64,000 bases of DNA. It comes from Xenophilus sp. Marseille-Q4582 (GTDB taxonomy: Bacteria > Pseudomonadota > Gammaproteobacteria > Burkholderiales > Burkholderiaceae_C). How positions within the stretch are numbered: position 1 is the first letter of the stretch; the number at the start of each line of letters is the position of its first letter. Both the position numbers and the translations under genes were made by a program. The notes under the pieces were generated by a model. The model saw nothing but the letters and a program-made list of their open reading frames with translations, had not been told where the DNA came from and ran no database searches. Location of the stretch: assembly GCF_916700565.1 (NCBI RefSeq), contig NZ_CAKAKO010000004.1:186001-250000 (forward strand), in the 5' to 3' direction. Positions 1 to 64,000 of the stretch are shown here, piece by piece.

Positions 1-1016
1 AGCGCCTGGCCCGCGAGCTTGGCCTGACCGATCAATTTGGTCTTGGCCAGACCACCCACTGTCTTGATCCAGCCAAAGGCCTCCTCGATGCGCTTGCGCA
101 CTTTGAGGCTGGTCTTGTAGCCCTCGTGGCGCCGGATGCGGCCATCGACCGCCGAGTGCTTGTCCTTGGCCGCCACGTGTGGCGTGACTTTGAGCTTTCG
201 GCAGCCCTTGATGAAGGCCTGGCTGTCGTAACCTTTGTCGGCCCCGACCGTGGCCCGCTTGTTCTTGTTTCCCCGGCGTTTGAGCATCGCCAGCGCCGCC
301 TCGCGCTCGGCGGTGCCACTGGCATGTGTGATCTCCACATCCACGATCAGCCCGTTGCGGTTCTCCATGAGGATGTGCCCCATGTGGCACAGGCGAGATT
401 TGTCGCCCGCGCTCTTCTTGAACAGCCGGGCATCGGCATCGGTGGTGCTGGCGTGGGTGTCGTTGCAGCGCTCCTGCCCTTTGAAGTTCACCTCGGGGTT
501 GCGTCCGGGTGGCGTGCCGCTGTCGTCGTCTTTGCGTTTGAAACTCTTGTGCGAGGCCCAGGCCTCAATCAGCGTGCGGTCCACGCTGAAGTGTGCGTCG
601 CGGGCAAGCCGGCCCCACTGGGCGCTGAGCTTGACGCGCTCGAAGAAGGCGCGCGCCAGGTCTTCGTTGAAGAGGCGTTCGCGGTTGGCGCTGAAGGTGG
701 AGTGGTCCCAGACCTTGTCTTCAATGTTCAGGCCCACGAACCAGCGGTACAGCAGGTTGTAGTTGACCGCCTCGACCAGCTGGCGTTCGCTGCGGATGGA
801 GAACAGGATTTGCAGCAGCAAGGCCTTGAGCAGCATCTCCGGCGGCACCGAGGGGCGGCCACGGCGGGCGTACACCGCTTCGAACTCGCTGTTCATGCTC
901 GACAGCAGCGCATCCACCACGGCGCGCAACTTGCGCAGCGGGTGTGCCGCTGGCACTCTTTCTTCAAGGCTGATGTAGCTAAACATCGCCCCCTGGAAGT
1001 CTTGGTTGCCTCTCAT
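1..1016 (-). CDS. IS5-family transposase, partial (C-terminus outside window)
   Basis: DDE transposase that cuts and joins the ends of its insertion sequence. Reading from the ATG at 1016, the protein begins MRGNQDFQGAMFSYISLEER, followed by the DUF772-type helical DNA-binding region typical of IS5 transposases. The catalytic acidic residues sit in HFSVDRTLIEAW (first Asp), GADKGYDSQAFI (second Asp) and KRIEEAFGWIKT (Glu). The frame is open to base 1, so the last few residues are missing. The reading frame is intact where visible, so the copy may be functional. It lies outside the gsp cluster, about 1.2 kb beyond gspF. Confidence 0.9.
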   Translation of the reverse strand, partial: MRGNQDFQGAMFSYISLEERVPAAHPLRKLRAVVDALLSSMNSEFEAVYARRGRPSVPPEMLLKALLLQILFSIRSERQLVEAVNYNLLYRWFVGLNIEDKVWDHSTFSANRERLFNEDLARAFFERVKLSAQWGRLARDAHFSVDRTLIEAWASHKSFKRKDDDSGTPPGRNPEVNFKGQERCNDTHASTTDADARLFKKSAGDKSRLCHMGHILMENRNGLIVDVEITHASGTAEREAALAMLKRRGNKNKRATVGADKGYDSQAFIKGCRKLKVTPHVAAKDKHSAVDGRIRRHEGYKTSLKVRKRIEEAFGWIKTVGGLAKTKLIGQAKLAGQA

Positions 1017-1102
1017 CTTTCTTGTCGCAGTTGTTCCGGGATGGCTTCAGATCGTAGCGGCCGACGCGGACGCTCGCAGGGGATTTTTCAACGGCCTGTT
1101 AA
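1..1102 (-). mobile_element. IS5-family insertion sequence, truncated by window edge
   Basis: This is one end of an insertion sequence. It contains the transposase described in the next entry, which runs out of the window. After the transposase start codon about 85 bases remain before a stretch reading TTTTTCAACGGCCTGTTA near 1084-1101, which looks like a terminal inverted repeat of this class. The other end lies outside the window, so neither the repeat pair nor a target-site duplication can be confirmed. The boundary at about 1102 is an estimate. Confidence 0.6.
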
Positions 1103-1208
1103 GCGGAACTGAAGAGGTTCATGCAAGGAACGCGCAAGCGGCGTACCGCCACCGGCACGCGCGCCGGGCTCGGTCCGCCAGTGATCTGGCGCCTGCCGGC
1201 CCGGCAGG

Positions 1209-2111
1209 TCAGCGCGCCTCGTTGCTCACGCCGATGGCCACGTGGCCGGCCGGCACGTGCCGCGCCGCCGAGGCCACGTGGCCGGTCTGGTCGTCGAAGA
1301 AGAAATCGGGCTCGAATTCGCGCAGGAAGCCGCCCTTGTCCAGCCCGGCCAGGAACATCGCCTCATCGACCCGGATGTTCCAGCTCATCAGGGTCTGGAT
1401 GGCGCGGCGGTGGGCTGGCGCGCCGCGCGCCGTGACCAGGGCCGTGCGCACCCGCATGCCCGTGCTGGCTGCCTGCTGCAGCCGGTGCAGGGCCATCAGG
1501 AAAGGGGCCAGCGGCCCGGCAGCCAGCGGCACGGCCGCCTTGTCCACCTCGTGCGCCTGGAAGGCGGCCAGGCCCTGCGCCTGGTACACGCGCTCGGCCT
1601 CGTCGGAGAACAGCACCGCGTCGCCGTCGAAGGCGATGCGCACCTCGTCCGGGTGCTGGTTGCCGGCCAGCGCGGCTTCCACGCTCACGTGCGCGGCCGC
1701 AAAGCCGTCGGCCAACGCCTCGCGCACATCCTCTGCGTTGGCCGACAGGAAGATGTCGGCGTTCAGCGGGCGCAGGTAGCGAAAGGGCGGCCGGCCCTGC
1801 GTGAACACGCCGCGCTCGATGTGCAGCTCGCCGGCCGCGCCGGAATTGAAGATGCGCATGCCGGAGACCGGATCGTTGCGCGAAAGGATCACCACTTCCA
1901 CGCGCCGCACGCCGTCCGCGTTGAAGCGCAGCAGCTTGCGCACCAGCGAATAGGCGATGCCCGGGCGCGCCGGCACGTCCAGCCGTTCGAGCTGCAGCCG
2001 CATGTAGGCGGCCGGATCGCCGGCGTCGAAGATGCGGTTCTCTTCCTCGAGGTTGAACAGGGCGCGCGAGGAGATCGCGACCACGAGCTTGTCGTCGAGC
2101 GTGACGGGCAT
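1209..2111 (-). CDS. 5'-nucleotidase (cytosolic 5'-nucleotidase family)
   Basis: Predicted cytoplasmic nucleotidase that releases phosphate from nucleoside 5'-monophosphates. The protein of about 300 residues matches the bacterial relatives of cytosolic 5'-nucleotidase I: a start of the type MPVTLDDKLVVAISSRALFN, the motif VVILSRNDPVSGMRIFNS, and FDGDAVLFSDEAE as the acidic phosphatase-type motif. A distal EPDFFFDDQTGH motif is also present. An ATG ten codons further upstream (2141) is possible, but the family normally begins near MPVTLDDK. It lies between the insertion sequence and gspF, on the same strand as the gsp genes, and looks like an independent gene. Confidence 0.8.
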   Translation of the reverse strand: MPVTLDDKLVVAISSRALFNLEEENRIFDAGDPAAYMRLQLERLDVPARPGIAYSLVRKLLRFNADGVRRVEVVILSRNDPVSGMRIFNSGAAGELHIERGVFTQGRPPFRYLRPLNADIFLSANAEDVREALADGFAAAHVSVEAALAGNQHPDEVRIAFDGDAVLFSDEAERVYQAQGLAAFQAHEVDKAAVPLAAGPLAPFLMALHRLQQAASTGMRVRTALVTARGAPAHRRAIQTLMSWNIRVDEAMFLAGLDKGGFLREFEPDFFFDDQTGHVASAARHVPAGHVAIGVSNEAR

Positions 2112-2190
2112 GGGCGGGCAGGATGAAGGGCCAGCCGGCATTGTGGGCCCGCGCGGCCTGCTGCGCTGAGAAGCGGGTGCGGCCCGCCCG

Positions 2191-3417
2191 CTACTTCACA
2201 AACTGGTTGAGCTGGATGATCGGCAGCAGCACGGCCAGCACGATCATCATCACGATGCCTCCCATGGCCACGATCAGCAATGGCTCCAGGATGGTGGCCA
2301 TGTGGATGGCGCGGCGCTGCACCTCGGCACCCAGCTGCTGGGCCGCGCGCTGCAGCATGGACGGCAGCTCGCCCGTCTGCTCGCCCAGGCGCGCGAACAT
2401 GGCGACGATGCCCGGAAAGCGCTTCTTCTGCGCCAGGGCCGAGGCCAGCGGCGCGCCTTCTCGCACCAGCACCAGCGCGTCCAGCGCGTCGGCGCGCATG
2501 GCGCGGTTGCTTAGCGTTTCGGCCGCGGCCTGCAGGGCCCGCAGGATGGGCACGCCGGCCGCCGCCAGCATGGCCAGCGTGGCCGCGAAGCGCGCTGCGT
2601 TGTAGCCGCGCGAGAGGCGGCCGATCAGCGGCAGGCGCAGCCAGGCGGCGTCGAACTTCTGGCGGAAGGCTTCGCCGGCCAGCAGCATGCGCAGCAGCAG
2701 GCTCAGGCCGATCACGCCGCCAAGCAGCAGCCAGCCGTGGTGGCGCACCACGTCGCTGATCGTGAGCATGATCACCGTCAGCATGGGCAGTTCGCGCTTG
2801 GTGCCCGCGAACACGTTGGCCACCTGCGGCACCACGTAGCTGACCAGGAAGATCACGATCACGATCGCGATCAGGGTGACGATGGCCGGGTACAGCGTGG
2901 CGCCGACCAGCTTCTGCTGCAGCGCCTGGCGCTGCTCCAGGTCATCGGCCAGGCGCTCCAGCACCAGGCCCAGGTTGCCGCCTTGCTCGCCGGCGCCGAT
3001 CACGGCGGTGTAGATGGCCGAGAACTCGCGCGGGTGCTGGCCCAGCGCGCGCGCGAAGGTGGAGCCGCCATTGACCTCGGCGCGCAGCGCCGCCACCAGC
3101 TGGCGCTGGTCCTCGCGCTCGGCCTCCTCGGTCAGGGCCGTCAAGGCGCGCTCCAGCGGCAGGCCGGCACTGACCAGGCCGGCCAACTGCCGCGTCCACA
3201 CGGCGAGCTCGGTGGCGTTGAACACGCGCCGGCTGAACAGCCCGCGGCGCCGGCCGCCACCGGCCTGGGCCGCGTCGCCGCCGACCGGCTGCACGCTCAG
3301 CGGAATCAGCGCCTGCGCACGCAGCAGGCCGCGCGCAGAACGCGCGGTGTCGGCCTCCAGCACGCCCTTGCGGGCGCGGCCTTCGGCGTCCAGCGCCTCG
3401 AAGGAATACGCGGGCAT
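2191..3417 (-). CDS. gspF: type II secretion inner-membrane platform protein GspF
   Basis: Polytopic inner-membrane component of the type II secretion system that couples the GspE ATPase to pseudopilus assembly. At 408 residues it is the usual length. It begins MPAYSFEALDAEGRARKGVL and carries two GspF domains, with membrane segments around VTLIAIVIVIFLVSYVVP, WLLLGGVIGLSLLLRMLL and the C-terminal MGGIVMMIVLAVLLPIIQ. It is the last gene of the minus-strand run gspL-M-N-D-E-F and begins 7 bases after gspE ends, so it is probably translated from the same message. Confidence 0.96.
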   Translation of the reverse strand: MPAYSFEALDAEGRARKGVLEADTARSARGLLRAQALIPLSVQPVGGDAAQAGGGRRRGLFSRRVFNATELAVWTRQLAGLVSAGLPLERALTALTEEAEREDQRQLVAALRAEVNGGSTFARALGQHPREFSAIYTAVIGAGEQGGNLGLVLERLADDLEQRQALQQKLVGATLYPAIVTLIAIVIVIFLVSYVVPQVANVFAGTKRELPMLTVIMLTISDVVRHHGWLLLGGVIGLSLLLRMLLAGEAFRQKFDAAWLRLPLIGRLSRGYNAARFAATLAMLAAAGVPILRALQAAAETLSNRAMRADALDALVLVREGAPLASALAQKKRFPGIVAMFARLGEQTGELPSMLQRAAQQLGAEVQRRAIHMATILEPLLIVAMGGIVMMIVLAVLLPIIQLNQFVK

Positions 3418-3424
3418 CGGGGGC

Positions 3425-4885
3425 CTACTCGCGCGTCACGCGCAGCAGTTCGGCGCGGGAGGTGATGCCCGCCGCCACCAGCCGCTCGCCGTCCTCGCGC
3501 ATGGCGCGCAGGCCGCCCTGGCGCGCGGCGGCCAGCAGTTCGCTTTCGGGCGCGCGGTTGTGCACCAGCGCGCGCACGGCGTCGTCGGCGATGAGCATCT
3601 CGAAGATGCCGGTGCGGCCCTGGTAGCCGGTCTGGCCGCAGGCCTCGCAGCCCACGGGCGCCACGCCCTGCGCGGTGCCGTGGCTCGTGCCCTGCGGCGA
3701 ACACACCGGGCACAGCTTGCGCACCAGGCGCTGGGCCAGCACGCCCAGCAGCGAGCTCGACAGCAGGAAGGGCTCCACGCCCATGTCGGTCAGGCGCGTG
3801 ACGGCGCTCACGGCGTCGTTGGTGTGCAGCGTGGCCAGCACCAAGTGGCCCGTGAGCGAGGCCTGGATGGCGATCTGCGCGGTCTCGTAGTCGCGGATCT
3901 CGCCGATCATGATCACGTCCGGGTCCTGGCGCAGGATGGCGCGCAGGGCCTTGGCGAAGGTGAGGTCGATCTTGGCGTTGACCTGCGTCTGGCCCACGCC
4001 GTGCAGCTCGTACTCGATGGGGTCTTCCACCGTCATGATGTTGCTGCTGCCGGCGTCCATCTCGCCCAGCGCCGCGTACAGGGTGGTGCTCTTGCCCGAG
4101 CCCGTGGGGCCGGTGACCAGGATGATGCCGTGCGGCTGCCCGATCAGGCTGCGAAAGCGCGCCAGCGTGTCGCCGGTCATGCCCACGGCGGGCAGCGTCA
4201 GGCGCGTTTCGGACTTGTCCAGCAGGCGCAGCACCGCGCGTTCGCCGTGCGCGCTGGGCAGCGTGGACACGCGCACGTCCACCGCGCGCGTGCCGATGCG
4301 CAGGGAGATGCGGCCGTCCTGCGGCAGGCGCTTTTCGGCGATGTCCAGGTCGGCCATGATCTTCAGGCGCGAGATCAGCGCCGCGTGCAGCGCGCGGTTG
4401 GGCTGCACCACCTCGCGCAGCGTGCCGTCGACGCGAAAGCGCACGCTGGAAGTGCGCTCGTAGGGCTCGATGTGGATGTCGCTCGCGCCGTCGCGCGCGG
4501 CCTGCGTGAGCAGCGCGTTGAGCATGCGGATGATGGGCGCGTCGCCGGCCGATTCCAGCAGGTCTTCCACCGCCGGCAGCTCCTGCATCATGCGCGTGAG
4601 GTCGGCGTCGCTCTGCACTTCGCTGACCACGGCGGCGGCGTTCGATTCGCCCTGCGCGTAGGCGGCGCTGATGCGCTGCGCCAGTTCGTGCGCGGGCAGC
4701 GTCTGGATCTGCAGCGTGCCTGGGCCCAAGTCGTACTTGCGCAGCACCTCGCTGAGCGCGCTGGCCGCCTGGCGCGCCGCGCCCGCGGGCATCCACAGCG
4801 TGGCGCTGCCGTCGTCGCCACGCTCCACCAGCAACTGCTGGCTGCGCGCGAAGGCATAGGGGAGGGGGTGGCGGGCGCTGGACAT
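3425..4885 (-). CDS. gspE: type II secretion ATPase GspE
   Basis: Cytoplasmic hexameric ATPase that powers pseudopilus extension. Of its 486 residues, the N-terminal N1/N2 region precedes Walker A GPTGSGKST at about 259-267 and an atypical Walker B DVIMIGEIRD at about 323-332. The Asp and His boxes lie between and after these, in VEDPIEYE and LVLATLHTND. A tetracysteine zinc site (Cys392, 395, 413, 416) is the hallmark of GspE/PulE. The start codon abuts a repeated intergenic sequence at 4886-4975 that also abuts the iclR start, which is odd for an internal operon gene. Confidence 0.97.
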   Translation of the reverse strand: MSSARHPLPYAFARSQQLLVERGDDGSATLWMPAGAARQAASALSEVLRKYDLGPGTLQIQTLPAHELAQRISAAYAQGESNAAAVVSEVQSDADLTRMMQELPAVEDLLESAGDAPIIRMLNALLTQAARDGASDIHIEPYERTSSVRFRVDGTLREVVQPNRALHAALISRLKIMADLDIAEKRLPQDGRISLRIGTRAVDVRVSTLPSAHGERAVLRLLDKSETRLTLPAVGMTGDTLARFRSLIGQPHGIILVTGPTGSGKSTTLYAALGEMDAGSSNIMTVEDPIEYELHGVGQTQVNAKIDLTFAKALRAILRQDPDVIMIGEIRDYETAQIAIQASLTGHLVLATLHTNDAVSAVTRLTDMGVEPFLLSSSLLGVLAQRLVRKLCPVCSPQGTSHGTAQGVAPVGCEACGQTGYQGRTGIFEMLIADDAVRALVHNRAPESELLAAARQGGLRAMREDGERLVAAGITSRAELLRVTRE

Positions 4886-4975
4886 GTCAGTGCCGCCCGG
4901 CCGCCCGAAGGCACTGACGCGCCCCCCCGGGGGGCAGCGATGCGCGAAGCGATGAGCGTGGGGGCTGCATCATCA
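4886..4975. repeat. dispersed palindromic (REP-like) repeat, copy A, between gspD and gspE
   Basis: The gap between gspD and gspE holds a GC-rich repeat. A perfect nine-base inverted repeat, GTCAGTGCC (4886-4894) and GGCACTGAC (4910-4918), is followed by a C-run/G-run palindrome around 4922-4934. The same order of motifs, beginning with the same bases next to the start codon, recurs upstream of the IclR gene at 11089-11180. The resemblance is clear by eye: shared CGAAG, then GCGCCCCC and CGGGGGGC. The two copies are diverged. Function is unknown; a repetitive extragenic element is the simplest reading. Confidence 0.6.
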
Positions 4976-7294
4976 GGGCAGACGCTGTTGGGTCGACGGG
5001 TCGTCGGTCGGCGGCAAGGCGCCGCGCATCGGGTCCCAGTCGCTGGACGGCAGCGCGCGCGCTGCGGGCGCGGGCGGCAGCGGCGGCGGGATCAGGCGCG
5101 TGCCTTCGATGCGGCGCGAAGGATCGGGCGTGCGCGTCTCGGGCAGCGCGGGCAGCACGGGGGCGTCGTTGACCGCGCCCAGGATCGCGCTGCTGCGCGG
5201 CTGGCTGTTCTGCTGCAGCGCGCGCAGCATGTCGTAGCGGTCGGCCGTGACCGCATCGCCTGAGAGCGAATCGCGCACGATGGTCGGGCGCAGGAAGACC
5301 ATCAGGTTGTTCTTGCGGCGGCTGCGCGTCTCGCTCTTGAACAGGTTGCCGACCACCGGCACGTCGCCCAGGCCGGGCACCTTCTCCTCGCCGGCCGAAT
5401 ACTCGTCGGTCAGCAGGCCGCCCAGCACGATGAGGCCGCCGTCCTCGACCAGCACGCTCGATTCGATGGCGCGCTTGCTGGTGGTGGGGCCGTTGGGCCG
5501 CGTTTCGGTGCCCGGCACCACGGCCGAGACCTCCTGGAACACGGTCATCTTCACGGTGCCGGTCTCGCTGATCTGCGGCCGCACGCGCAGGGTCAGGCCC
5601 ACGTCCTTGCGCTCCACGGTCTGGAAGGGGTTGACCTGGGCCGTGCCCGCGCCCGTGTTGGTGAACTGGCCGGTCACGAAGGGCACGTTCTGGCCCACGA
5701 CGATCTTCGCCTCCTCGTTGTCCAGCGTCAGCAGGTTGGGGGTGGAGAGCACGTTGCCCTCGCCGTTGGCGGCCAGGAAGCGGGCGATGAAGCCCAGCCC
5801 GTTGCGGCGGTTGCCCGCGGCGATGTTCAAGCCGCTGGACGGCAGCGTGAGGCTCTGCAGGGTGGCGGCCGTCGGGTTGGCGGCCGCGGCCGCGATGCCC
5901 AGCGCCAGGTCGAGGATGTTGGCCTGCCCGCCCAGGCTGGAGTTGGTGCCCGCCGCCACTTCGCTGCCCAGCGCGGTCTGCCACTGCACGCCGAACTCGG
6001 CGGCCTTGTCGGCGTTCACTTCCACGATCAGGCTTTCGATCAGCACCTGCGCGCGCCGGCTGTCCAGGCGGTCGATCACGGCGCGGATCTGACGGTACTG
6101 CGGCTCGGGCGCCGTGATGATCAGCGAGTTGGTGCTCGGGTCGGCCTGGATCTGGCCGCCCACCGAGGGCTGGTTGGCGTTGTTGACCGGCGCCGTGGCG
6201 GCGCTGCTCAGACCGCTGGCATTGCTGCCGTTGAACCCCTGCTGTGCCTGCTGCAGGCCCAGGCCCGCCTGCTGCTGGACGTTGCCGAGCGGTGCGCCCG
6301 CCGCCGCGCCCGGCTGGCCGCTGGCGTTCAGCGTGCCGGCCGCGATGGCCGCGCGCAGCGTCGCGGCCAGGCGCACGGCGTCGGCGTTCTTCAGGTAGAC
6401 CACGTAGATGTTGCCCGCCGCGCCGTTGCCGCTGTTGATGGGCGCGCGGTCCAGCTTCTCGATCAGCGAGCGCACCAGCTGCACGCGGGCGGGGTTGGCC
6501 GCGCGCACGATGATCGCGTTGCTGCGCGGGTCGGCCAGCAGCGAGGTGCGGAACGACGCGTCGCCGCCCGGGGCCGCGGCCGCGCCGGCCGTCGCGGCGG
6601 TTGGCAGGCCGGTGGCGCCGCCGCCTTCCACCAGGCGCTGCACCAGCGGCACCAGGTCGGTCGCTATCGAATGGCGCAGCGGGATCACTTCCACGTCCGA
6701 CGCATTGGGCACGTCCAGCGCGGCCACGATGCGCGCCAGCCGCCGCAGGTTGTCGGCATAGTCGGTGATCACCAGCGCGTTGTTGCCGGGGCTCACGTTG
6801 ATGCTGTTGTTGGGCGCGATCAGCGGGCGCAGCACGGGCAGCACGTTGTTGGCCGACTCGTGGTGCAGCTTGAAGACCTGCGTGACGATCTGGTTGCCGC
6901 TGGCGGCGCCCGGGCCGGCCGTGGCCGTGGCGACGGTGCCGGTCTGCAGCTTGGCCTCGGCCTCGGGCACGACCTTGTACAGGCCCTCCGACACCACCAC
7001 CGCGAAGCCCTGCAGCCGCAGGGCGGCGCTGAACTGCTCGAAGGCCACGGCCGGGCTCACCGCGCGTTCGGTGGCCAGGTTGAGGGTGCCTTTGACGCGC
7101 GGGTCCACCACCACGTCGCGCCCGGTGATGACGGCCATGGTGCGCGCCACGGCCTCGATGTCGGCATTGGCGAAGTTCAGCGTCACGGGCTCGCCGCGCG
7201 CGACCTGGGCCACGCCCGTCGTCGGTGCCGTGAGCAGCAGCAGGGGGGCGACCAAGGCCGCGGCGAGGGCGTTGCGCGAACGCAGGGTTTTCAT
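4973..7294 (-). CDS. gspD: type II secretion outer-membrane secretin GspD
   Basis: Forms the outer-membrane channel through which folded exoproteins leave. The 773-residue protein has a signal peptide (cleavage near TTGVAQ, about residue 29), then an N0 domain (VTLNFANADIEAVARTMAVI), N1-N3 repeats (for example VFKLHHESANNVLPVLRPLI) interrupted by a long Gly/Ala/Gln-rich linker, and a C-terminal secretin domain with the motif VPVVGNLFKSETRSRRKNNL. A proline-rich tail follows the secretin domain. The gene starts 7 bases after gspN ends. Domain order and length are normal for GspD. Confidence 0.96.
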   Translation of the reverse strand: MKTLRSRNALAAALVAPLLLLTAPTTGVAQVARGEPVTLNFANADIEAVARTMAVITGRDVVVDPRVKGTLNLATERAVSPAVAFEQFSAALRLQGFAVVVSEGLYKVVPEAEAKLQTGTVATATAGPGAASGNQIVTQVFKLHHESANNVLPVLRPLIAPNNSINVSPGNNALVITDYADNLRRLARIVAALDVPNASDVEVIPLRHSIATDLVPLVQRLVEGGGATGLPTAATAGAAAAPGGDASFRTSLLADPRSNAIIVRAANPARVQLVRSLIEKLDRAPINSGNGAAGNIYVVYLKNADAVRLAATLRAAIAAGTLNASGQPGAAAGAPLGNVQQQAGLGLQQAQQGFNGSNASGLSSAATAPVNNANQPSVGGQIQADPSTNSLIITAPEPQYRQIRAVIDRLDSRRAQVLIESLIVEVNADKAAEFGVQWQTALGSEVAAGTNSSLGGQANILDLALGIAAAAANPTAATLQSLTLPSSGLNIAAGNRRNGLGFIARFLAANGEGNVLSTPNLLTLDNEEAKIVVGQNVPFVTGQFTNTGAGTAQVNPFQTVERKDVGLTLRVRPQISETGTVKMTVFQEVSAVVPGTETRPNGPTTSKRAIESSVLVEDGGLIVLGGLLTDEYSAGEEKVPGLGDVPVVGNLFKSETRSRRKNNLMVFLRPTIVRDSLSGDAVTADRYDMLRALQQNSQPRSSAILGAVNDAPVLPALPETRTPDPSRRIEGTRLIPPPLPPAPAARALPSSDWDPMRGALPPTDDPSTQQRLP

Positions 7295-7301
7295 GACTCA
7301 G

Positions 7302-8135
7302 TCAGCTCAGGTTGATGATCGAGCGCGCACCGTCGCGGCGGCCGATGATGTTCAGGAGATTGGACAGCGCGTCTTCGCTGCCCGCGGCGGCGCTGGCTTC
7401 GCCACTGAAACGCATGGAACGGCCGGTCCACAGGCCGCTGCCGGCCAGCTGCAGCGCGCCGCCGGTCGTGGTGAGCAGCAGGCTGGGCGCCGCCCCGCCG
7501 GCCAGGGCCAGGCGGTAGCTGCCCATGGGCCGCAGCGTGGACAGGCTGGACGACATGTCGGTGGCGTCCAGCGTGGCCTGGCCCTGGATGGCCAGCCGGT
7601 CCGTTTGGAAGCCCAGCACGAAGCCCTGCGTGCGCAGCGTGAGCGTGCCTTCGGGCTTGAGGGTGTTCCAGGGCGCGCCCAGCCCGGTGAGCAGGGTGGC
7701 GGGCCATTGCGTGGCGGCATCCTGCCAGGCCAGCTGCATGCCGCCGTCCGCGCCCCGCTGCAGCGCGAAGCCGACCGGCGCCGGTGCGCAGCAGGGCAGG
7801 TCGAGCCGGCCCCGCAGGCCATCCAGGCGCGGGCGCAGCTGCCAGCCCAGCCGGCCGGGCAGGGCCATGGCTTCGCCGCCGGGGGCGCCGCTGGCCAGCA
7901 CCAGGCCCGCGGTGCCCTGCCAGACCGTGCCGCGGGCGTTGATCAGCTGCACCCTGCCGCCGCTGGCCTGCTGCAGGCCCGCGGCCAGCCAGCGGGCCGG
8001 TGCCCACAGCAGCGTGGCCAGCAGGATGCCCAGCACGGCGCCGCCCAGGGCCCAGCCCCAGGGCGCGCGCGCAGGGGCCTCTGCGCCGCCGCGCGCTGCG
8101 CGCCGGCCCGGCAGGGGCGTGCGGCGCGGCTTCAC
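7302..8135 (-). CDS. gspN: type II secretion protein GspN
   Basis: Accessory inner-membrane protein of the type II secretion system, found in only some systems. The 277-residue reading starts at a GTG (8135) whose bases overlap the gspM stop in the sequence GTGA. One membrane anchor follows a basic N-terminus (WALGGAVLGILLATLLWAP, residues about 25-45), then a periplasmic beta-rich region with LINARGTVWQGTAGLVLASG, typical of GspN. The open frame extends far upstream but covers gspM there, so the overlapping start is preferred. Confidence 0.9.
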   Translation of the reverse strand: MKPRRTPLPGRRAARGGAEAPARAPWGWALGGAVLGILLATLLWAPARWLAAGLQQASGGRVQLINARGTVWQGTAGLVLASGAPGGEAMALPGRLGWQLRPRLDGLRGRLDLPCCAPAPVGFALQRGADGGMQLAWQDAATQWPATLLTGLGAPWNTLKPEGTLTLRTQGFVLGFQTDRLAIQGQATLDATDMSSSLSTLRPMGSYRLALAGGAAPSLLLTTTGGALQLAGSGLWTGRSMRFSGEASAAAGSEDALSNLLNIIGRRDGARSIINLS

Positions 8136-8794
8136 GGGGCGGGCAGGGCCAGCACCAGGGTGCCGTCCCAGTGGACGAGGGGACTCGCGCCGCCGAGGGC
8201 CGGCGCGGCCGCCGGGGCGGCGGGCGCCGCGGGCGTGCCGGGCGCCGCCCCGGCGGCCTCGGGCGTGCGCGGCAGCGTGCGGGAACGGTTGGCCGGCCCG
8301 GCGGGAGCGGCGACCGTGGCGGCAGTGGCACCGGCGGGCGCGCCGGCGCTGCGCGTGAGGTGCAGCTCGCGCGGCACCGCGCGCGCATTGGCACGGGCCT
8401 GGGCCAGCCAGCCCGCCAGGGCGCCGGCGGGCACGTTGCGCAGCGCCACGCCGACGGCCTCGCCGCCCTGGGCCTGCATCTGGGCCTGGCCGCCCAGGCC
8501 GCCCTGGAGGCTGCTTTCGAGTGCGCGCAGGGCCTCCTGCCGCTCGGCGCGCGGCTGCGCCTGCAGCGCGCGCGCCTGGGTCTGCAGGGCGCGCATCTGC
8601 TGCAGCTGGGCGTCCAGCCGCGCATGTTCCTGGGGCGCGGCCGCCAGCGTGCGCAGCGCGGGCGCCAGGGCGATCCACCACAGCAGCGCCACGCCCACCA
8701 CGGCGCCGGCCACGCCCAGCAGCCGCCGCTCCTTCGGCGCCAGGCCGTTCCACCAGCCGCGCAGCCGCGCGGCGCTCGTCGTCGCGAAGCTCAT
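8132..8794 (-). CDS. gspM: type II secretion protein GspM
   Basis: Bitopic inner-membrane protein that partners GspL in the assembly platform. The reading of 220 residues starts at an ATG overlapping the gspL stop (ATGA). It shows a short cytoplasmic N-terminus ending LAPKERRLLG, one membrane segment (VAGAVVGVALLWWIALAPAL), a coiled-coil-like region rich in Gln, Leu and Arg, and a C-terminal ferredoxin-like domain interrupted by an Ala/Pro-rich linker. The overlaps with both neighbours imply translational coupling with gspL and gspN. Confidence 0.9.
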   Translation of the reverse strand: MSFATTSAARLRGWWNGLAPKERRLLGVAGAVVGVALLWWIALAPALRTLAAAPQEHARLDAQLQQMRALQTQARALQAQPRAERQEALRALESSLQGGLGGQAQMQAQGGEAVGVALRNVPAGALAGWLAQARANARAVPRELHLTRSAGAPAGATAATVAAPAGPANRSRTLPRTPEAAGAAPGTPAAPAAPAAAPALGGASPLVHWDGTLVLALPAP

Positions 8795-10005
8795 GGTGCG
8801 CGGGTCTCCGAGGCTTGCACGAGCAGCAGGTCGCCTTCGCCGCGTGCGTGGTAGCCGCGGGCGGCCAGGGGCGTGGCCAGGGCCGAGAGCTCGCCCGGCG
8901 ACAGGCCCAGACCGCGCAGCCGCAGCTGGCCGCCGCTGTAGTCGAGGGCCGTGGGCACGCGCCCCGCCGGCAGGCTGCCGGAAAGGGCCGTGAGCATGGG
9001 CTCCAGGTCGGCGGCGGTCAGGCCGCCGGTGGCCTGCTGCAGGGCCTGGACTTCGCGCTGCATCTGCAGCGGCGCGTCGATCACCAGCTGCACCTGCGGG
9101 AAGGTGGTGCGCAGCGTCTGCGCGACGGCGTCGCGCTTGGCCTGCAGCGACCGGCGCTCCTTCCAGGCCCAGGCGTTCACGCCGATCAGCTGCGTGGCGA
9201 TGAGCACGCCCGCGCCCCAGCGCGCGGCGCGCCAGCGCGGCGCGCGCCACAGCGTGTGGGCCCAGCCGGCCAGCGTCTTGCCGGCGCGGGCGCGGCCGGT
9301 GCGGGCCAGTTCGAACTGCGCCAGGTCCCAGTGCGTGGCCAGCGCCTGCAGCCAGCGCTCGCCCGGCGTCTGCAGCGGCACGGCGCTGCCCAGCAGCTGC
9401 TCGGCCCTCTGCGCGACGGCCGGCTCGGCGTGCAAGGTGCTGCCTTCGGGCAGCGGCGGCTGCAGCAGCTCCAGGCCCGCGGCCAGCGGCAGCGTGACCA
9501 CGCCGCTGGCGTCGCAGCAGGTGATGCGGGCGTCCTCGGGCTGGCCGGTGACATGGAAGGCGGGCGGCGCGTCGGGCGCGCGTGGGGCGAACTCCGGCAG
9601 CAGCCGGCCCACGCGGCGGCCGGCGGCTTCCAGCGTCTGGATGGCGTCGCGCAGCCAGGCGAGCTGGCAGGTGGCCACCCAGACGGGCGCGCCCTCGCGC
9701 GCGTGCGGCTCCAGCGCGAAGTGCAGCTGGTCGGGCTCGTCGAGCAGCCGCTCCTCCAGCAGGCCGGCCAGCACGCTGCGCAGGCGGGCGCCGGCGTTGA
9801 GCGTGCCGCGCGGCAGCGTCACCGTGTGCCACGAGAGCGCCGCGGCCGGCACCACCAGCGTCAGCTCGCCCGGGCCGGGCAGCAGGGCCGGCGCGGCGCG
9901 GCCCTGGCCCGTCACCTGCGTGCGTGCGGCATCGCTGCGCGCCCACAGGTGGTCCTCACCCGGCGGCGAGGCGGGAGGGGGCGGCTGGACAAGGATCAGA
10001 GACAT
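8791..10005 (-). CDS. gspL: type II secretion protein GspL
   Basis: Inner-membrane assembly protein that recruits GspE through its cytoplasmic actin-like domain and binds GspM in the periplasm. The 404-residue reading from MSLILVQPPPP has the cytoplasmic domain (residues 1 to about 240), a membrane segment near WGAGVLIATQLIGVNAWAW, and a periplasmic domain. An upstream ATG at 10179 would add 58 low-complexity residues and is rejected. It is now the first gene of the L-M-N-D-E-F transcript, because its usual neighbour gspK lies 10 kb away at 20078. Confidence 0.92.
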   Translation of the reverse strand: MSLILVQPPPPASPPGEDHLWARSDAARTQVTGQGRAAPALLPGPGELTLVVPAAALSWHTVTLPRGTLNAGARLRSVLAGLLEERLLDEPDQLHFALEPHAREGAPVWVATCQLAWLRDAIQTLEAAGRRVGRLLPEFAPRAPDAPPAFHVTGQPEDARITCCDASGVVTLPLAAGLELLQPPLPEGSTLHAEPAVAQRAEQLLGSAVPLQTPGERWLQALATHWDLAQFELARTGRARAGKTLAGWAHTLWRAPRWRAARWGAGVLIATQLIGVNAWAWKERRSLQAKRDAVAQTLRTTFPQVQLVIDAPLQMQREVQALQQATGGLTAADLEPMLTALSGSLPAGRVPTALDYSGGQLRLRGLGLSPGELSALATPLAARGYHARGEGDLLLVQASETRAP

Positions 10006-10305
10006 AGGCAGGGCAGGAAAGGCGCCTGGCCGCGCAGGCCGACGGTCAGCAGGCGCCGAATCCAGGGGGGCGCGCCGAGCGCTTTCCCCTCGACGGGGGC
10101 GCCGGGCCGAGGCGATTGTGCGACAGAGTTGTGACAACTGGTCCTGGGCCCGACCCCCGAGGCGTTGCGTGGATCGCACGCAAAGTGGGCGCTGCCACCG
10201 GGGCTGCGCGCGCCGGCTGCGCCGCGGGCCACCCAGGGGCGGCGCCTGTGCCCCGTGCCGGCGAGGCCGGCCCCGCCGGGTCGGCGGGAGCGGCCACGGC
10301 GCGCC
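10006..10305. other. 300-base intergenic region upstream of gspL
   Basis: No gene is supported here. The notable content is a Pho-box-like direct repeat on the minus strand at 10120-10137, described separately. A perfect hairpin, GGCGCGCC repeated around a three-base loop, overlaps the iclR stop at 10298-10316. It has no T-run, so an intrinsic terminator is not clear. No good sigma-70 promoter pair was found for gspL. Confidence 0.6.
10120..10137 (-). promoter_or_regulatory. candidate Pho box upstream of gspL
   Basis: On the minus strand the bases read TTGTCAC, then AACT, then CTGTCGC. That is the 7-4-7 direct-repeat layout of a PhoB site (consensus CTGTCAT-N4-CTGTCAT). Each half matches at five of seven positions and the spacer is A/T-rich. 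It points toward gspL, 115 bases away. The match is suggestive only, and no -10 element at the expected distance is convincing. Confidence 0.35.
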
Positions 10306-11088
10306 TCAGGCGCGCCGCTTGAACAGCGCCGAGGCGGCACTGGCATGGGCCACGTCGGCCGCGGTCTGGCGCAGCACCGGCCCCAGCGCCTGCATGCGTT
10401 CCTCGGTCAGCCGCACGGCGGGCCCGGCGATGGTGATGACGCCGATCGCTGTCCCCTGGGCGCCGATCACCGCGGCGGCCATGGCCGTCATGCCAGGCGC
10501 GAACACCTCGTTGATCATGCTGAAGCCGCGCTCGCGCGCCGCCTTCACATAGGCCATCACGCCCTGCAGGGTGGTGGGCGCCCGCGGCCCGAACTGCTCG
10601 GGCTTGCCCAGGCCCTTCTTGGCCACCAGGGCCAGAGCGTCGTCCTCGGGCAGCGTCGACAGCCAGGCGTGGCCGGCCGCGCTGCACGACAGCGCCACCG
10701 ACAGGCCCATGTCCGGGTCGTAGCGCAGGCCGTGCGTGGCGCCCTGCGCCTTGGCAACGAAGATCAGGTCCTCGTCGTCCACCACGGCCAGGCGCACCAG
10801 CTCGCCCGAGGCCGCGGCCAGCTGGTCCAGCAGCGGCTGAGAGACGTCCACGACCCCGGAGTTGCTCAGGTAGCTCAGGCCCAGCGACACCAGCTTGATG
10901 GTGAGGAAATAGTGGCCGTCGCGGGCGTCCTGGCGCACGTAGCCGCAGCGGATCAGCTCGGTGAGCAGGCGGTGCGTGGCCGACAGCGGAATGTCCAGCT
11001 CGGCCGCCAGCGTGGACAGCGGGCGGCCCTGGGGGTGCCGCGCCAGCTCTTCCAGCACCTTGAAGCTGCGCTCCATCACGGCGCTCAT
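10306..11088 (-). CDS. IclR-family transcriptional regulator
   Basis: DNA-binding regulator of 260 residues. Residues about 5-65 form a winged helix-turn-helix (FKVLEELARHPQGRPLSTLA through LLTELIRCGYV), followed by an IclR effector-binding domain with the typical GLSVALSCSAAGHAWLSTLP and ERGFSMINEVFAPGMTAMAA segments. It is divergent from the TRAP operon. The shared region holds a palindrome (11257-11273) close to the known IclR operator. The same palindrome recurs upstream of the ThuA gene at the far end of the module, so this protein is the likely regulator of both ends. Confidence 0.93.
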   Translation of the reverse strand: MSAVMERSFKVLEELARHPQGRPLSTLAAELDIPLSATHRLLTELIRCGYVRQDARDGHYFLTIKLVSLGLSYLSNSGVVDVSQPLLDQLAAASGELVRLAVVDDEDLIFVAKAQGATHGLRYDPDMGLSVALSCSAAGHAWLSTLPEDDALALVAKKGLGKPEQFGPRAPTTLQGVMAYVKAARERGFSMINEVFAPGMTAMAAAVIGAQGTAIGVITIAGPAVRLTEERMQALGPVLRQTAADVAHASAASALFKRRA

Positions 11089-11180
11089 GTCAGTGGCGCC
11101 CCGCCGTCCGAAGCCGCCGGCGCGCCCCCTCGGGGGGCCGCGAACCGCGCGAGGCGGGAAAGCATGGGGGGTGTTTCATG
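11089..11180. repeat. dispersed palindromic (REP-like) repeat, copy B, upstream of iclR
   Basis: Directly upstream of the iclR ATG the sequence follows the same plan as the gspD-gspE gap: CATGTCAGTG at the start codon, a CCGAAG core, then GCGCCCCCTCGGGGGGC and an AGCATGGGGG tail. It is a diverged second copy of the repeat at 4886-4975. The iclR leader is therefore made largely of repeat DNA. Confidence 0.55.
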
Positions 11181-11244
11181 TCGGACCTCGTGTTCAGCAC
11201 GGCCCGATCGCGGACCGCCGGCCTCACTGTATCAAATGGAGGAA

Positions 11245-11273
11245 TGAAATTTCAATTTGGAAATTACTTCCAA
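11245..11273. promoter_or_regulatory. IclR-type operator between iclR and the TRAP operon
   Basis: Two adjacent palindromes lie in the only A/T-rich part of the divergent region. TGAAATTTCA (11245-11254) is perfect. TTGGAA and TTCCAA flank five bases at 11257-11273. The inner TGGAA-N5-TTCCA matches the published E. coli IclR-site layout. The position about 70 bases before dctP and 160 before iclR fits control of both genes. Confidence 0.6.
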
Positions 11274-11341
11274 TATGGATACCATTGCCACGTCGGCCGC
11301 CGGGCGCGCCGTCGTTCCATTCGTTTCAACGGAGACAAGCC

Positions 11342-12343
11342 TTGAACATCCTTCGCGCATTGACCGCGGCCAGCCTCTGCCTGGCCCTTGCCGTTCCCGC
11401 CCTGGCGCAGCAGGAGCGCCTGATCCGCTTCGGCCACCTGAACAACCCCGACCATCCCGTGAGCTTCGGCGTCAAGCGCTTCGCCGAGATTCTTTCGGCC
11501 AAGAGCGGCGGCAAGATGAAGGTGCAGGAGTTCCCGTCCAACCAGCTGGGCAACGAGCAGCAGCAGCAGTCGGCGCTGCAGGGCGGCGTGCAGCAGATGT
11601 ACTCGCCGGCCACCACTTCGCTGGCCGGCATCGTCAAGGAATTCGGCCTGATCGACTTTCCCTTCGCGGTGGCCGACTTCACGCAGGCCGATGCGCTGCT
11701 GGACGGCCCGCTGGGCCAGGCGCTGATCGCCAAGCTGCCCGAGAAGGGCCTGGTGGCGCTGGGCTACTGGGACCTGGGCTTTCGCAACGTCACCAACAGC
11801 AAGCACCCGATCACCAGGCCCGAGGACCTGGCCGGCCTGAAGATCCGCGTGATCCCGAACCCGGTGTTCCTCGACACCTTCCGCGCCTTCAAGGCCAACC
11901 CGGTGCCGATGCCCTTCGCCGAGCTGTACGGCGCGCTGGAGTCCAAGGCCGTGGACGGCCAGGAAAACCCCTTCGCCGTGATCCTGTCGAACAAGTTCTA
12001 CGAGGTGCAGAAGTACGTCAGCGCCACCAACCATGTCTATGCCGCCAACATCCTGCTGGTGAGCAAGAAGTTCTGGGACCAGCTCACGCCCACCGAGCAG
12101 AAGTGGATGCAGGAAGCGGCCGACGAGTCGCGCGCCTACCAGCGCCAGGTCAGCCGCGCCGCCGCGCAGAAGGCCGTGGGCGACCTGCAGGCCAGGGGCG
12201 CACAGTTCAACGTCGTGAGCCCGGCCGAACAGGCCCGCATGCGCCAGATCGCGCAGCCCGCGCTGGAGAAGTTCTCCGCCCAGTACGACCCCGCCATCGT
12301 CAAGCTCTACAACGACGAGCTGGCCCGCATCCGCAAGCAATAA
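11342..12343 (+). CDS. TRAP transporter periplasmic binding protein (DctP family)
   Basis: Periplasmic receptor for a secondary TRAP transporter, which normally carries carboxylates. The preferred start is a TTG at 11342 with a GGAG ribosome-binding site (11331-11334), giving 333 residues. This places a clean signal peptide (LNILRALTAASLCLALAVPALAQ, broken near ALA-QQ) at the N-terminus. The mature protein has the DctP pattern, including the segment LAGLKIRVIPNPVFLDTFRA with the carboxylate-binding Arg and the motif VDGQENPFAVI. It is the first gene of dctP-aroQ-dctQ-dctM. Confidence 0.92.
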   Translation: MNILRALTAASLCLALAVPALAQQERLIRFGHLNNPDHPVSFGVKRFAEILSAKSGGKMKVQEFPSNQLGNEQQQQSALQGGVQQMYSPATTSLAGIVKEFGLIDFPFAVADFTQADALLDGPLGQALIAKLPEKGLVALGYWDLGFRNVTNSKHPITRPEDLAGLKIRVIPNPVFLDTFRAFKANPVPMPFAELYGALESKAVDGQENPFAVILSNKFYEVQKYVSATNHVYAANILLVSKKFWDQLTPTEQKWMQEAADESRAYQRQVSRAAAQKAVGDLQARGAQFNVVSPAEQARMRQIAQPALEKFSAQYDPAIVKLYNDELARIRKQ

Positions 12344-12384
12344 CGCCGGCCCGACCTGCTTCCTGTCACACCGCTCCTGAGACC

Positions 12385-12828
12385 ATGAAAATCCTCGTCC
12401 TCCACGGCCCGAACCTGAACCTGTTCGGGCGCCGCGAGCCGCACATCTACGGCACGACGACGCTGGCCGAAATCAATGCCCGCCTGCAGGCGCTGGCCGG
12501 CGAACTGGACGTGCGCCTGGAAACGCTGCAGTCCAACCACGAGGGCGCGCTGATCGACTTCCTGCATGCGCACATCGACGACGCGCAGGGCGCGCTGGTC
12601 AACCCGGCGGGCCTCACGCAGCACGGCGTGCCGCTGCACGATGCGATCAAGGCGATGCCCTTCCCGGTGATCGAGGTGCACATGTCCAACATCGCGGCGC
12701 GCGAGCCCTGGCGGGCGCACTCGATCATCTCGCCGGCCGTGCGCGGCACGGTGCAGGGGCTGGGGCCGCAGTCCTACCTGGCGGCGCTGCGCGCGCTGGT
12801 GCAGCTGGTGAACGACGGGCGCCGGTAG
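12385..12828 (+). CDS. aroQ: type II 3-dehydroquinate dehydratase (AroQ/QuiB-like)
   Basis: Dodecameric dehydratase interconverting 3-dehydroquinate and 3-dehydroshikimate. The 147-residue length is normal. Active-site residues are present: the Asn and Arg in GPNLNLFGRRE, Tyr22, Asn73, His99 in EVHMSN and the Arg in AAREPWR. The substrate loop is unusual: NPAGLTQHG where biosynthetic AroQ usually has NPGAYTHTS. The gene lies between the binding protein and membrane subunits of a TRAP transporter, not beside accBC. A catabolic role (quinate/shikimate use) is therefore likelier than aromatic amino-acid synthesis. Confidence 0.88.
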   Translation: MKILVLHGPNLNLFGRREPHIYGTTTLAEINARLQALAGELDVRLETLQSNHEGALIDFLHAHIDDAQGALVNPAGLTQHGVPLHDAIKAMPFPVIEVHMSNIAAREPWRAHSIISPAVRGTVQGLGPQSYLAALRALVQLVNDGRR

Positions 12829-12956
12829 CCCGGGCAGGGCCCTTGCGTGTGCCCATGGCCACACGCGGGTGCGGGCCGGTGTTCTGGCGGGGCACCGGCC
12901 CGTTTTCAGAAGTCGATCGGCCGGCCCCCGCCGCCGGCCGGGTGGAGAGACAAGCA

Positions 12957-13547
12957 ATGAATCGATGGATCGACGGCGCCTGCCGCGCGGTGGAGGCGCT
13001 GATCGCGCTGATGCTGGCGGTGATGGTGGCGCTGGTGTTCGGCAACGTGGTGCTGCGCTACGGCTTCAACTCGGGCATCACGCTGTCCGAGGAAGTCTCG
13101 CGCTGGCTGTTCATCTGGATCACCTTCCTGGGCGCCATCGTGGCCCTGCGCGAGCGCGCGCACCTGGGCGTGGACATGGTGGTGGCGCGCCTGCCGGCCT
13201 GGGGCAAGAAGGCCTGCCTGGCGCTCAGCTACCTTCTGATGTTGTACATGCTGGGGCTGCTGTTCCAGGGCAGCGTGGCGCAAACGCGCATCAACTGGGA
13301 CGTGCAGGCCCCGGTCACCGGCGCCTCCATGGCCATCGTCTACCTCTCGGGCGTCGTGTTCGCCGTCTTCGCGGGGCTGGTGCTGCTGCTGGACCTGGGG
13401 CGCCTGCTCACCGGCCGCATGGCCGAGGAGGAGCTGGTCGCCATCCAGGAATCGGAGGAGGCCGGCGCGCTGGCCCAGGTGCTGGGTCCGCAGGGCCCGG
13501 CCGGCACGTCCCCCCCGCCATCGCGCACCGAGGAGCGCCAGCCATGA
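12957..13547 (+). CDS. TRAP transporter small membrane subunit (DctQ family)
   Basis: Four-helix inner-membrane subunit that joins DctP and DctM. The 196-residue reading begins MNRWIDGACRAVEALIALML after the ribosome-binding sequence GGTGGAGAGACAAGC. Hydrophobic segments around AVMVALVFGNVVLRYG, WLFIWITFLGAIVAL, YLLMLYMLGLLFQ and VYLSGVVFAVFAGLVLLL are typical, as is the motif SEEVSRWLFIWITFLGA. A charged, proline-rich tail of about 40 residues is longer than usual. Its stop overlaps the dctM start (ATGA), so the two are co-translated. Confidence 0.93.
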   Translation: MNRWIDGACRAVEALIALMLAVMVALVFGNVVLRYGFNSGITLSEEVSRWLFIWITFLGAIVALRERAHLGVDMVVARLPAWGKKACLALSYLLMLYMLGLLFQGSVAQTRINWDVQAPVTGASMAIVYLSGVVFAVFAGLVLLLDLGRLLTGRMAEEELVAIQESEEAGALAQVLGPQGPAGTSPPPSRTEERQP

Positions 13548-14824
13548 CCATCGCCGTGTTCCTGGGCGCCCTGCTGCTGGCCATGGCCATCGGCATGCCC
13601 ATTTCCTTCGCGCTGCTGGCCAGCGGCGTGGCGCTGATGTGGCAGCTCGACCTGTTCGACGCGCAGATCCTCACGCAGAACCTGATCGGCGGCGCCGACA
13701 GCTTCCCGCTGCTGGCCGTGCCCTTCTTCATGCTGGCCGGCGAGATCATGAACGCCGGCGGCCTGTCCCGGCGCATCGTCAACCTCGCGCTGGCGCTGGT
13801 GGGCCATGTGCGCGGCGGCCTGGGCTACGTGACCATCATGGCCGGCTGCCTGCTGTCGGCGCTGTCGGGTTCGGCCGTGGCCGACGCGGCGGCGCTCACG
13901 GCCCTTTTGCTGCCGATGATGGTGCGCGCCGGCCATGACAAGGCCCGCGCGGGCGGCCTGATCGCCGCCACCGGCATCATCGGCCCGGTCATCCCGCCCA
14001 GCATCGGGCTGGTGATCTTCGGCGTGGCGGCCAACGTGTCCATCTCCAAGCTGTTCATGGCGGCCATCGTGCCGGGCCTCCTGATCGGCGGCGCGCTGTG
14101 GATCACCTGGGCCTGGCTGGTGCGGCGCGAGAAGATCGAGCCGCCGCCGCGCAAGAGCGCGCGCGAGATCTGGGCTGCCGCGCGCGAGGCGGCCTGGGCG
14201 CTGATGCTGCCCGTGATCATCCTGGTGGGCCTGCGCATGGGCGTGTTCACGCCCACCGAGGCGGCCGTGGTGGCGGCGGTGTACGCCTTCTTCGTGGCGG
14301 CGTGCATCTACCGCAAGCTGAGCTTCAGGGAGTTGTACGCCGTGTTCGTGGGCGCGGCCAAGACCAGCGCGGTCGTGATGTTCCTGATCGCCGCGGCCAT
14401 GGTCAGCGCCTGGCTGATCACGGTGGCCGACCTGCCGTCCAAGGTGGTGGGCATGCTCGAGCCCTTCCTGGACAACAAGATCCTGCTGATGATCGCGATC
14501 ATGCTGCTGGTGATGGCGGTGGGCACGGCGATGGACATGACGCCCACCATCCTGATCCTGACGCCGGTGCTGATGCCGGTGGTCAAGGCCGCGGGGATCG
14601 ACCCGGTCTACTTCGGCGTGATGTTCATCATCAACAACTCCATCGGCCTGATCACGCCGCCCGTGGGCGTGGTGCTCAACGTGGTGGCGGGGGTGGGAAA
14701 GATGAAGATGGACGACGTGACGCGCGGCGTGCTGCCCTTCATGCTGGCCGAGTTCGCGGTCATGTTCCTGATGGTGCTGTTCCCGCAGCTGGTCACCGTG
14801 CCGGCGCGCTGGTTCCATGGCTGA
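13544..14824 (+). CDS. TRAP transporter large permease subunit (DctM family)
   Basis: The transport subunit, with about twelve membrane segments, which uses a sodium gradient. The 426-residue protein begins MTIAVFLGALLLAMAIGMPI and has the characteristic DctM features, including FPLLAVPFFMLAGEIMNAGG, SGSAVADAAALTALLLP and FGVMFIINNSIGLITPPVG. Length and motifs are normal. Together with the genes before it, it forms a complete tripartite uptake system. The next gene starts within 20 bases, so the transcript may continue. Confidence 0.95.
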   Translation: MTIAVFLGALLLAMAIGMPISFALLASGVALMWQLDLFDAQILTQNLIGGADSFPLLAVPFFMLAGEIMNAGGLSRRIVNLALALVGHVRGGLGYVTIMAGCLLSALSGSAVADAAALTALLLPMMVRAGHDKARAGGLIAATGIIGPVIPPSIGLVIFGVAANVSISKLFMAAIVPGLLIGGALWITWAWLVRREKIEPPPRKSAREIWAAAREAAWALMLPVIILVGLRMGVFTPTEAAVVAAVYAFFVAACIYRKLSFRELYAVFVGAAKTSAVVMFLIAAAMVSAWLITVADLPSKVVGMLEPFLDNKILLMIAIMLLVMAVGTAMDMTPTILILTPVLMPVVKAAGIDPVYFGVMFIINNSIGLITPPVGVVLNVVAGVGKMKMDDVTRGVLPFMLAEFAVMFLMVLFPQLVTVPARWFHG

Positions 14825-14842
14825 GGGCCGCGCGTGACCGCC

Positions 14843-16240
14843 ATGAACCGCCGCCTTCTGGGTACCGTTTCGGCGCTGGCGCTGCTGCTGGGCGCAGCGG
14901 CCGCGGCCGGCGGCGACCTGCCCCGGCCCGCCGAACAGATGCGCCCGGGCGCCTTCGTGGCGCCCAGCCAGCTCACGCTGCTGGGGCCTCGCATGCTGTT
15001 CACCGCCACGCATGCGCAGTCGGGCCAGGAACTGTGGGTCACCGAGGGCAGCCGCGCCACCACGCGCCTGCTCAAGGACATCCACCCGGGCGCGCGCAGC
15101 AGCTTCCCTTCGGGCCTCACGGCGCATGGCCGCCATGTGTATTTCACCGCCACCGATGGCGAGCACGGGCTGGAACTGTGGCGCACCGACGGCACGGCCG
15201 CCGGCACCACGCAGGTGGCCGACCTGCGCCCCGGCGCCGAAGGCGCCATGCCGGCCGAACTGACCGTGCACGCCGGCGCGCTGTACTTCGTGGCGGACGA
15301 CGGCGTATCGGGCCGGCAGCTGTGGCGCCTGCGCGGCCCGGGGGACGCGCCCGAGCGCGTGAGCGACCTGGCGCCGGGCGCCGGACCCCGGCAGCTGACC
15401 TCGGCTGGACGCCAGCTTTTCTTTACCGCCACCACGGTGGACCAGGGCCATGAGCTGTGGGTCAGCGATGGCACGCGGGCCGGTACGCGCCTCGTGAAGG
15501 ACATCCGGCCCGGCCGCGAGGACGCGGACGTCGCCCACCTGCTGGCGCTGGGGCCGGTGCTGTACTTCGCGGCGCGCGACTGCACGCACGGGATGGAGCT
15601 CTGGCGCAGCGACGGCACCGAAGCCGGCACGCGCCGGGTGAAGGACATCCGGCCCGGCGACGGTTCCTCCTCGCCGGCCCTGATGGCGGCCATGGGCGGG
15701 CAGCTCTATTTCGCGGCCGACGACGGCATTCACGGGCTCGAACTGTGGCGCAGCGACGGCACCGAGGCGGGCACCGTGCTGGTCAGGGACATCCACGAAG
15801 GCCGGGCGGGTTCGATCTCGGGCCCGCTGGCCGTGGTGGAAGAGCGCCTGTACTTCGCCGCCACCGATGGCCGCAGCGGCGCCGAACTGTGGCGCAGCGA
15901 CGGCACGGCCGAGGGCACGCAGCAGGTGCGCGACATCTTCAAGGGCCAGGCCAGCGCGGCGCCCGCGCGGCTGGCGCCGATGGGCAGCGCACTGTGGTTC
16001 GCGGCCCACGACGGCACGCATGGCGTCGAGGCGTGGACCACCGACGGCACCGAGAAAGGCACGCGGCGCATGTCCGACCTGGTGCCGGGCGCGGGCCATG
16101 CGATGCCGCTCGGCTTCGCGGCGCTGGGCCGGCATATCCTGTTCGTGGCCGAGGACGGCCATGGCAACGAGCGCCTGTGGGCGCACGAGGGCGGGCGCAA
16201 CCGCCTGCTCGGCGAGCCGCTCGGGAGCCGCGTGCGCTGA
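14843..16240 (+). CDS. exported ELWxxDGT-repeat protein
   Basis: Secreted or periplasmic protein of about 465 residues, made almost entirely of repeats near 48 residues long. Each repeat carries ELW-(R/V)-x-DGT-x-x-GT followed by a KDI-x-PG turn and an LYF-A-A-DDG strand. At least eight copies are visible. The pattern suggests a closed beta-propeller. A signal peptide (MNRRLLGTVSALALLLGAAA) is clear from the ATG at 14843; a GTG at 14834 is possible. It follows dctM by 18 bases and is followed by a strong terminator, so it may be the last gene of the TRAP transcript. Function is unknown; ligand binding or a surface role is inference. Confidence 0.82.
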   Translation: MNRRLLGTVSALALLLGAAAAAGGDLPRPAEQMRPGAFVAPSQLTLLGPRMLFTATHAQSGQELWVTEGSRATTRLLKDIHPGARSSFPSGLTAHGRHVYFTATDGEHGLELWRTDGTAAGTTQVADLRPGAEGAMPAELTVHAGALYFVADDGVSGRQLWRLRGPGDAPERVSDLAPGAGPRQLTSAGRQLFFTATTVDQGHELWVSDGTRAGTRLVKDIRPGREDADVAHLLALGPVLYFAARDCTHGMELWRSDGTEAGTRRVKDIRPGDGSSSPALMAAMGGQLYFAADDGIHGLELWRSDGTEAGTVLVRDIHEGRAGSISGPLAVVEERLYFAATDGRSGAELWRSDGTAEGTQQVRDIFKGQASAAPARLAPMGSALWFAAHDGTHGVEAWTTDGTEKGTRRMSDLVPGAGHAMPLGFAALGRHILFVAEDGHGNERLWAHEGGRNRLLGEPLGSRVR

Positions 16241-16271
16241 GCGCCCGCGCCGGCCGGCGCGGGCTTTTTTT
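16241..16271 (+). terminator. intrinsic terminator after the TRAP/ELWxxDGT operon
   Basis: GCCCGCGCC and GGCGCGGGC form a nine-pair stem with a GGCC loop, followed by seven T. It lies directly after the stop codon at 16240 and separates this operon from the convergent dehydrogenase gene. Confidence 0.9.
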
Positions 16272-16317
16272 GCCTTGTCCGGGCGCGGCGCCCGGCCCGG
16301 GGCGCCGCCCGCGGTCT

Positions 16318-18513
16318 TCAGTACACCACCACCTTGCCCGTCGGCCGCGGGCTGTGGCAGTCGTTGTAGAAGTACTCGCCCGGCTGGTCGAACTTGTACT
16401 GCGCCGACTGGCCCGGCGCCAGGCGGAAGTCGAACTTGCCTTCGAAGAACTGCGTGGCGCAGTGCGTGTGCTGGTTGTCGGCCGGGTTGGTGAAGGTCAC
16501 GGTGGTGTTCACCGGCACGCGCATCCAGGTGGGCGTCATGGCATTCACGGCGGTGGACTCGGTCGTGCCGGGCTCGTTCGTGCTGGTCTGCACGCGGGCC
16601 AGATAGACCGTGTTCGGCTTCGGCAGCGCAGCGCCTTCCACGGCCGAGCCGGAGACCGGCCGGCGCACATCCGGGCCGCCCGGCGTCGCGGCCTGGGGCA
16701 CCGTGCCGCCGACCTTGAAGGCCCACAGCGCGTCGCCGCGCGGCGCCGAGTTGCCATAGGGGATGCTCGTGCCGCCGGCATACACCGCGATGTACTGCTC
16801 GCCGTCGATCTCGTAGGCCACCGGGCTGGCGCTGATGCCGGCGCCGGTCTGGAAGCGCCACAGCTCGGTGCCGTCGCGCGCATCCATGGCGATCAGGTGG
16901 CCGTCGGGCTGGCCGATGAACAGCAGGTCGGAGGCCGTGCTCAGGATGCCGTTGCCGTGCGCCAGCGAATAGGGCATCGGCTTCTTCCACTTGACCAGGT
17001 TGGTGCTCGGGTCCACCGCCACCACCGCACCGGTCATGTACTCGCCCGGCGGGCGCAGGCCGTTGCTGCTTTCGGTGAGCGAATGGGCGGCGGCCACATA
17101 GCCCATGCCGGTGTAGACCAGGCCCGTGCTCTTGCTGAAGGACTGGTGGTTCCAGTTGGCGCCGCCGCCGTGGCCGGGGATAGACAGCACGGGAATGTCC
17201 CAGTGCGGGTCGTACAGGCAGCCGGCCACGTAGTGGGGCACGGCGCGGTTCGGATTGCCCGGCACCTCGGTGCCCAGCGGCTGCGGCACCACGCAGGTCT
17301 CGGTCCACGCGCCCTGGCGTGGGAAGGGCTGCGTGGGCCAGGTGGCCTGGCGGGCATCCTGCTTGACCGCGACTTCGTCGATGCCCAGCGGGGCGCTGCC
17401 GTCCTTGCGGTCGAGGATGTAGTACATCCCGGTCTTGCTGCCGTAGATCACCACCTTGCGGTCGGCGCCGTTGATCTTCACGTCGGCCAGTACGGGGGAC
17501 ATCACGTTGTCCATGTCCCAGATGTCGTGGTGCACCGACTGGAAGTGCCACTTGTACTCGCCGCTCTTGAGGTCCAGCGCGACGATGGAGTTGGCGAACA
17601 GGTTGAGGCCCGGCCGCGTGGAGCCGTTCTGCGAGGAGCCGCCGCGCACGTTGCCGAAGGTCCAGTAGACCAGGCCCAGCTCCGGGTCCACGGCCGGGTG
17701 GATCCAGGGCGTGGCGCCGGTGCGGTCCGACTCGGGCGCGCCGCCCCAGGTGTCGTAGCCGCGCTCGCCGGCGCGCGGCACGCCCCAGAACACCGTGAGC
17801 ACCTTGCCGGTGGCGGCATCGGCCGAGAAGGCGGCGCCGCGGTTGCCGTCGTTGGTGCCGATGTACAGGCGCTTGTCGTGGTAGACCAGTGCCACCTTCT
17901 GCACCGCGCCCAGGTAATCGGCGTCGGTGTTGGCGGTGGGGTATTGCTTGACCCACCTGAGCTTGCCGGTGTCCTTGTCGAGCGCGATCAGCCGGTTGCC
18001 GTTCGCCACCGTGTAGACCAGGCCCAGGTCCTTGGCCACGGCGGCGCCCCGGCGCGTGATGCTGCCGTAGGGCGTGGTCCATTTCCACTTGGTCACGCCG
18101 GTCTTGCCGTCCACGGCGATCAGGTTGCCCTGGTCCGATTCGATGTAGATCACGCCGTCCACCACCACCGTGGTGCTCTGGCTGTTGCCGGTGACGGTGC
18201 CGCCTTCCACCTTGTTGACCCAGGCGCCGCCCAGTTGGCCGACGCGGCTGCGGTCGATCCGGGCGAGCTTCGTGTAGTTCTGGTTGCCCAGGTTGCCGCC
18301 CACCTTGGGGAAGTCCTGGTCGCCGTCGGTGCAGCAGTCCGCCAGCGCGGCGGCGGAAGGTGCGGCGGGCGGCGGCGGGGCCGGCGGCGCGGGTGTGGGA
18401 GGCGGCGGCAGCGGAAAGCCGCCGCCCGAGCTGCCACCGCAGGCAGTGAGCAACAAGGGCGTGGCGATGACGCCGCCGGACAGCAGCGCGAGTGCGAGGG
18501 AACGGAGTTTCAT
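16318..18513 (-). CDS. PQQ-dependent dehydrogenase-like lipoprotein with C-terminal cupredoxin-like domain
   Basis: Predicted periplasmic quinoprotein oxidising an alcohol, polyol or cyclic hydroxy acid. Of its 731 residues, the signal peptide ends in a lipobox (LLLTAC, lipidated Cys25), followed by a Pro-rich linker and a vicinal Cys60-Cys61 pair. An eight-bladed propeller then shows PQQ-type repeats (for example LIAVDGKTGVTKWKW and LIAMDARDGTELWRFQTG) and the quinoprotein motif HHDIWDMD. From about residue 650 a separate beta-sandwich resembles a cupredoxin, with possible metal ligands His682, His684, Cys685, Cys719 and His720. The spacing is not a textbook type-1 copper site. It probably passes electrons through this tail. 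The ThuA gene lies 58 bases upstream on the same strand. Confidence 0.85.
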   Translation of the reverse strand: MKLRSLALALLSGGVIATPLLLTACGGSSGGGFPLPPPPTPAPPAPPPPAAPSAAALADCCTDGDQDFPKVGGNLGNQNYTKLARIDRSRVGQLGGAWVNKVEGGTVTGNSQSTTVVVDGVIYIESDQGNLIAVDGKTGVTKWKWTTPYGSITRRGAAVAKDLGLVYTVANGNRLIALDKDTGKLRWVKQYPTANTDADYLGAVQKVALVYHDKRLYIGTNDGNRGAAFSADAATGKVLTVFWGVPRAGERGYDTWGGAPESDRTGATPWIHPAVDPELGLVYWTFGNVRGGSSQNGSTRPGLNLFANSIVALDLKSGEYKWHFQSVHHDIWDMDNVMSPVLADVKINGADRKVVIYGSKTGMYYILDRKDGSAPLGIDEVAVKQDARQATWPTQPFPRQGAWTETCVVPQPLGTEVPGNPNRAVPHYVAGCLYDPHWDIPVLSIPGHGGGANWNHQSFSKSTGLVYTGMGYVAAAHSLTESSNGLRPPGEYMTGAVVAVDPSTNLVKWKKPMPYSLAHGNGILSTASDLLFIGQPDGHLIAMDARDGTELWRFQTGAGISASPVAYEIDGEQYIAVYAGGTSIPYGNSAPRGDALWAFKVGGTVPQAATPGGPDVRRPVSGSAVEGAALPKPNTVYLARVQTSTNEPGTTESTAVNAMTPTWMRVPVNTTVTFTNPADNQHTHCATQFFEGKFDFRLAPGQSAQYKFDQPGEYFYNDCHSPRPTGKVVVY

Positions 18514-18571
18514 GGTCGGACGCGGAAAGGGCGGAGGCCGCAGGCCGCCCGGGCCTGCGGGACGGTTTCGT

Positions 18572-19612
18572 TCAGGGCGTGCAGAAATCGGTCAGGCCCA
18601 TGGTGGACTTGACGCCCTGGACGACCATCTTCTGGAAGAACTCGGCGCCGGGCCCGGTGTGGGTGGCGGTGAAGGAGTCCGCGTTGTGGCCCAGCGTGGT
18701 CAGCCAGGCGCGGCCGCCGTCGTAGTACTGGCACCAGGTGACGGGGTGGAAGTCCGCATGGCCCGGATGCGGGGCCGAAGTGAGCGGCTTGAGGGTGGAG
18801 GTGTCCACCTTCATCAGGAACTTCACGTGCGTCGGGAAGGGCTCGAGGTTGTACCACTCGTCCTGGAAGGTGAAGCGCGTGGGCAGCTCCTTCGTGGACG
18901 GGTCCTCGGCCACCACCTCCACGTCGCCGGCGCGGTTGGGCCCGTGGTTGTAGAAGTTGGCGTTGCCCAGCAGGCCTTCGTAATAGGGCCAGTTGTACTC
19001 GGCGCCGAAGGCGTTGTGCAGGCCGACGAAGCCGCCGCCGCGCCGCATGTAGTTGCGCAGCGCGGTGCGCGCCGCATCCTTGCTGGTCTCCGACGCATCG
19101 TTCCACAGCGTGTCGCGGTTGGAGCTGGCGAAGATGACGGTCTTGTAGTTGTTGATGCGGCCCGCCAGCACCGTGACGTCCTCGGTCCAGTCCACGGCGA
19201 TGCCCTCGGCCTCCAGCATGCGCTTGAGGCCGGCCTGCATCACGTTGTCGGCATTCATCTCGGGGTTCAGCCCGGCGGCCATGGGCGTGCCCAGGTTGGC
19301 ATGGCGCGGGCCGGCGGTGCGCGAATAGATCAGCACGCGGTTGGGCGTGGAGGCGAAGGCGCCCCAGTCGTTGTAGCACTTGGCATTCGTGCCGCGGCAG
19401 ACGTTGTAGTACGGGTCGAAGTAGACCTCTTGCTCCTCGGGCTGCGGTTCGGGTTCCGGCGTGGGCGTGGGGGTGGGCGGCGGATTGGTGATCTGCGCGA
19501 TCAGCTCGGCCGGGATGCCGCCTCCGCCGCCGCCCCCGCCGCAGGCGGTGACCGCCAGGGCCAGCGCGGCCACGGCCGCCAGCTTGAATGTCAATGAATC
19601 GGCGTGAGCCAT
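18572..19612 (-). CDS. ThuA-domain lipoprotein
   Basis: Exported lipoprotein of 346 residues. The signal peptide ends in LAVTAC with lipidated Cys24, followed by a poly-Gly and Pro/Glu linker to about residue 65. A ThuA domain (class I glutamine amidotransferase-like fold) follows, with NRVLIYSRTAGPRHANLG, YKTVIFASSNRDTLWN and RRGGGFVGLHNAFGAEYNWP. Several Cys residues in the mature part suggest disulfides. ThuA proteins are linked to keto-sugar metabolism in rhizobia, but no reaction can be assigned here. It is the first gene of a two-gene unit with the PQQ-type dehydrogenase. The palindromes at 19896-19934 lie about 280 bases upstream. Confidence 0.82.
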   Translation of the reverse strand: MAHADSLTFKLAAVAALALAVTACGGGGGGGGIPAELIAQITNPPPTPTPTPEPEPQPEEQEVYFDPYYNVCRGTNAKCYNDWGAFASTPNRVLIYSRTAGPRHANLGTPMAAGLNPEMNADNVMQAGLKRMLEAEGIAVDWTEDVTVLAGRINNYKTVIFASSNRDTLWNDASETSKDAARTALRNYMRRGGGFVGLHNAFGAEYNWPYYEGLLGNANFYNHGPNRAGDVEVVAEDPSTKELPTRFTFQDEWYNLEPFPTHVKFLMKVDTSTLKPLTSAPHPGHADFHPVTWCQYYDGGRAWLTTLGHNADSFTATHTGPGAEFFQKMVVQGVKSTMGLTDFCTP

Positions 19613-20077
19613 CGGGTGATCTCCTCTACGGGTGGAATGAACAGGGGCGGCGGCGCGGGCGCGCAGCCAGGCGCGCGCGCCGGCAGGGCGCGCGTGGCGG
19701 AAGTTCGGGAAGGCAGGGTCGCGCGAGGCCGGTGGCCGGCGCGGGGTGTCAGCGCTGCGGCGGGACGCGCGCGTCCATGCGCTGCCGGAGAGGGGGGCGC
19801 GACCGGGGAGCGGGCCCCTGTAGGGCCTGAGAGGCGTGAATCACCGAGGTCTCCTTCTGCGCCCGTTCACGCAGGCGCTGCGGGAATCATATGTCGATGT
19901 GGAAAAAAATTCCACATCAGAAATTAATTCTGATCTCAAGCTGAAGCTTGAAGCCCGAGCCTGAAGCGGGCGCGGACAGCGTCAGGCGTGCGGGAGGCGC
20001 GGCTCTCAGGGTCACGCGGGAGACGTGCAGTCGGCCAGAAAAGCGGCCGGTCGGGGGGCGGCCCCCGCGGCGCGTTG
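19613..20077. other. 465-base intergenic region between the ThuA gene and gspK
   Basis: No coding sequence is convincing; small frames here are GC-rich shadows without ribosome-binding sites. The only distinct content is an A/T-rich island at about 19885-19935 carrying two overlapping palindromes (see the operator entry). The remainder before gspK's stop codon is GC-rich and unremarkable. Confidence 0.6.
19896..19934. promoter_or_regulatory. tandem IclR-type operators upstream of the ThuA-PQQ genes
   Basis: Two palindromes of the form GAA-N5-TTC overlap here. The first has arms GATGTGGAA (19896-19904) and TTCCACATC (19910-19918) around five A. The second has arms ATCAGAA (19916-19922) and TTCTGAT (19928-19934). 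The core TGGAA-N5-TTCCA of the first is identical in layout to the one at 11258-11272 beside iclR. This strongly suggests a common regulator for the two outer ends of the module. Confidence 0.6.
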
Positions 20078-21184
20078 CTAAGGGCGGCGCGTCTCGGTGC
20101 CTGCGCCGCGATCGCGCCACAGCACCTGCAATGTCGCGCCGTTGCGCTGCAGCAGCGAATGCTCCTCCACCCACAGGCGGTCCAGCCGCAGGCGCCCGTG
20201 CACCTCGAAATACTGCGTGTCCACGCCATGCAGGGCGCTGGAGAGCGGGGCGTCGAGGTTGGGCAGCAGGGCGTTGGCCATCTCCAGGGTGTCGAAATAC
20301 TCGCGCTGGCGCTGCTCCACCAGCCGCTGGGCGCCGGCCAGGTCCAGCTTCTCGCTGCTCGCGGCCAGCACTTCGGCGCTGGCGGTGTTGATGTTGACCT
20401 TCGTGGGCGCCGCGGCGGGCAGCACCGTGGCGTAGGGCTTGAGCGCCTCGAGGGTGGAAGCCGGCAGGCCCACCCAGACCAGGTCTTCCAGCCGGCTGGG
20501 CGTGAGCGGCACGTCGGCGTCGCTGCGCCCGGCCTGCGGGCCGGCCCCCGCATCACCCTCGGTGTCCTTGCCGGGCGCCGCAGGCCAGACGCGCTGCAGG
20601 CCCCGGACCAGCGTCGTCACCTGCTCCTGGGGCAGCGAGAGGATCGCGAAAAGCTTCTGGAAGGCCCGCACGGCAGGCTCGGAGGGCTGGCCGTTCGCCA
20701 CCAGGTTGCGCACGTTGAGCTTGGAGGAGGCGTCCACGATGCGCCCGGAGAGGTAGGCCTGGGGCAGGTCGTCCAGCTGGTCGGCGGCCACGTTCTGCTC
20801 GGCGCTCAGGAAGGCGCGCAGCTGCACCTCGGCCAGCGGGATCGCCCAGGGCTCGCCCAAGTGGTCGGCCGGGCGCTTGTGGCTGCTGCCGACGACCCCG
20901 GTGGCCGAGGCGCCGGCCTTGAGCCGGGCATCGTTCAGGGCGTCCTCGCGCAGGATCAGGCGTGCCCAGTCCAGCGCGCTGACCAGCACCCAGGCCGATT
21001 GCAGGCGCGCGCGCTCGGCCGCCTCGACTTCGGTGGCGCGCCACTGCTGCCACAGGGCCGCGGCGGCGAAGGTGGCGACCAGGGTGACCGTGAGCAGCGC
21101 CACCAGCAGGGCCGCGCCGCGCTGGCGCATGGACCGGCGCGCGTGCGGACGCGGCAGGCGCAGGGCTGAAGGAAGGGGGGCCAT
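20078..21184 (-). CDS. gspK: type II secretion minor pseudopilin GspK
   Basis: Tip-complex minor pseudopilin that helps start pseudopilus assembly with GspI and GspJ. The 368-residue protein has a basic leader, then the prepilin-type segment RQRGAALLVALLTVTLVATF and a large globular domain with the GspK features (SSKLNVRNLVANGQPSEPAV; VNINTASAEVLAASSEKLDL). GspK normally lacks Glu5 of other pilins, and none is seen. The ATG at 21184 is used; an ATG at 21130 (MRQRGAALL) would give a shorter leader. gspL, its usual follower, is 10 kb away. Confidence 0.93.
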   Translation of the reverse strand: MAPLPSALRLPRPHARRSMRQRGAALLVALLTVTLVATFAAAALWQQWRATEVEAAERARLQSAWVLVSALDWARLILREDALNDARLKAGASATGVVGSSHKRPADHLGEPWAIPLAEVQLRAFLSAEQNVAADQLDDLPQAYLSGRIVDASSKLNVRNLVANGQPSEPAVRAFQKLFAILSLPQEQVTTLVRGLQRVWPAAPGKDTEGDAGAGPQAGRSDADVPLTPSRLEDLVWVGLPASTLEALKPYATVLPAAAPTKVNINTASAEVLAASSEKLDLAGAQRLVEQRQREYFDTLEMANALLPNLDAPLSSALHGVDTQYFEVHGRLRLDRLWVEEHSLLQRNGATLQVLWRDRGAGTETRRP

Positions 21185-21187
21185 GCC

Positions 21188-21904
21188 TCAGCCTCCGCGC
21201 GGGATGCCCTGCGTGGGCCGCAGCCAGTCCTGCGTGATCGCGCCCGCGAGGCCGGAGGAAGGGGGCAGCTCCAGCACCAGGCGCACGCCGTCGGCCCCGG
21301 GGGCCGCGTTGTCCGCCGCAGCCGGCGGGGCGCTGCTGCCCCAGCCGCCGTTGGCGTAATAGCTCACCGACCAGGCGGCCAGCGGCAGCAGGGGGGTGGC
21401 CGCGGCGTCGGCGGGCAGTCCGTCCTGCAGGCCCTGGGCGGCCCGGTCCCAGGCCAAGTCCCATTCCGCGCGCGACCGCAGGGGGGCCGATGGCCAGCGC
21501 CACCAGTGCGCGCCGCTGGCGTCGCCGCGCAGCGTCCAGGCCACCACCTGCAGGGCGGGGCCGGCGCCGGTCTGGATGCGCCGCGTGAGGCGGAAGGTGC
21601 GGCCGTCCCAGGCCATGGGCGGCGTGCGGGCATCGGGCGGGGCGGCGGCATCGAGGTCGGCGCGCCACTGGGCCAGCACCGTCTGCAGCACCAGCACAGC
21701 GTCGTTGCGCGCCTGATGGGCGGACTGGGTGCGGGCCAGGGCGTCCACGCCGCGCCAGCTCATCAGCGCGAGCAGGGCCAGGGCCGCCAGCGCGACCAGC
21801 AGTTCGATGAGCGTGAAGCCGGCCACGTGCCGCCGCAGGGCGCGCGGCTCGGGCGGGCCGGGCGGCAGGAGCGGGTCAGGCCGGGCGTTCACGCGCATGC
21901 GCAC
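21188..21904 (-). CDS. gspJ: type II secretion minor pseudopilin GspJ
   Basis: Minor pseudopilin of the tip complex, 238 residues. A basic leader precedes the prepilin peptidase site and N-methylation motif [20 protein letters not shown], followed by a globular beta-rich domain with the GspJ-type WDLAWDRAAQGLQ region. The GTG at 21904 directly follows the gspI stop; an ATG at 21898 is an alternative start. It is tightly packed between gspI and gspK. Confidence 0.92.
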   Translation of the reverse strand: MRMRVNARPDPLLPPGPPEPRALRRHVAGFTLIELLVALAALALLALMSWRGVDALARTQSAHQARNDAVLVLQTVLAQWRADLDAAAPPDARTPPMAWDGRTFRLTRRIQTGAGPALQVVAWTLRGDASGAHWWRWPSAPLRSRAEWDLAWDRAAQGLQDGLPADAAATPLLPLAAWSVSYYANGGWGSSAPPAAADNAAPGADGVRLVLELPPSSGLAGAITQDWLRPTQGIPRGG

Positions 21905-22306
21905 TCAGTACCTGCCGACCACCGTGGACAGCCGCAGGACGGGCCATTGCGCCGCATCGCGCACCTGTACGTCCACGCGCCGGAAGTTCGGATTCAGGGT
22001 CTGCAGCGTGGACACCGTGAGGTCGAAGCGCGTGTTCGCCTGCTCGCACACCTGCGTGCTGTCGCCCACCGGGGGCATCTGCGGCGCCAGCCGCACCTGG
22101 ATCAGCATGTTCTCGGCGCACAGCCGCGCCAGCAGGACGTCGGACTGGCGCTGCGCGTTGCGCGTGAGCGCACTGCTGGCCTGGGCGCCGGCGGCCAGCG
22201 CGATGGCGGTGATGGCCAGGGCGACCATCACCTCGATGAGGGTGAAGCCCCGGCCGGGGTGGCGCGCATGCGAAGGGCGCGCGCGCCCGCAAGGGCGGCG
22301 GCTCAT
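21905..22306 (-). CDS. gspI: type II secretion minor pseudopilin GspI
   Basis: Minor pseudopilin of 133 residues that nucleates the tip complex. The cleavage motif GFTLIEVMVALAITAIALAA follows a 20-residue basic leader. The short C-terminal domain (LARLCAENMLIQVRLAPQMP) matches the GspI pattern, where a helix ends in AxNxL-like residues. The start overlaps the gspH stop (ATGA), implying translational coupling. Confidence 0.93.
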   Translation of the reverse strand: MSRRPCGRARPSHARHPGRGFTLIEVMVALAITAIALAAGAQASSALTRNAQRQSDVLLARLCAENMLIQVRLAPQMPPVGDSTQVCEQANTRFDLTVSTLQTLNPNFRRVDVQVRDAAQWPVLRLSTVVGRY

Positions 22307-22794
22307 GGCAGGTGGCGGGCCGCAAAGGGCCGCAGGCCATCGGTGCCCAGCAGCACGCGGCCCATGGCCGGGTCATCGGTGCTCAGCAGCAGTTGCTGCG
22401 CACCCACGATGGGGTCCGGCCCCAGTTGCAGGGCGGGGACGGGCGCGCCCCGCGCGTCCAGCGGCTGCGCATGGACCGCCGCCAGGGTCCAATGGGTGGG
22501 CAGGGCGTCCACCGGCAGGCCATCGAACGCGAAGCCCTGCGGCGTCGGGTACCAGCGCACGGCCTGCCCACTGGCGCGCGACTGGGCGCGCGCCGCCTCC
22601 AGCAAGGCCGTCAGCCGCTGGGCTTCACGTTCCAGCGGGGCCTGGGCGCTGTCGCGCAGGGCGAAGGCCACGCCCGCGGTGGAGAAGGCGATGATCGCCA
22701 CCACCACCAGCAGCTCCAGCAGCGTGAAGCCGGCGGCGGCGGGGCGGCGCGCGCCCGGGGGCGCGGGCCTATTGCCAGCTGCCGATGTCGGCAT
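22303..22794 (-). CDS. gspH: type II secretion minor pseudopilin GspH
   Basis: Minor pseudopilin linking the tip complex to the major pilin. The 163-residue reading has a prepilin site GFTLLELLVVVAIIAFSTAG after a 22-residue leader, and a GspH-type domain (REAQRLTALLEAARAQSRAS). It overlaps the end of gspG by 26 bases. Leader length and position support this start. Confidence 0.92.
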   Translation of the reverse strand: MPTSAAGNRPAPPGARRPAAAGFTLLELLVVVAIIAFSTAGVAFALRDSAQAPLEREAQRLTALLEAARAQSRASGQAVRWYPTPQGFAFDGLPVDALPTHWTLAAVHAQPLDARGAPVPALQLGPDPIVGAQQLLLSTDDPAMGRVLLGTDGLRPFAARHLP

Positions 22795-23209
22795 TGCCGG
22801 ATTCGCCGCCGGGCTGGCCGTCCGCGCCGAGGGAGAAGACGTCGATCTCGCCCTTCAGGCCCGGGTTCAGGTACTGGTACGGGCGGCCCCACGGGTCGTT
22901 CGGCAGCTTGTCGATGTAGGGCTTCCAGTTCAGCGGCGCGGGCCCGGTGGTGGGACGGGCGACCAGGGCGTTGAGGCCCTGCTCGGCGCTCGGGTAGCGC
23001 TGGTTGTCCAGGCGGTACATCTTGAGCGCGTTCATGAGGTTGTTGACGTCGGTGCGGGCGGCCGTGACGCGGGCGTCGTCGGCGCGGCCGATGACGTTGG
23101 GCACGATCAGTGCGGCCAGCACGCCGATGATCACGAGCACGACCATCAGTTCGATCAGCGTGAAGCCGCGCGGACGGCGCGGCGAACGGGCAGGCGGGAA
23201 AGCGGGCAT
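22769..23209 (-). CDS. gspG: type II secretion major pseudopilin GspG
   Basis: Builds the shaft of the pseudopilus. The 146-residue protein has a 15-residue leader, prepilin motif GFTLIELMVVLVIIGVLAAL with Glu at position +5, and the highly conserved GspG core (YRLDNQRYPSAEQGLNALV; LPNDPWGRPYQYLNPG; FSLGADGQPGGESGNADIG). The last segment includes the calcium-binding loop. The ATG at 23209 fits family length. It heads the minus-strand run G-H-I-J-K and is divergent from gspC. Confidence 0.97.
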   Translation of the reverse strand: MPAFPPARSPRRPRGFTLIELMVVLVIIGVLAALIVPNVIGRADDARVTAARTDVNNLMNALKMYRLDNQRYPSAEQGLNALVARPTTGPAPLNWKPYIDKLPNDPWGRPYQYLNPGLKGEIDVFSLGADGQPGGESGNADIGSWQ

Positions 23210-23284
23210 GGTGGGATGCGTGGAGGCCGGCCGGGCGGTGAGCCTCAGGCCGGAACAGTCGGTGGAACAGCGTGCCGGGTCCGC

Positions 23285-23312
23285 GGGACAGCGAAGTGCG
23301 CTGCATGATAAT
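23285..23312 (+). promoter_or_regulatory. candidate promoter for gspC (possibly leaderless)
   Basis: GATAAT at 23307-23312 (five of six to the -10 consensus) lies 16 bases after a weak GGGACA -35 match (23285-23290). The distance to the gspC ATG at 23321 is eight bases, so transcription would start at or next to the start codon. No Shine-Dalgarno sequence precedes that ATG. Confidence 0.4.
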
Positions 23313-23320
23313 GCCCGCCC

Positions 23321-23818
23321 ATGGCAGTCCTGAACGCACCCGCCCCGTGGCCGAGCGCCGTCGGCACCGCTTTGCTGTGGGCCGCTGCGGCGGGCAGCGT
23401 GGTGTTCTGGGCCTTTCGGTTGTCCGCGCCGGCTGAATCCGCATTGCCGCCCGTGGCCGCCCCGGCCCCGGTGCAGACCGATGCGGCGGGCGTGGCGCGG
23501 CTGCTCGGCGCGCCCGCTGCCGCCGCGCCCGCCAGCAGTCCGCAGGCGGACCCGGCGAGCCGTTTCCGCCTGCTGGGCGTGGTGGCCGACGACCTGGGGC
23601 GGGGGGCGGCGCTCATCGCCATCGACGGCAAGCCCGCCCGGCCCTACCGTGCCGGCGCTTCCCTGGGCGACGGCCATGTGCTGCAGGCCGTGGAAGGCCG
23701 CAGCGCGCGCATCGTGGCCGACAGCGCGCCCACGGCGCCCATCGTGCTGGAACTGCCGGCCCTGGTGCGCGCGCAGAACGCCCCGCCGCGCGCTGCGCCC
23801 GTGCTGCCGAACCCCTGA
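23321..23818 (+). CDS. gspC: type II secretion protein GspC
   Basis: Bitopic inner-membrane protein that connects the inner platform to the GspD secretin. The 165-residue reading has one membrane segment (AVGTALLWAAAAGSVVFWAF), a Pro/Ala linker with VARLLGAP, and a homology-region domain (SRFRLLGVVADDLGRGAALI; GKPARPYRAGASLGDGHVLQ). It ends soon after, without the PDZ or coiled-coil domain of longer GspC proteins. It is divergent from gspG. Confidence 0.88.
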   Translation: MAVLNAPAPWPSAVGTALLWAAAAGSVVFWAFRLSAPAESALPPVAAPAPVQTDAAGVARLLGAPAAAAPASSPQADPASRFRLLGVVADDLGRGAALIAIDGKPARPYRAGASLGDGHVLQAVEGRSARIVADSAPTAPIVLELPALVRAQNAPPRAAPVLPNP

Positions 23819-23889
23819 TTGCGCCCCTTCAGGCCGCACGCCCCTCGCTGCGGAGAGCCCTCCGCCGCAGGGAGGGCGCACGCGGCGCT

Positions 23890-25437
23890 TCAACCCTGCT
23901 GCAGGAACAGGCGGTAGGCCGGGTTGTGGGTTTCCTCGATCCAGGGATAGCCCAGCTCTTCGAGGAAGGCCTGGAAGGCGCCGTCGTCGGACGCGGGCAC
24001 CTGCAGGCCGACCAGCGTGCGGCCATAGTCCGCGCCCTGGTTGCGGTAGTGGAACAGGCTGATGTTCCAGTTGGGCTGCATCAGGCTCAGGAACTTGAGC
24101 AGCGCGCCGGGCCGCTCCGGGAAGGTGAAGCGCAGCAGCCGCTCGTCATGCGCCAGGCCCGAGCGGCCGCCCACCATGTAGCGCACATGCTCCTTGGCCA
24201 GCTCGTCATGCGTGAGATCCACCGCGCCGAAGCCGTGCTGGCGGAAGGTGTCGGCGATGGTGGCCGATTCGCCGCGCGCGATGGTGGTCAGGCCGACGAA
24301 CACGTGGGCCTTGTTCGCGTCGCTGATGCGGTAGTTGAACTCCGTCACGTTGCGCGAGGCCCCCGGCAGCTGGCCCACCACTTCGCAAAAGCGCCGGAAG
24401 CTGCCGCGCTCCTCGGGGATGGTGACGGCGAACAGCGCCTCGCGCTCCTCGCCCACCTCGGCGCGCTCGGCCACGAAGCGCAGCCGGTCGAAGTTCATGT
24501 TGGCGCCGCACAGCACGGCGGCGTAGGTCTGCCCGCGCGTGCCGTGCTTTTCCACGTATTGCTTGATGGCGGCCACGGCCAGGGCGCCCGAAGGCTCGAC
24601 GATGCTGCGCGTGTCGATGAAGATGTCCTTGATGGCGGCGCAGACGGCGTCGGTGTCCACGCTCACGTAGTCGTCCACCAGGTCCTGCGCGACGCGGAAG
24701 GTTTCCTCGCCCACCAGCTTGACGGCCGTGCCGTCCGCGAACAGGCCGACGTCGGGCAGCGTGACGCGCGCCTTGGCCCGCACCGACTGCAGCATGGCGT
24801 CGGAATCGTCGGTCTGCACGCCGATCACGCGCACGCCTGGCCGCACGGCCTTGATGTAGTTCGCCACGCCCGCGATCAGGCCGCCGCCGCCGATGGCCAC
24901 GAACACCGCATCGAGCGGCCCCTGGTGCTGGCGCAGGATTTCCATCGCGATGGTGCCCTGGCCGGCGATCACGTCCGGATCGTCGAAAGGGTGGACGAAG
25001 GTCAGCCCCTCGGTCTGCTGCAGCGCGAGGGCGTGCTGGTAGGCGTCGGAATAACTGTCGCCGTGCAGGTGCACCTCGCCGCCCAGGCCGCGCACGGCGT
25101 TGATCTTGAGCTGCGGCGTGGTCACGGGCATCACGATCACGGCGCGCGTGCCCAGCCTGCGGGCGCCCAGCGCCACGCCCTGTGCATGGTTGCCGGCCGA
25201 GGCGCAGATCACGCCGCGCGCCAGCTGCTCCGGGCTGAGGTGGGCCATCTTGTTGTAGGCGCCCCGCAGCTTGAAGCTGAAGACCGGCTGCTGGTCTTCG
25301 CGCTTGAGCAAAACGGTGTTGTTCAGCCGTGCGCTCAGCGCGCGCGCGGGCTCCAGCGGCGACTCGATGGCCACGTCGTAGACGCGCGCGTTGAGGATCT
25401 TGCGCAGGTAATCGGCCGGGGTGAGAGAAGGAGGCAT
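23890..25437 (-). CDS. ilvA: threonine ammonia-lyase, biosynthetic (IlvA)
   Basis: PLP enzyme converting threonine to 2-oxobutanoate, the first committed step to isoleucine. The 515-residue length is that of the regulated biosynthetic form. The catalytic domain includes the PLP-lysine motif VFSFKLRGAYNKM and the phosphate-binding GGGGLIAGVAN. Two ACT-like regulatory domains follow (from about residue 335: EALFAVTIPEERGSFRRFCE, and RLLRFTFPERPGALLKFLSL). The ATG at 25437 begins MPPSLTPADYLRKILNARVY, the usual start. A hairpin terminator lies 67 bases upstream on the same strand, either ending a small RNA or acting as an attenuator. Confidence 0.96.
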   Translation of the reverse strand: MPPSLTPADYLRKILNARVYDVAIESPLEPARALSARLNNTVLLKREDQQPVFSFKLRGAYNKMAHLSPEQLARGVICASAGNHAQGVALGARRLGTRAVIVMPVTTPQLKINAVRGLGGEVHLHGDSYSDAYQHALALQQTEGLTFVHPFDDPDVIAGQGTIAMEILRQHQGPLDAVFVAIGGGGLIAGVANYIKAVRPGVRVIGVQTDDSDAMLQSVRAKARVTLPDVGLFADGTAVKLVGEETFRVAQDLVDDYVSVDTDAVCAAIKDIFIDTRSIVEPSGALAVAAIKQYVEKHGTRGQTYAAVLCGANMNFDRLRFVAERAEVGEEREALFAVTIPEERGSFRRFCEVVGQLPGASRNVTEFNYRISDANKAHVFVGLTTIARGESATIADTFRQHGFGAVDLTHDELAKEHVRYMVGGRSGLAHDERLLRFTFPERPGALLKFLSLMQPNWNISLFHYRNQGADYGRTLVGLQVPASDDGAFQAFLEELGYPWIEETHNPAYRLFLQQG

Positions 25438-25503
25438 GGGGCGGCGATGATACGTGGCCCCTGCTGACGGGGCAGCGGCGGCGCGCAGGGCTTGCCGCGC
25501 CAA

Positions 25504-25535
25504 GAAAAAAGCCCCGAGTCTTGCGACTCGGGGCC
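25504..25535 (-). terminator. intrinsic terminator upstream of ilvA
   Basis: On the minus strand a ten-pair stem (GCCCCGAGTC with GACTCGGGGC) and a four-base loop are followed by six T. It faces ilvA and sits between a good promoter (25603-25630) and the ilvA start, so it ends a short transcript or attenuates ilvA. Confidence 0.9.
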
Positions 25536-25596
25536 AAATCCACCAATTGGGAGGGTGGAGGAGACAACCGGTGCACACAACAGGGTGTGTGCGATG
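25505..25596 (-). ncRNA. candidate small RNA (or ilvA leader RNA)
   Basis: A promoter and a terminator frame about 92 bases on the minus strand with no open reading frame. The expected transcript folds into three hairpins: GCACACA with TGTGTGC, TCCACC with GGTGGA, and the terminator. Between the first two lies an unpaired C/U-rich stretch GGTTGTCTCCTCCACC (25554-25569, minus strand), complementary to ribosome-binding sequences such as the one before dctQ. Read-through would make it the ilvA leader. No Ile/Val/Leu/Thr-rich leader peptide was found. Confidence 0.5.
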
Positions 25597-25602
25597 GACT
25601 AG

Positions 25603-25630
25603 AGTATAAGCCCTTATTGTTGCAACGCAA
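25603..25630 (-). promoter_or_regulatory. sigma-70 promoter for the small RNA / ilvA leader
   Basis: On the minus strand TTGCGT (25630-25625) and TATACT (25608-25603) are 16 bases apart, matching the -35 at four and the -10 at five of six positions. The surroundings are A/T-rich compared with the rest of the window. The expected start is near 25596. Confidence 0.6.
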
Positions 25631-25718
25631 CAAGTCCATCGCATTTTCGCAACGTCCGGGGCTGGCGCGTGAACTTTGCCCGCCGCCCGCCTTCATTTCA
25701 TTTCTGCAGATTCTTCCT

Positions 25719-26168
25719 ATGGAATGCACCGTCAGCTGGACCGGCCAAGCCGGCACCCGTTCCGCCATGGGCTTCGTGGCCGAAACCGGCAGCGGCCACC
25801 TGATCGCCATGGACGGCGCGCCCGATGCGGCGCGCCCCGAGAACGGTGGCCAGAACCTGGCGCCGCGGCCCATGGAAACCGTCCTTGCCGGGGCCGGCGG
25901 ATGCACGGCCTATGACGTGGTCATGATCCTCAAGCGGGGGCGCCACGCGGTCGAGCGGTGCAGCGTCAAGCTGACGAGCGAGCGCGCGCAAAAGGACCCC
26001 AAGGTGTTCACCAAGATTCATCTGCACTTCACGGTGGCGGGCAAGGGCATCCCAGCTGCCGCGGTCGAACGCGCGATTGCGCTGAGCCACGACACCTACT
26101 GTTCGGCCACCATCATGCTGGGCAAGACCGCGGAGATCACGACCAGCTATGAGCTGATCGAGGCTTGA
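25719..26168 (+). CDS. OsmC-family protein (peroxide/organic hydroperoxide-type thiol protein)
   Basis: Cytoplasmic protein of 149 residues with the OsmC/Ohr fold. The two thiol cysteines are Cys62 in LAGAGGCTAYDVV and Cys128 in SHDTYCSATIML, positions that fit the peroxidase-type active site. The sequence is of the YhfA subgroup, whose substrate is not well defined. The ATG at 25719 begins MECTVSWTGQAGTRSAMGFV. It is divergent from the small RNA/ilvA and convergent with coq7. Role in hydroperoxide reduction is family inference. Confidence 0.88.
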   Translation: MECTVSWTGQAGTRSAMGFVAETGSGHLIAMDGAPDAARPENGGQNLAPRPMETVLAGAGGCTAYDVVMILKRGRHAVERCSVKLTSERAQKDPKVFTKIHLHFTVAGKGIPAAAVERAIALSHDTYCSATIMLGKTAEITTSYELIEA

Positions 26169-26195
26169 TCCTGGGGGGGGCGGCGACGGGCCGCC

Positions 26196-26825
26196 CTAGA
26201 CGCGATGCGCCACGGTGGTCATGACCCGTGCCGCCGCGCGCATCAGCCGCTTGGCGGGGGCGGGCAGTTCCGCCGCGCCTTCCTCGAGCGCCCAGCGGGC
26301 ATGGCGGGCCTCGTCCTCCTTCATCTGGGCCACGATGGCCCTGGAGGCGCCGTCGCCTTCCGGCAGGCGGCTGAGGTGGCTGTCCAGGTGCGCCTCCACC
26401 TGGCGTTCGGTCTCGGCCACGAAGCCCAGGCTCAGCGGATCGCCCAGGCGCCCGGCGAGCAGGCCCAGGCCGAAGGCGCCCGCATACCAGAGCGGATTGA
26501 GCAGCGAGGGGCGGTCATCCAGCTCTTGCAGGCGCTGGGCCGTCCACGCCAGATGGTCCGTCTCTTCGTGGGCGGCGTGCAGCAGCTGCTCGCGCAGTGC
26601 GGGGTCGCGCGTGACGGCCGCCTGGGCGGTGTAGAGCGCCTGGGCGCAGATCTCCCCCACGTGGTTCACCCGCATCAGGGCGGCCGCCTCGCGCCTTTCA
26701 TCGGCGCCGAGCTCGGCCGGTGGCTCGGTGGCCCGGGGGACGGGCCGGCTCGCATGAGGGCGGGCGAAGAGGGTGCGCAGGGCCGAATCGGCGGCTTCCA
26801 GAAGAGGGTCCAGGGATCGGTTCAT
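26196..26825 (-). CDS. coq7: demethoxyubiquinone hydroxylase Coq7
   Basis: Di-iron monooxygenase of ubiquinone biosynthesis, hydroxylating the 2-polyprenyl-3-methyl-6-methoxy-1,4-benzoquinol ring. The 209-residue protein carries the ferritin-like metal ligands: Glu in [12 protein letters not shown], the EETDH motif in [15 protein letters not shown], Glu in [12 protein letters not shown] and EDEARH near the C-terminus. A hydrophobic stretch ([17 protein letters not shown]) fits its membrane-surface location. Many betaproteobacteria use Coq7 in place of UbiF. It is convergent with the OsmC gene. Confidence 0.95.
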
Positions 26826-26981
26826 GGCAGGGATTGGACCGCAAGTGGCCGGCCCCGCGATTTCGCATGAAGAAAAAGCCAGGGAGCGGGCAATGTTGCA
26901 CATCCACAACGAAACGCCGGACCGGCTGCCCATTTGGTCCGATTTGCTTTGCCCTGCCGGGGCGGCTCTGGTGGAATAGCA

Positions 26982-27004
26982 CCAACTTCCCAAAAGGAGG
27001 TTGG
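26982..27004 (+). promoter_or_regulatory. hairpin in the porin upstream region
   Basis: CCAACTTCC (26982-26990) and GGAGGTTGG (26996-27004) form a nine-base stem with one G-T pair around a CAAAA loop, some 90 bases before the porin ATG. It could be a protein-binding site or a 5' leader stem that stabilises the message or binds a small RNA. A clear promoter pair was not identified. Confidence 0.35.
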
Positions 27005-27090
27005 CCCGGGGACCGGTGGGTTGCGCAATAGCGCCAGCACGGCGAACCCTTCGAACCGGCGCCCCATGTTTAACCTTGGAGAAACTTGCA

Positions 27091-28326
27091 ATGAAAAAAT
27101 CCCTCGTTGCTCTGGCTGCCCTGGCTGTTGCTGGCGTTGCCTCGGCTCAATCGTCGGTGACCCTGTTCGGTATCGTCGATGCATCGGTCAGCCACGTGAC
27201 CAACAAGAGCGACCTGTACGTTGCCAACCCCCTGGCTCCCGCGAACATCTGGCTGCCCGGCTCCCTCAAGTCGAGCAAGACGGGTCTGAATAACTCTGCT
27301 TACAACAGCAGTCGAATCGGCTTCCGCGGTGTGGAAGACCTGGGCGGCGGCTTGGCTGCCAGCTTCTGGTTGGAAGCGGGCAATATGTCCAACGACGACG
27401 GCTCCAACGGTATCAACAACTTCCAGCGTCGTTCGACCGTCAGCCTGTCTGGCAACTTCGGTGAAGTGCGTCTGGGCCGTGACTACAAGCCAACGTTCTG
27501 GAACTTCACCGTGTTCGATCCGTTCGGCACGAATGGTGCAGGCACGGCCCTGATCCAGCGCGCTGTGATCGAGCAAGGCAATGTCCGCGCCAGCAACACC
27601 ATCGGCTACTTCCTGCCGAAGAACCTGGGCGGCTTCTACGGCCAAGTTCAGTACGCTTTCCACGAGAAGGCCAAGTTCAGCAACGACCTGCAAGGTTCGC
27701 TGGGTGACGACAGCCGCGGTGGCCGCTACTGGGGTGGCCGCTTCGGCTACGCCAACGGTCCTCTGGACGTTGCCGTGGCTTATGGCGAAACCAACCAAGG
27801 TTCGTCGTGGACGGCCGGTTCCAACCACATCGCCAAGAACTTCAACGTTGGCGCCAGCTATGACTTCGGCGTGGTGAAGCTGTTCGGCCAGTACGCTCGC
27901 GTCAAGGCCAAGAACGAGTTCTCGAACGACATGGGCGGCTTCAATCCCGCGCAAAAGGGCGACGGCTACCTGCTGGGCCTGACGGCTCCGGTCGGCGCTG
28001 GCCTGATCCGCGCGTCGTACGGCCGCGTGACGATCAAGAACGACGTGGATCCGGCGATCTGGCTGGCCAACCCGTTCTACACCGTGGAGCACCCCAAGGC
28101 TGACCAACTGGCTGTGGGTTATGTCCACAACCTGTCCAAGCGCACCGCTCTGTACGCCACTGTGGCTTACATCAAGAACAAGAACGGCGCGAACTACAGT
28201 GCGGGTTCGGGCAACATCAAGGCCAACTACGTGACCAGCTACACCAGCTCGCTGGGTGGCGCTGCTGGCGTGTACCAGCCGAAGACCTCGATCGGCTACG
28301 ATCTGGGCATTCGCCACTCCTTCTGA
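27091..28326 (+). CDS. Gram-negative porin (general diffusion, trimeric)
   Basis: Outer-membrane beta-barrel for passive uptake of small hydrophilic solutes. The 411-residue protein has a classical signal peptide ([20 protein letters not shown], cut after Ala19), then [15 protein letters not shown] as the first strand and a C-terminal strand ending YDLGIRHSF with the terminal Phe needed for BAM insertion. [21 protein letters not shown]-type loops are typical of burkholderial porins. Codon use differs from neighbours (more T-ending codons such as GCT and GTT), as expected for a very highly expressed gene. A strong terminator follows. Confidence 0.96.
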
Positions 28327-28366
28327 TCCGAGGCTGGCTTGACCAGCATCTGATCCCAGAAGATCG

Positions 28367-28399
28367 AAAGCCACCCGGCGCGAGCCGGGTGGCTTTTTT
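28367..28399 (+). terminator. intrinsic terminator of the porin gene
   Basis: AAAGCCACCCGGC pairs with GCCGGGTGGCTTT around a GCGA loop and runs into a T-tract. It begins 40 bases after the porin stop. Confidence 0.93.
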
Positions 28400-28618
28400 C
28401 ATGCTTGGCTCGGGGGCCTGCACGAATGGGCAGGCATTCAGGGCAGCGATGCGCGCACAGCGGTGGGTGGCCGCTGCCGTGTCTTTTGGCCATTGGCGCA
28501 AAGCTTGCGTGCCCGCTGTGCCATCACTCGGGAAAGTCCCCGGAGTGATGTCCGTCATCGTGTTTCACATTCACGGGTCGCGGCAAGTTGCCGCCCCCAA
28601 CCCTCGAGGAGAAACTTT

Positions 28619-30199
28619 GTGAAGTTCCAACCCGCGTACCTGGCCGCCGTGGCAGCCGCGCTTGCACTGGCAGCGCCAGTGCTGCATGCCAAGACCTTCA
28701 AGTGGTCCAGTGCCAGCGACATTCCGACCCTGGACATCCACTCGCAGAACAATGCGCTGGGCAACGGGGTGCACGCGGCCATCTACGACGCGCTGGTCTA
28801 CTACAACAGCAAGACCTTCAAGCCCGAGCCGCAACTGGCCACGGCCTGGCAGCAGGTGTCGCCCACGCAGATGCGATTCACGCTGCGCACCGGCGTGAAG
28901 TTCAGCGACGGCTCGCCGCTGACGGCCGACGACGTGGTGTATTCGCTCACCCGCGCGATGGCCAAGACCTCGAACTACGCGGTGTTCGCGCAGGGCATCG
29001 ACAAGGTGGTCAAGGTCAACGACAACACCATCGACATCCTGCTCAAGGCGCCCACGCCCACGCTGGTGAACCAGTTGACCGAACTGCGCATCATGAGCCG
29101 CGCCTGGGCCGAGAAGAACAAGTCCCTGGAGCCCAAGGACATCAAGACGCAGGAAGAGACCTTCGCGCACCGCAACGCGATGGGCTCCGGTCCCTACATG
29201 GTCAAGGAATGGCTGCCCGACCAGCGCCTCGTGCTGGTGGCCAATCCGCATTACTGGGGCAAGAACCCGACGAACGTGACCGAGATCGTGTACCAGCCGA
29301 TCAAGTCGCAGGCCACGCGCCTGGCCGCGCTGCTGTCCGGCGAAACCGACTTCGTGCTCGACCCGAGTCCGCAGGATCTGGGCCGCCTGCGCAGCAACGC
29401 CAACATCAAGGTGCTGGACGGTGCCGAGAACCGCACCATCTTCCTGGGCATGGACCAGCACCGCGACGAACTCGTGGGCTCCAGCGTCAAGGGCAAGAAT
29501 CCGCTCAAGGACGTGCGCGTGCGCAAGGCGCTGTACCAGGCCATCGACATCAATGCCATCCAGCGCGTGACCCTGCGCGGCCTGGGCGAAGCGACGGGCA
29601 CGCTGATCTCGCCGCAGGTCAACGGCTGGACCAAGAAGGCCGACGCGCGCTGGCCCTACGACGTGAACGCGGCGCAGAAGCTGCTGGCCGATGCGGGCTA
29701 TCCGCAGGGCTTCGAAGTCGATTTCGCCTGCCCCAACAACCGCTACATCAACGACGAAGCGGTGTGCCAGGCCATCACGGCCATGTGGGCGCGCGTGGGC
29801 GTGAAGGCCAAGCTGCGCACGCTGCCGCTGGTGACCTATTTCCCGATGATCCAGCGCTACGAGGCCAGCATCTACATGCTGGGCTGGGGCGTGCCCACCT
29901 TCGACGCGCTGTACAGCCTGCAATCGCTGGTGCGCTCGGTGGGGGCGGGCGGCGATGGCAACTACAACGTGGGCCGCTATTCCAACCCGCAGATGGACGC
30001 GTTGATCGAGCGCGTGAAGGTCGAGACCGACCTGAAGAACCGCAACGAACTCATCGAGAAGGCGCTGGTGCTGTCGCATGACGACGTCGCCTACCTGCCG
30101 CTGTACAACCAGGTGATCCCCTGGGCCATGAAGAAGAACATCGAGGTGGTGCACCGGGCCGACAACCGGCTCGACTGGCGCCTGATCAAGGTCAACTGA
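28619..30199 (+). CDS. ABC transporter substrate-binding protein, peptide/Dpp type (first copy)
   Basis: Periplasmic binding protein (SBP family 5) for a peptide-like substrate. A GTG at 28619 with the ribosome-binding sequence GAGGAGAAAC gives 526 residues with a signal peptide (VKFQPAYLAAVAAALALAAP, cut near LHA-K). Family 5 features include SDGSPLTADDVVYSLTRAM, MGSGPYMVKEWLPDQRLVLV and FLGMDQHRDELVGSSVKGKN. It is about 50 percent identical by eye to the second binding protein at 32724. A terminator-like hairpin separates it from the permease gene, so it may be made in excess. Confidence 0.93.
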   Translation: MKFQPAYLAAVAAALALAAPVLHAKTFKWSSASDIPTLDIHSQNNALGNGVHAAIYDALVYYNSKTFKPEPQLATAWQQVSPTQMRFTLRTGVKFSDGSPLTADDVVYSLTRAMAKTSNYAVFAQGIDKVVKVNDNTIDILLKAPTPTLVNQLTELRIMSRAWAEKNKSLEPKDIKTQEETFAHRNAMGSGPYMVKEWLPDQRLVLVANPHYWGKNPTNVTEIVYQPIKSQATRLAALLSGETDFVLDPSPQDLGRLRSNANIKVLDGAENRTIFLGMDQHRDELVGSSVKGKNPLKDVRVRKALYQAIDINAIQRVTLRGLGEATGTLISPQVNGWTKKADARWPYDVNAAQKLLADAGYPQGFEVDFACPNNRYINDEAVCQAITAMWARVGVKAKLRTLPLVTYFPMIQRYEASIYMLGWGVPTFDALYSLQSLVRSVGAGGDGNYNVGRYSNPQMDALIERVKVETDLKNRNELIEKALVLSHDDVAYLPLYNQVIPWAMKKNIEVVHRADNRLDWRLIKVN

Positions 30200-30225
30200 C
30201 CGGCCGCGTCTGCATTCGGCGGCGC

Positions 30226-30256
30226 GAAAGAAGGGCTCTGCGGAGCCCTTTCTTGT
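30226..30256 (+). terminator. terminator-like hairpin after the first binding protein
   Basis: AAGAAGGGCTC pairs with GAGCCCTTTCTT around a short TGCG loop. The T-tract is part of the stem, so it could act in both directions. Confidence 0.65.
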
Positions 30257-30382
30257 GCGCGGTCTGCGTGCACCGGCGGGCGCGCGCGAGGGTCTCGAGC
30301 GCGCTTGCCCAAAGCCCTTTTCCCGCGCCCTGTTTAGGTGCAAACCCCGGTCTGGAGCGGGGCTGGGCACGGCTATTGCTCT

Positions 30383-30390
30383 GCTAGCAT
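30383..30390 (+). promoter_or_regulatory. candidate extended -10 promoter for the permease-hydrolase gene
   Basis: TGCTAGCAT gives an extended -10 (TG-N-TAGCAT) 24 bases before the ATG at 30414. No -35 is recognisable, which extended -10 promoters tolerate. Its position after the terminator at 30226-30256 suggests a separate transcript start for the rest of the operon. Confidence 0.35.
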
Positions 30391-30413
30391 GCCCCCGAAA
30401 ACAGCCTCACTGA

Positions 30414-32681
30414 ATGATTGCTTTCATCCTGCGCCGCCTCATCCAGGCCGTGGTCGTCATGGTCGCGGTGGCGTTCATCGCCTTCCTGCTTTTTCAGTAC
30501 GTCGGGGACCCGGTGACCTTCCTGCTCGGCCAGGACGCGACGCCGGCGCAGATCGCTGAGCTGCGTGCCGCGCTGGGGCTGGACAAGCCTTTCTTCGTGC
30601 AGTTCTGGCACTTCCTCGTCAACGCCGCGCAGGGTGAATTCGGGTTGAGCCTGCGCCAGGGCGCGAAAGTCTCCACGCTCATCGCGGAGCGTTTCCCGGC
30701 CACGCTGGAGCTGGCGCTGGTGGCCGCCGTGCTGGCGCTGCTGGTGGGCATTCCCATGGGCGTCTATGCGGCCCTGCGCCGCGGCAGCTTCATGAGCCAG
30801 GTCTTCATGACCCTCTCGCTGCTCGGCGTGTCGCTGCCCACCTTCCTGATCGGCATCCTGCTGATCCTGGTGTTCGCCGTGCACCTGGGCTGGTTCCCGA
30901 GCTTCGGCCGTGGCGACGTGACGCGCCTGGGCTGGTGGAGCACCGGCCTGCTCACGCCCAAGGGCTGGCACCACATCGTGCTGCCGGCCGTGACCCTGGC
31001 CATCTTCCAGCTCACGCTGATCATGCGGCTGGTGCGCGCCGAAATGCTGGAAGTGCTGCGCACCGACTACATCAAGTTCGCGCGCGCGCGGGGCCTGTCC
31101 AACCGCGCCATCCACTTCGGCCATGCGCTCAAGAACACGCTGGTGCCGGTGATGACCATCACGGGTCTGCAGCTGGGCGGCCTGATCGCCTTCGCCATCA
31201 TCACCGAGACGGTGTTCCAGTGGCCGGGCATGGGGCTGCTGTTCATCCAGGCCGTGACCTTCGCCGACATCCCGGTCATGGCCGCCTACCTGTGCCTGAT
31301 CGCGTTGATCTTCGTGGTCATCAACCTGGTCGTGGACCTGCTGTACTTCGCCGTCGACCCGCGCCTGCGCGTGGGCAGGCGGGAGGGCACTGAGATGACG
31401 ATGGCCTTCGTCACGCCGCGGGCGGAACCCGCCGCACCGCGCCTGCGCGCCGAAGGGCGCGCCTTCGCGCAGATCGCGCGCATGCACCCCGAGCTCACGG
31501 CCTTCCGGCGCGACCTGCACGCGCATCCCGAACTGGGTTTCGAAGAGGTCTACACCGCCGGCCGCGTGCGCGAGGCGCTGCGGGCCTGCGGCGTGGACGA
31601 GATCCACGAGGGCATCGGCCGCACGGGCGTGGTGGGCGTCATCCGCGGCCGTTCGACGGCCAGTGGCCGCATGCTGGGCCTGCGCGCCGACATGGATGCG
31701 CTGCCCATGCAGGAGCAGAACGAATTCGGCTGGTGCTCGGCCAAGTCGGGCCTGATGCACGGCTGCGGCCATGATGGCCACACGGCGATGCTGGTGGGCG
31801 CCGCCCGCTACCTGGCCGAGACGCGCCACTTCGACGGCACGGCCGTGCTCATCTTCCAGCCCGGCGAGGAAGGCCACGCCGGCGCACGCGTGATGATCGA
31901 GGACGGCCTGTTCGAGCGCTTCCCGGTGAATGCGGTCTACGCGATGCACAACTGGCCCGCCATGCCGGTAGGCACGGTGGGCATCAACCGCGGCGCGATG
32001 ATGGCCGCCGCCGACCGCATCACCATCGACATCACGGGCAAGGGCGGCCACGGCGCCCACGCCTACCAGACGGTGGACCCGGTGCTGGTTTCGGCCCACA
32101 TCATCACGGCCGCGCAGAGCATCGTCTCGCGCAACGTGCGGCCCATCGACGCGGCCGTCATCAGCCTGTGCGCGATGCAGGCGGGCGACGTGGACGCATT
32201 CAGCGTGATTCCCGGTTCGGCGCGGCTGGTGGGCACGGTGCGCACCTTCAACCTGCGCGTGCAGAACCAGGTCGAGCATCGGCTCAAGGAACTGTGCACG
32301 TCCGTGGCCGCGGCCTTCGGCGCCACGGCCAGCGTCAAGTACGAGCGCATCTATCCCGCCACCATCAACACGGCGCCCGAAGCCATGTTCGCGGCCGACG
32401 TGGCCGAATCGCTGGTGGGCGCGCACAACGTGGACCGGCACCTGGAGCCGAGCATGGGCGCGGAAGACTTCTCCTTCATGCTGCAGCACAAGGCCGGCGC
32501 CTACCTGCGCATCGGCCAGGACGTGCGCGACGGGGCGTACCTGCACAACCCGCGCTACGACTTCAATGACGAGATCCTGCCACTCGGGGCGGCGCTGCAT
32601 GCCAGCCTGATCGAGCAGGGCATGCCGCTGGCGGGTACCTCCGGCGCGGCGCAAGAGAACGCTGCCACCGCGGCGAATTGA
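30414..32681 (+). CDS. fusion: Dpp/Opp-type ABC permease + M20 family amidohydrolase
   Basis: One uninterrupted frame of 755 residues joins two proteins. Residues 1 to about 325 are a DppB-type inner-membrane permease (MIAFILRRLIQAVVVMVAVA, the EAA-loop RARGLSNRAIHFGHALKNTL at about 224-243, and a normal end at AVDPRLRVG). From Met328 an M20 metallo-amidohydrolase follows (FRRDLHAHPELGFEE; ADMDALPMQE; the metal motif HGCGHDGHTAM near 448; FQPGEEGHAGARVM near 481), as in hippurate or N-acyl amino-acid hydrolases. The permease C-terminus is cytoplasmic, so the enzyme would sit at the transporter exit. Met328 has a GGGAGGG sequence upstream, so a free hydrolase may also be made. An out-of-frame TGA at 31391-31393 leaves open a frameshift or sequencing error. 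Confidence 0.88.
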   Translation: MIAFILRRLIQAVVVMVAVAFIAFLLFQYVGDPVTFLLGQDATPAQIAELRAALGLDKPFFVQFWHFLVNAAQGEFGLSLRQGAKVSTLIAERFPATLELALVAAVLALLVGIPMGVYAALRRGSFMSQVFMTLSLLGVSLPTFLIGILLILVFAVHLGWFPSFGRGDVTRLGWWSTGLLTPKGWHHIVLPAVTLAIFQLTLIMRLVRAEMLEVLRTDYIKFARARGLSNRAIHFGHALKNTLVPVMTITGLQLGGLIAFAIITETVFQWPGMGLLFIQAVTFADIPVMAAYLCLIALIFVVINLVVDLLYFAVDPRLRVGRREGTEMTMAFVTPRAEPAAPRLRAEGRAFAQIARMHPELTAFRRDLHAHPELGFEEVYTAGRVREALRACGVDEIHEGIGRTGVVGVIRGRSTASGRMLGLRADMDALPMQEQNEFGWCSAKSGLMHGCGHDGHTAMLVGAARYLAETRHFDGTAVLIFQPGEEGHAGARVMIEDGLFERFPVNAVYAMHNWPAMPVGTVGINRGAMMAAADRITIDITGKGGHGAHAYQTVDPVLVSAHIITAAQSIVSRNVRPIDAAVISLCAMQAGDVDAFSVIPGSARLVGTVRTFNLRVQNQVEHRLKELCTSVAAAFGATASVKYERIYPATINTAPEAMFAADVAESLVGAHNVDRHLEPSMGAEDFSFMLQHKAGAYLRIGQDVRDGAYLHNPRYDFNDEILPLGAALHASLIEQGMPLAGTSGAAQENAATAAN

Positions 32682-32723
32682 CCGGCGTCATTGCACGCTT
32701 CGCAACCCGAGGAGTCTCCTTCC

Positions 32724-34319
32724 ATGATCTTCAAGAAGTCCCTGGCCGCCACGGCGGCGATGTCGGCCCTCGCCTCCACCCTGGTGCTGGCCAGCTTCGG
32801 CGCGCAAGCGCAGACGGTGCGCATCGCCAACCAGGGTGACGCGCTGTCGCTCGATCCGCATTCGCTCAACGAATCGCTGCAGTTGAGCATCGCCTCGAAC
32901 GTCTACGAAGGGCTGACGGACCGCAACAAGGACCTGAGCCTGGCGCCGGGCCTGGCTACGAGCTGGAAGCAGACCTCGCCCTCGGTCTGGCGCTTCGAGC
33001 TGCGCAAGAACGTGCAGTTCCACGACGGCACGCCCTTCACGGCCGACGACGTGATCTTCAGCTTCGCGCGCGCGGCCGGCGATGGCTCGGACGTGAAGGC
33101 CAAGGTCAACGACATCAAGGAAGTGCGCAAGGTCGACAGCCACACGGTGGACATCGAGACCAAGGGCCCGTTCCCCATCCTGCCCGAGGTGCTCGCCGAC
33201 ATGTTCATCATGAGCAAGAAGTGGAGCGAGGACAACAAGGCCGAGCGCCCGGTGGACCGCCGCAAGGGCATCGAGAACGCGGCTTCCTTCAAGGCCAACG
33301 GCACCGGCCCGTACCGCGTGCGCGAGCGCCAGCCCGACGTGCGCACGGTCTTCGTGCGCAACGGCACCTACTGGGGCAAGATCGAGGGCAACGTGCAGGA
33401 GGTGGTGTTCCAGCCCATCGCCAACCCGGCCACGCGCGTGGCCGCGCTGATCTCGGGACAGGTCGACGTGATGGAACCGATCCCGGTGCAGGACATCCCG
33501 CGCGTGAACGGCAACGCCAGCACGCGCGCCATCGTCGGGCCCGAGATGCGCACCATCTTCCTGGGCATGGACCAAAAGCGCGACGAGCTGCTGTATTCCA
33601 GCGTGAAGGGCAAGAACCCCTTCAAGGACAAGCGCGTGCGCCAGGCCTTCTACCAGGCCATCGACATCAACGCGATCCAGAAGACGGTGATGCGCGGCGC
33701 CTCCAAGCCCACGGCATTGATGGTCGGCCCCGGCATCAACGGCTGGACCGAAGCGCAGGACAAGCGCCTGCCCTACGACCCGGAAGCCTCCAAGAAGCTG
33801 CTGGCTGACGCCGGCTATCCGCAGGGCTTCGAGGTGACCATGAACTGCCCGAACGACCGCTACGTGAATGACGCGCAGGTCTGCCAGGCGGTGGCGGCCA
33901 ACCTGGCGCGCGTGGGCATCAAGATCAACCTGGCGGCCGAGACCAAGGGCACCTACTTCCCCAAGATCCTGCGCCGCGACACCAGCTTCTATCTGCTGGG
34001 CTGGACGCCTTCGACCTACGATTCGCACAATGCGCTCAATGCCCTGATGCGCACTCCCGACGACAAGACGGGCGACGGCCAGTTCAACCTGGGCTCGTAC
34101 AGCAACCCGAAGGTGGACGAACTGACGGTGAAGGTGCAATCCGAAGGCGACATGGCCAAGCGCACGGCCATGATCAAGGAGGCCTTCCAGCTGCATGCGG
34201 ACGACATCGGCCACCTGCCGCTGCACCAGCAGTCGCTGGCCTGGGGCGTGAGCAAGAAGGTCGAGCTGACGCAGCGCGCCGACAACTTCATGACCTTCAA
34301 GTGGATGAGCGTCAAGTAA
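32724..34319 (+). CDS. ABC transporter substrate-binding protein, peptide/Dpp type (second copy)
   Basis: Second periplasmic family-5 binding protein of the same operon, 531 residues. The ATG at 32724 follows GAGGAG and starts a signal peptide (MIFKKSLAATAAMSALASTL, cut near AQA-QT). Motifs match its sister at 28619: HDGTPFTADDVIFSFARAA, ANGTGPYRVRERQ and FLGMDQKRDELLYSSVKGKN. The differences in the central lobe suggest a related but different ligand. It lies between the permease-hydrolase fusion and the second permease. Confidence 0.94.
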   Translation: MIFKKSLAATAAMSALASTLVLASFGAQAQTVRIANQGDALSLDPHSLNESLQLSIASNVYEGLTDRNKDLSLAPGLATSWKQTSPSVWRFELRKNVQFHDGTPFTADDVIFSFARAAGDGSDVKAKVNDIKEVRKVDSHTVDIETKGPFPILPEVLADMFIMSKKWSEDNKAERPVDRRKGIENAASFKANGTGPYRVRERQPDVRTVFVRNGTYWGKIEGNVQEVVFQPIANPATRVAALISGQVDVMEPIPVQDIPRVNGNASTRAIVGPEMRTIFLGMDQKRDELLYSSVKGKNPFKDKRVRQAFYQAIDINAIQKTVMRGASKPTALMVGPGINGWTEAQDKRLPYDPEASKKLLADAGYPQGFEVTMNCPNDRYVNDAQVCQAVAANLARVGIKINLAAETKGTYFPKILRRDTSFYLLGWTPSTYDSHNALNALMRTPDDKTGDGQFNLGSYSNPKVDELTVKVQSEGDMAKRTAMIKEAFQLHADDIGHLPLHQQSLAWGVSKKVELTQRADNFMTFKWMSVK

Positions 34320-34422
34320 GCCACGCGTAATGGCGCGCCGGGCGGGCGGCAGGGCCGCCGCCCGGCTGCGCCTGCAGCGCATTGCCGTGTGCCCAGGGAC
34401 GGCACGGCCACAGAAACCCCCG

Positions 34423-35334
34423 ATGAAAAAAACGCTTGCCCGCTGGCTCGACAGCGATGTCGGCTACAGCTTCCGCACCTCGCCCGTGGCCATCACGGCG
34501 GCGCTCATCGCGTTCGTGTGCATCTTCTGTTCGGTGTTCGCCAACTGGGTGGCACCGCACAACCCCTTCGACCTGGCCTCGCTGGAACTGGGCGATGCGC
34601 GCCTGCCGCCCATGTGGTCGGAGGGCGGCAGCGCCAAGTACGTGTTCGGCACCGACGACCAGGGCCGCGACATCCTCTCGGCGCTGATCTACGGCGCGCG
34701 CATCTCGCTCGTGGTGGGCGTGGTGTCGGTGCTGCTGTCGGTCTTCGTGGGGGTGCTGCTGGGCCTGCTGGCCGGCTTCGTCGGCGGCTGGCTCGACGCC
34801 TTCCTCATGCGCGTGTGCGACGTGATGCTGTCTTTTCCGCCCATCCTGGTGGCGCTGCTCATCGCCGGCGTGGGCCGCGCGCTGTTTCCGAACGCGCACG
34901 AGTCCCTGGCCTTCGGCGTGCTGATCATCTCGATCTCGCTCACGGGCTGGGTGCAGTACGCGCGCACGGTGCGCGGCTCCACGATGGTGGAGCGCAACAA
35001 GGAATATGTGCAGGCCGCGCGCGTGACGGGCGTCTCGCCGCTGCGCATCATGCTGCGCCATGTGCTGCCCAACGTGACCGGGCCGGTGCTCGTGCTGGCC
35101 ACCATCCAGGTGGCCACGGCCATCATCACCGAGGCCACGCTGTCCTTCCTGGGCGTGGGTGTGCCGCCCACCTCGCCCTCGCTGGGCACGCTGATCCGCG
35201 TGGGCAACGACTACCTGTTCTCGGGCGAATGGTGGATCACTGTCTTCCCGGGCGTGATGCTGGTGCTGATCGCGCTGAGCGTGAACCTGCTGGGCGACTG
35301 GCTGCGCGACGCGCTCAACCCCCGCCTGCGCTGA
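34423..35334 (+). CDS. ABC transporter permease, DppC type
   Basis: Second inner-membrane subunit of the peptide-type importer. The 303-residue protein begins MKKTLARWLDSDVGYSFRTS and has the OppC N-terminal segment (AAL-IAFVCIFCSVFANWVAP) and five further membrane segments. The conserved periplasmic FGTDDQGRDILSALIYGARI and the EAA loop (EYVQAARVTGVSPLRIMLRH) are clear. It pairs with the DppB part of the fusion at 30414. The gap to dppD is 15 bases. Confidence 0.94.
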   Translation: MKKTLARWLDSDVGYSFRTSPVAITAALIAFVCIFCSVFANWVAPHNPFDLASLELGDARLPPMWSEGGSAKYVFGTDDQGRDILSALIYGARISLVVGVVSVLLSVFVGVLLGLLAGFVGGWLDAFLMRVCDVMLSFPPILVALLIAGVGRALFPNAHESLAFGVLIISISLTGWVQYARTVRGSTMVERNKEYVQAARVTGVSPLRIMLRHVLPNVTGPVLVLATIQVATAIITEATLSFLGVGVPPTSPSLGTLIRVGNDYLFSGEWWITVFPGVMLVLIALSVNLLGDWLRDALNPRLR

Positions 35335-35349
35335 AGAAGGAACCCCGCC

Positions 35350-36435
35350 ATGAGCCTTCTTCAAGTCAAGAACCTGGTCGTCGAGTTCCCCAACCGCCGC
35401 GGCACGCTGCGCGCGCTCGACGACATTTCCTTCGAGATCGCGCCGGGCGAGATCCTCGGCGTGGTGGGCGAATCGGGGGCCGGCAAGTCGCTCACGGGCG
35501 CGGCCATCATCGGCCTGCTGGAGCCGCCGGGCCGCGTCGCCGGCGGGCAGATCCTGCTCGAAGGCCAGCGCATCGACAACCTCGGCTACGAGCCGATGCG
35601 CCACATCCGCGGGCGCAAGATCGGGGCGATCTTCCAGGACCCGCTGACCTCGCTGAACCCGCTGTATACCGTGGGCCGGCAATTGATCGAGACCATCCGC
35701 ACGCACCTGGACGTGAGCGAGGCCCAGGCGCGCCAGCGCGCCATCGAGCTGCTCAAGGACACCGGCATCCCGGCCGCCGAGCAGCGCATCGACCACTACC
35801 CGCACCAGTTCTCGGGCGGCATGCGCCAGCGCGTGGTGATCGCGCTGGCCTTGGCGGCCGAGCCCAAGCTGATCGTGGCCGACGAGCCGACCACGGCGCT
35901 GGACGTGTCGATCCAGGCGCAGATCATCCAGTTGCTCAAGAAGCTGTGCCGCGAGCGCGGCGCGGCCGTGATGCTGATCACCCACGACATGGGCGTGATC
36001 GCCGAGACCTGCGACCGCGTGGCCGTGATGTACGCGGGCCGCATCGCCGAGATCGGCCCGGTGCACGAGGTCATCCACCAGCCCGCACACCCCTACACGG
36101 GCGGGCTCATGGCCTCCATTCCCGACATGGACAGCGACCGCGAGCGCCTGAACCAGATCGATGGCGCGATGCCGCGCCTCAATGCGATTCCCAAGGGCTG
36201 CGCCTACAACCCGCGCTGCCCGCGCGTGTTCGACCGCTGCCTGCAGGAGCGGCCCGAGCTGATCCATGCCGGCGTGACGCGTGCCGCCTGCTGGCTGCAC
36301 GACGCCACCGACCCGCACCACGGCCATGCGGCGCTGTTGCAGGAACATGAACGGCAGCAGGCGCAGGGCGAGCGCGCCGCGCCGGACCCGGCCGCGCCGC
36401 TGGCGGCGGCCGTTGCCCAGGAGGTCGCACGATGA
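35350..36435 (+). CDS. ABC transporter ATP-binding protein, DppD type
   Basis: Cytoplasmic ATPase of the peptide-type importer, 361 residues. Walker A GESGAGKS is at 40-47, the signature is FSGGMRQR, Walker B is [13 protein letters not shown], and the H-loop is LITHDMGV. The C-terminal oligopeptide-type extension holds the Cys cluster [15 protein letters not shown], which in this family can bind an iron-sulfur cluster. The last four bases overlap the next ATPase start (ATGA). Confidence 0.95.
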
Positions 36436-37481
36436 GCGCCGTGATGGAACCCAGCCAGACCCGCGGGGCAGCCCGGACGCCTTCGGCGGGCAAGCCCCTG
36501 GTGGTCGCCCATGACCTGGCCAAGACCTTCGACGTTTCGGCGCCCTGGCTCAACCGCGTGCTCGAGCGCAAGCCGCGCACCCTGCTGCATGCCGTCGACG
36601 GCGTAAGCTTCGAGATCGAGCGCGGCAAGACGCTGGCGCTGGTGGGCGAATCCGGCTGTGGCAAGAGCACGGTGGCGCGCCTGCTGGTGGGCCTGTACGA
36701 GCCCACGCGCGGCGGCATGCACTTCGACGGGCAGGATGCGCACGCGGCTTTTAAAACGGCCGAAGGCCGCAAGCTGCGCAAGCGCATCCAGATGATCTTC
36801 CAGGACCCGTACGCGAGCCTGAACCCGCGCTGGATCGTGGAGGACATCATCGCCGAGCCGATGCGCGAGCACGGCCTCCTGAGTGGCAAGGAGGCTGTCA
36901 AGGCCCGCGTCGGCGAGCTGCTGCAGTCGGTGGGCCTGTCGCCGCTGGACATGGTCAAGTACCCGCACCAGTTCTCGGGCGGGCAGCGCCAGCGCATTTC
37001 CATCGCGCGCGCGCTGGCCACGGCGCCCGAGTTCCTGGTCTGCGACGAGCCGACCTCGGCGCTGGACGTGAGCGTGCAGGCGCAGGTGCTCAACATCATG
37101 AAGGACCTGCAGCGCGAGCGCGGGCTGACCTACCTGTTCATCTCGCACAACCTCGCGGTGGTGCGCCATGTGAGCGACCAGGTGGGCGTGATGTACCTGG
37201 GCCGGCTGGTGGAGCTGGCCGACAAGGCCGAGCTGTTCGCGCGCCCGCGCCACCCCTACACGCGCATGCTGCTGGACGCGATCCCGCAGATGCACGCCAC
37301 GGGCCGTTCGCGCACGCCGGTGCAGGGCGAGGTGCCCAACCCGCTGAACCCGCCCACGGGCTGCGCCTTCCACCCGCGCTGCCCGCACGCCAATGCGCGC
37401 TGCTCGGCCGAGCGGCCGGCGCTGCTGTCCATCGGCGGCGTGCGCGTGGCCTGCCACGCGGTGGAGGAAGGGCGGATCTGA
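36432..37481 (+). CDS. ABC transporter ATP-binding protein, DppF type
   Basis: Partner ATPase, 349 residues. Walker A GESGCGKS is at 72-79, the signature is [15 protein letters not shown], Walker B is [12 protein letters not shown], and the H-loop is FISHNLAV. It ends with the same family Cys cluster ([16 protein letters not shown]). It is the last gene of the operon and is convergent with zwf 58 bases away. Confidence 0.95.
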
Positions 37482-37539
37482 GCGAGCCACCGCGGCGCGG
37501 CCAGGCAGCGCCCTCAGGCGCGCGCGGCCGCCGGCCTCA

Positions 37540-39015
37540 TCACTGCTCCTCGCTCCAGGCGTTGCCGTCGCGCGCGATCATGGCGCTGGACGCGCTCGGC
37601 CCCCAGGTGCCGGCCGCATAGGGCCGCGGGCCGTTGTCGGTCTGCCAGGCCTCGAGCAGCGGCTCGACCCAGCGCCACGCCTCTTCCTGCTCGTCGCTGC
37701 GCACGAACAGGTTCAGCCGGCCCTCGATCACGTCCAGCAGCAGGCGTTCGTAGGCGCCCACGCGCTCGCTGCCGAAGCGCTGGTCGAAGTCCAGGTTCAG
37801 CTGCACCGGCGCCAGCGGCGCCATGCCGCCGCGCACGCCGGCCTGTGTGCTCACGCGCTGGCTCTGGGATTGCGCCACCAGGTGCAGCTCCAGCCCGTCC
37901 TTGGGCTGCAGGTTGATCACCAGCTTGTTCGCGAAGCCCGCCGGCGCGCGGAAGATCGCATGCGGCGTCGGGCGGAAGTTGACCTCGATGCGCGCGTCGC
38001 GCGAGGCCAGCCGCTTGCCGGTGCGGATGTAGAAGGGCACGCCGGCCCAGCGCCAGTTGGCGATCTCGGCGCGCAGGGCGACGAAGGTCTCGGTGCGGCT
38101 GGCCGGGTCGATGCCCGGTTCCTCGCGGTAGCCGGCCACCCGCTCGCCATAGGCCGTGCCCGCCGTGTACTGGCCGCGCACGGCATGCAGGCCCAAGGTC
38201 TCGGGTGTCCAGGGCTTGAGCGCGCGCAGCACCTTGAGCTTCTCGTCGCGCAGCGCGTCCGCATGCGCGTTGATGGGCGGCTCCATCGCCACCGCGCATA
38301 GCAGCTGCAGCGCGTGGTTCTGCACCATGTCGCGCAGGGCGCCGGTCTGGTCGTAGAAGCTGCCGCGCTTTTCCACGCCCACTTCCTCGGCGATGGTGAT
38401 CTCGATGCTCGCGATGTATTCGCGCCGCCACAGCGGCTCGAACAGCGCATTGCCGAAGCGCATGGCGAAGAGGTTCTGCACCGAGGGCTTGCCCAGGTAA
38501 TGGTCGATGCGGAAGATCTGCCGCTCTTCCAGCACCTCGGCCACGGCGCGGTTGATGGCGCGGTTGGAGGCCAGGTCGTGGCCCAGCGGCTTTTCCAGCA
38601 CGAGCCGGGTGTTCGGCCCGTTCAGGCCGGCCGCGGCGATCTGCTGGGCGGTCTGCGTGAACAGCGAAGGCGCCGTGGCCAGGTACATCACGACGCGCTC
38701 GGCGCTGCGCTCGCGCAGCTTGTGCGCGAGGCGTTCGTAGTCCTTCGGCTGCGACAGGTCCATGCGCAGGTAGTCCAGCAGCGAGGCGAAGCGCTTGAAC
38801 TCCTCGGGCGAAGGCCGCTTGGCGCCTTCCACGGCGCCGAAGCGCGAGCCGATCAGCTCGCGGTACTGGTCGTCGGTCAGCTCGTCGCGGGCCACGCCGA
38901 TGATGCGCCCGCCTTCGGGCAGGCTGCCATGGCGAAAGGCCTGGAAGAGGGCGGGCATCAGCTTGCGCCAGGCCAGGTCGCCAGTGCCGCCGAACAGAAC
39001 AAGGTCGAAGCTCAT
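37540..39015 (-). CDS. zwf: glucose-6-phosphate 1-dehydrogenase (Zwf)
   Basis: Oxidises glucose 6-phosphate to 6-phosphogluconolactone with NADP, the entry to the oxidative pentose phosphate and Entner-Doudoroff routes. The 491-residue protein has the nucleotide site FGGTGDLAWRKLMPALF at 8-24 and the catalytic RIDHYLGK at 169-176. The usual GASGDLA is here GGTGDLA. Length is typical. tal and pgi lie 4-8 kb away on the opposite strand. Confidence 0.96.
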   Translation of the reverse strand: MSFDLVLFGGTGDLAWRKLMPALFQAFRHGSLPEGGRIIGVARDELTDDQYRELIGSRFGAVEGAKRPSPEEFKRFASLLDYLRMDLSQPKDYERLAHKLRERSAERVVMYLATAPSLFTQTAQQIAAAGLNGPNTRLVLEKPLGHDLASNRAINRAVAEVLEERQIFRIDHYLGKPSVQNLFAMRFGNALFEPLWRREYIASIEITIAEEVGVEKRGSFYDQTGALRDMVQNHALQLLCAVAMEPPINAHADALRDEKLKVLRALKPWTPETLGLHAVRGQYTAGTAYGERVAGYREEPGIDPASRTETFVALRAEIANWRWAGVPFYIRTGKRLASRDARIEVNFRPTPHAIFRAPAGFANKLVINLQPKDGLELHLVAQSQSQRVSTQAGVRGGMAPLAPVQLNLDFDQRFGSERVGAYERLLLDVIEGRLNLFVRSDEQEEAWRWVEPLLEAWQTDNGPRPYAAGTWGPSASSAMIARDGNAWSEEQ

Positions 39016-39193
39016 GGAGCAGGGCTTTCGGAGATCGTGAATTTGTGCAGGGGGCGCCGCGCGGAGTTGTCCCCGCGCCGACGCCCGGACACTTTAACGG
39101 TACTTCCACGCATGCCCGAGACGCCGTTGCGCCGCTATGCTCCCGCCCCCGGCCCGCGTGGCCATCCAAATACCATGCCAGAGTGAACTCGTG

Positions 39194-40213
39194 ATGACAA
39201 AACCTTTGAAAGCACTCGTCGCCGTGGCGGCGCTCGCGGCCAGCCTGGGCGCTTCGGCGCAGCAGGTGAACGTGATCTGCTCCGTGCAGGCCGACTGGTG
39301 CAACATGATCGCCACGGTCTACGCCAGGACCACGGGCGTGAAGATCAACCTCGCGCTCAAGGGCTCGGGCGAGGCGCTGGCCCAGCTGATCGCCGAGCGC
39401 GACAACCCCAAGACCGACGTCTGGTTCGGCGGCACGGGCGACCCGCACCTGCAGGCCGCCGAGCAGGGCCTGACCCTGGAGTACAAGTCGCCCAGCCTCG
39501 CGCAGCTGTACCCGTGGGCGCAGCAGCAGGCGCAGCAGGCCGGCTACAAGACCGTGGGCGTCTACCTGGGACCGTTGGGTTTCGGCTACAACACCGAGCT
39601 CTTGGCCAAGAAGAAGATCGCCGCGCCCAAGAGCTGGGCCGACCTGCTCAAGCCCGAGTACAAGGGCGAGGTGCAGGTGGCCAACCCCGCGTCCAGCGGC
39701 ACGGCCTACACCATGATCGCCACGCTGGTGCAGCTGATGGGCGAGGACAAGGCCTTCGACTACCTGAAGGCCCTGCACAGGAACGTGGGCCAGTACACGC
39801 GCTCGGGCACCGGCCCGATCAAGGCCGTGGCGCGCGGCGAGACGGCCGTGTCGATCAGCTTCGTGCATGACGCCCCGCAAGAGAAGATGCAGGGCTTCCC
39901 GGTCGAGACCGTGACGCCCAGCGAGGGCACGGGCGCCGAGATCGGCTCCATGAGCATCATCAAGGGCGCGCGCAACCTGGAGCAGGCCAAGAAGTTCTAC
40001 GAGTGGGCGCTGACGCCTTCCGCACAGGCCTTCGGCGCCGCGACCCGGCAGTACCAGCTGCCGTCGAACAAGGCCACGCCCGTGGACCCGAACGTGCCCG
40101 ACCTCAAGAAGATCAAGCTGATCGACTACGACTACAAGAAGTACGGCGCCAGCGCCGAGCGCCGCCGCCTGATCGCGCGCTGGGAGAAGGAAGTCAATTC
40201 GCTGCCGCGCTGA
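39194..40213 (+). CDS. ABC transporter substrate-binding protein, ferric/AfuA type
   Basis: Periplasmic binding protein of 339 residues with a signal peptide (MTKPLKALVAVAALAASLGA, cut near ASA-QQ). The fold class is the extracellular solute-binding family that includes iron and phosphonate binders: KTDVWFGGTGDPHLQAAEQG, ANPASSGTAYTMIATLVQLM and VSISFVHDAP are typical. Two Cys near the N-terminus (ICSVQADWCN) may form a disulfide. The ligand cannot be assigned; Fe(III) or a sugar phosphate are options. Start at ATG 39194, with GTG 39191 just before. Confidence 0.9.
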   Translation: MTKPLKALVAVAALAASLGASAQQVNVICSVQADWCNMIATVYARTTGVKINLALKGSGEALAQLIAERDNPKTDVWFGGTGDPHLQAAEQGLTLEYKSPSLAQLYPWAQQQAQQAGYKTVGVYLGPLGFGYNTELLAKKKIAAPKSWADLLKPEYKGEVQVANPASSGTAYTMIATLVQLMGEDKAFDYLKALHRNVGQYTRSGTGPIKAVARGETAVSISFVHDAPQEKMQGFPVETVTPSEGTGAEIGSMSIIKGARNLEQAKKFYEWALTPSAQAFGAATRQYQLPSNKATPVDPNVPDLKKIKLIDYDYKKYGASAERRRLIARWEKEVNSLPR

Positions 40214-40331
40214 TGGCACGCATGGCGCCTGTGGCGCTGTCGGCACCGCCGGTGCCTGCCCGCCCGCGCTCCGCGCGGGGCGGGCGCCGCCGCTTCGCCC
40301 CGCGGGAAGCGGCCTGCCTGGAATCCTGTTC

Positions 40332-42533
40332 ATGACGCATCGCCCCAACGGCGCGGTCTGGCTGTGCATTGCGGCTGGCTTGCTCGCCTATCTCGTGCTG
40401 CCCTGGTATGCCATCCAGGACACCAGCTGGTTCCAGGCCTGGCCTGGCGTGTTCTCCGCAGGGGATGCGGCCAATGGCCTGTTGCAGGCCTTCCGGCAGG
40501 GCCGCAGCTGGCTGCTCGTGGGGCTGCTGGGCCTGGGCCTGGCCACCGTCGGTGCGCTGCAGCGGCCGGGCCGCGCGCAGGGCCGCTGGCTGCTGGCCGG
40601 CGGTGCGATCGGTGCAGTGGGGCTGGCGGTGGCAGGCTTCGCTATCGGCGCACGCGGCTGGAGCTTCGAGGCGCTGAACGCCGCCTTCGGCGAGCTGGCC
40701 GTGAACCAGTTCGGCATCGGGATCGGCGGCTTCATCGTGCTCACGGCGCTGATCTTCCTGGCCGCCTTCGGCCTCGCGCGCCTGGGCTTCTTCCGCGGCG
40801 ACCTCTTCGTGTCGGCGGCCGTGATCGGCTGCGCGGTGCTGCTGCTGCTCTTCATCGCCTACCCGGTGGGCAAGGCGCTGTCGGCGGCCTTTCTGACCGA
40901 GGAGCGCGAATGGTCGCTGGCCGCCTTCTTCGCGCGCGTGTTCACCGAGCGCATCTGGGGCCTGTCCTGCCTGTCGGGCGGCTCGGCCTGCGGCGTGGCC
41001 TGGAACACGCTGCTGCTGGCGCTGCTCACGGCCACGGGCACGACGGTGCTTGGCACCCTGATGGCGCTGATGGCCGAGCGCGGCAGCCGGCGCATGCAGG
41101 GGCCGCTGCGCGTGATCGCGCTGCTGCCCATCATCACGCCGCCCTTCGTGGTCGGCCTGGGGCTGATCCTGCTTTTCGGCCGCGCGGGCGTGGTCAACCA
41201 GGTGCTGGAGAACTGGTTCGGCCTGCCGCCCACGCGCTGGTTCTACGGCCTGCCGGGCATCCTCACGGCGCAGCTCTTCGCCTTCACGCCCATCGCCTTC
41301 ATGATCATGCGCGGGGTGGTGCAGGGCATTGCGCCCAGCCTGGAAGAAGCGGCGCTGATGCTGCGCGCCGACCGCTGGCGCACCTTCAAGACGGTGACGC
41401 TGCCGCTGCTCAAGCCGGGCCTGGCCAACGCCTTCCTGGTCGGCTTCATCGAGAGCATCGCCGACTTCGGCAACCCGGTGGTGGTGGGCGGCCAGTACAG
41501 CGTGCTGTCCACCGACATCTTCTTCGCCATCGTCGGCGCGCAGTACGACCAGGGCCGTGCGGCCTCGTTGGCCTGGGTGCTGACGATCTTCGCGCTGGGC
41601 GTGTTCGCGCTGCAGCGCGGCGTGCTGGGCAAGCGCAGCTACACCACCGTGAGCGGCAAGGGCGATGCCGGCATCGCCATGCCGCTGCCGGACGGCGTGC
41701 GCCGCGCCTGCCAGGGCATCGCGCTGCCCTGGATCGCCTTCACCGTCGTCGTCTACCTGTTCGCCTTCGCGGGCGGCTTCGTCCAGACCTGGGGCCGCGA
41801 CTACACGCCCACGCTCAAGCATTTCGCGACCGCCTTCTCGCTCGAATGGGGCGAATTCGGCCTGGTGTGGGCCGGCACGGCGTGGAACTCGCTGATCACC
41901 ACCGTCAAGCTGGCCGGTATCTCGGCGCCCATCACGGCGGCCGTGGGCCTCTTGATCGCCTGGCTGCTGGCGCGCAACGAGTTCAAAGGGCAGGGCGCCT
42001 TCGAGTTCGCCGCGCTGCTGGCCTTCGCCATTCCGGGCACGGTGCTGGGCGTGAGCTACATCCTGGCCTTCAACGTGCCGCCGCTGGAGTTGACGGGTAC
42101 CGGGCTGGTCATCATCCTGTGCTTCATGTTCCGCAACCTGCCGGTGGGCGTGCGCGCGGGCACGGCCGCCTTCAAGCAGCTGGACCGTTCGCTCGACGAG
42201 GCCTCGCTGATGCTGCGCGCCTCCACCGCGCAGACGCTGTTCCGCGTGGTGCTGCCGCTGCTCAAGCCGGCCCTGGTGGCCGCGCTGGTCTACAGCTTCG
42301 TGCGCGCCATGACCACCGTGAGCGCCGTGATCTTCCTGGTCACGGCCGAGAACGAGCTGGCCACCACCTACATCATCGGCCGCGTGGGCAACGGCGACTA
42401 CGGCGTGGCGCTGGCCTATTGCACGGTGCTGATCGTGCTGATGTCGCTGGCCATCGCGCTGATCCAGCTCCTGGTCGGGGAACGCAAGCTGGGCCGGCGC
42501 AAGGCGGGCGCGGCCCCCGTCGCCGCGCATTGA
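40332..42533 (+). CDS. ABC transporter permease, fused two-domain (AfuB/FbpB type)
   Basis: Inner-membrane channel with two transport domains in one chain, as in ferric-type importers. The 733-residue protein has around twelve membrane segments and two EAA loops: SLEEAALMLRADRWRTFKTV in the first half and SLDEASLMLRASTAQTLFRV in the second. An extra N-terminal hydrophobic region precedes the first domain. It starts 118 bases after the binding protein and ends 13 bases before the ATPase. Confidence 0.93.
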   Translation: MTHRPNGAVWLCIAAGLLAYLVLPWYAIQDTSWFQAWPGVFSAGDAANGLLQAFRQGRSWLLVGLLGLGLATVGALQRPGRAQGRWLLAGGAIGAVGLAVAGFAIGARGWSFEALNAAFGELAVNQFGIGIGGFIVLTALIFLAAFGLARLGFFRGDLFVSAAVIGCAVLLLLFIAYPVGKALSAAFLTEEREWSLAAFFARVFTERIWGLSCLSGGSACGVAWNTLLLALLTATGTTVLGTLMALMAERGSRRMQGPLRVIALLPIITPPFVVGLGLILLFGRAGVVNQVLENWFGLPPTRWFYGLPGILTAQLFAFTPIAFMIMRGVVQGIAPSLEEAALMLRADRWRTFKTVTLPLLKPGLANAFLVGFIESIADFGNPVVVGGQYSVLSTDIFFAIVGAQYDQGRAASLAWVLTIFALGVFALQRGVLGKRSYTTVSGKGDAGIAMPLPDGVRRACQGIALPWIAFTVVVYLFAFAGGFVQTWGRDYTPTLKHFATAFSLEWGEFGLVWAGTAWNSLITTVKLAGISAPITAAVGLLIAWLLARNEFKGQGAFEFAALLAFAIPGTVLGVSYILAFNVPPLELTGTGLVIILCFMFRNLPVGVRAGTAAFKQLDRSLDEASLMLRASTAQTLFRVVLPLLKPALVAALVYSFVRAMTTVSAVIFLVTAENELATTYIIGRVGNGDYGVALAYCTVLIVLMSLAIALIQLLVGERKLGRRKAGAAPVAAH

Positions 42534-42546
42534 AGGAAAGAACACC

Positions 42547-43593
<1,047 letters not shown>

Positions 43594-43665
43594 CCCGCAG
43601 CCGCCGCGCCGCGCCAAGACCCGGCATGCCGCTCAGGCACGCGCGCGGACGGACAATGCGGTGCC

Positions 43666-44307
43666 ATGAATGTGGTGTTCGACTTGGGCGCGGTGCTGAT
43701 CGGCTGGGAGCCGGCGCGCTTGGTGCAGGCGCATTTTCCGCAGCGGGCGCCCACGGAAGCTGCGGCCATGCAATTGGCGCGGGCGCTGTTCCAGCACGAG
43801 GACTGGCTGAACTTCGACGCCGGGCTGCGCAGCCTCGACGACGTGGTGGCGCGCAGCGCGCAGCGGCTGGAATTGCCGGCGCACCAGTTGCAGGACCTGC
43901 TGGGCCCGCTGGGCGAGCGTCTGCAGCCCATTCCCGAAACCGAGGCGCTGCTGCGCGCGCTGCACGCCCACCGGGCCAGGCAGCCCGGCCTGCGCCTCTT
44001 TTACCTGTCGAACATGCCGCAGCCCTACGCGCGGGCACTGGAGCGCCGCCTGGGCTTGTTCGAATGCTTCGACGGCGGTGTGTTCTCGGGCGACGTAAAG
44101 CGCATCAAGCCGCACGAGGAGATCTACCAATTGCTGGCCTGGCGGCACCAGTTGGAAGCCGAGCGCACGCTGTTCATCGACGACACCGCCGCCAACGTGG
44201 AGATGGCGCGGGCCCTGGGCTGGAGCGCCATCCATTGCACGGCGCCGGCCGCGCTGCCGGCGCAGGTGTGGAAGCGTCTGGCCGAGCAGGCCGGCTCCCC
44301 TCGCTGA
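43666..44307 (+). CDS. HAD-superfamily hydrolase
   Basis: Predicted cytoplasmic phosphatase of 213 residues. HAD motifs are complete: VVFDLGAVLIGW (nucleophile Asp6 and the unusual Leu in place of the general acid-base Asp at +2, as in YihX-like members), YLSN (motif II), KRIKPHEEIYQLL (motif III Lys) and LFIDDTAANVEMA (motif IV). YihX-like enzymes act on sugar phosphates such as glucose 1-phosphate, which would fit the pgi/tal/zwf surroundings, but this is inference. A GACAAT sequence lies eight bases before the ATG, with no ribosome-binding site. Confidence 0.88.
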   Translation: MNVVFDLGAVLIGWEPARLVQAHFPQRAPTEAAAMQLARALFQHEDWLNFDAGLRSLDDVVARSAQRLELPAHQLQDLLGPLGERLQPIPETEALLRALHAHRARQPGLRLFYLSNMPQPYARALERRLGLFECFDGGVFSGDVKRIKPHEEIYQLLAWRHQLEAERTLFIDDTAANVEMARALGWSAIHCTAPAALPAQVWKRLAEQAGSPR

Positions 44308-44319
44308 ACGGTGGAAGGA

Positions 44320-44988
44320 TCAGCCGCCCGCCCCAGGTGCACTGCGCACCACGCGGTCCACGTCGAAGCCCAGGGTGCGCGCGTACTCCAGCTCGGCCTG
44401 CAGCGCGCCTTCGCTCAGGTGCGGCACGCGCGACAGCACCCACAGGAACTTCCGGTCCGGCGTGCCGACCAGCGCGACCTGGTACTCGCGGTCCAGCTTG
44501 AGCACCCAGTAATCGCCCCAGACCAGCGGCAGCCAGCCCAGCCAGGACGGCGCGAAGCGCACTTCCAGGCGCCCGGCGCCCGGCAGGCCCGGTACAGGCA
44601 CCGGGCGGGCTTCGCCCACGACCTCGTCGATGCGGCCGTCTTCCAACACGCAGCGGTTGCGCACCTGGATGTGGCCGTTGGGCAGCGGCGTGTATTCCGC
44701 CGTCACAGGGCCCGCGCATTCCTTCTGGAAGCGGTTGGGCAGGCGGGCCTGCTCGTGCCACAGCCCGGCGTAGCGCTTGAAATCCACCGGCGCCACGACC
44801 TGCAGCGGTGCGCGCATCAACGGTGCGCCGTCGGCCGGCCCGGCCGGCTGGGCGCGGGCCCGGGTCGCGTGCATGGCCATCAGGGCCGCTGCACTGCCCA
44901 CGCAGAAGGCCAGCGCCAGCGTGCCGATGCGGTGGCTGGTGGCTTCGTCGTCGAAGGGCATGGGCGGGGGAGGCGGGCGACGTGACAT
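44320..44988 (-). CDS. lipocalin family protein (Blc-like)
   Basis: Envelope-associated lipocalin that may bind fatty acids or phospholipid fragments. The ATG at 44988 follows a GGAG sequence and gives 222 residues; one farther upstream (45036) lacks one. After a proline-rich N-terminus and one membrane segment ([20 protein letters not shown]) comes the lipocalin GxW motif in [19 protein letters not shown], then [20 protein letters not shown] and the Blc-type [20 protein letters not shown]. No lipobox is seen, so it is likely anchored by the membrane segment or cut there. Confidence 0.85.
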
Positions 44989-45207
44989 GCAGGAATCTCC
45001 AGGGGCGACGGACCGGGCGACGGGGCAGCGGCGCATCGACCTGCCCGGTCAAAAGATGGCTTCTTGCAGCCTAGGGGAGCGGCGGCCCCGCCCCTGTCAG
45101 CCGGCAGCGCGCAGTGCCGTGCGCCGCGGGCGCGGCGCCGGGCCCGATGCCGGCGCCACTGTGCGGCCCGCGCCCCGCTGCGCGGCCAGCCGATCGACGG
45201 GGCGCTG

Positions 45208-45213
45208 GATAAT
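45208..45213 (+). promoter_or_regulatory. candidate -10 element for tal (possibly leaderless)
   Basis: GATAAT ends six bases before the tal ATG at 45220, so the message would begin at the start codon. The layout is the same as before gspC. No Shine-Dalgarno sequence is present and the -35 is weak. Confidence 0.35.
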
Positions 45214-45219
45214 GAAGCG

Positions 45220-46170
45220 ATGAACCAACTCGACGCCCTCCGCCAATGGACCACCGTGGTCGCCGACACCGGTGACTTCCGCCAGCTCGCCCAGTTCAAG
45301 CCCCAGGACGCGACCACCAACCCGTCGCTGATCCTCAAGGCGGTGCAGAAGCCCGAGTACCGCCCGCTGCTGGACCAGGCGCTGGCGCAGCATGCGGGCA
45401 AGGCGCTGGACGAGATCATCGATCGCCTGCTGGTGCGCTTCGGCGCCGAAATTCTGTCGGTGGTGCCGGGCCGCGTCTCCACCGAAGTGGACGCGCGCCT
45501 GAGCTTCGACACCGCGGCCACCGTCGCGCGGGCCGAACGCATCGTGGCGCTGTACCGCGCCGAGGGCATCGACGTGGAAAAGCGCCTGCTGATCAAGATC
45601 GCCTCCACCTGGGAAGGCATCGAGGCCGCGCGCCGGCTGGAAGCGCAGGGCATCCACACCAACCTGACGCTGCTGTTCTCCTTCGCGCAGGCCGTGGCCT
45701 GCGGCGCGGCGCGCGTGCAGCTGATCTCGCCTTTCGTGGGCCGCATCTACGACTGGTACAAGAAGTCGGCCGGCAGCGCCTGGGACGAGGCCGCGAACGC
45801 GGGCGCCAACGACCCCGGCGTGAAGTCGGTGCGCCAGATCTTCAACTACTACAAGCGCCACGGCATCGCCACCGAGGTGATGGGCGCGAGCTTCCGCAAC
45901 ACCGGCCAGATCGCCGCGCTGGCCGGCTGCGACCTGCTGACCATCAGCCCCGAACTGCTGGCCGAGCTGGCGGCCAGCGAGGCGCCGCTGGCCCATGCGC
46001 TGGACGCGCAGGCGGCCCGTGCGCTCGACATCCCCGCGGTCGAACTGAACGAGGCGGCCTTCCGCTACGCCCTCAACGAGGACGCGATGGCGACCGAGAA
46101 GCTGGCCGAGGGCATCCGCGCCTTCGCGGCCGATGCCGTGAAGCTCGAAAAGCTGATGCAGTCCGCCTGA
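45220..46170 (+). CDS. tal: transaldolase (Tal)
   Basis: Transfers a dihydroxyacetone unit between sedoheptulose 7-phosphate and glyceraldehyde 3-phosphate in the non-oxidative pentose phosphate pathway. The 316-residue protein has the TalB signatures: [12 protein letters not shown] near 30-41 and the Schiff-base Lys126 in [11 protein letters not shown]. Length matches TalA/B. It begins at the ATG 45220 and is followed after 19 bases by pgi on the same strand. Confidence 0.97.
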
Positions 46171-46189
46171 GCGCGCAGGCGAGGCTGCC

Positions 46190-47749
46190 ATGACGGACCC
46201 CCTGATCCGATGCGACGAAACGGCGGCCTGGGCTGCCCTTCGTGACCACCAGCAGACGGCCGGCGCGGCCTTCGACCTGCGCCAGGCCTTCGCCGCGGAT
46301 GCGGGCCGCGCGCAGGCGCTGAGCCTGCAGGCGCCCCATGTGTTCGCCGACCTGTCGAAGAACCTCTGGGACGCGCGCACGCAGGCGCTGCTGCTGCAGC
46401 TGGCCGCCGAGTGCGGGCTGCAGGCGCACCGCGACGCCCTGTTCGCGGGCGAGCCCGTCAACGCGACGGAAGGCCGTGCGGCCATGCACTGGCTGCTGCG
46501 CGCGCCGGCCGCGGGCCCCGGCGCCTCGGCCCGGCCCGAGGCCGCCGAGGTGCAGGCCACGCTGCAGGCCATGCTGGCCTATGCCGAGCAGGTGCGCGCC
46601 GACCACACCATCACCGACGTGGTGAACATCGGCATCGGGGGCTCCGACCTGGGGCCGCAGATGGCGGTGAAGGCGCTGGCCGAGCATGTGGCGCCGGGCA
46701 AGCACTTCCATTTCGTCTCCAACGTCGACGGGCATGAACTGGACGCCGTGCTCAAGGCCCTGGCGCCCGAGCACACGCTCTTTCTCATCGCCTCCAAGAC
46801 CTTCACCACCGCCGAGACCATGGCCAACGCGCAGTCGGCCAAGCGCTGGTACCAGCAGTCGGGCGGCAACGACATCGCGGGGCATTTCGCGGCGCTGACC
46901 ACCAACGTGGCGGCGGCGCGCAGCTTCGGCATCGAAACGACCTTCGGCTTCTGGGACTGGGTGGGCGGACGCTACTCCATGTGGTCGGCCATCGGCCTGC
47001 CCATCGCGCTGGCCATCGGCGCCGAGAACTTCCGCGCCTTCCTGGCCGGGGCGCATGCGATGGACGAGCATTTCCGCACCGAGCCGCTGGCGCGCAACCT
47101 GCCGGTGCAGCTCGGCCTGCTCGACGTCTGGTACCGCAACTTCAAGGGCTTCGGCAGCCGCAGCATCGCGCCCTACCATGCCGCGCTGAACCGGCTGCCG
47201 GCCTACCTGCAGCAACTGGAGATGGAAAGCAACGGCAAGCGCGTGGACCGTGCGGGCCGGCCGCTGGCCGTGGCCAGCTCCCCGGTGCTGTGGGGCGAGC
47301 CCGGCACCAACGGGCAGCATGCCTATTTCCAGATGCTGCACCAGGGCACGGAGGGGGTGCCGCTCGAGTTCATCGCCGTGCGCGAGGCGGCCCACGGCCT
47401 GCCGGGCCACCAGCCCAAGCTGCTGGCCAATGCCATCGCGCAGGCCCAGGCGCTGATGGTGGGGCAGCCGGATCCGGGGGGGCACAAGGACTTCCCGGGC
47501 AATCGGCCGAGCAGCTTCTTCGTGCTGGAGCGGCTGACGCCCGAGACGCTGGGCGCCTTCATCGCCATGTACGAGCATCGCGTGTTCACCAGCGGCGCGA
47601 TCTGTGGCATCAACAGCTTCGACCAGTGGGGCGTGGAACTGGGCAAGGTGCTGGCCCGGGACATCGAGCCGCGCCTCGCAACGGGCGACGTGGCGGGCCT
47701 CGACGCCTCCACCGCGGCGCTGGTGCAGCGGCTCGGCCACAAGGCCTAG
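46190..47749 (+). CDS. pgi: glucose-6-phosphate isomerase (Pgi)
   Basis: Interconverts glucose 6-phosphate and fructose 6-phosphate. The 519-residue protein has the family signatures VNIGIGGSDLGPQMAVKAL, the catalytic Glu region LEMESNGKRVDRAG, and GEPGTNGQHAYFQMLHQGTE with the catalytic His. It is probably co-transcribed with tal. With zwf nearby it supplies the hexose-phosphate side of the pentose phosphate route; many Comamonadaceae lack 6-phosphofructokinase, so Pgi may work mainly toward glucose 6-phosphate. Confidence 0.97.
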   Translation: MTDPLIRCDETAAWAALRDHQQTAGAAFDLRQAFAADAGRAQALSLQAPHVFADLSKNLWDARTQALLLQLAAECGLQAHRDALFAGEPVNATEGRAAMHWLLRAPAAGPGASARPEAAEVQATLQAMLAYAEQVRADHTITDVVNIGIGGSDLGPQMAVKALAEHVAPGKHFHFVSNVDGHELDAVLKALAPEHTLFLIASKTFTTAETMANAQSAKRWYQQSGGNDIAGHFAALTTNVAAARSFGIETTFGFWDWVGGRYSMWSAIGLPIALAIGAENFRAFLAGAHAMDEHFRTEPLARNLPVQLGLLDVWYRNFKGFGSRSIAPYHAALNRLPAYLQQLEMESNGKRVDRAGRPLAVASSPVLWGEPGTNGQHAYFQMLHQGTEGVPLEFIAVREAAHGLPGHQPKLLANAIAQAQALMVGQPDPGGHKDFPGNRPSSFFVLERLTPETLGAFIAMYEHRVFTSGAICGINSFDQWGVELGKVLARDIEPRLATGDVAGLDASTAALVQRLGHKA

Positions 47750-47838
47750 TCCTTCCGCCGTCATGAAGGGGCCGCATGCTGCCCCTATGATCCACCCGGG
47801 ATTTCCCCGGGGACCGATCCAACAAGAGGAGTTGTCAC

Positions 47839-48171
47839 ATGGATTTCATGACGGCCGTCAAGACCTGCTTCGCCAAGTTCGCCGATTTCTCGGGCCGCGC
47901 CACGCGCTCGGAATACTGGTGGTTCGTGCTGGCCTATTTCATCCTGGCGCTCGTGACGGGCTTCATCCACGAGTACCTCTACTTCCTGGTGGTGCTGGTG
48001 TTCCTGGTGCCCATGATCTCGGCGGGCGTGCGCCGCCTGCACGACATTGGCAAGACCGGCTGGCTGCTGCTCATCGGCCTGATTCCGATCGTCGGCCTGG
48101 TGCTGATCTATTTCATGGTGCAGCCCACGCAGCCTGAGTCGAATCAGTACGGCGCGCCGCCGGTGGCCTGA
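47839..48171 (+). CDS. DUF805 family membrane protein
   Basis: Small inner-membrane protein of 110 residues (YhaH type) with no known activity. After an amphipathic start (MDFMTAVKTCFAKFADFSGR) come the family's ATRSEYWWFVLAYFILALVT, a short loop, VVLVFLVPMISAGVRRLHDI with the conserved RRLHD, and a last membrane segment (WLLLIGLIPIVGLVLIYFMV). A good AAGAGGAG ribosome-binding site precedes the ATG. It is a single gene with its own terminator. Confidence 0.9.
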   Translation: MDFMTAVKTCFAKFADFSGRATRSEYWWFVLAYFILALVTGFIHEYLYFLVVLVFLVPMISAGVRRLHDIGKTGWLLLIGLIPIVGLVLIYFMVQPTQPESNQYGAPPVA

Positions 48172-48199
48172 GTCGGCCGCCCTCCGCTTGGCAGGGCCG

Positions 48200-48225
48200 C
48201 CTTCGGGCGGCCTTTTTCGCGGGTG
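48200..48225 (+). terminator. intrinsic terminator after the DUF805 gene
   Basis: GGCCGCC and GGGCGGCC form the stem around TTC, followed by five T. Confidence 0.85.
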
Positions 48226-48274
48226 GCTCGGGAGCGGCTGGCGGGCCTGGGCGGCGGCCCGGCCGGGCCGTGCT

Positions 48275-49198
48275 TCAGCGCGGTGCCGTGCGCGGCTTCA
48301 GCTGCTGCCGCGCCAGGTCGAGGAAGGCCAGGGCCGCCGGGCTCAGCGGGTGCTTGGCCAGCCGCACCGCCATCACGGGGTATTCGAGCACCGGCCGCGT
48401 GACGGCGAGCGCCCGCAGGTCGGGCGGCATCAGCACCTCAACGTAGCGCGGCAGCAGCGCCACGCCGGCGCCGGCCTGGATCAGCCCGAAGGCGGTGGAC
48501 AGCATCGACACATGGTGCGCCACCTGCGGATACACGTTGGCCCCGCTCGCGAGCTGACGGCTCACCGCGCGCCAGACGTTGGCGTCGGGGTTCACGTGGA
48601 TGAAGGGCAGGGCGTCCAGCTGCCGCGCCTCGAGGCTGCTGCGGGCGGCCAGCGGATGGTCGGCGCGCACGAACAGCGCCATGCGCTCGGTGAACAGGGG
48701 CTCGGTCGCCAGTTCCGAGTGGGTCTGGCCGATGTCGGAGCCGAAGCCCAGGTCGGCCTCCTGCGAGAGGATGCGCGAGATCATCTGCTCGGCCGTGCTG
48801 TCCAGCAGCGTGGTGGCGAGCGTGGGATGCTGGCGCGCGAAGCGGCCGAGCAGCGGCGGCATCAGCGCACCGGCCGTCAGGTGGCCCACGGCCAGCACCA
48901 CGCGGCCTTCGCGCAACTGCGCCTGCGAGCGGCAGGCGCTCACCGATTCGTCGATCAGCCGCAGCGCGCGCACCGCGGTGTCGACCATCATCTGGCCTGC
49001 GGCGGTCATGCGGATGCGGCGCCCGCGCACCACCAGCGGCTGGCCCAGGTCTTCCTCCATGCGCCGGATCAGGTGGCTGATGGCCGGCTGCGTGAGCTGC
49101 AGGCTCTCGGCCGCCAGCGTGAAGCTGCCGGTGCCGGCGACCGCCGCGAGGGCGCGCAACTGCTGCAGCGACAGGGTCTCGGCGGTGGTCCGTGCCAT
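48275..49198 (-). CDS. LysR-family transcriptional regulator
   Basis: Regulator of 307 residues. The N-terminal helix-turn-helix (SLQQLRALAAVAGTGSFTLA through LTQPAISHLIRRMEEDLGQP) is typical of the family, followed by a periplasmic-binding-like effector domain. It is divergent from the Bug receptor gene, the usual arrangement for a LysR controlling a Bug receptor and its partner enzyme. The shared region of about 100 bases contains an ATAA-N6-TTAT palindrome. Confidence 0.94.
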   Translation of the reverse strand: MARTTAETLSLQQLRALAAVAGTGSFTLAAESLQLTQPAISHLIRRMEEDLGQPLVVRGRRIRMTAAGQMMVDTAVRALRLIDESVSACRSQAQLREGRVVLAVGHLTAGALMPPLLGRFARQHPTLATTLLDSTAEQMISRILSQEADLGFGSDIGQTHSELATEPLFTERMALFVRADHPLAARSSLEARQLDALPFIHVNPDANVWRAVSRQLASGANVYPQVAHHVSMLSTAFGLIQAGAGVALLPRYVEVLMPPDLRALAVTRPVLEYPVMAVRLAKHPLSPAALAFLDLARQQLKPRTAPR

Positions 49199-49217
49199 GA
49201 GTTCACGTCATAGTGGA

Positions 49218-49231
49218 ATAAGCCGGATTAT
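49218..49231. promoter_or_regulatory. candidate LysR-type operator between lysR and the Bug gene
   Basis: ATAA and TTAT flank six bases (GCCGGA) in an A/T-rich part of the divergent region. LysR sites usually have dyad symmetry of this kind (T-N11-A type). The placement, 20 bases from the lysR ATG, is reasonable. Confidence 0.35.
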
Positions 49232-49296
49232 CTGGTTTGATGCTCCCGGGCTGCTTAGCATTGCCGGCTCGCCATCCGCGCCAGGGAATTCGCACC

Positions 49297-50280
49297 ATGC
49301 AACGCCACCGCTTCCTCCAGGGCCTCGCCGCCGCCTTCGCTGCCTCGTGTCTGGCAGTGCCAGGCCTCGCGTGGGCGCAGGGCTACCCGAACAAGCCGAT
49401 CCGGCTGGTCGTGCCCTTCCCGGCGGCCGGCGCCACCGACCTGTTCGCGCGCACCCTGGGCCAGAAGATGGGCGAGCGGCTGGGCACCACGCTGGTGATC
49501 GACAACAAGCCCGGCGCCGGCGGCGCCATCGGTTCCGACATTGCGGCCAAGGCCGCGCCCGACGGCTACACGCTGCTGCTGGCCACCACCAGCACCCACT
49601 CCATCGGCCCAGCCATCACGCCCCGGCTGCCCTACGACACGGTGCGCGACTTCACGCCCATCGCCCATGTGGGCGACGCACCCAGCATCATGCTGGTGCC
49701 GAACGATTCGCCCGCCAAGACGGTGGCCGAGTGGATCGCGCATGCGAAGAAGAACCCGGGCCGGCTGAACTACGCGTCCAGCGGCAACGGCACCATCGTG
49801 CAGCTCACGGCCGAGCTGTTCAAGGCGCAGGCCGGCGTGTTCGTCACGCACATCCCGTACAAGGGCACGGCGCTGGCCATCCCGGATCTGATCACCGGCA
49901 AGGTGGACGTGCTCTTCGACTCGCTGCCCACCGGCATGCCGCATGTGCGCGATGGCCGGCTGCGCGCCCTGGGCGTGACCAGCCTCACGCGCAGCCCGCT
50001 GGCGCCCGAGCTGCCGCCCATCGCCGACACGCTGCCGGGTTATGAATCGAACACCTGGTTCGGCTTCTACGGTCCCAAGGGCCTGCCGCCCGAGCTGGTG
50101 GCGCGCCTGAACAAGGCCGCCAATGAAGCGCTGGCCGACCCCGAGGTCAAGGACAAGCTCGCGCGCCTGGGCATCGCGCCGGCCGCAGCCGGCACGCCCG
50201 AGCAGTTCGCGAAGATGGTGGCGGTCGATGCCGCCAAGTGGAAGAAGATCGTGGTCGAGCGCAAGATCACGAACGAATGA
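49297..50280 (+). CDS. Bug (TctC-type) periplasmic binding protein
   Basis: Soluble periplasmic receptor of the tripartite tricarboxylate family, very numerous in Burkholderiales. The 327-residue protein has a signal peptide (MQRHRFLQGLAAAFAASCLA, cut near AWA-QG), then YPNKPIRLVVPFPAAGATD and NKPGAGGAIGSDIAAKAAPD, the hallmark loop motifs, followed by GPKGLPPELVARLNKAANEA. No membrane subunits are adjacent, so it may be an orphan receptor. The gamma-glutamyltransferase gene follows after 52 bases. Confidence 0.94.
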   Translation: MQRHRFLQGLAAAFAASCLAVPGLAWAQGYPNKPIRLVVPFPAAGATDLFARTLGQKMGERLGTTLVIDNKPGAGGAIGSDIAAKAAPDGYTLLLATTSTHSIGPAITPRLPYDTVRDFTPIAHVGDAPSIMLVPNDSPAKTVAEWIAHAKKNPGRLNYASSGNGTIVQLTAELFKAQAGVFVTHIPYKGTALAIPDLITGKVDVLFDSLPTGMPHVRDGRLRALGVTSLTRSPLAPELPPIADTLPGYESNTWFGFYGPKGLPPELVARLNKAANEALADPEVKDKLARLGIAPAAAGTPEQFAKMVAVDAAKWKKIVVERKITNE

Positions 50281-50332
50281 GCCGGGCCTGCGTCCGTTCC
50301 CTGTCATCCAAGCCCCCACGCCATTGACCGCC

Positions 50333-51955
50333 ATGTCCGCCATGAACTTCGATTTCAGCAATCCCTATCCCTCCACCCGCATTCCGGTGTTCGCGCGCAA
50401 CGTGGTGGCGACCTCGCACCCCCTGGCCGCGCAGGCCGGGCTGCGCATCCTGCAACAGGGCGGCAACGCGGTCGATGCGGCGGTGGCCACGGCCGCCGTG
50501 ATGACGCTGGTCGAACCGGTGAGCAACGGCCTGGGCAGCGATGCCTTCTGCATCCTGTGGGACGGCCAGCAACTGCACGGCCTCAACGCCTCGGGCCCCG
50601 CGCCTCAGGCCTGGACGCCCGAGTACTTCCAGGCCAGGTACGGCGCCGACGCCGCCACGCCGCCGATGCGCGGCATCGATTCGGTCACCGTGCCTGGCGC
50701 GGTGCGCGGCTGGGTGGCGCTGAGCGATCGCTTCGGCAAACTGCCCTTCGCCGACCTGATGGCGCCGGCCATCGCCATCGCCGAGCGCGGCTACCTGGTG
50801 CCGCCCGTGGTGCAGGGCAAGTGGCTCGCGGCCACGCCGCTGCTGCAGTCGCAGCCGGGCTTTGCGCAGGCCTTCCTGCCCTGGGGCCGCGCGCCCGAGG
50901 TGGGCGAGCTGTTCCGCTTCGCCGCCGCCGCGCGTGCGCTCAAGGCCATCGCCCGCACCAAAGGCGAGGCCTGCTACACGGGCGAGATCGCCGAGGCCAT
51001 CGCCAGGTTCTCGAAGGAACACGGCGGTGCGCTCACGGTGGCCGACATGGCGGCCTACCAGCCCGAGTGGGTCACACCCATCTCGCGCGACTACCGCGGC
51101 CACACGCTGCACGAGATCCCGCCCAACGGCCAGGGCATCGCGGCGCTGATCGCGCTGGGCATCCTGGAGAAGTTCGACATCGCGGCGCTGCCCGCCGATT
51201 CTGTCCTGTCGCAGCACCTGCAGATCGAAGCCATGAAGCTGGCCTTCGCCGACGTCTACCGCTACGTGTCGGAGCGCCGCACCATGGAGGTGACGACCGA
51301 ACAGATGCTTGACGACGCGTACCTGGCTTCGCGCGCGCGCCTGATCGACCCCAGCAAGGCCCAGGACTTCCAGGCCGGCAATCCGGTCAAGGGCGGCACC
51401 ATCTACCTCACGGCCGCCGACGAGAGCGGCATGATGGTGAGCTTCATCCAGAGCAACTTCATGGGCTTCGGCTCGGGCTGCGTGGAGCCCGACTACGGCA
51501 TCAGCCTGCAGAACCGCGGCCACGGCTTCAGCCTGAAGGCGGGCAGCCCCAACGTGGTGGCGCCGGGCAAGCGGCCCTTCCACACCATCATTCCGGCCTT
51601 TCTGACGAAGGATGGCCAGCCGGTGATGAGCTTCGGCGTGATGGGCGGCAACATGCAGCCGCAGGGCCACATGCAGACCCTGGTGCGCATGCTGGACTAC
51701 GGCCAGAACCCGCAGGCCGCCTGCGATGCGCCGCGCTGGCGCTTCAATGCGGGCCTGGCGCTGAACGTGGAGGCCACGATGGACCCCGCCACGGTGCAGG
51801 GCCTGCGCGAGCGGGGCCACCAGCTGGAGGTGATCAACGACTCGTACCAGGACTTCGGCGCCGGCCAGTTCATCTGGCGCGCGGGTGACCCGGCGGTCGA
51901 GGGCTACGTGGCCGCCAGCGACCCGCGCCGTGACGGCCTGGCTGCAGGGTATTGA
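50333..51955 (+). CDS. gamma-glutamyltransferase family protein
   Basis: Ntn-hydrolase that cleaves itself into two chains and acts on gamma-glutamyl or acyl amide bonds. The 540-residue protein matches the GGT family: RILQQGGNAVDAAVATAAVM, TVPGAVRGWVALSDRFG and the cleavage-site Thr356 in GGTIYLTAADESG, where E. coli GGT has TTHYS. The short signal-less start (MSAMNFDFSNPYPSTRIPVF) suggests a cytoplasmic enzyme. The stop codon lies inside the terminal repeat of the element at 51952-52196, which may have replaced the original 3' end. Substrate is unknown. Confidence 0.9.
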   Translation: MSAMNFDFSNPYPSTRIPVFARNVVATSHPLAAQAGLRILQQGGNAVDAAVATAAVMTLVEPVSNGLGSDAFCILWDGQQLHGLNASGPAPQAWTPEYFQARYGADAATPPMRGIDSVTVPGAVRGWVALSDRFGKLPFADLMAPAIAIAERGYLVPPVVQGKWLAATPLLQSQPGFAQAFLPWGRAPEVGELFRFAAAARALKAIARTKGEACYTGEIAEAIARFSKEHGGALTVADMAAYQPEWVTPISRDYRGHTLHEIPPNGQGIAALIALGILEKFDIAALPADSVLSQHLQIEAMKLAFADVYRYVSERRTMEVTTEQMLDDAYLASRARLIDPSKAQDFQAGNPVKGGTIYLTAADESGMMVSFIQSNFMGFGSGCVEPDYGISLQNRGHGFSLKAGSPNVVAPGKRPFHTIIPAFLTKDGQPVMSFGVMGGNMQPQGHMQTLVRMLDYGQNPQAACDAPRWRFNAGLALNVEATMDPATVQGLRERGHQLEVINDSYQDFGAGQFIWRAGDPAVEGYVAASDPRRDGLAAGY

Positions 51956-52196
51956 ACCTGGAACGGCAGTTGGGTGCGTGCGCCAGTGCCGTGATCGGCG
52001 TGCCAGGCAAGGCGAGACGACGCCGCGGGCTCGTGCCCGCAAGGAGGAACAACGCCGCATGGTGCGTCGAGCGCGGTGCGGGCGCATGCACAGCAGGGTT
52101 CATCTCGAAGCGGAGCCACAGCGAAGCCAACGCACTACTATCATGACAAGCTGTTTCTCAAGGGCGCGAGCGGCCAATTGCCGTTTCCAGGTTCAA
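51952..52196. mobile_element. MITE-like element with terminal inverted repeats
   Basis: A 245-base non-coding block is bounded by inverted repeats. The left end starts TTGAACCTGGAACGGCAG (51952-51973). The right end, read on the other strand, starts TTGAACCTGGAAACGGCAA (52196-52174). They differ by one inserted base and one substitution, and similarity continues imperfectly inward. The interior has a small hairpin (GCGGGC/GCCCGC at 52025-52040) and no gene. The left end overlaps the stop codon of the preceding gene. No clear target-site duplication was seen. Confidence 0.5.
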
Positions 52197-52216
52197 GTTC
52201 ACGCGATGATCGGGGG

Positions 52217-53170
52217 ATGACCCAGACGGCCGACGCCCCCGGCACCTCCCACTCCCCCGTCGTCCCCGTTCCCGGCGCGCCGCGCTCCATGGCCGTCGGC
52301 CTGGCCTTCGCCTTCGTCGGCGCCATTGCCTTCAGCGGCAAGGCCATCATCATCAAGCTCGCGTACCGGCATCCGGTCGATGCCGTGACGCTGATCATGC
52401 TGCGCATGCTGTTCGCGCTGCCGCTCTTCCTGCTCATGGCCTGGTGGGCCGGGCGCGGCAAGCCGGCGCTCACGCGCCGGGACTGGCTGGGCGTGCTGGG
52501 CCTGGGCTTCACGGGCTACTACCTCGCGAGCTTCCTGGACTTCGCCGGCCTGGCCTACATCACGGCCAGCCTGGAGCGGCTGATCCTGTACCTCAACCCC
52601 ACGCTGGTGATGCTCTTCGGCTGGCTGGCGTACCGCAAGCGCATCACGTGGCGGCAGATGGCGGGCATGGCCGTGAGCTATGCCGGCGTGCTGCTGGTCT
52701 TCGGCCATGAAGTGCAGATAGGCGCAGGCGGTGCCACCGCCTGGGGCGCGCTGCTGGTCTTCCTGAGCGCCGTGAGCTATGCCGTCTACCTGGTGTGGAG
52801 CGGCGAGTTCGTGCGCCGGCTGGGTTCGCTGCGCCTGGTCGGGTTGGCGACCAGCGTGGCCTGTTTTCTGTGCATCGCGCAGTTCCTGCTGCTCAAGCCG
52901 CTGGACAGCGCCTTCGCCGTCGCGCCCGAGGTGATCTGGCTGTCGGTGCTCAACGCCACGCTGTGCACGGCGGTGCCGGTGCTCTTGGTGATGATGGCCG
53001 TCGAGCGCATCGGCGCCGCGGCCACCGCGCAGACCGGCATGATCGGTCCGTTGTCCACCATTCTCATGGGCGTGGTGCTGCTGGGCGAGCCCTTCACGCT
53101 GTGGACGGCCGCCGGCACGGCGCTGGTGCTGACGGGCATCTATGTGTTCACGCGCGGCGGCCGTCGCTGA
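52217..53170 (+). CDS. EamA/DMT-family transporter (first copy)
   Basis: Inner-membrane transporter of 317 residues with ten membrane segments in two EamA repeats. The first runs from GLAFAFVGAIAFSGKAIIIK and the second from WGALLVFLSAVSYAVYLVWS. Many relatives export amino acids or metabolites. The start at 52217 is close to the right end of the MITE-like element, so its promoter may come partly from that element. The SDR gene follows after 40 bases. Confidence 0.88.
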   Translation: MTQTADAPGTSHSPVVPVPGAPRSMAVGLAFAFVGAIAFSGKAIIIKLAYRHPVDAVTLIMLRMLFALPLFLLMAWWAGRGKPALTRRDWLGVLGLGFTGYYLASFLDFAGLAYITASLERLILYLNPTLVMLFGWLAYRKRITWRQMAGMAVSYAGVLLVFGHEVQIGAGGATAWGALLVFLSAVSYAVYLVWSGEFVRRLGSLRLVGLATSVACFLCIAQFLLLKPLDSAFAVAPEVIWLSVLNATLCTAVPVLLVMMAVERIGAAATAQTGMIGPLSTILMGVVLLGEPFTLWTAAGTALVLTGIYVFTRGGRR

Positions 53171-53210
53171 CCCGCGTGTTCTCTTCACTTTTCCAACAAG
53201 GAGCAAATCA

Positions 53211-53999
53211 ATGGATCTGGGGATCGCAGGCAAGACCGCGCTGGTGTGCGGCGCAAGCAAGGGCTTGGGTTACGGCAGCGCGCTGGCGCTGGCGCAGGAA
53301 GGCGTGAACGTGGTCATCGTCGCGCGCGGTGCCGAGGCGCTGCAGGAAGCGGCCGCGAGGCTGGAAGCTGCGCGCAGCGGCAACGCCTTCGTGAAGGCCG
53401 TGGCGGCCGACATCACCACCGAGGAAGGCCGCGCGGCCGTCTTCGCCGTGCACAAGGACTACGACATCGTCGTCACCAACGCCGGCGGCCCGCCACCCGG
53501 CGACTTCCGCGACTGGGACCGCGAAGCCTGGATCCGGGCCGTGGACGCCAACATGCTCACGCCCATCGCGCTCATCCAGGCCACGGTGGACGGCATGGCG
53601 GCGCGCGGCTTCGGTCGCATCGTCAACATCACCAGCAGCGCGGTGAAGGCCCCGATCGACATCCTGGGCCTGTCCAACGGCGCGCGCAGCGGCCTGACCG
53701 GCTTCGTGGCCGGCGTGGCCCGCAGCGGCCTCGCGGCGCAGGGCGTGACCATCAACAACCTGCTGCCCGGCGCCTTCGACACCGACCGCCTGCGCAACAC
53801 CGCCCTGGGCACCGCCAAGAAGACCGGCCAGAGCGTCGAAGCCATCCAGGAAGCGCGCAAGAAGAACATCCCCGCGCGCCGCTTCGGCACCGCCGAGGAG
53901 TTCGGCGCCATCTGCGCCTTCCTGTGCAGCGTGCACGCGGGCTACATGACGGGCCAGAACGTGCTGGCGGACGGCGGCGCCTACCCGGGCACCTACTGA
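53211..53999 (+). CDS. SDR-family oxidoreductase-like protein lacking the catalytic Tyr-Lys
   Basis: Short-chain dehydrogenase/reductase fold of 262 residues. The NAD(P) site is intact (TALVCGASKGLGYGSALALA; NAGG at 90-93), and Ser142/143 occupy the active-site Ser position. The catalytic YxxxK is absent: the aligned segment reads LGLSNGARSGLTGFV, with Ser155 and Arg159 in place of Tyr and Lys. The ribosome-binding site AAGGAG precedes the ATG. The protein is probably co-transcribed with the EamA gene. Activity is uncertain. Confidence 0.85.
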   Translation: MDLGIAGKTALVCGASKGLGYGSALALAQEGVNVVIVARGAEALQEAAARLEAARSGNAFVKAVAADITTEEGRAAVFAVHKDYDIVVTNAGGPPPGDFRDWDREAWIRAVDANMLTPIALIQATVDGMAARGFGRIVNITSSAVKAPIDILGLSNGARSGLTGFVAGVARSGLAAQGVTINNLLPGAFDTDRLRNTALGTAKKTGQSVEAIQEARKKNIPARRFGTAEEFGAICAFLCSVHAGYMTGQNVLADGGAYPGTY

Positions 54000-54022
54000 G
54001 TGCGGGCCGCGGCGCGGCCGGG

Positions 54023-54937
54023 TCAGCGCCGCGACGACACCACGATGCCGCCCACGATCAGCGCGAAGGCCACCGCGTGGTAGGGCTGCGGTGATTCGCC
54101 GAGGAAGAGCGCCGACAGCAGCGCCGCGAACAGCGGCGTGAGGTTGACGAAGAAGGCGGCGGTATTCGGTCCTGCGCGCTGCACGCCTTCGCCCCAGCAG
54201 CGGAAGGCCAGCAGGGCCGGGCCGAGCACGATGAAGACCATGGCTGCGGCCAGCGGCCAGCTCCAGACGAAGCGCGCAGGGGTCAGCAGCCATTCGCCGG
54301 CCGAAAAGAGCGCCGACCAGGCCGTGCCGAACACCAGCTGTGCCATCAGGAAGGCGGCCCAGTCGCGGCGTACCGAGGCGGGCTCGTGCGTGCGCGTGAG
54401 CAGCCAGCTGTAGAAGGCCCAGGCGATGGTGGCCAGCATCATGTAGAGGTCGCCGGGCAGCAGGTGCAGCTCGGCCAGCACCTGCCACCGGCCGCGGCTC
54501 AGCACCACGGCCACGCCCGCCATCGACAGCAGGGCGCCCGCGAGCGCCCGGCGCGTGATGCGCTGGCCGAAGAACAGCGCGCCCGTGGCCATCATCCACA
54601 GCGGCATGCTGGCGCCGACCAGCGTCACGTTCATGGGCGTGGAGGTCTGCAGCGCCAGGTATTGCAGCGCGTTGTAGCAGCCGATGCCCAGCAGGCCCAG
54701 CCAGGCATAGCGGCGCCAGTGCGGCCACAGCGGGCTGCCCTTGCGCAGCACGGCAAAAGCCAGCGGCGCCAGCAGCAGCAGCGCGAACAGCCAGCGCACG
54801 AAGTTCAGCGTCATCGGCGAGGCCACGTCGCGCAGCAGGCGCCCGACCACCGCATTGCCGGCCCAGAGGGCGGGGGGAACGGTGAGCAGGAGGGCGGTGC
54901 GCAAATCGAGGCCGGCGGGCCGCACGAGGGCTGTCAT
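54023..54937 (-). CDS. EamA/DMT-family transporter (second copy)
   Basis: Inner-membrane transporter of 304 residues with ten membrane segments. The first EamA repeat begins ALLLTVPPALWAGNAVVGRL and the second begins GDLYMMLATIAWAFYSWLLT. The motif PLFAALLSALFLGESPQPYH near the C-terminus is typical. The ATG at 54937 gives a normal length. It is convergent with the SDR gene and divergent from qor. Substrate unknown. Confidence 0.88.
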   Translation of the reverse strand: MTALVRPAGLDLRTALLLTVPPALWAGNAVVGRLLRDVASPMTLNFVRWLFALLLLAPLAFAVLRKGSPLWPHWRRYAWLGLLGIGCYNALQYLALQTSTPMNVTLVGASMPLWMMATGALFFGQRITRRALAGALLSMAGVAVVLSRGRWQVLAELHLLPGDLYMMLATIAWAFYSWLLTRTHEPASVRRDWAAFLMAQLVFGTAWSALFSAGEWLLTPARFVWSWPLAAAMVFIVLGPALLAFRCWGEGVQRAGPNTAAFFVNLTPLFAALLSALFLGESPQPYHAVAFALIVGGIVVSSRR

Positions 54938-55027
54938 GGCGGGCACTGTAGTGGCAAGCCCCCGCGGCTGCGCGCGCGGGGGCATTCATGGCAGGATGGC
55001 GCCCTTCCAACCGAGGACGCATTCGCC

Positions 55028-56020
55028 ATGAGCCACACCAGCCGCGCCATCCGCATCGACCGCCCCGGCGGCCCCGAGGAACTGAAGATCGTCGACATCG
55101 AGGTGGGTGAGCCGGGGCCGGGGCAGATCCGCATCCGCCACCATGCGGTGGGCCTGAACTTCATCGACACCTACCAGCGCAGCGGCCTTTACTCGCTGCC
55201 CATGCCGCTGCAGCTGGGCATGGAAGCGGCGGGCGTGGTCGAGGCCGTGGGCGAGGGCGTCACGCACCTGAAGGTGGGCGACCGCGCGGCCTACGCCAGC
55301 CAGCCGCCCGGTGCGTACTGCGAGTTGCGCGTGATGCCGGCCACCTGTGTGTGCAAGCTGCCCGACGCCATTTCCTTCGAGACCGGCGCGGCCATGATGC
55401 TCAAGGGCCTGACCACGCAGTACCTCCTGAAGAAGACGCTGCCGGCCGAGGGCCTGCAGCCGGGCGATTTCGTGCTCTTCCATGCGGCCGCGGGCGGCGT
55501 GGGCCTGATCGCTTGCCAGTGGGCCAAGGCGCTGGGGCTGCGGCTGATCGGCACGGCCGGCTCCGACGCCAAGTGCCAGCTGGCCCTGGAGCACGGTGCC
55601 GCGCATGCCATCAACTACAGCACGGAAGACTTCGCCGCGCGCGTGAAGGAGATCACCGGTGGTGCGGGCGTGAAGGTGGTGTACGACTCGGTGGGCAAGG
55701 ACACCTTCGAAGGCTCGCTCGCCTGCCTGCGCCCCTTCGGCCTGCTCGCCAGCTTCGGCAACGGCTCGGGGCCGGTGCCGCCGTTCAGCACGGCGGTGCT
55801 GGCCAAGGGCTCGTTCTACCTCACGCGCCCCACGCTGTTCACGCACATCGCCACGCGCGAAAGCACGCAGGCCATGGCCGACGACCTGTTCGCGGTGGTG
55901 AGCAGCGGCGCGGTGCGCATTCCGGTCGCGCAGCGCTACCCACTGGCCGACGTGCAGCAGGCGCACCGCGACCTGGAAGCGCGCAAGACCACCGGCTGCA
56001 CGGTGCTGACGCTGGATTGA
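55028..56020 (+). CDS. NADPH:quinone oxidoreductase (zinc-independent MDR family)
   Basis: Cytosolic medium-chain reductase of 330 residues that reduces quinones or enones with NADPH. The N-terminal GroES-like domain (IRIDRPGGPEELKIVDIEVG; NFIDTYQRSGLYSLPMPLQL) is followed by a Rossmann domain with VLFHAAAGGVGLIACQWAKA. No zinc ligands are present, as in QOR. The sequence SAFGNGSG-type loop (ASFGNGSGPVPPF) is typical of bacterial QorA. It stands alone, divergent from the EamA gene. Confidence 0.92.
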   Translation: MSHTSRAIRIDRPGGPEELKIVDIEVGEPGPGQIRIRHHAVGLNFIDTYQRSGLYSLPMPLQLGMEAAGVVEAVGEGVTHLKVGDRAAYASQPPGAYCELRVMPATCVCKLPDAISFETGAAMMLKGLTTQYLLKKTLPAEGLQPGDFVLFHAAAGGVGLIACQWAKALGLRLIGTAGSDAKCQLALEHGAAHAINYSTEDFAARVKEITGGAGVKVVYDSVGKDTFEGSLACLRPFGLLASFGNGSGPVPPFSTAVLAKGSFYLTRPTLFTHIATRESTQAMADDLFAVVSSGAVRIPVAQRYPLADVQQAHRDLEARKTTGCTVLTLD

Positions 56021-56135
56021 AGAGGCCCGCTGCCCCGCCGGTGCGCGCAGGAGGCTCTGGGCGCCCGTCGAGAACCGGCCCGGCTGGTTGCGTCGCGTGG
56101 CGAAAGAGAGCGCCGCGACGGGCCCAGGGCGCGCC

Positions 56136-56447
56136 TCAGCCTCCAGTCCTCGTGCGCACCTTGATGCGGATGCTCTGCGCGTCCCAGCCCTGCACGCGCA
56201 GCCGCGCCAGCAGCATGGGCACCATCTGGCGCAGCTTGGCGGCCACGGCGTTGCCCTCCACCAGCAGGCACCATTCGCCGTCCTCCGTGGGGCCGGCCGC
56301 CACGGCGGCGCGCAGGGCGGGCGGCAGCAGCGGCGTGATCGCCTGCAGGCGCGCCTGGCTGTCGCGGGCACGCGCCATCAGCCCGGCCAGCGTGGGAGAT
56401 TCCTCGCTGGCCTGCAGCAGGGTGAAGGCCTGGGATCGGCGGCTCAT
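56136..56447 (-). CDS. DUF721 / DciA-like protein
   Basis: Short DUF721 protein of 103 residues. DciA proteins of this family load the replicative helicase in bacteria without DnaC. The ATG at 56447 begins MSRRSQAFTLLQASEESPTL. The KH-like domain follows (WCLLVEGNAVAAKLRQMVPM; LRVQGWDAQSIRIKVRTR). It is divergent from secA, the arrangement often found for this family. Function is by family and position; the sequence is short. Confidence 0.75.
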   Translation of the reverse strand: MSRRSQAFTLLQASEESPTLAGLMARARDSQARLQAITPLLPPALRAAVAAGPTEDGEWCLLVEGNAVAAKLRQMVPMLLARLRVQGWDAQSIRIKVRTRTGG

Positions 56448-56648
56448 GGGGCGTCTGTGCGTGAAACTCTTGGTGACTAAAATGGCCCGTTTGCCGGCTT
56501 CGGCTGGCGGGCTGGCGCCCGAAAAGGACCGATGCTCTTGCATTCGGCGCCCGCAAGGCCCATCTCATCCACTTTATCTTAGGCTTTTGGACCGGCCGGC
56601 CGGCCGTCCCCGCGGGGACGCATGGCGGGTCCGTGTCGAACCCCATTC

Positions 56649-59414
<2,766 letters not shown>

Positions 59415-59483
59415 CCGGCTGCCGCCCCGGTCGAGCGCTTGCGGCGCGAACCCTTCTTCTCATTTTTTTCCTGCAGCTTCGCC

Positions 59484-60713
59484 ATGCCCGTCAACTTCAC
59501 CGCCTCTGATCCCTCCAGCCTGTGGCCCGTGGCCGGCCTGCGCATCGGCGTGGCCGAAGCCGGCGTGCGCAAGGCTCACCGCAAGGACCTGACCGTGGTG
59601 CTGCTGGACGAAGGGGCCGCCGTGGCCGGTGTGTTCACGCAGAACCGCTTCTGCGCGGCGCCGGTGCAGATCTGCCGCCGGCATCTCGCGGCCGGCCATG
59701 GCATCCGTGCGATCGTCGTGAACACCGGCAATGCCAACGCGGGCACCGGCGACGATGGCCTCGCGCGCGCCCAGGCCACCTGCGTGGCGCTGGCGCAGCA
59801 CCTGAACGTCGCGCCCGAACAGATCCTGCCCTTCTCCACCGGCGTCATCATGGAGCCGCTGCCCAGCGATCGCATCATCGCGGGCCTGCCGGCGGCACTG
59901 GCCGACGCCAGGCCCGACAACTGGGCGCGCGCGGCCGAAGGCATCATGACCACGGACACCGTGCCCAAGGCCTTCAGCACGCAGGTGACCCTGTCGGGCG
60001 TGAAGGTGGCGATCACCGGCATCAGCAAGGGGGCCGGCATGATCCGCCCGAACATGGCGACCATGCTGGGCTACCTGGCGACCGACGCGAAGATCGCGCC
60101 GGCCCTCATGCAGCAGCTGGCCAAGGACCTGGCCGACGCGTCCTTCAACCGCGTGACCATCGACGGCGACACCTCGACCAACGACTCCTTCGTCGTGATC
60201 GCGACCCAGAAGGCCGCGCACCCGGTCGTCGAATCCTGGGACACGCCCGACGGCCGCGCGCTGAAGGCCGGCCTGCTCGAGGTGGCGCAGAAGCTGGCCC
60301 AGGCCATCGTGCGCGACGGCGAGGGCGCGACCAAGTTCATCACCATCCGCGTCGAAGGCGGCCAGACGGCCGAGGAATGCCGGCTCGCGGCCTATGCGAT
60401 CGCCCATTCGCCGCTGGTCAAGACGGCCTTCTTCGCCAGCGACCCGAACCTGGGCCGCATCCTGGCGGCGGTGGGCTACGCCGGCATCACCGACCTGGAC
60501 CAGACGAAGATCGAACTGCACCTGGACGACGTGCATGTGGTCACGCGCGGCGGCCGCCGGCCCGAGTACCGCGAGGAGGACGGCCAGCGCGTCATGAAGC
60601 AGAGCGAGATCACCATCCGCGTGGGCCTGGGCCGCGGCGAGGCCGCGGACACGGTCTGGACCTGCGACCTCTCGCACGACTACGTGAGCATCAACGCCGA
60701 CTACCGGTCCTGA
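59484..60713 (+). CDS. argJ: glutamate N-acetyltransferase/amino-acid acetyltransferase (ArgJ)
   Basis: Moves an acetyl group from N-acetylornithine to glutamate in the cyclic arginine pathway. The 409-residue precursor cuts itself before Thr193 in the motif [16 protein letters not shown], giving two chains. Further typical motifs are [15 protein letters not shown] and [11 protein letters not shown], and the C-terminal INADYRS. The location after secA is common in betaproteobacteria. Confidence 0.97.
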
Positions 60714-60799
60714 TTTCCCCCGGACCGCGCGGCGCGGGGCCGGCGCGGCAGTCGGGACGCCGGCAGTCCGGCCGGCACGTGCAGCAAAGAAGCATTGCC

Positions 60800-61678
60800 A
60801 TGAACGACAAGTTCGAACGACTCATCGAGCGCGCCGAAGCGCTGATCCAACGCATCGAATCCGTGCTGCCGCAGCCGCTCACGGCGCCGGCCGACTGGAA
60901 TGCCTCCATCGCCTGGCGCTACCGCCGGCGCAGTTCGGGCCACGGCACGCTGGAGCCGGTGCGCCACGTGGCGCAGATGTCGCTGGACGCGCTCAAGGAA
61001 ATCGAGGTCCAGAAGGAGAAGATCGAACGCAACACGCGCCAGTTCGTGGAAGGCAAGCCGGCCAACAACGTGCTGCTCACGGGCGCGCGCGGCACGGGCA
61101 AGTCCTCGCTGGTGCGCGCCTGCCTGCACGCCTTCGCCGACCAGGGCCTGCGCCTGATCGAGGTCGACAAGGCCGACCTCACGGACTTGCCGGACATCGT
61201 GGAAGTGGTGTCGGGCCGGCCCGAGAAGTTCATCGTCTTCAGCGACGACCTGAGCTTCGATGAAGGCGAGCCAGGCTACAAGGCGCTCAAGTCCATCCTC
61301 GACGGTTCGGTGGCCGCGTCCACGCCCAACGTGCTGATCTACGCGACCAGCAACCGGCGCCACCTGCTGCCCGAGTACATGAAGGAAAACCTCACGTACA
61401 CGCACACCGAGGATGGCGAAGTGCACCCCGGCGAGGTGATCGAGGAGAAGATCTCGCTGTCCGAGCGCTTCGGCCTGTGGGTGAGCTTCTACCCCTTCAG
61501 CCAGGCCGAGTACCTGACCATCGTGGGCCAGTGGCTGTCGTCCTTCGGCCTGGATGCGAAGGCCATCGAGGCGGCGCGGCCCGAGGCGCTGGTGTGGGCC
61601 CTGGAGCGCGGCTCGCGCAGCGGCCGGGTGGCCTACCAGTTCGCGCGCGACTACGCGGGCCGGGGCCAGGCGGCATGA
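60800..61678 (+). CDS. DUF815 AAA-type ATPase
   Basis: Cytoplasmic P-loop ATPase of 292 residues and unknown role. An N-terminal helical region (to about residue 80) precedes Walker A GARGTGKS at 95-102. Walker B is FIVFSDDLSFDE, and the sensor region is VLIYATSNRRHLLPEYM. The stop overlaps the start of the Nudix gene, so the two are co-translated. This pair beside argJ is typical of the group. Confidence 0.9.
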   Translation: MNDKFERLIERAEALIQRIESVLPQPLTAPADWNASIAWRYRRRSSGHGTLEPVRHVAQMSLDALKEIEVQKEKIERNTRQFVEGKPANNVLLTGARGTGKSSLVRACLHAFADQGLRLIEVDKADLTDLPDIVEVVSGRPEKFIVFSDDLSFDEGEPGYKALKSILDGSVAASTPNVLIYATSNRRHLLPEYMKENLTYTHTEDGEVHPGEVIEEKISLSERFGLWVSFYPFSQAEYLTIVGQWLSSFGLDAKAIEAARPEALVWALERGSRSGRVAYQFARDYAGRGQAA

Positions 61679-62166
61679 GCGCCGCGCGGCCGGCCGAAGG
61701 CAGTGCTGCAGGCACGCCCGCGCAGCCTGCAGCGGCCCGCAAGCACACGGAGGTGGCCGTCGGCATCCTGATCGATGCGCAGGGCCGGCTGCTGCTGAGC
61801 ACGCGGCCCGAAGGCAAGCCCTATGCGGGGTTCTGGGAGTTCCCCGGCGGCAAGATCGAGGCCGGTGAATCGGTCGAGGAGGCCTTGCGCCGCGAACTGC
61901 AGGAAGAGCTGGGCATCACCATCGACGCTGCGCAGGTCTGGCGCGTGACCGAGCACGACTACCCGCATGCGCTGGTGCGCCTGCACTGGTGCAAGGTCTT
62001 CGCCTGGCAGGGCGACTTCGAGATGCGCGAGGGCCAGGCCATGCGCTGGCAGCAATTGCCGCTGGACGTGGCGCCGGTGCTGCCGGGCGCGCTGCCGGTG
62101 CTCGAATGGATGGCCGAAGAGCGAGGCCTGGGCGCCGAGGCGGCGGCTGCGCGCACGAGTTTCTGA
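61675..62166 (+). CDS. Nudix hydrolase (MutT-like)
   Basis: Hydrolase of 163 residues, probably clearing oxidised nucleotides such as 8-oxo-dGTP. The Nudix box is perfect: Gly59, Glu65, then REL-Q-EELGI at 73-81. The sequence EVAVGILIDAQGRLLLSTRP before it and FWEFPGGKIEAGE match MutT. The N-terminal 22 residues are low-complexity. It overlaps the DUF815 gene by four bases and is convergent with yacG. Confidence 0.93.
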   Translation: MSAARPAEGSAAGTPAQPAAARKHTEVAVGILIDAQGRLLLSTRPEGKPYAGFWEFPGGKIEAGESVEEALRRELQEELGITIDAAQVWRVTEHDYPHALVRLHWCKVFAWQGDFEMREGQAMRWQQLPLDVAPVLPGALPVLEWMAEERGLGAEAAAARTSF

Positions 62167-62218
62167 GCATCGTGGTGCGTCGGCCGCGGCGGCACGACGC
62201 CGAGGCGTGGACGAAGCG

Positions 62219-62446
62219 CTACTGCAGCGGGCGCTGCAGCTTGGGGTCGCCGAACAGTTCGTCCTCGGGCGGCGCTTCGGCCGGCACGCGGAACTCCTCG
62301 CTGGCCCAGGCGCCCAGGTCCATGCCCTTGCAGCGCGCGCTGCAGAAGGGGCGGTAGGGATTGCGCGGCGCGTAGAGGCTGGGCTGGCCGCAGTTCGGGC
62401 AGGGCACGGTGCGCTCGGCCTGCGACGAAGATGGCGTCTTCTTCAT
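62219..62446 (-). CDS. yacG: DNA gyrase inhibitor / zinc-binding protein YacG
   Basis: Small zinc protein of 75 residues that in E. coli binds and inhibits gyrase. The four zinc ligands are Cys16, Cys19, Cys35 and Cys39 in VPCPNCGQP and [14 protein letters not shown]. The C-terminal acidic tail ([10 protein letters not shown]) is typical. The start codon overlaps the zapD stop (ATGA), so it is translated with zapD. Confidence 0.95.
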
Positions 62447-63198
62447 GCGCACAAGGTGAGTTCGAAGGCCGCGTCTTCAAGGCTGGGCTGCAGGCGGCCC
62501 TCGGCGTCTTCGCGCATGAGGCGCACCGACACCATCAATCGGTTGCCGCTGATCTCGGGCACCAGGCCGCTGTTCGGGTCGATGCGCAGGCGCAGCAGCT
62601 GGAAGCTGCGGCCTTGGGGCAGCGTCTGCTGGAACTGGCCGTTGGGCGCCACCACGCGGTAGGGCACGTCCGTGTCGCGCAGCAGCTGCAACAGCAGCAG
62701 CACCCCCTCGGCCAGCGGCGCGAGCGTGCCCACCCAGCGTTCGAGGTCCTGCCGGCGGCGCTTCACGGGGTGGTGCTGCCAAGCATAGTAGGCCGGCAGA
62801 TCGAAGCCGCAGGTGCCGGCCGGGATGCCCGCCCGGCTGCGGATCGCCATGAGCCATTCGTTGTCGGTCAGCGACTGACCGGCCTTGCCGGGCATGGCGT
62901 TGAGGGCGGCGAAGTTGCTGTCGAGCCGCGCGATGATGCGCTCCAGCGCGGCTTCCTGGATGGCCGGGTTGCCGCGGTAGCCCGCCAGCGTGGCCTTGTG
63001 CTTGTCGAGGTCGCGCAGCACGTCGGACTTCAGGTCCGCCCGGGCGGCCACGTCCATCACTTCGAAGAGCGTCACCAGCGCGTAGTGGTGCGACAGCGGC
63101 GATTCGCCGGTCATCAGTTCGCCGAGGCGCTGGAACAGGTGCTCCAGCCGCAGGTAGGTGCGGATGCGCTCGTTGAAGGGATATTCGTAGAGGATCAC
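62443..63198 (-). CDS. zapD: cell division protein ZapD
   Basis: Cytoplasmic protein that bundles FtsZ filaments at the division ring. The 251-residue protein begins [20 protein letters not shown], the family hallmark, and contains [20 protein letters not shown]. Length is normal. It precedes yacG with overlapping codons. In related bacteria coaE usually sits upstream; here an unrelated gene does. Confidence 0.95.
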
Positions 63199-63251
63199 GT
63201 CACGCGAAGGCAGGGGGGCGGGCAGGACAAAGGCTGCGTTTCATCATAGCG

Positions 63252-64000
63252 TCAAGTGCCGGAGGCCGATGTAGTCGGCAGCCGCTTGCGAACCTCTTGC
63301 AACATCACGGCGCCCATCGCCAGCTGGCCGTGCATGGACATGTGCGTGTCGTTGGGGAAGTAGAAGTCCCTCACCTCGCGCCGCGCCCGTTGCGCGAAGT
63401 CGAACAGGTTCGGGCCCAGCTCCGGATGGGCGCGCAGGCCCTGCACGAAGCCTTCCGAATGCTGCGGGTCCAGGTAGACGGTGGTCTTGTTGGGGATGAC
63501 CATCCAGAGCAGTTGCAGATCGGGCTGTCCCTGCGTGAGCCGCTGCATGCGTTCGAAGGTCTGCACCGTGAGCGGGCCCTTGTCGATGTCTTCCTTGAAG
63601 AAGGGGACCTTGTTGCAGAAGGCGTGCGAGAACTGCTGGCAGCCGTCGGGCACCACGCGCACGAGCGTCTCGTCGCCGTGCTGCGTGTCGCCCGGCTCGC
63701 GCAGCGTGCGCCGCGTGTTGGACCAGGTGATGGGGCCGGTGGTGAGCTTGGCGCTCCAGTTGAGCGTGCCCGCGGGCTTTTGCGTGAGCGGGCCCAGGAA
63801 CGGGTCGGGCTTGATGGTGAGCTTGCGGCCCTGCGCGATGGCGGGGCAGGCTTCGCTGCGCTGCAGGCGCTCGTCGAAGGCGCGTTCGATGCTTTCGACG
63901 ATGACCAGCTTGCCCTTGTAGCCCTGGCTGCGCAGCCAGCTGCCGAAGTCGCCGCACAGGTAGCCGATCTCGCCCCAATAGGTGGTCGCGACCTTGTAGC
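63252..64000 (-). CDS. SGNH/AlgX-AlgJ-like protein, partial (N-terminus outside window)
   Basis: C-terminal part (about 249 residues) of a protein open to the window edge. Visible features are ATTYWGEIGYLCGDFGSWLR, LVIVESIERAFDERLQRSEA and, near the end, RDFYFPNDTHMSMHGQLAMG. The D-T-H spacing in the last motif matches the catalytic Asp/His pair of SGNH acyltransferases and AlgX/AlgJ-like proteins, which move acetyl groups onto exopolysaccharide. The rest of the active site and any signal peptide are outside. The call is tentative. Confidence 0.5.
   Translation of the reverse strand, partial: YKVATTYWGEIGYLCGDFGSWLRSQGYKGKLVIVESIERAFDERLQRSEACPAIAQGRKLTIKPDPFLGPLTQKPAGTLNWSAKLTTGPITWSNTRRTLREPGDTQHGDETLVRVVPDGCQQFSHAFCNKVPFFKEDIDKGPLTVQTFERMQRLTQGQPDLQLLWMVIPNKTTVYLDPQHSEGFVQGLRAHPELGPNLFDFAQRARREVRDFYFPNDTHMSMHGQLAMGAVMLQEVRKRLPTTSASGT

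Follow-up and report, generated by a model that had tools for sequence, protein, structure and literature searches.

A 755-codon open reading frame in the 64,000-nucleotide stretch of Xenophilus sp. Marseille-Q4582 DNA analysed here (the window) joins a DppB-type ABC permease to an M20D amidohydrolase. The most likely source of this frame is a private one-base loss, or a sequencing slip, where two genes lie tightly side by side, rather than the evolution of an importer-hydrolase fusion. Our preferred reading, to which we assign a probability of about 0.58, is a peptide/N-acyl-amino-acid ABC operon in which the final codons of the permease gene have recently been shortened by one base in this lineage.

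The open reading frame and its two domains

In the window the frame runs from ATG to TGA at 30414-32681 on the forward strand, with no internal stop, and contains the following elements.

30414-31370, + strand: DppB-type permease, residues 1-319 of the open frame
31371-31394, + strand: the join, covering the final codons of the permease, which lack one base relative to congeners and are read out of the ancestral frame
31381-31387, + strand: GGGAGGG, Shine-Dalgarno-like site of the M20 gene, anti-SD duplex -10.8
31391-31393, + strand: TGA homologous to the permease stop of congeners, out of frame here, identified by comparison with them
31395-32681, + strand: M20D amidohydrolase gene of 428 amino acids, from its own ATG to a TGA stop

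The original prediction placed a complete permease and a complete M20 enzyme with metal motifs in one frame, joined at Met328 past the normal permease end, and the domain analysis bears this out. The permease half matches the Pfam families BPD_transp_1_N (PF19300; residues 1-101) and BPD_transp_1 (PF00528; residues 112-319), the ATG at 31395 encodes Met328, and the enzyme half matches Peptidase_M20 (residues 423-735) and M20_dimer (residues 536-631), in each case above the gathering score. The enzyme also matches the NCBIfam amidohydrolase family TIGR01891 over residues 361-725, with 326.2 bits against a cut-off of 153.75. Its segments HGCGHDGH (449), PGEEG (483), HN (512) and GAEDF (682) are taken by us to be the metal-site and catalytic motifs of an M20 enzyme, and C451, H453, E485, E486, H512 and H711 are invariant across the nine rows of a protein alignment. 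About 35 linker residues lie between the two domains, as judged from their boundaries. An AlphaFold2 model has a mean pLDDT of 55.4, with residues 72-342 below 50, and we draw no conclusion from it.

Residues 1-319 align along nearly the full length of the permeases DppB (PDB 8z1v) and OppB (PDB 8z21), from which the open frame differs in carrying a C-terminal enzyme. On the enzyme side, alignments extend over residues 349-731 for the M20D protein YxeP (1ysj), 350-743 for IAA-amino acid hydrolase ILR1-like 2 (1xmb) and 366-689 for N-alpha-acyl-glutamine aminoacylase (6slf), the last being further off in sequence than the other two. Unlike these M20D enzymes, the one described here follows a permease in the same frame, and its scores do not reach the equivalog cut-offs for CpsA and DoeB2. 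None of the NCBIfam equivalogs matched reaches its cut-off for either the permease or the enzyme, the dipeptide DppB equivalog PRK10914 giving 221.7 bits on the permease against a cut-off of 590, and we therefore leave the operon substrate unassigned. If the fusion is made, its enzyme would presumably face the cytoplasm, given the known topology of DppB-type permeases.

The junction between permease and enzyme

Comparison with the nearest species (G002) shows that the window has one base fewer in the last permease codons, with the TGA and the ATG at homologous places. The missing base causes the TGA to be skipped and the enzyme frame to be entered at its own start. A small indel in an ordinary gene pair, suggested at the outset as the origin of the open frame, is supported by these comparisons, since the permease of congeners ends at the homologous TGA, immediately upstream of which the window lacks one base relative to them. 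An out-of-frame TGA had also been described as overlapping the ATG region; it is present at 31391-31393 and there is no overlap, its last base lying one base upstream of the ATG at 31395.

Related genomes carry two separate genes

In every one of the 14 congeners, the permease and M20 are two adjacent genes. The permease tail before the TGA reads RVGKAGGH in 13 of these and RVSKAGGH in the remaining one, with M20 in another frame, and the M20 ATG follows the permease stop by 1 base in G002, by 2 bases in seven congeners and by 43 in six.

A wider survey covered 148 loci, of which 25 were dropped as one of the two genes fell below threshold. The 123 that were read gave 99 distinct junctions including that of the window, where distinct junctions are defined by the last 300 aligned permease bases and locus L222 is left outside the count. 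None of the 98 others is fused (1/99 overall, the window's own). The first stop at these 98 is TGA in 92 cases, TAG in four and TAA in two, and M20 occupies each of the three possible phases relative to the permease (29, 28 and 41 cases), the pattern expected of separate genes.

Searches at increasing taxonomic depth matched 268 of 399 genomes in the family (at 1e-150), 18 of 399 in the order (at 1e-180) and two of 369 in the class (at 1e-200), the window's own genome being included each time; among the matches listed, only the row of the window spans both parts without a stop. Seven family and eight order genomes that align across both parts were considered as possible cases of a conserved or recurrent fusion and rejected, as each has an internal stop; all 15 of their junctions were read and consist of separate genes. 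Two further loci, L102 (5001-6005, in a complete genome) and L115 (5001-6000, in a low-coverage metagenome contig), appeared as odd junctions with only a partial best permease match. This is explained by a frame break inside the permease, not by fusion; both retain the usual tail and stop before M20. Searching plasmids with the join gave 286 matching records, in none of which 80% of the query was covered at one place, and the literature searched contained nothing relevant on a permease-M20 fusion or on such an operon. The comparison of orthologues proposed in advance as a check for a conserved fusion thus gave two separate genes at every other junction read, the outcome named at the outset as refuting the proposal, and a fused state common to more than one lineage, by which an evolved fusion would be recognised, is absent from the 98 distinct other junctions.

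Selection on the two halves and a probable internal start for the enzyme

Residues 1-318 of the permease are 98% identical to those of G002. Both halves are under strong purifying selection relative to this nearest species, with dN/dS values of 0.024 for the permease and 0.088 for M20; across the other nine pairings of the window, G002, G003, G009 and G010, the values are 0.05-0.11 and 0.13-0.21, respectively. Neither half gives a sign of relaxed constraint, but the event may be too recent to have left a trace.

The M20 gene keeps a strong ribosome-binding site, with only 3 of 740 in-frame positions, itself included, scoring equal or better in anti-SD duplex energy. The corresponding energies are -10.2 in G002, -10.8 in G003 and -10.1 in G010. 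In G009, where the start lies 43 bases past the stop, the site is weak (-0.3), so a strong internal site is not universal. Since this site and the ATG at 31395 are both kept, a free enzyme is likely beside any fusion; from the sequence, the free enzyme (calculated mass 46 kDa) is probably made alongside any fusion product (calculated mass 82 kDa).

Indels in the source genome

The frequency of frame-breaking indels was estimated at the DNA level by aligning a single 653-kb contig of G002 to 850 kb of the contig that carries the window. The aligned portion comprised 413,717 bases; frames whose base pattern is that of coding sequence account for 378,732 of them, with overlapping frames counted separately. 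There are 19 isolated indels not divisible by three, and seven of these touch a coding-pattern frame in either genome. None of the seven is more than 243 bases from a frame edge: six are on the 5' side, where start codons were chosen mechanically, and the seventh is 40 bases away from a 3' end. No isolated short frameshift was found deep within a gene in the ~379 kb of aligned coding frames. The isolated-indel count omits any indel with another gap within 90 bases, and hence omits both the junction itself and a larger deletion in the source genome described below.

A count of frameshifts from protein alignments was set aside in favour of this DNA-level count, having been swamped by the spurious long frames of a high-GC genome. 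It left seven and five two-frame cases in the two directions; of three that were opened, one proved to be an antisense frame, one a larger internal deletion that breaks the frame in the source genome, and one was translated, while the remainder, the fusion aside, were judged on base pattern alone to be wrong 5' extensions. Likewise, a comparison of C-terminal ends, in which 19 of 265 pairs differ, includes spurious frames, among them the antisense frame at 5247-6092 described below, and no evidence is drawn from it.

Two observations were made in passing. Outside the window, at about 86440-86900 of contig C4 of the source genome (L162, ~440-900), the counterpart of a 208-residue G002 gene is shortened by a large internal deletion with a frame break. 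Within the window, a long frame at 5247-6092 (+ strand) has a counterpart in the nearest species and no Pfam match; it lies antisense to the gene at 4973-7294 (- strand), which we take from its sequence to be secretin-like.

Origin of the open frame

The closest competitor to a real base loss is an error of assembly or base calling, in which case the organism has two ordinary genes with the stop-start junction of its congeners. We regard this as a serious possibility, though the lesser of the two. The source is a single draft assembly (5.54 Mb in 13 contigs), the window's junction is the only fused one of 99, and PMC3711429 expects that a singleton frameshift confirmed by BLASTp will be a sequencing error and not a genuine mutation. 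The records of this same permease gene in L102 and L115 are also frame-broken, by either error or decay, which moved our odds, lowering the estimate for a real mutation from 0.62 to 0.58 and raising that for an error by as much. Against an error, the join does not lie within a long homopolymer, and the lack of deep isolated frameshifts on the same contig suggests that the assembly is not ridden with indels and so speaks for a real mutation, placed at a gene end, where changes are tolerated. PMC3711429 also offers, as speculation, that a frameshift near the 3' end of a gene is likelier to be an indel mutation than a sequencing error when compared with other positions, and tolerated real changes are to be expected at gene ends. 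On balance, we favour a real mutation over an assembly error by about three to two.

A selected, functional fusion, with M20 tethered at the transporter exit and substrate channelled from import to hydrolysis, would accord with the intactness and constraint of both parts, with the linker that separates the domains and with the adjacency of the genes in many relatives, which makes a shared substrate plausible. We nevertheless consider it very improbable, because none of the 98 other junctions is fused, because only the window spans both parts without a stop among the family, order and class matches listed, and because M20 retains its own start and ribosome-binding site. The original proposal that the fusion physically couples import to hydrolysis accordingly finds no support. 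Somewhat less improbable, yet still unlikely, is a newborn fusion, in which losing the base converted two coupled genes into a tethered importer-hydrolase while internal initiation went on supplying free enzyme, giving a new, fixed stoichiometry of transporter and enzyme at the membrane.

Under our preferred reading of a recent base loss in an ordinary operon, the loss would shift translation of the permease beyond its TGA, so that it continues in the frame of M20. The predicted product is an 82-kDa read-through protein comprising permease, linker and enzyme, in which the permease would probably still function with an enzyme on its cytoplasmic end. Ribosomes would probably also initiate at the intact M20 site and ATG, giving an ordinary 46-kDa cytosolic enzyme. 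Import and subsequent cytosolic hydrolysis would then be linked through the shared operon, with no need of a fusion. Translationally coupled ABC-transporter gene pairs, as described in the GeneTack cluster study (PMC3711429), offer a parallel to the eight of 14 congeners in which the M20 ATG lies 1-2 bases past the stop. In contrast to the coupled pairs described there, the window skips the stop, and reinitiation would give way to read-through and possible internal initiation.

The operon and its likely function

The remaining transporter genes lie on either side of the open frame, as follows.

28463-30199, + strand: SBP1, DppA/OppA-like substrate-binding protein; start mechanical, true start probably further in
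32724-34319, + strand: SBP2, GsiB/DppA-like substrate-binding protein; start ATG at 32724 picked by its ribosome-binding site
34330-35334, + strand: DppC-type permease; start mechanical
35350-36435, + strand: DppD/OppD-like ATPase
36432-37481, + strand: DppF/OppF-like ATPase; PRK11308 410.8 bits against a cut-off of 408

The operon thus resembles the peptide ABC importers in also having relatives of DppC, DppD and DppF. Two different substrate-binding proteins flank the permease-M20 pair, SBP1 and SBP2 being 46.6% identical over 513 aligned positions.

The full seven-gene order (SBP1, permease B, M20, SBP2, permease C, ATPase, ATPase) is found at 25 of 80 named loci. Another 21 have the same order with no SBP1 detected, which may sit beyond the fetched flank; 11 have the M20 gene alone, and two have the permease and other transporter parts with no M20 gene detected. 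The association of M20 with the transporter operon is common, not universal.

The M20 sequence is nearest to YxeP and to the IAA-amino acid hydrolase homologue, which points to uptake and cleavage of N-acyl or peptide-like compounds as the job of the operon. On this basis it likely imports N-acyl amino acids or peptide-like compounds that are cleaved in the cytoplasm.

Implications

If the base loss is real, it would represent a natural one-step route from a stop-start pair in an ABC operon to a fusion protein, with the old internal start acting as a safety net. If it is not, the locus illustrates how a slip of one base at a tight junction can yield an annotated multidomain protein that looks convincing yet is false. 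In both cases, to judge from the shared operon, many Comamonadaceae would take up an N-acyl or peptide-like compound and hydrolyse that compound in the cytosol.
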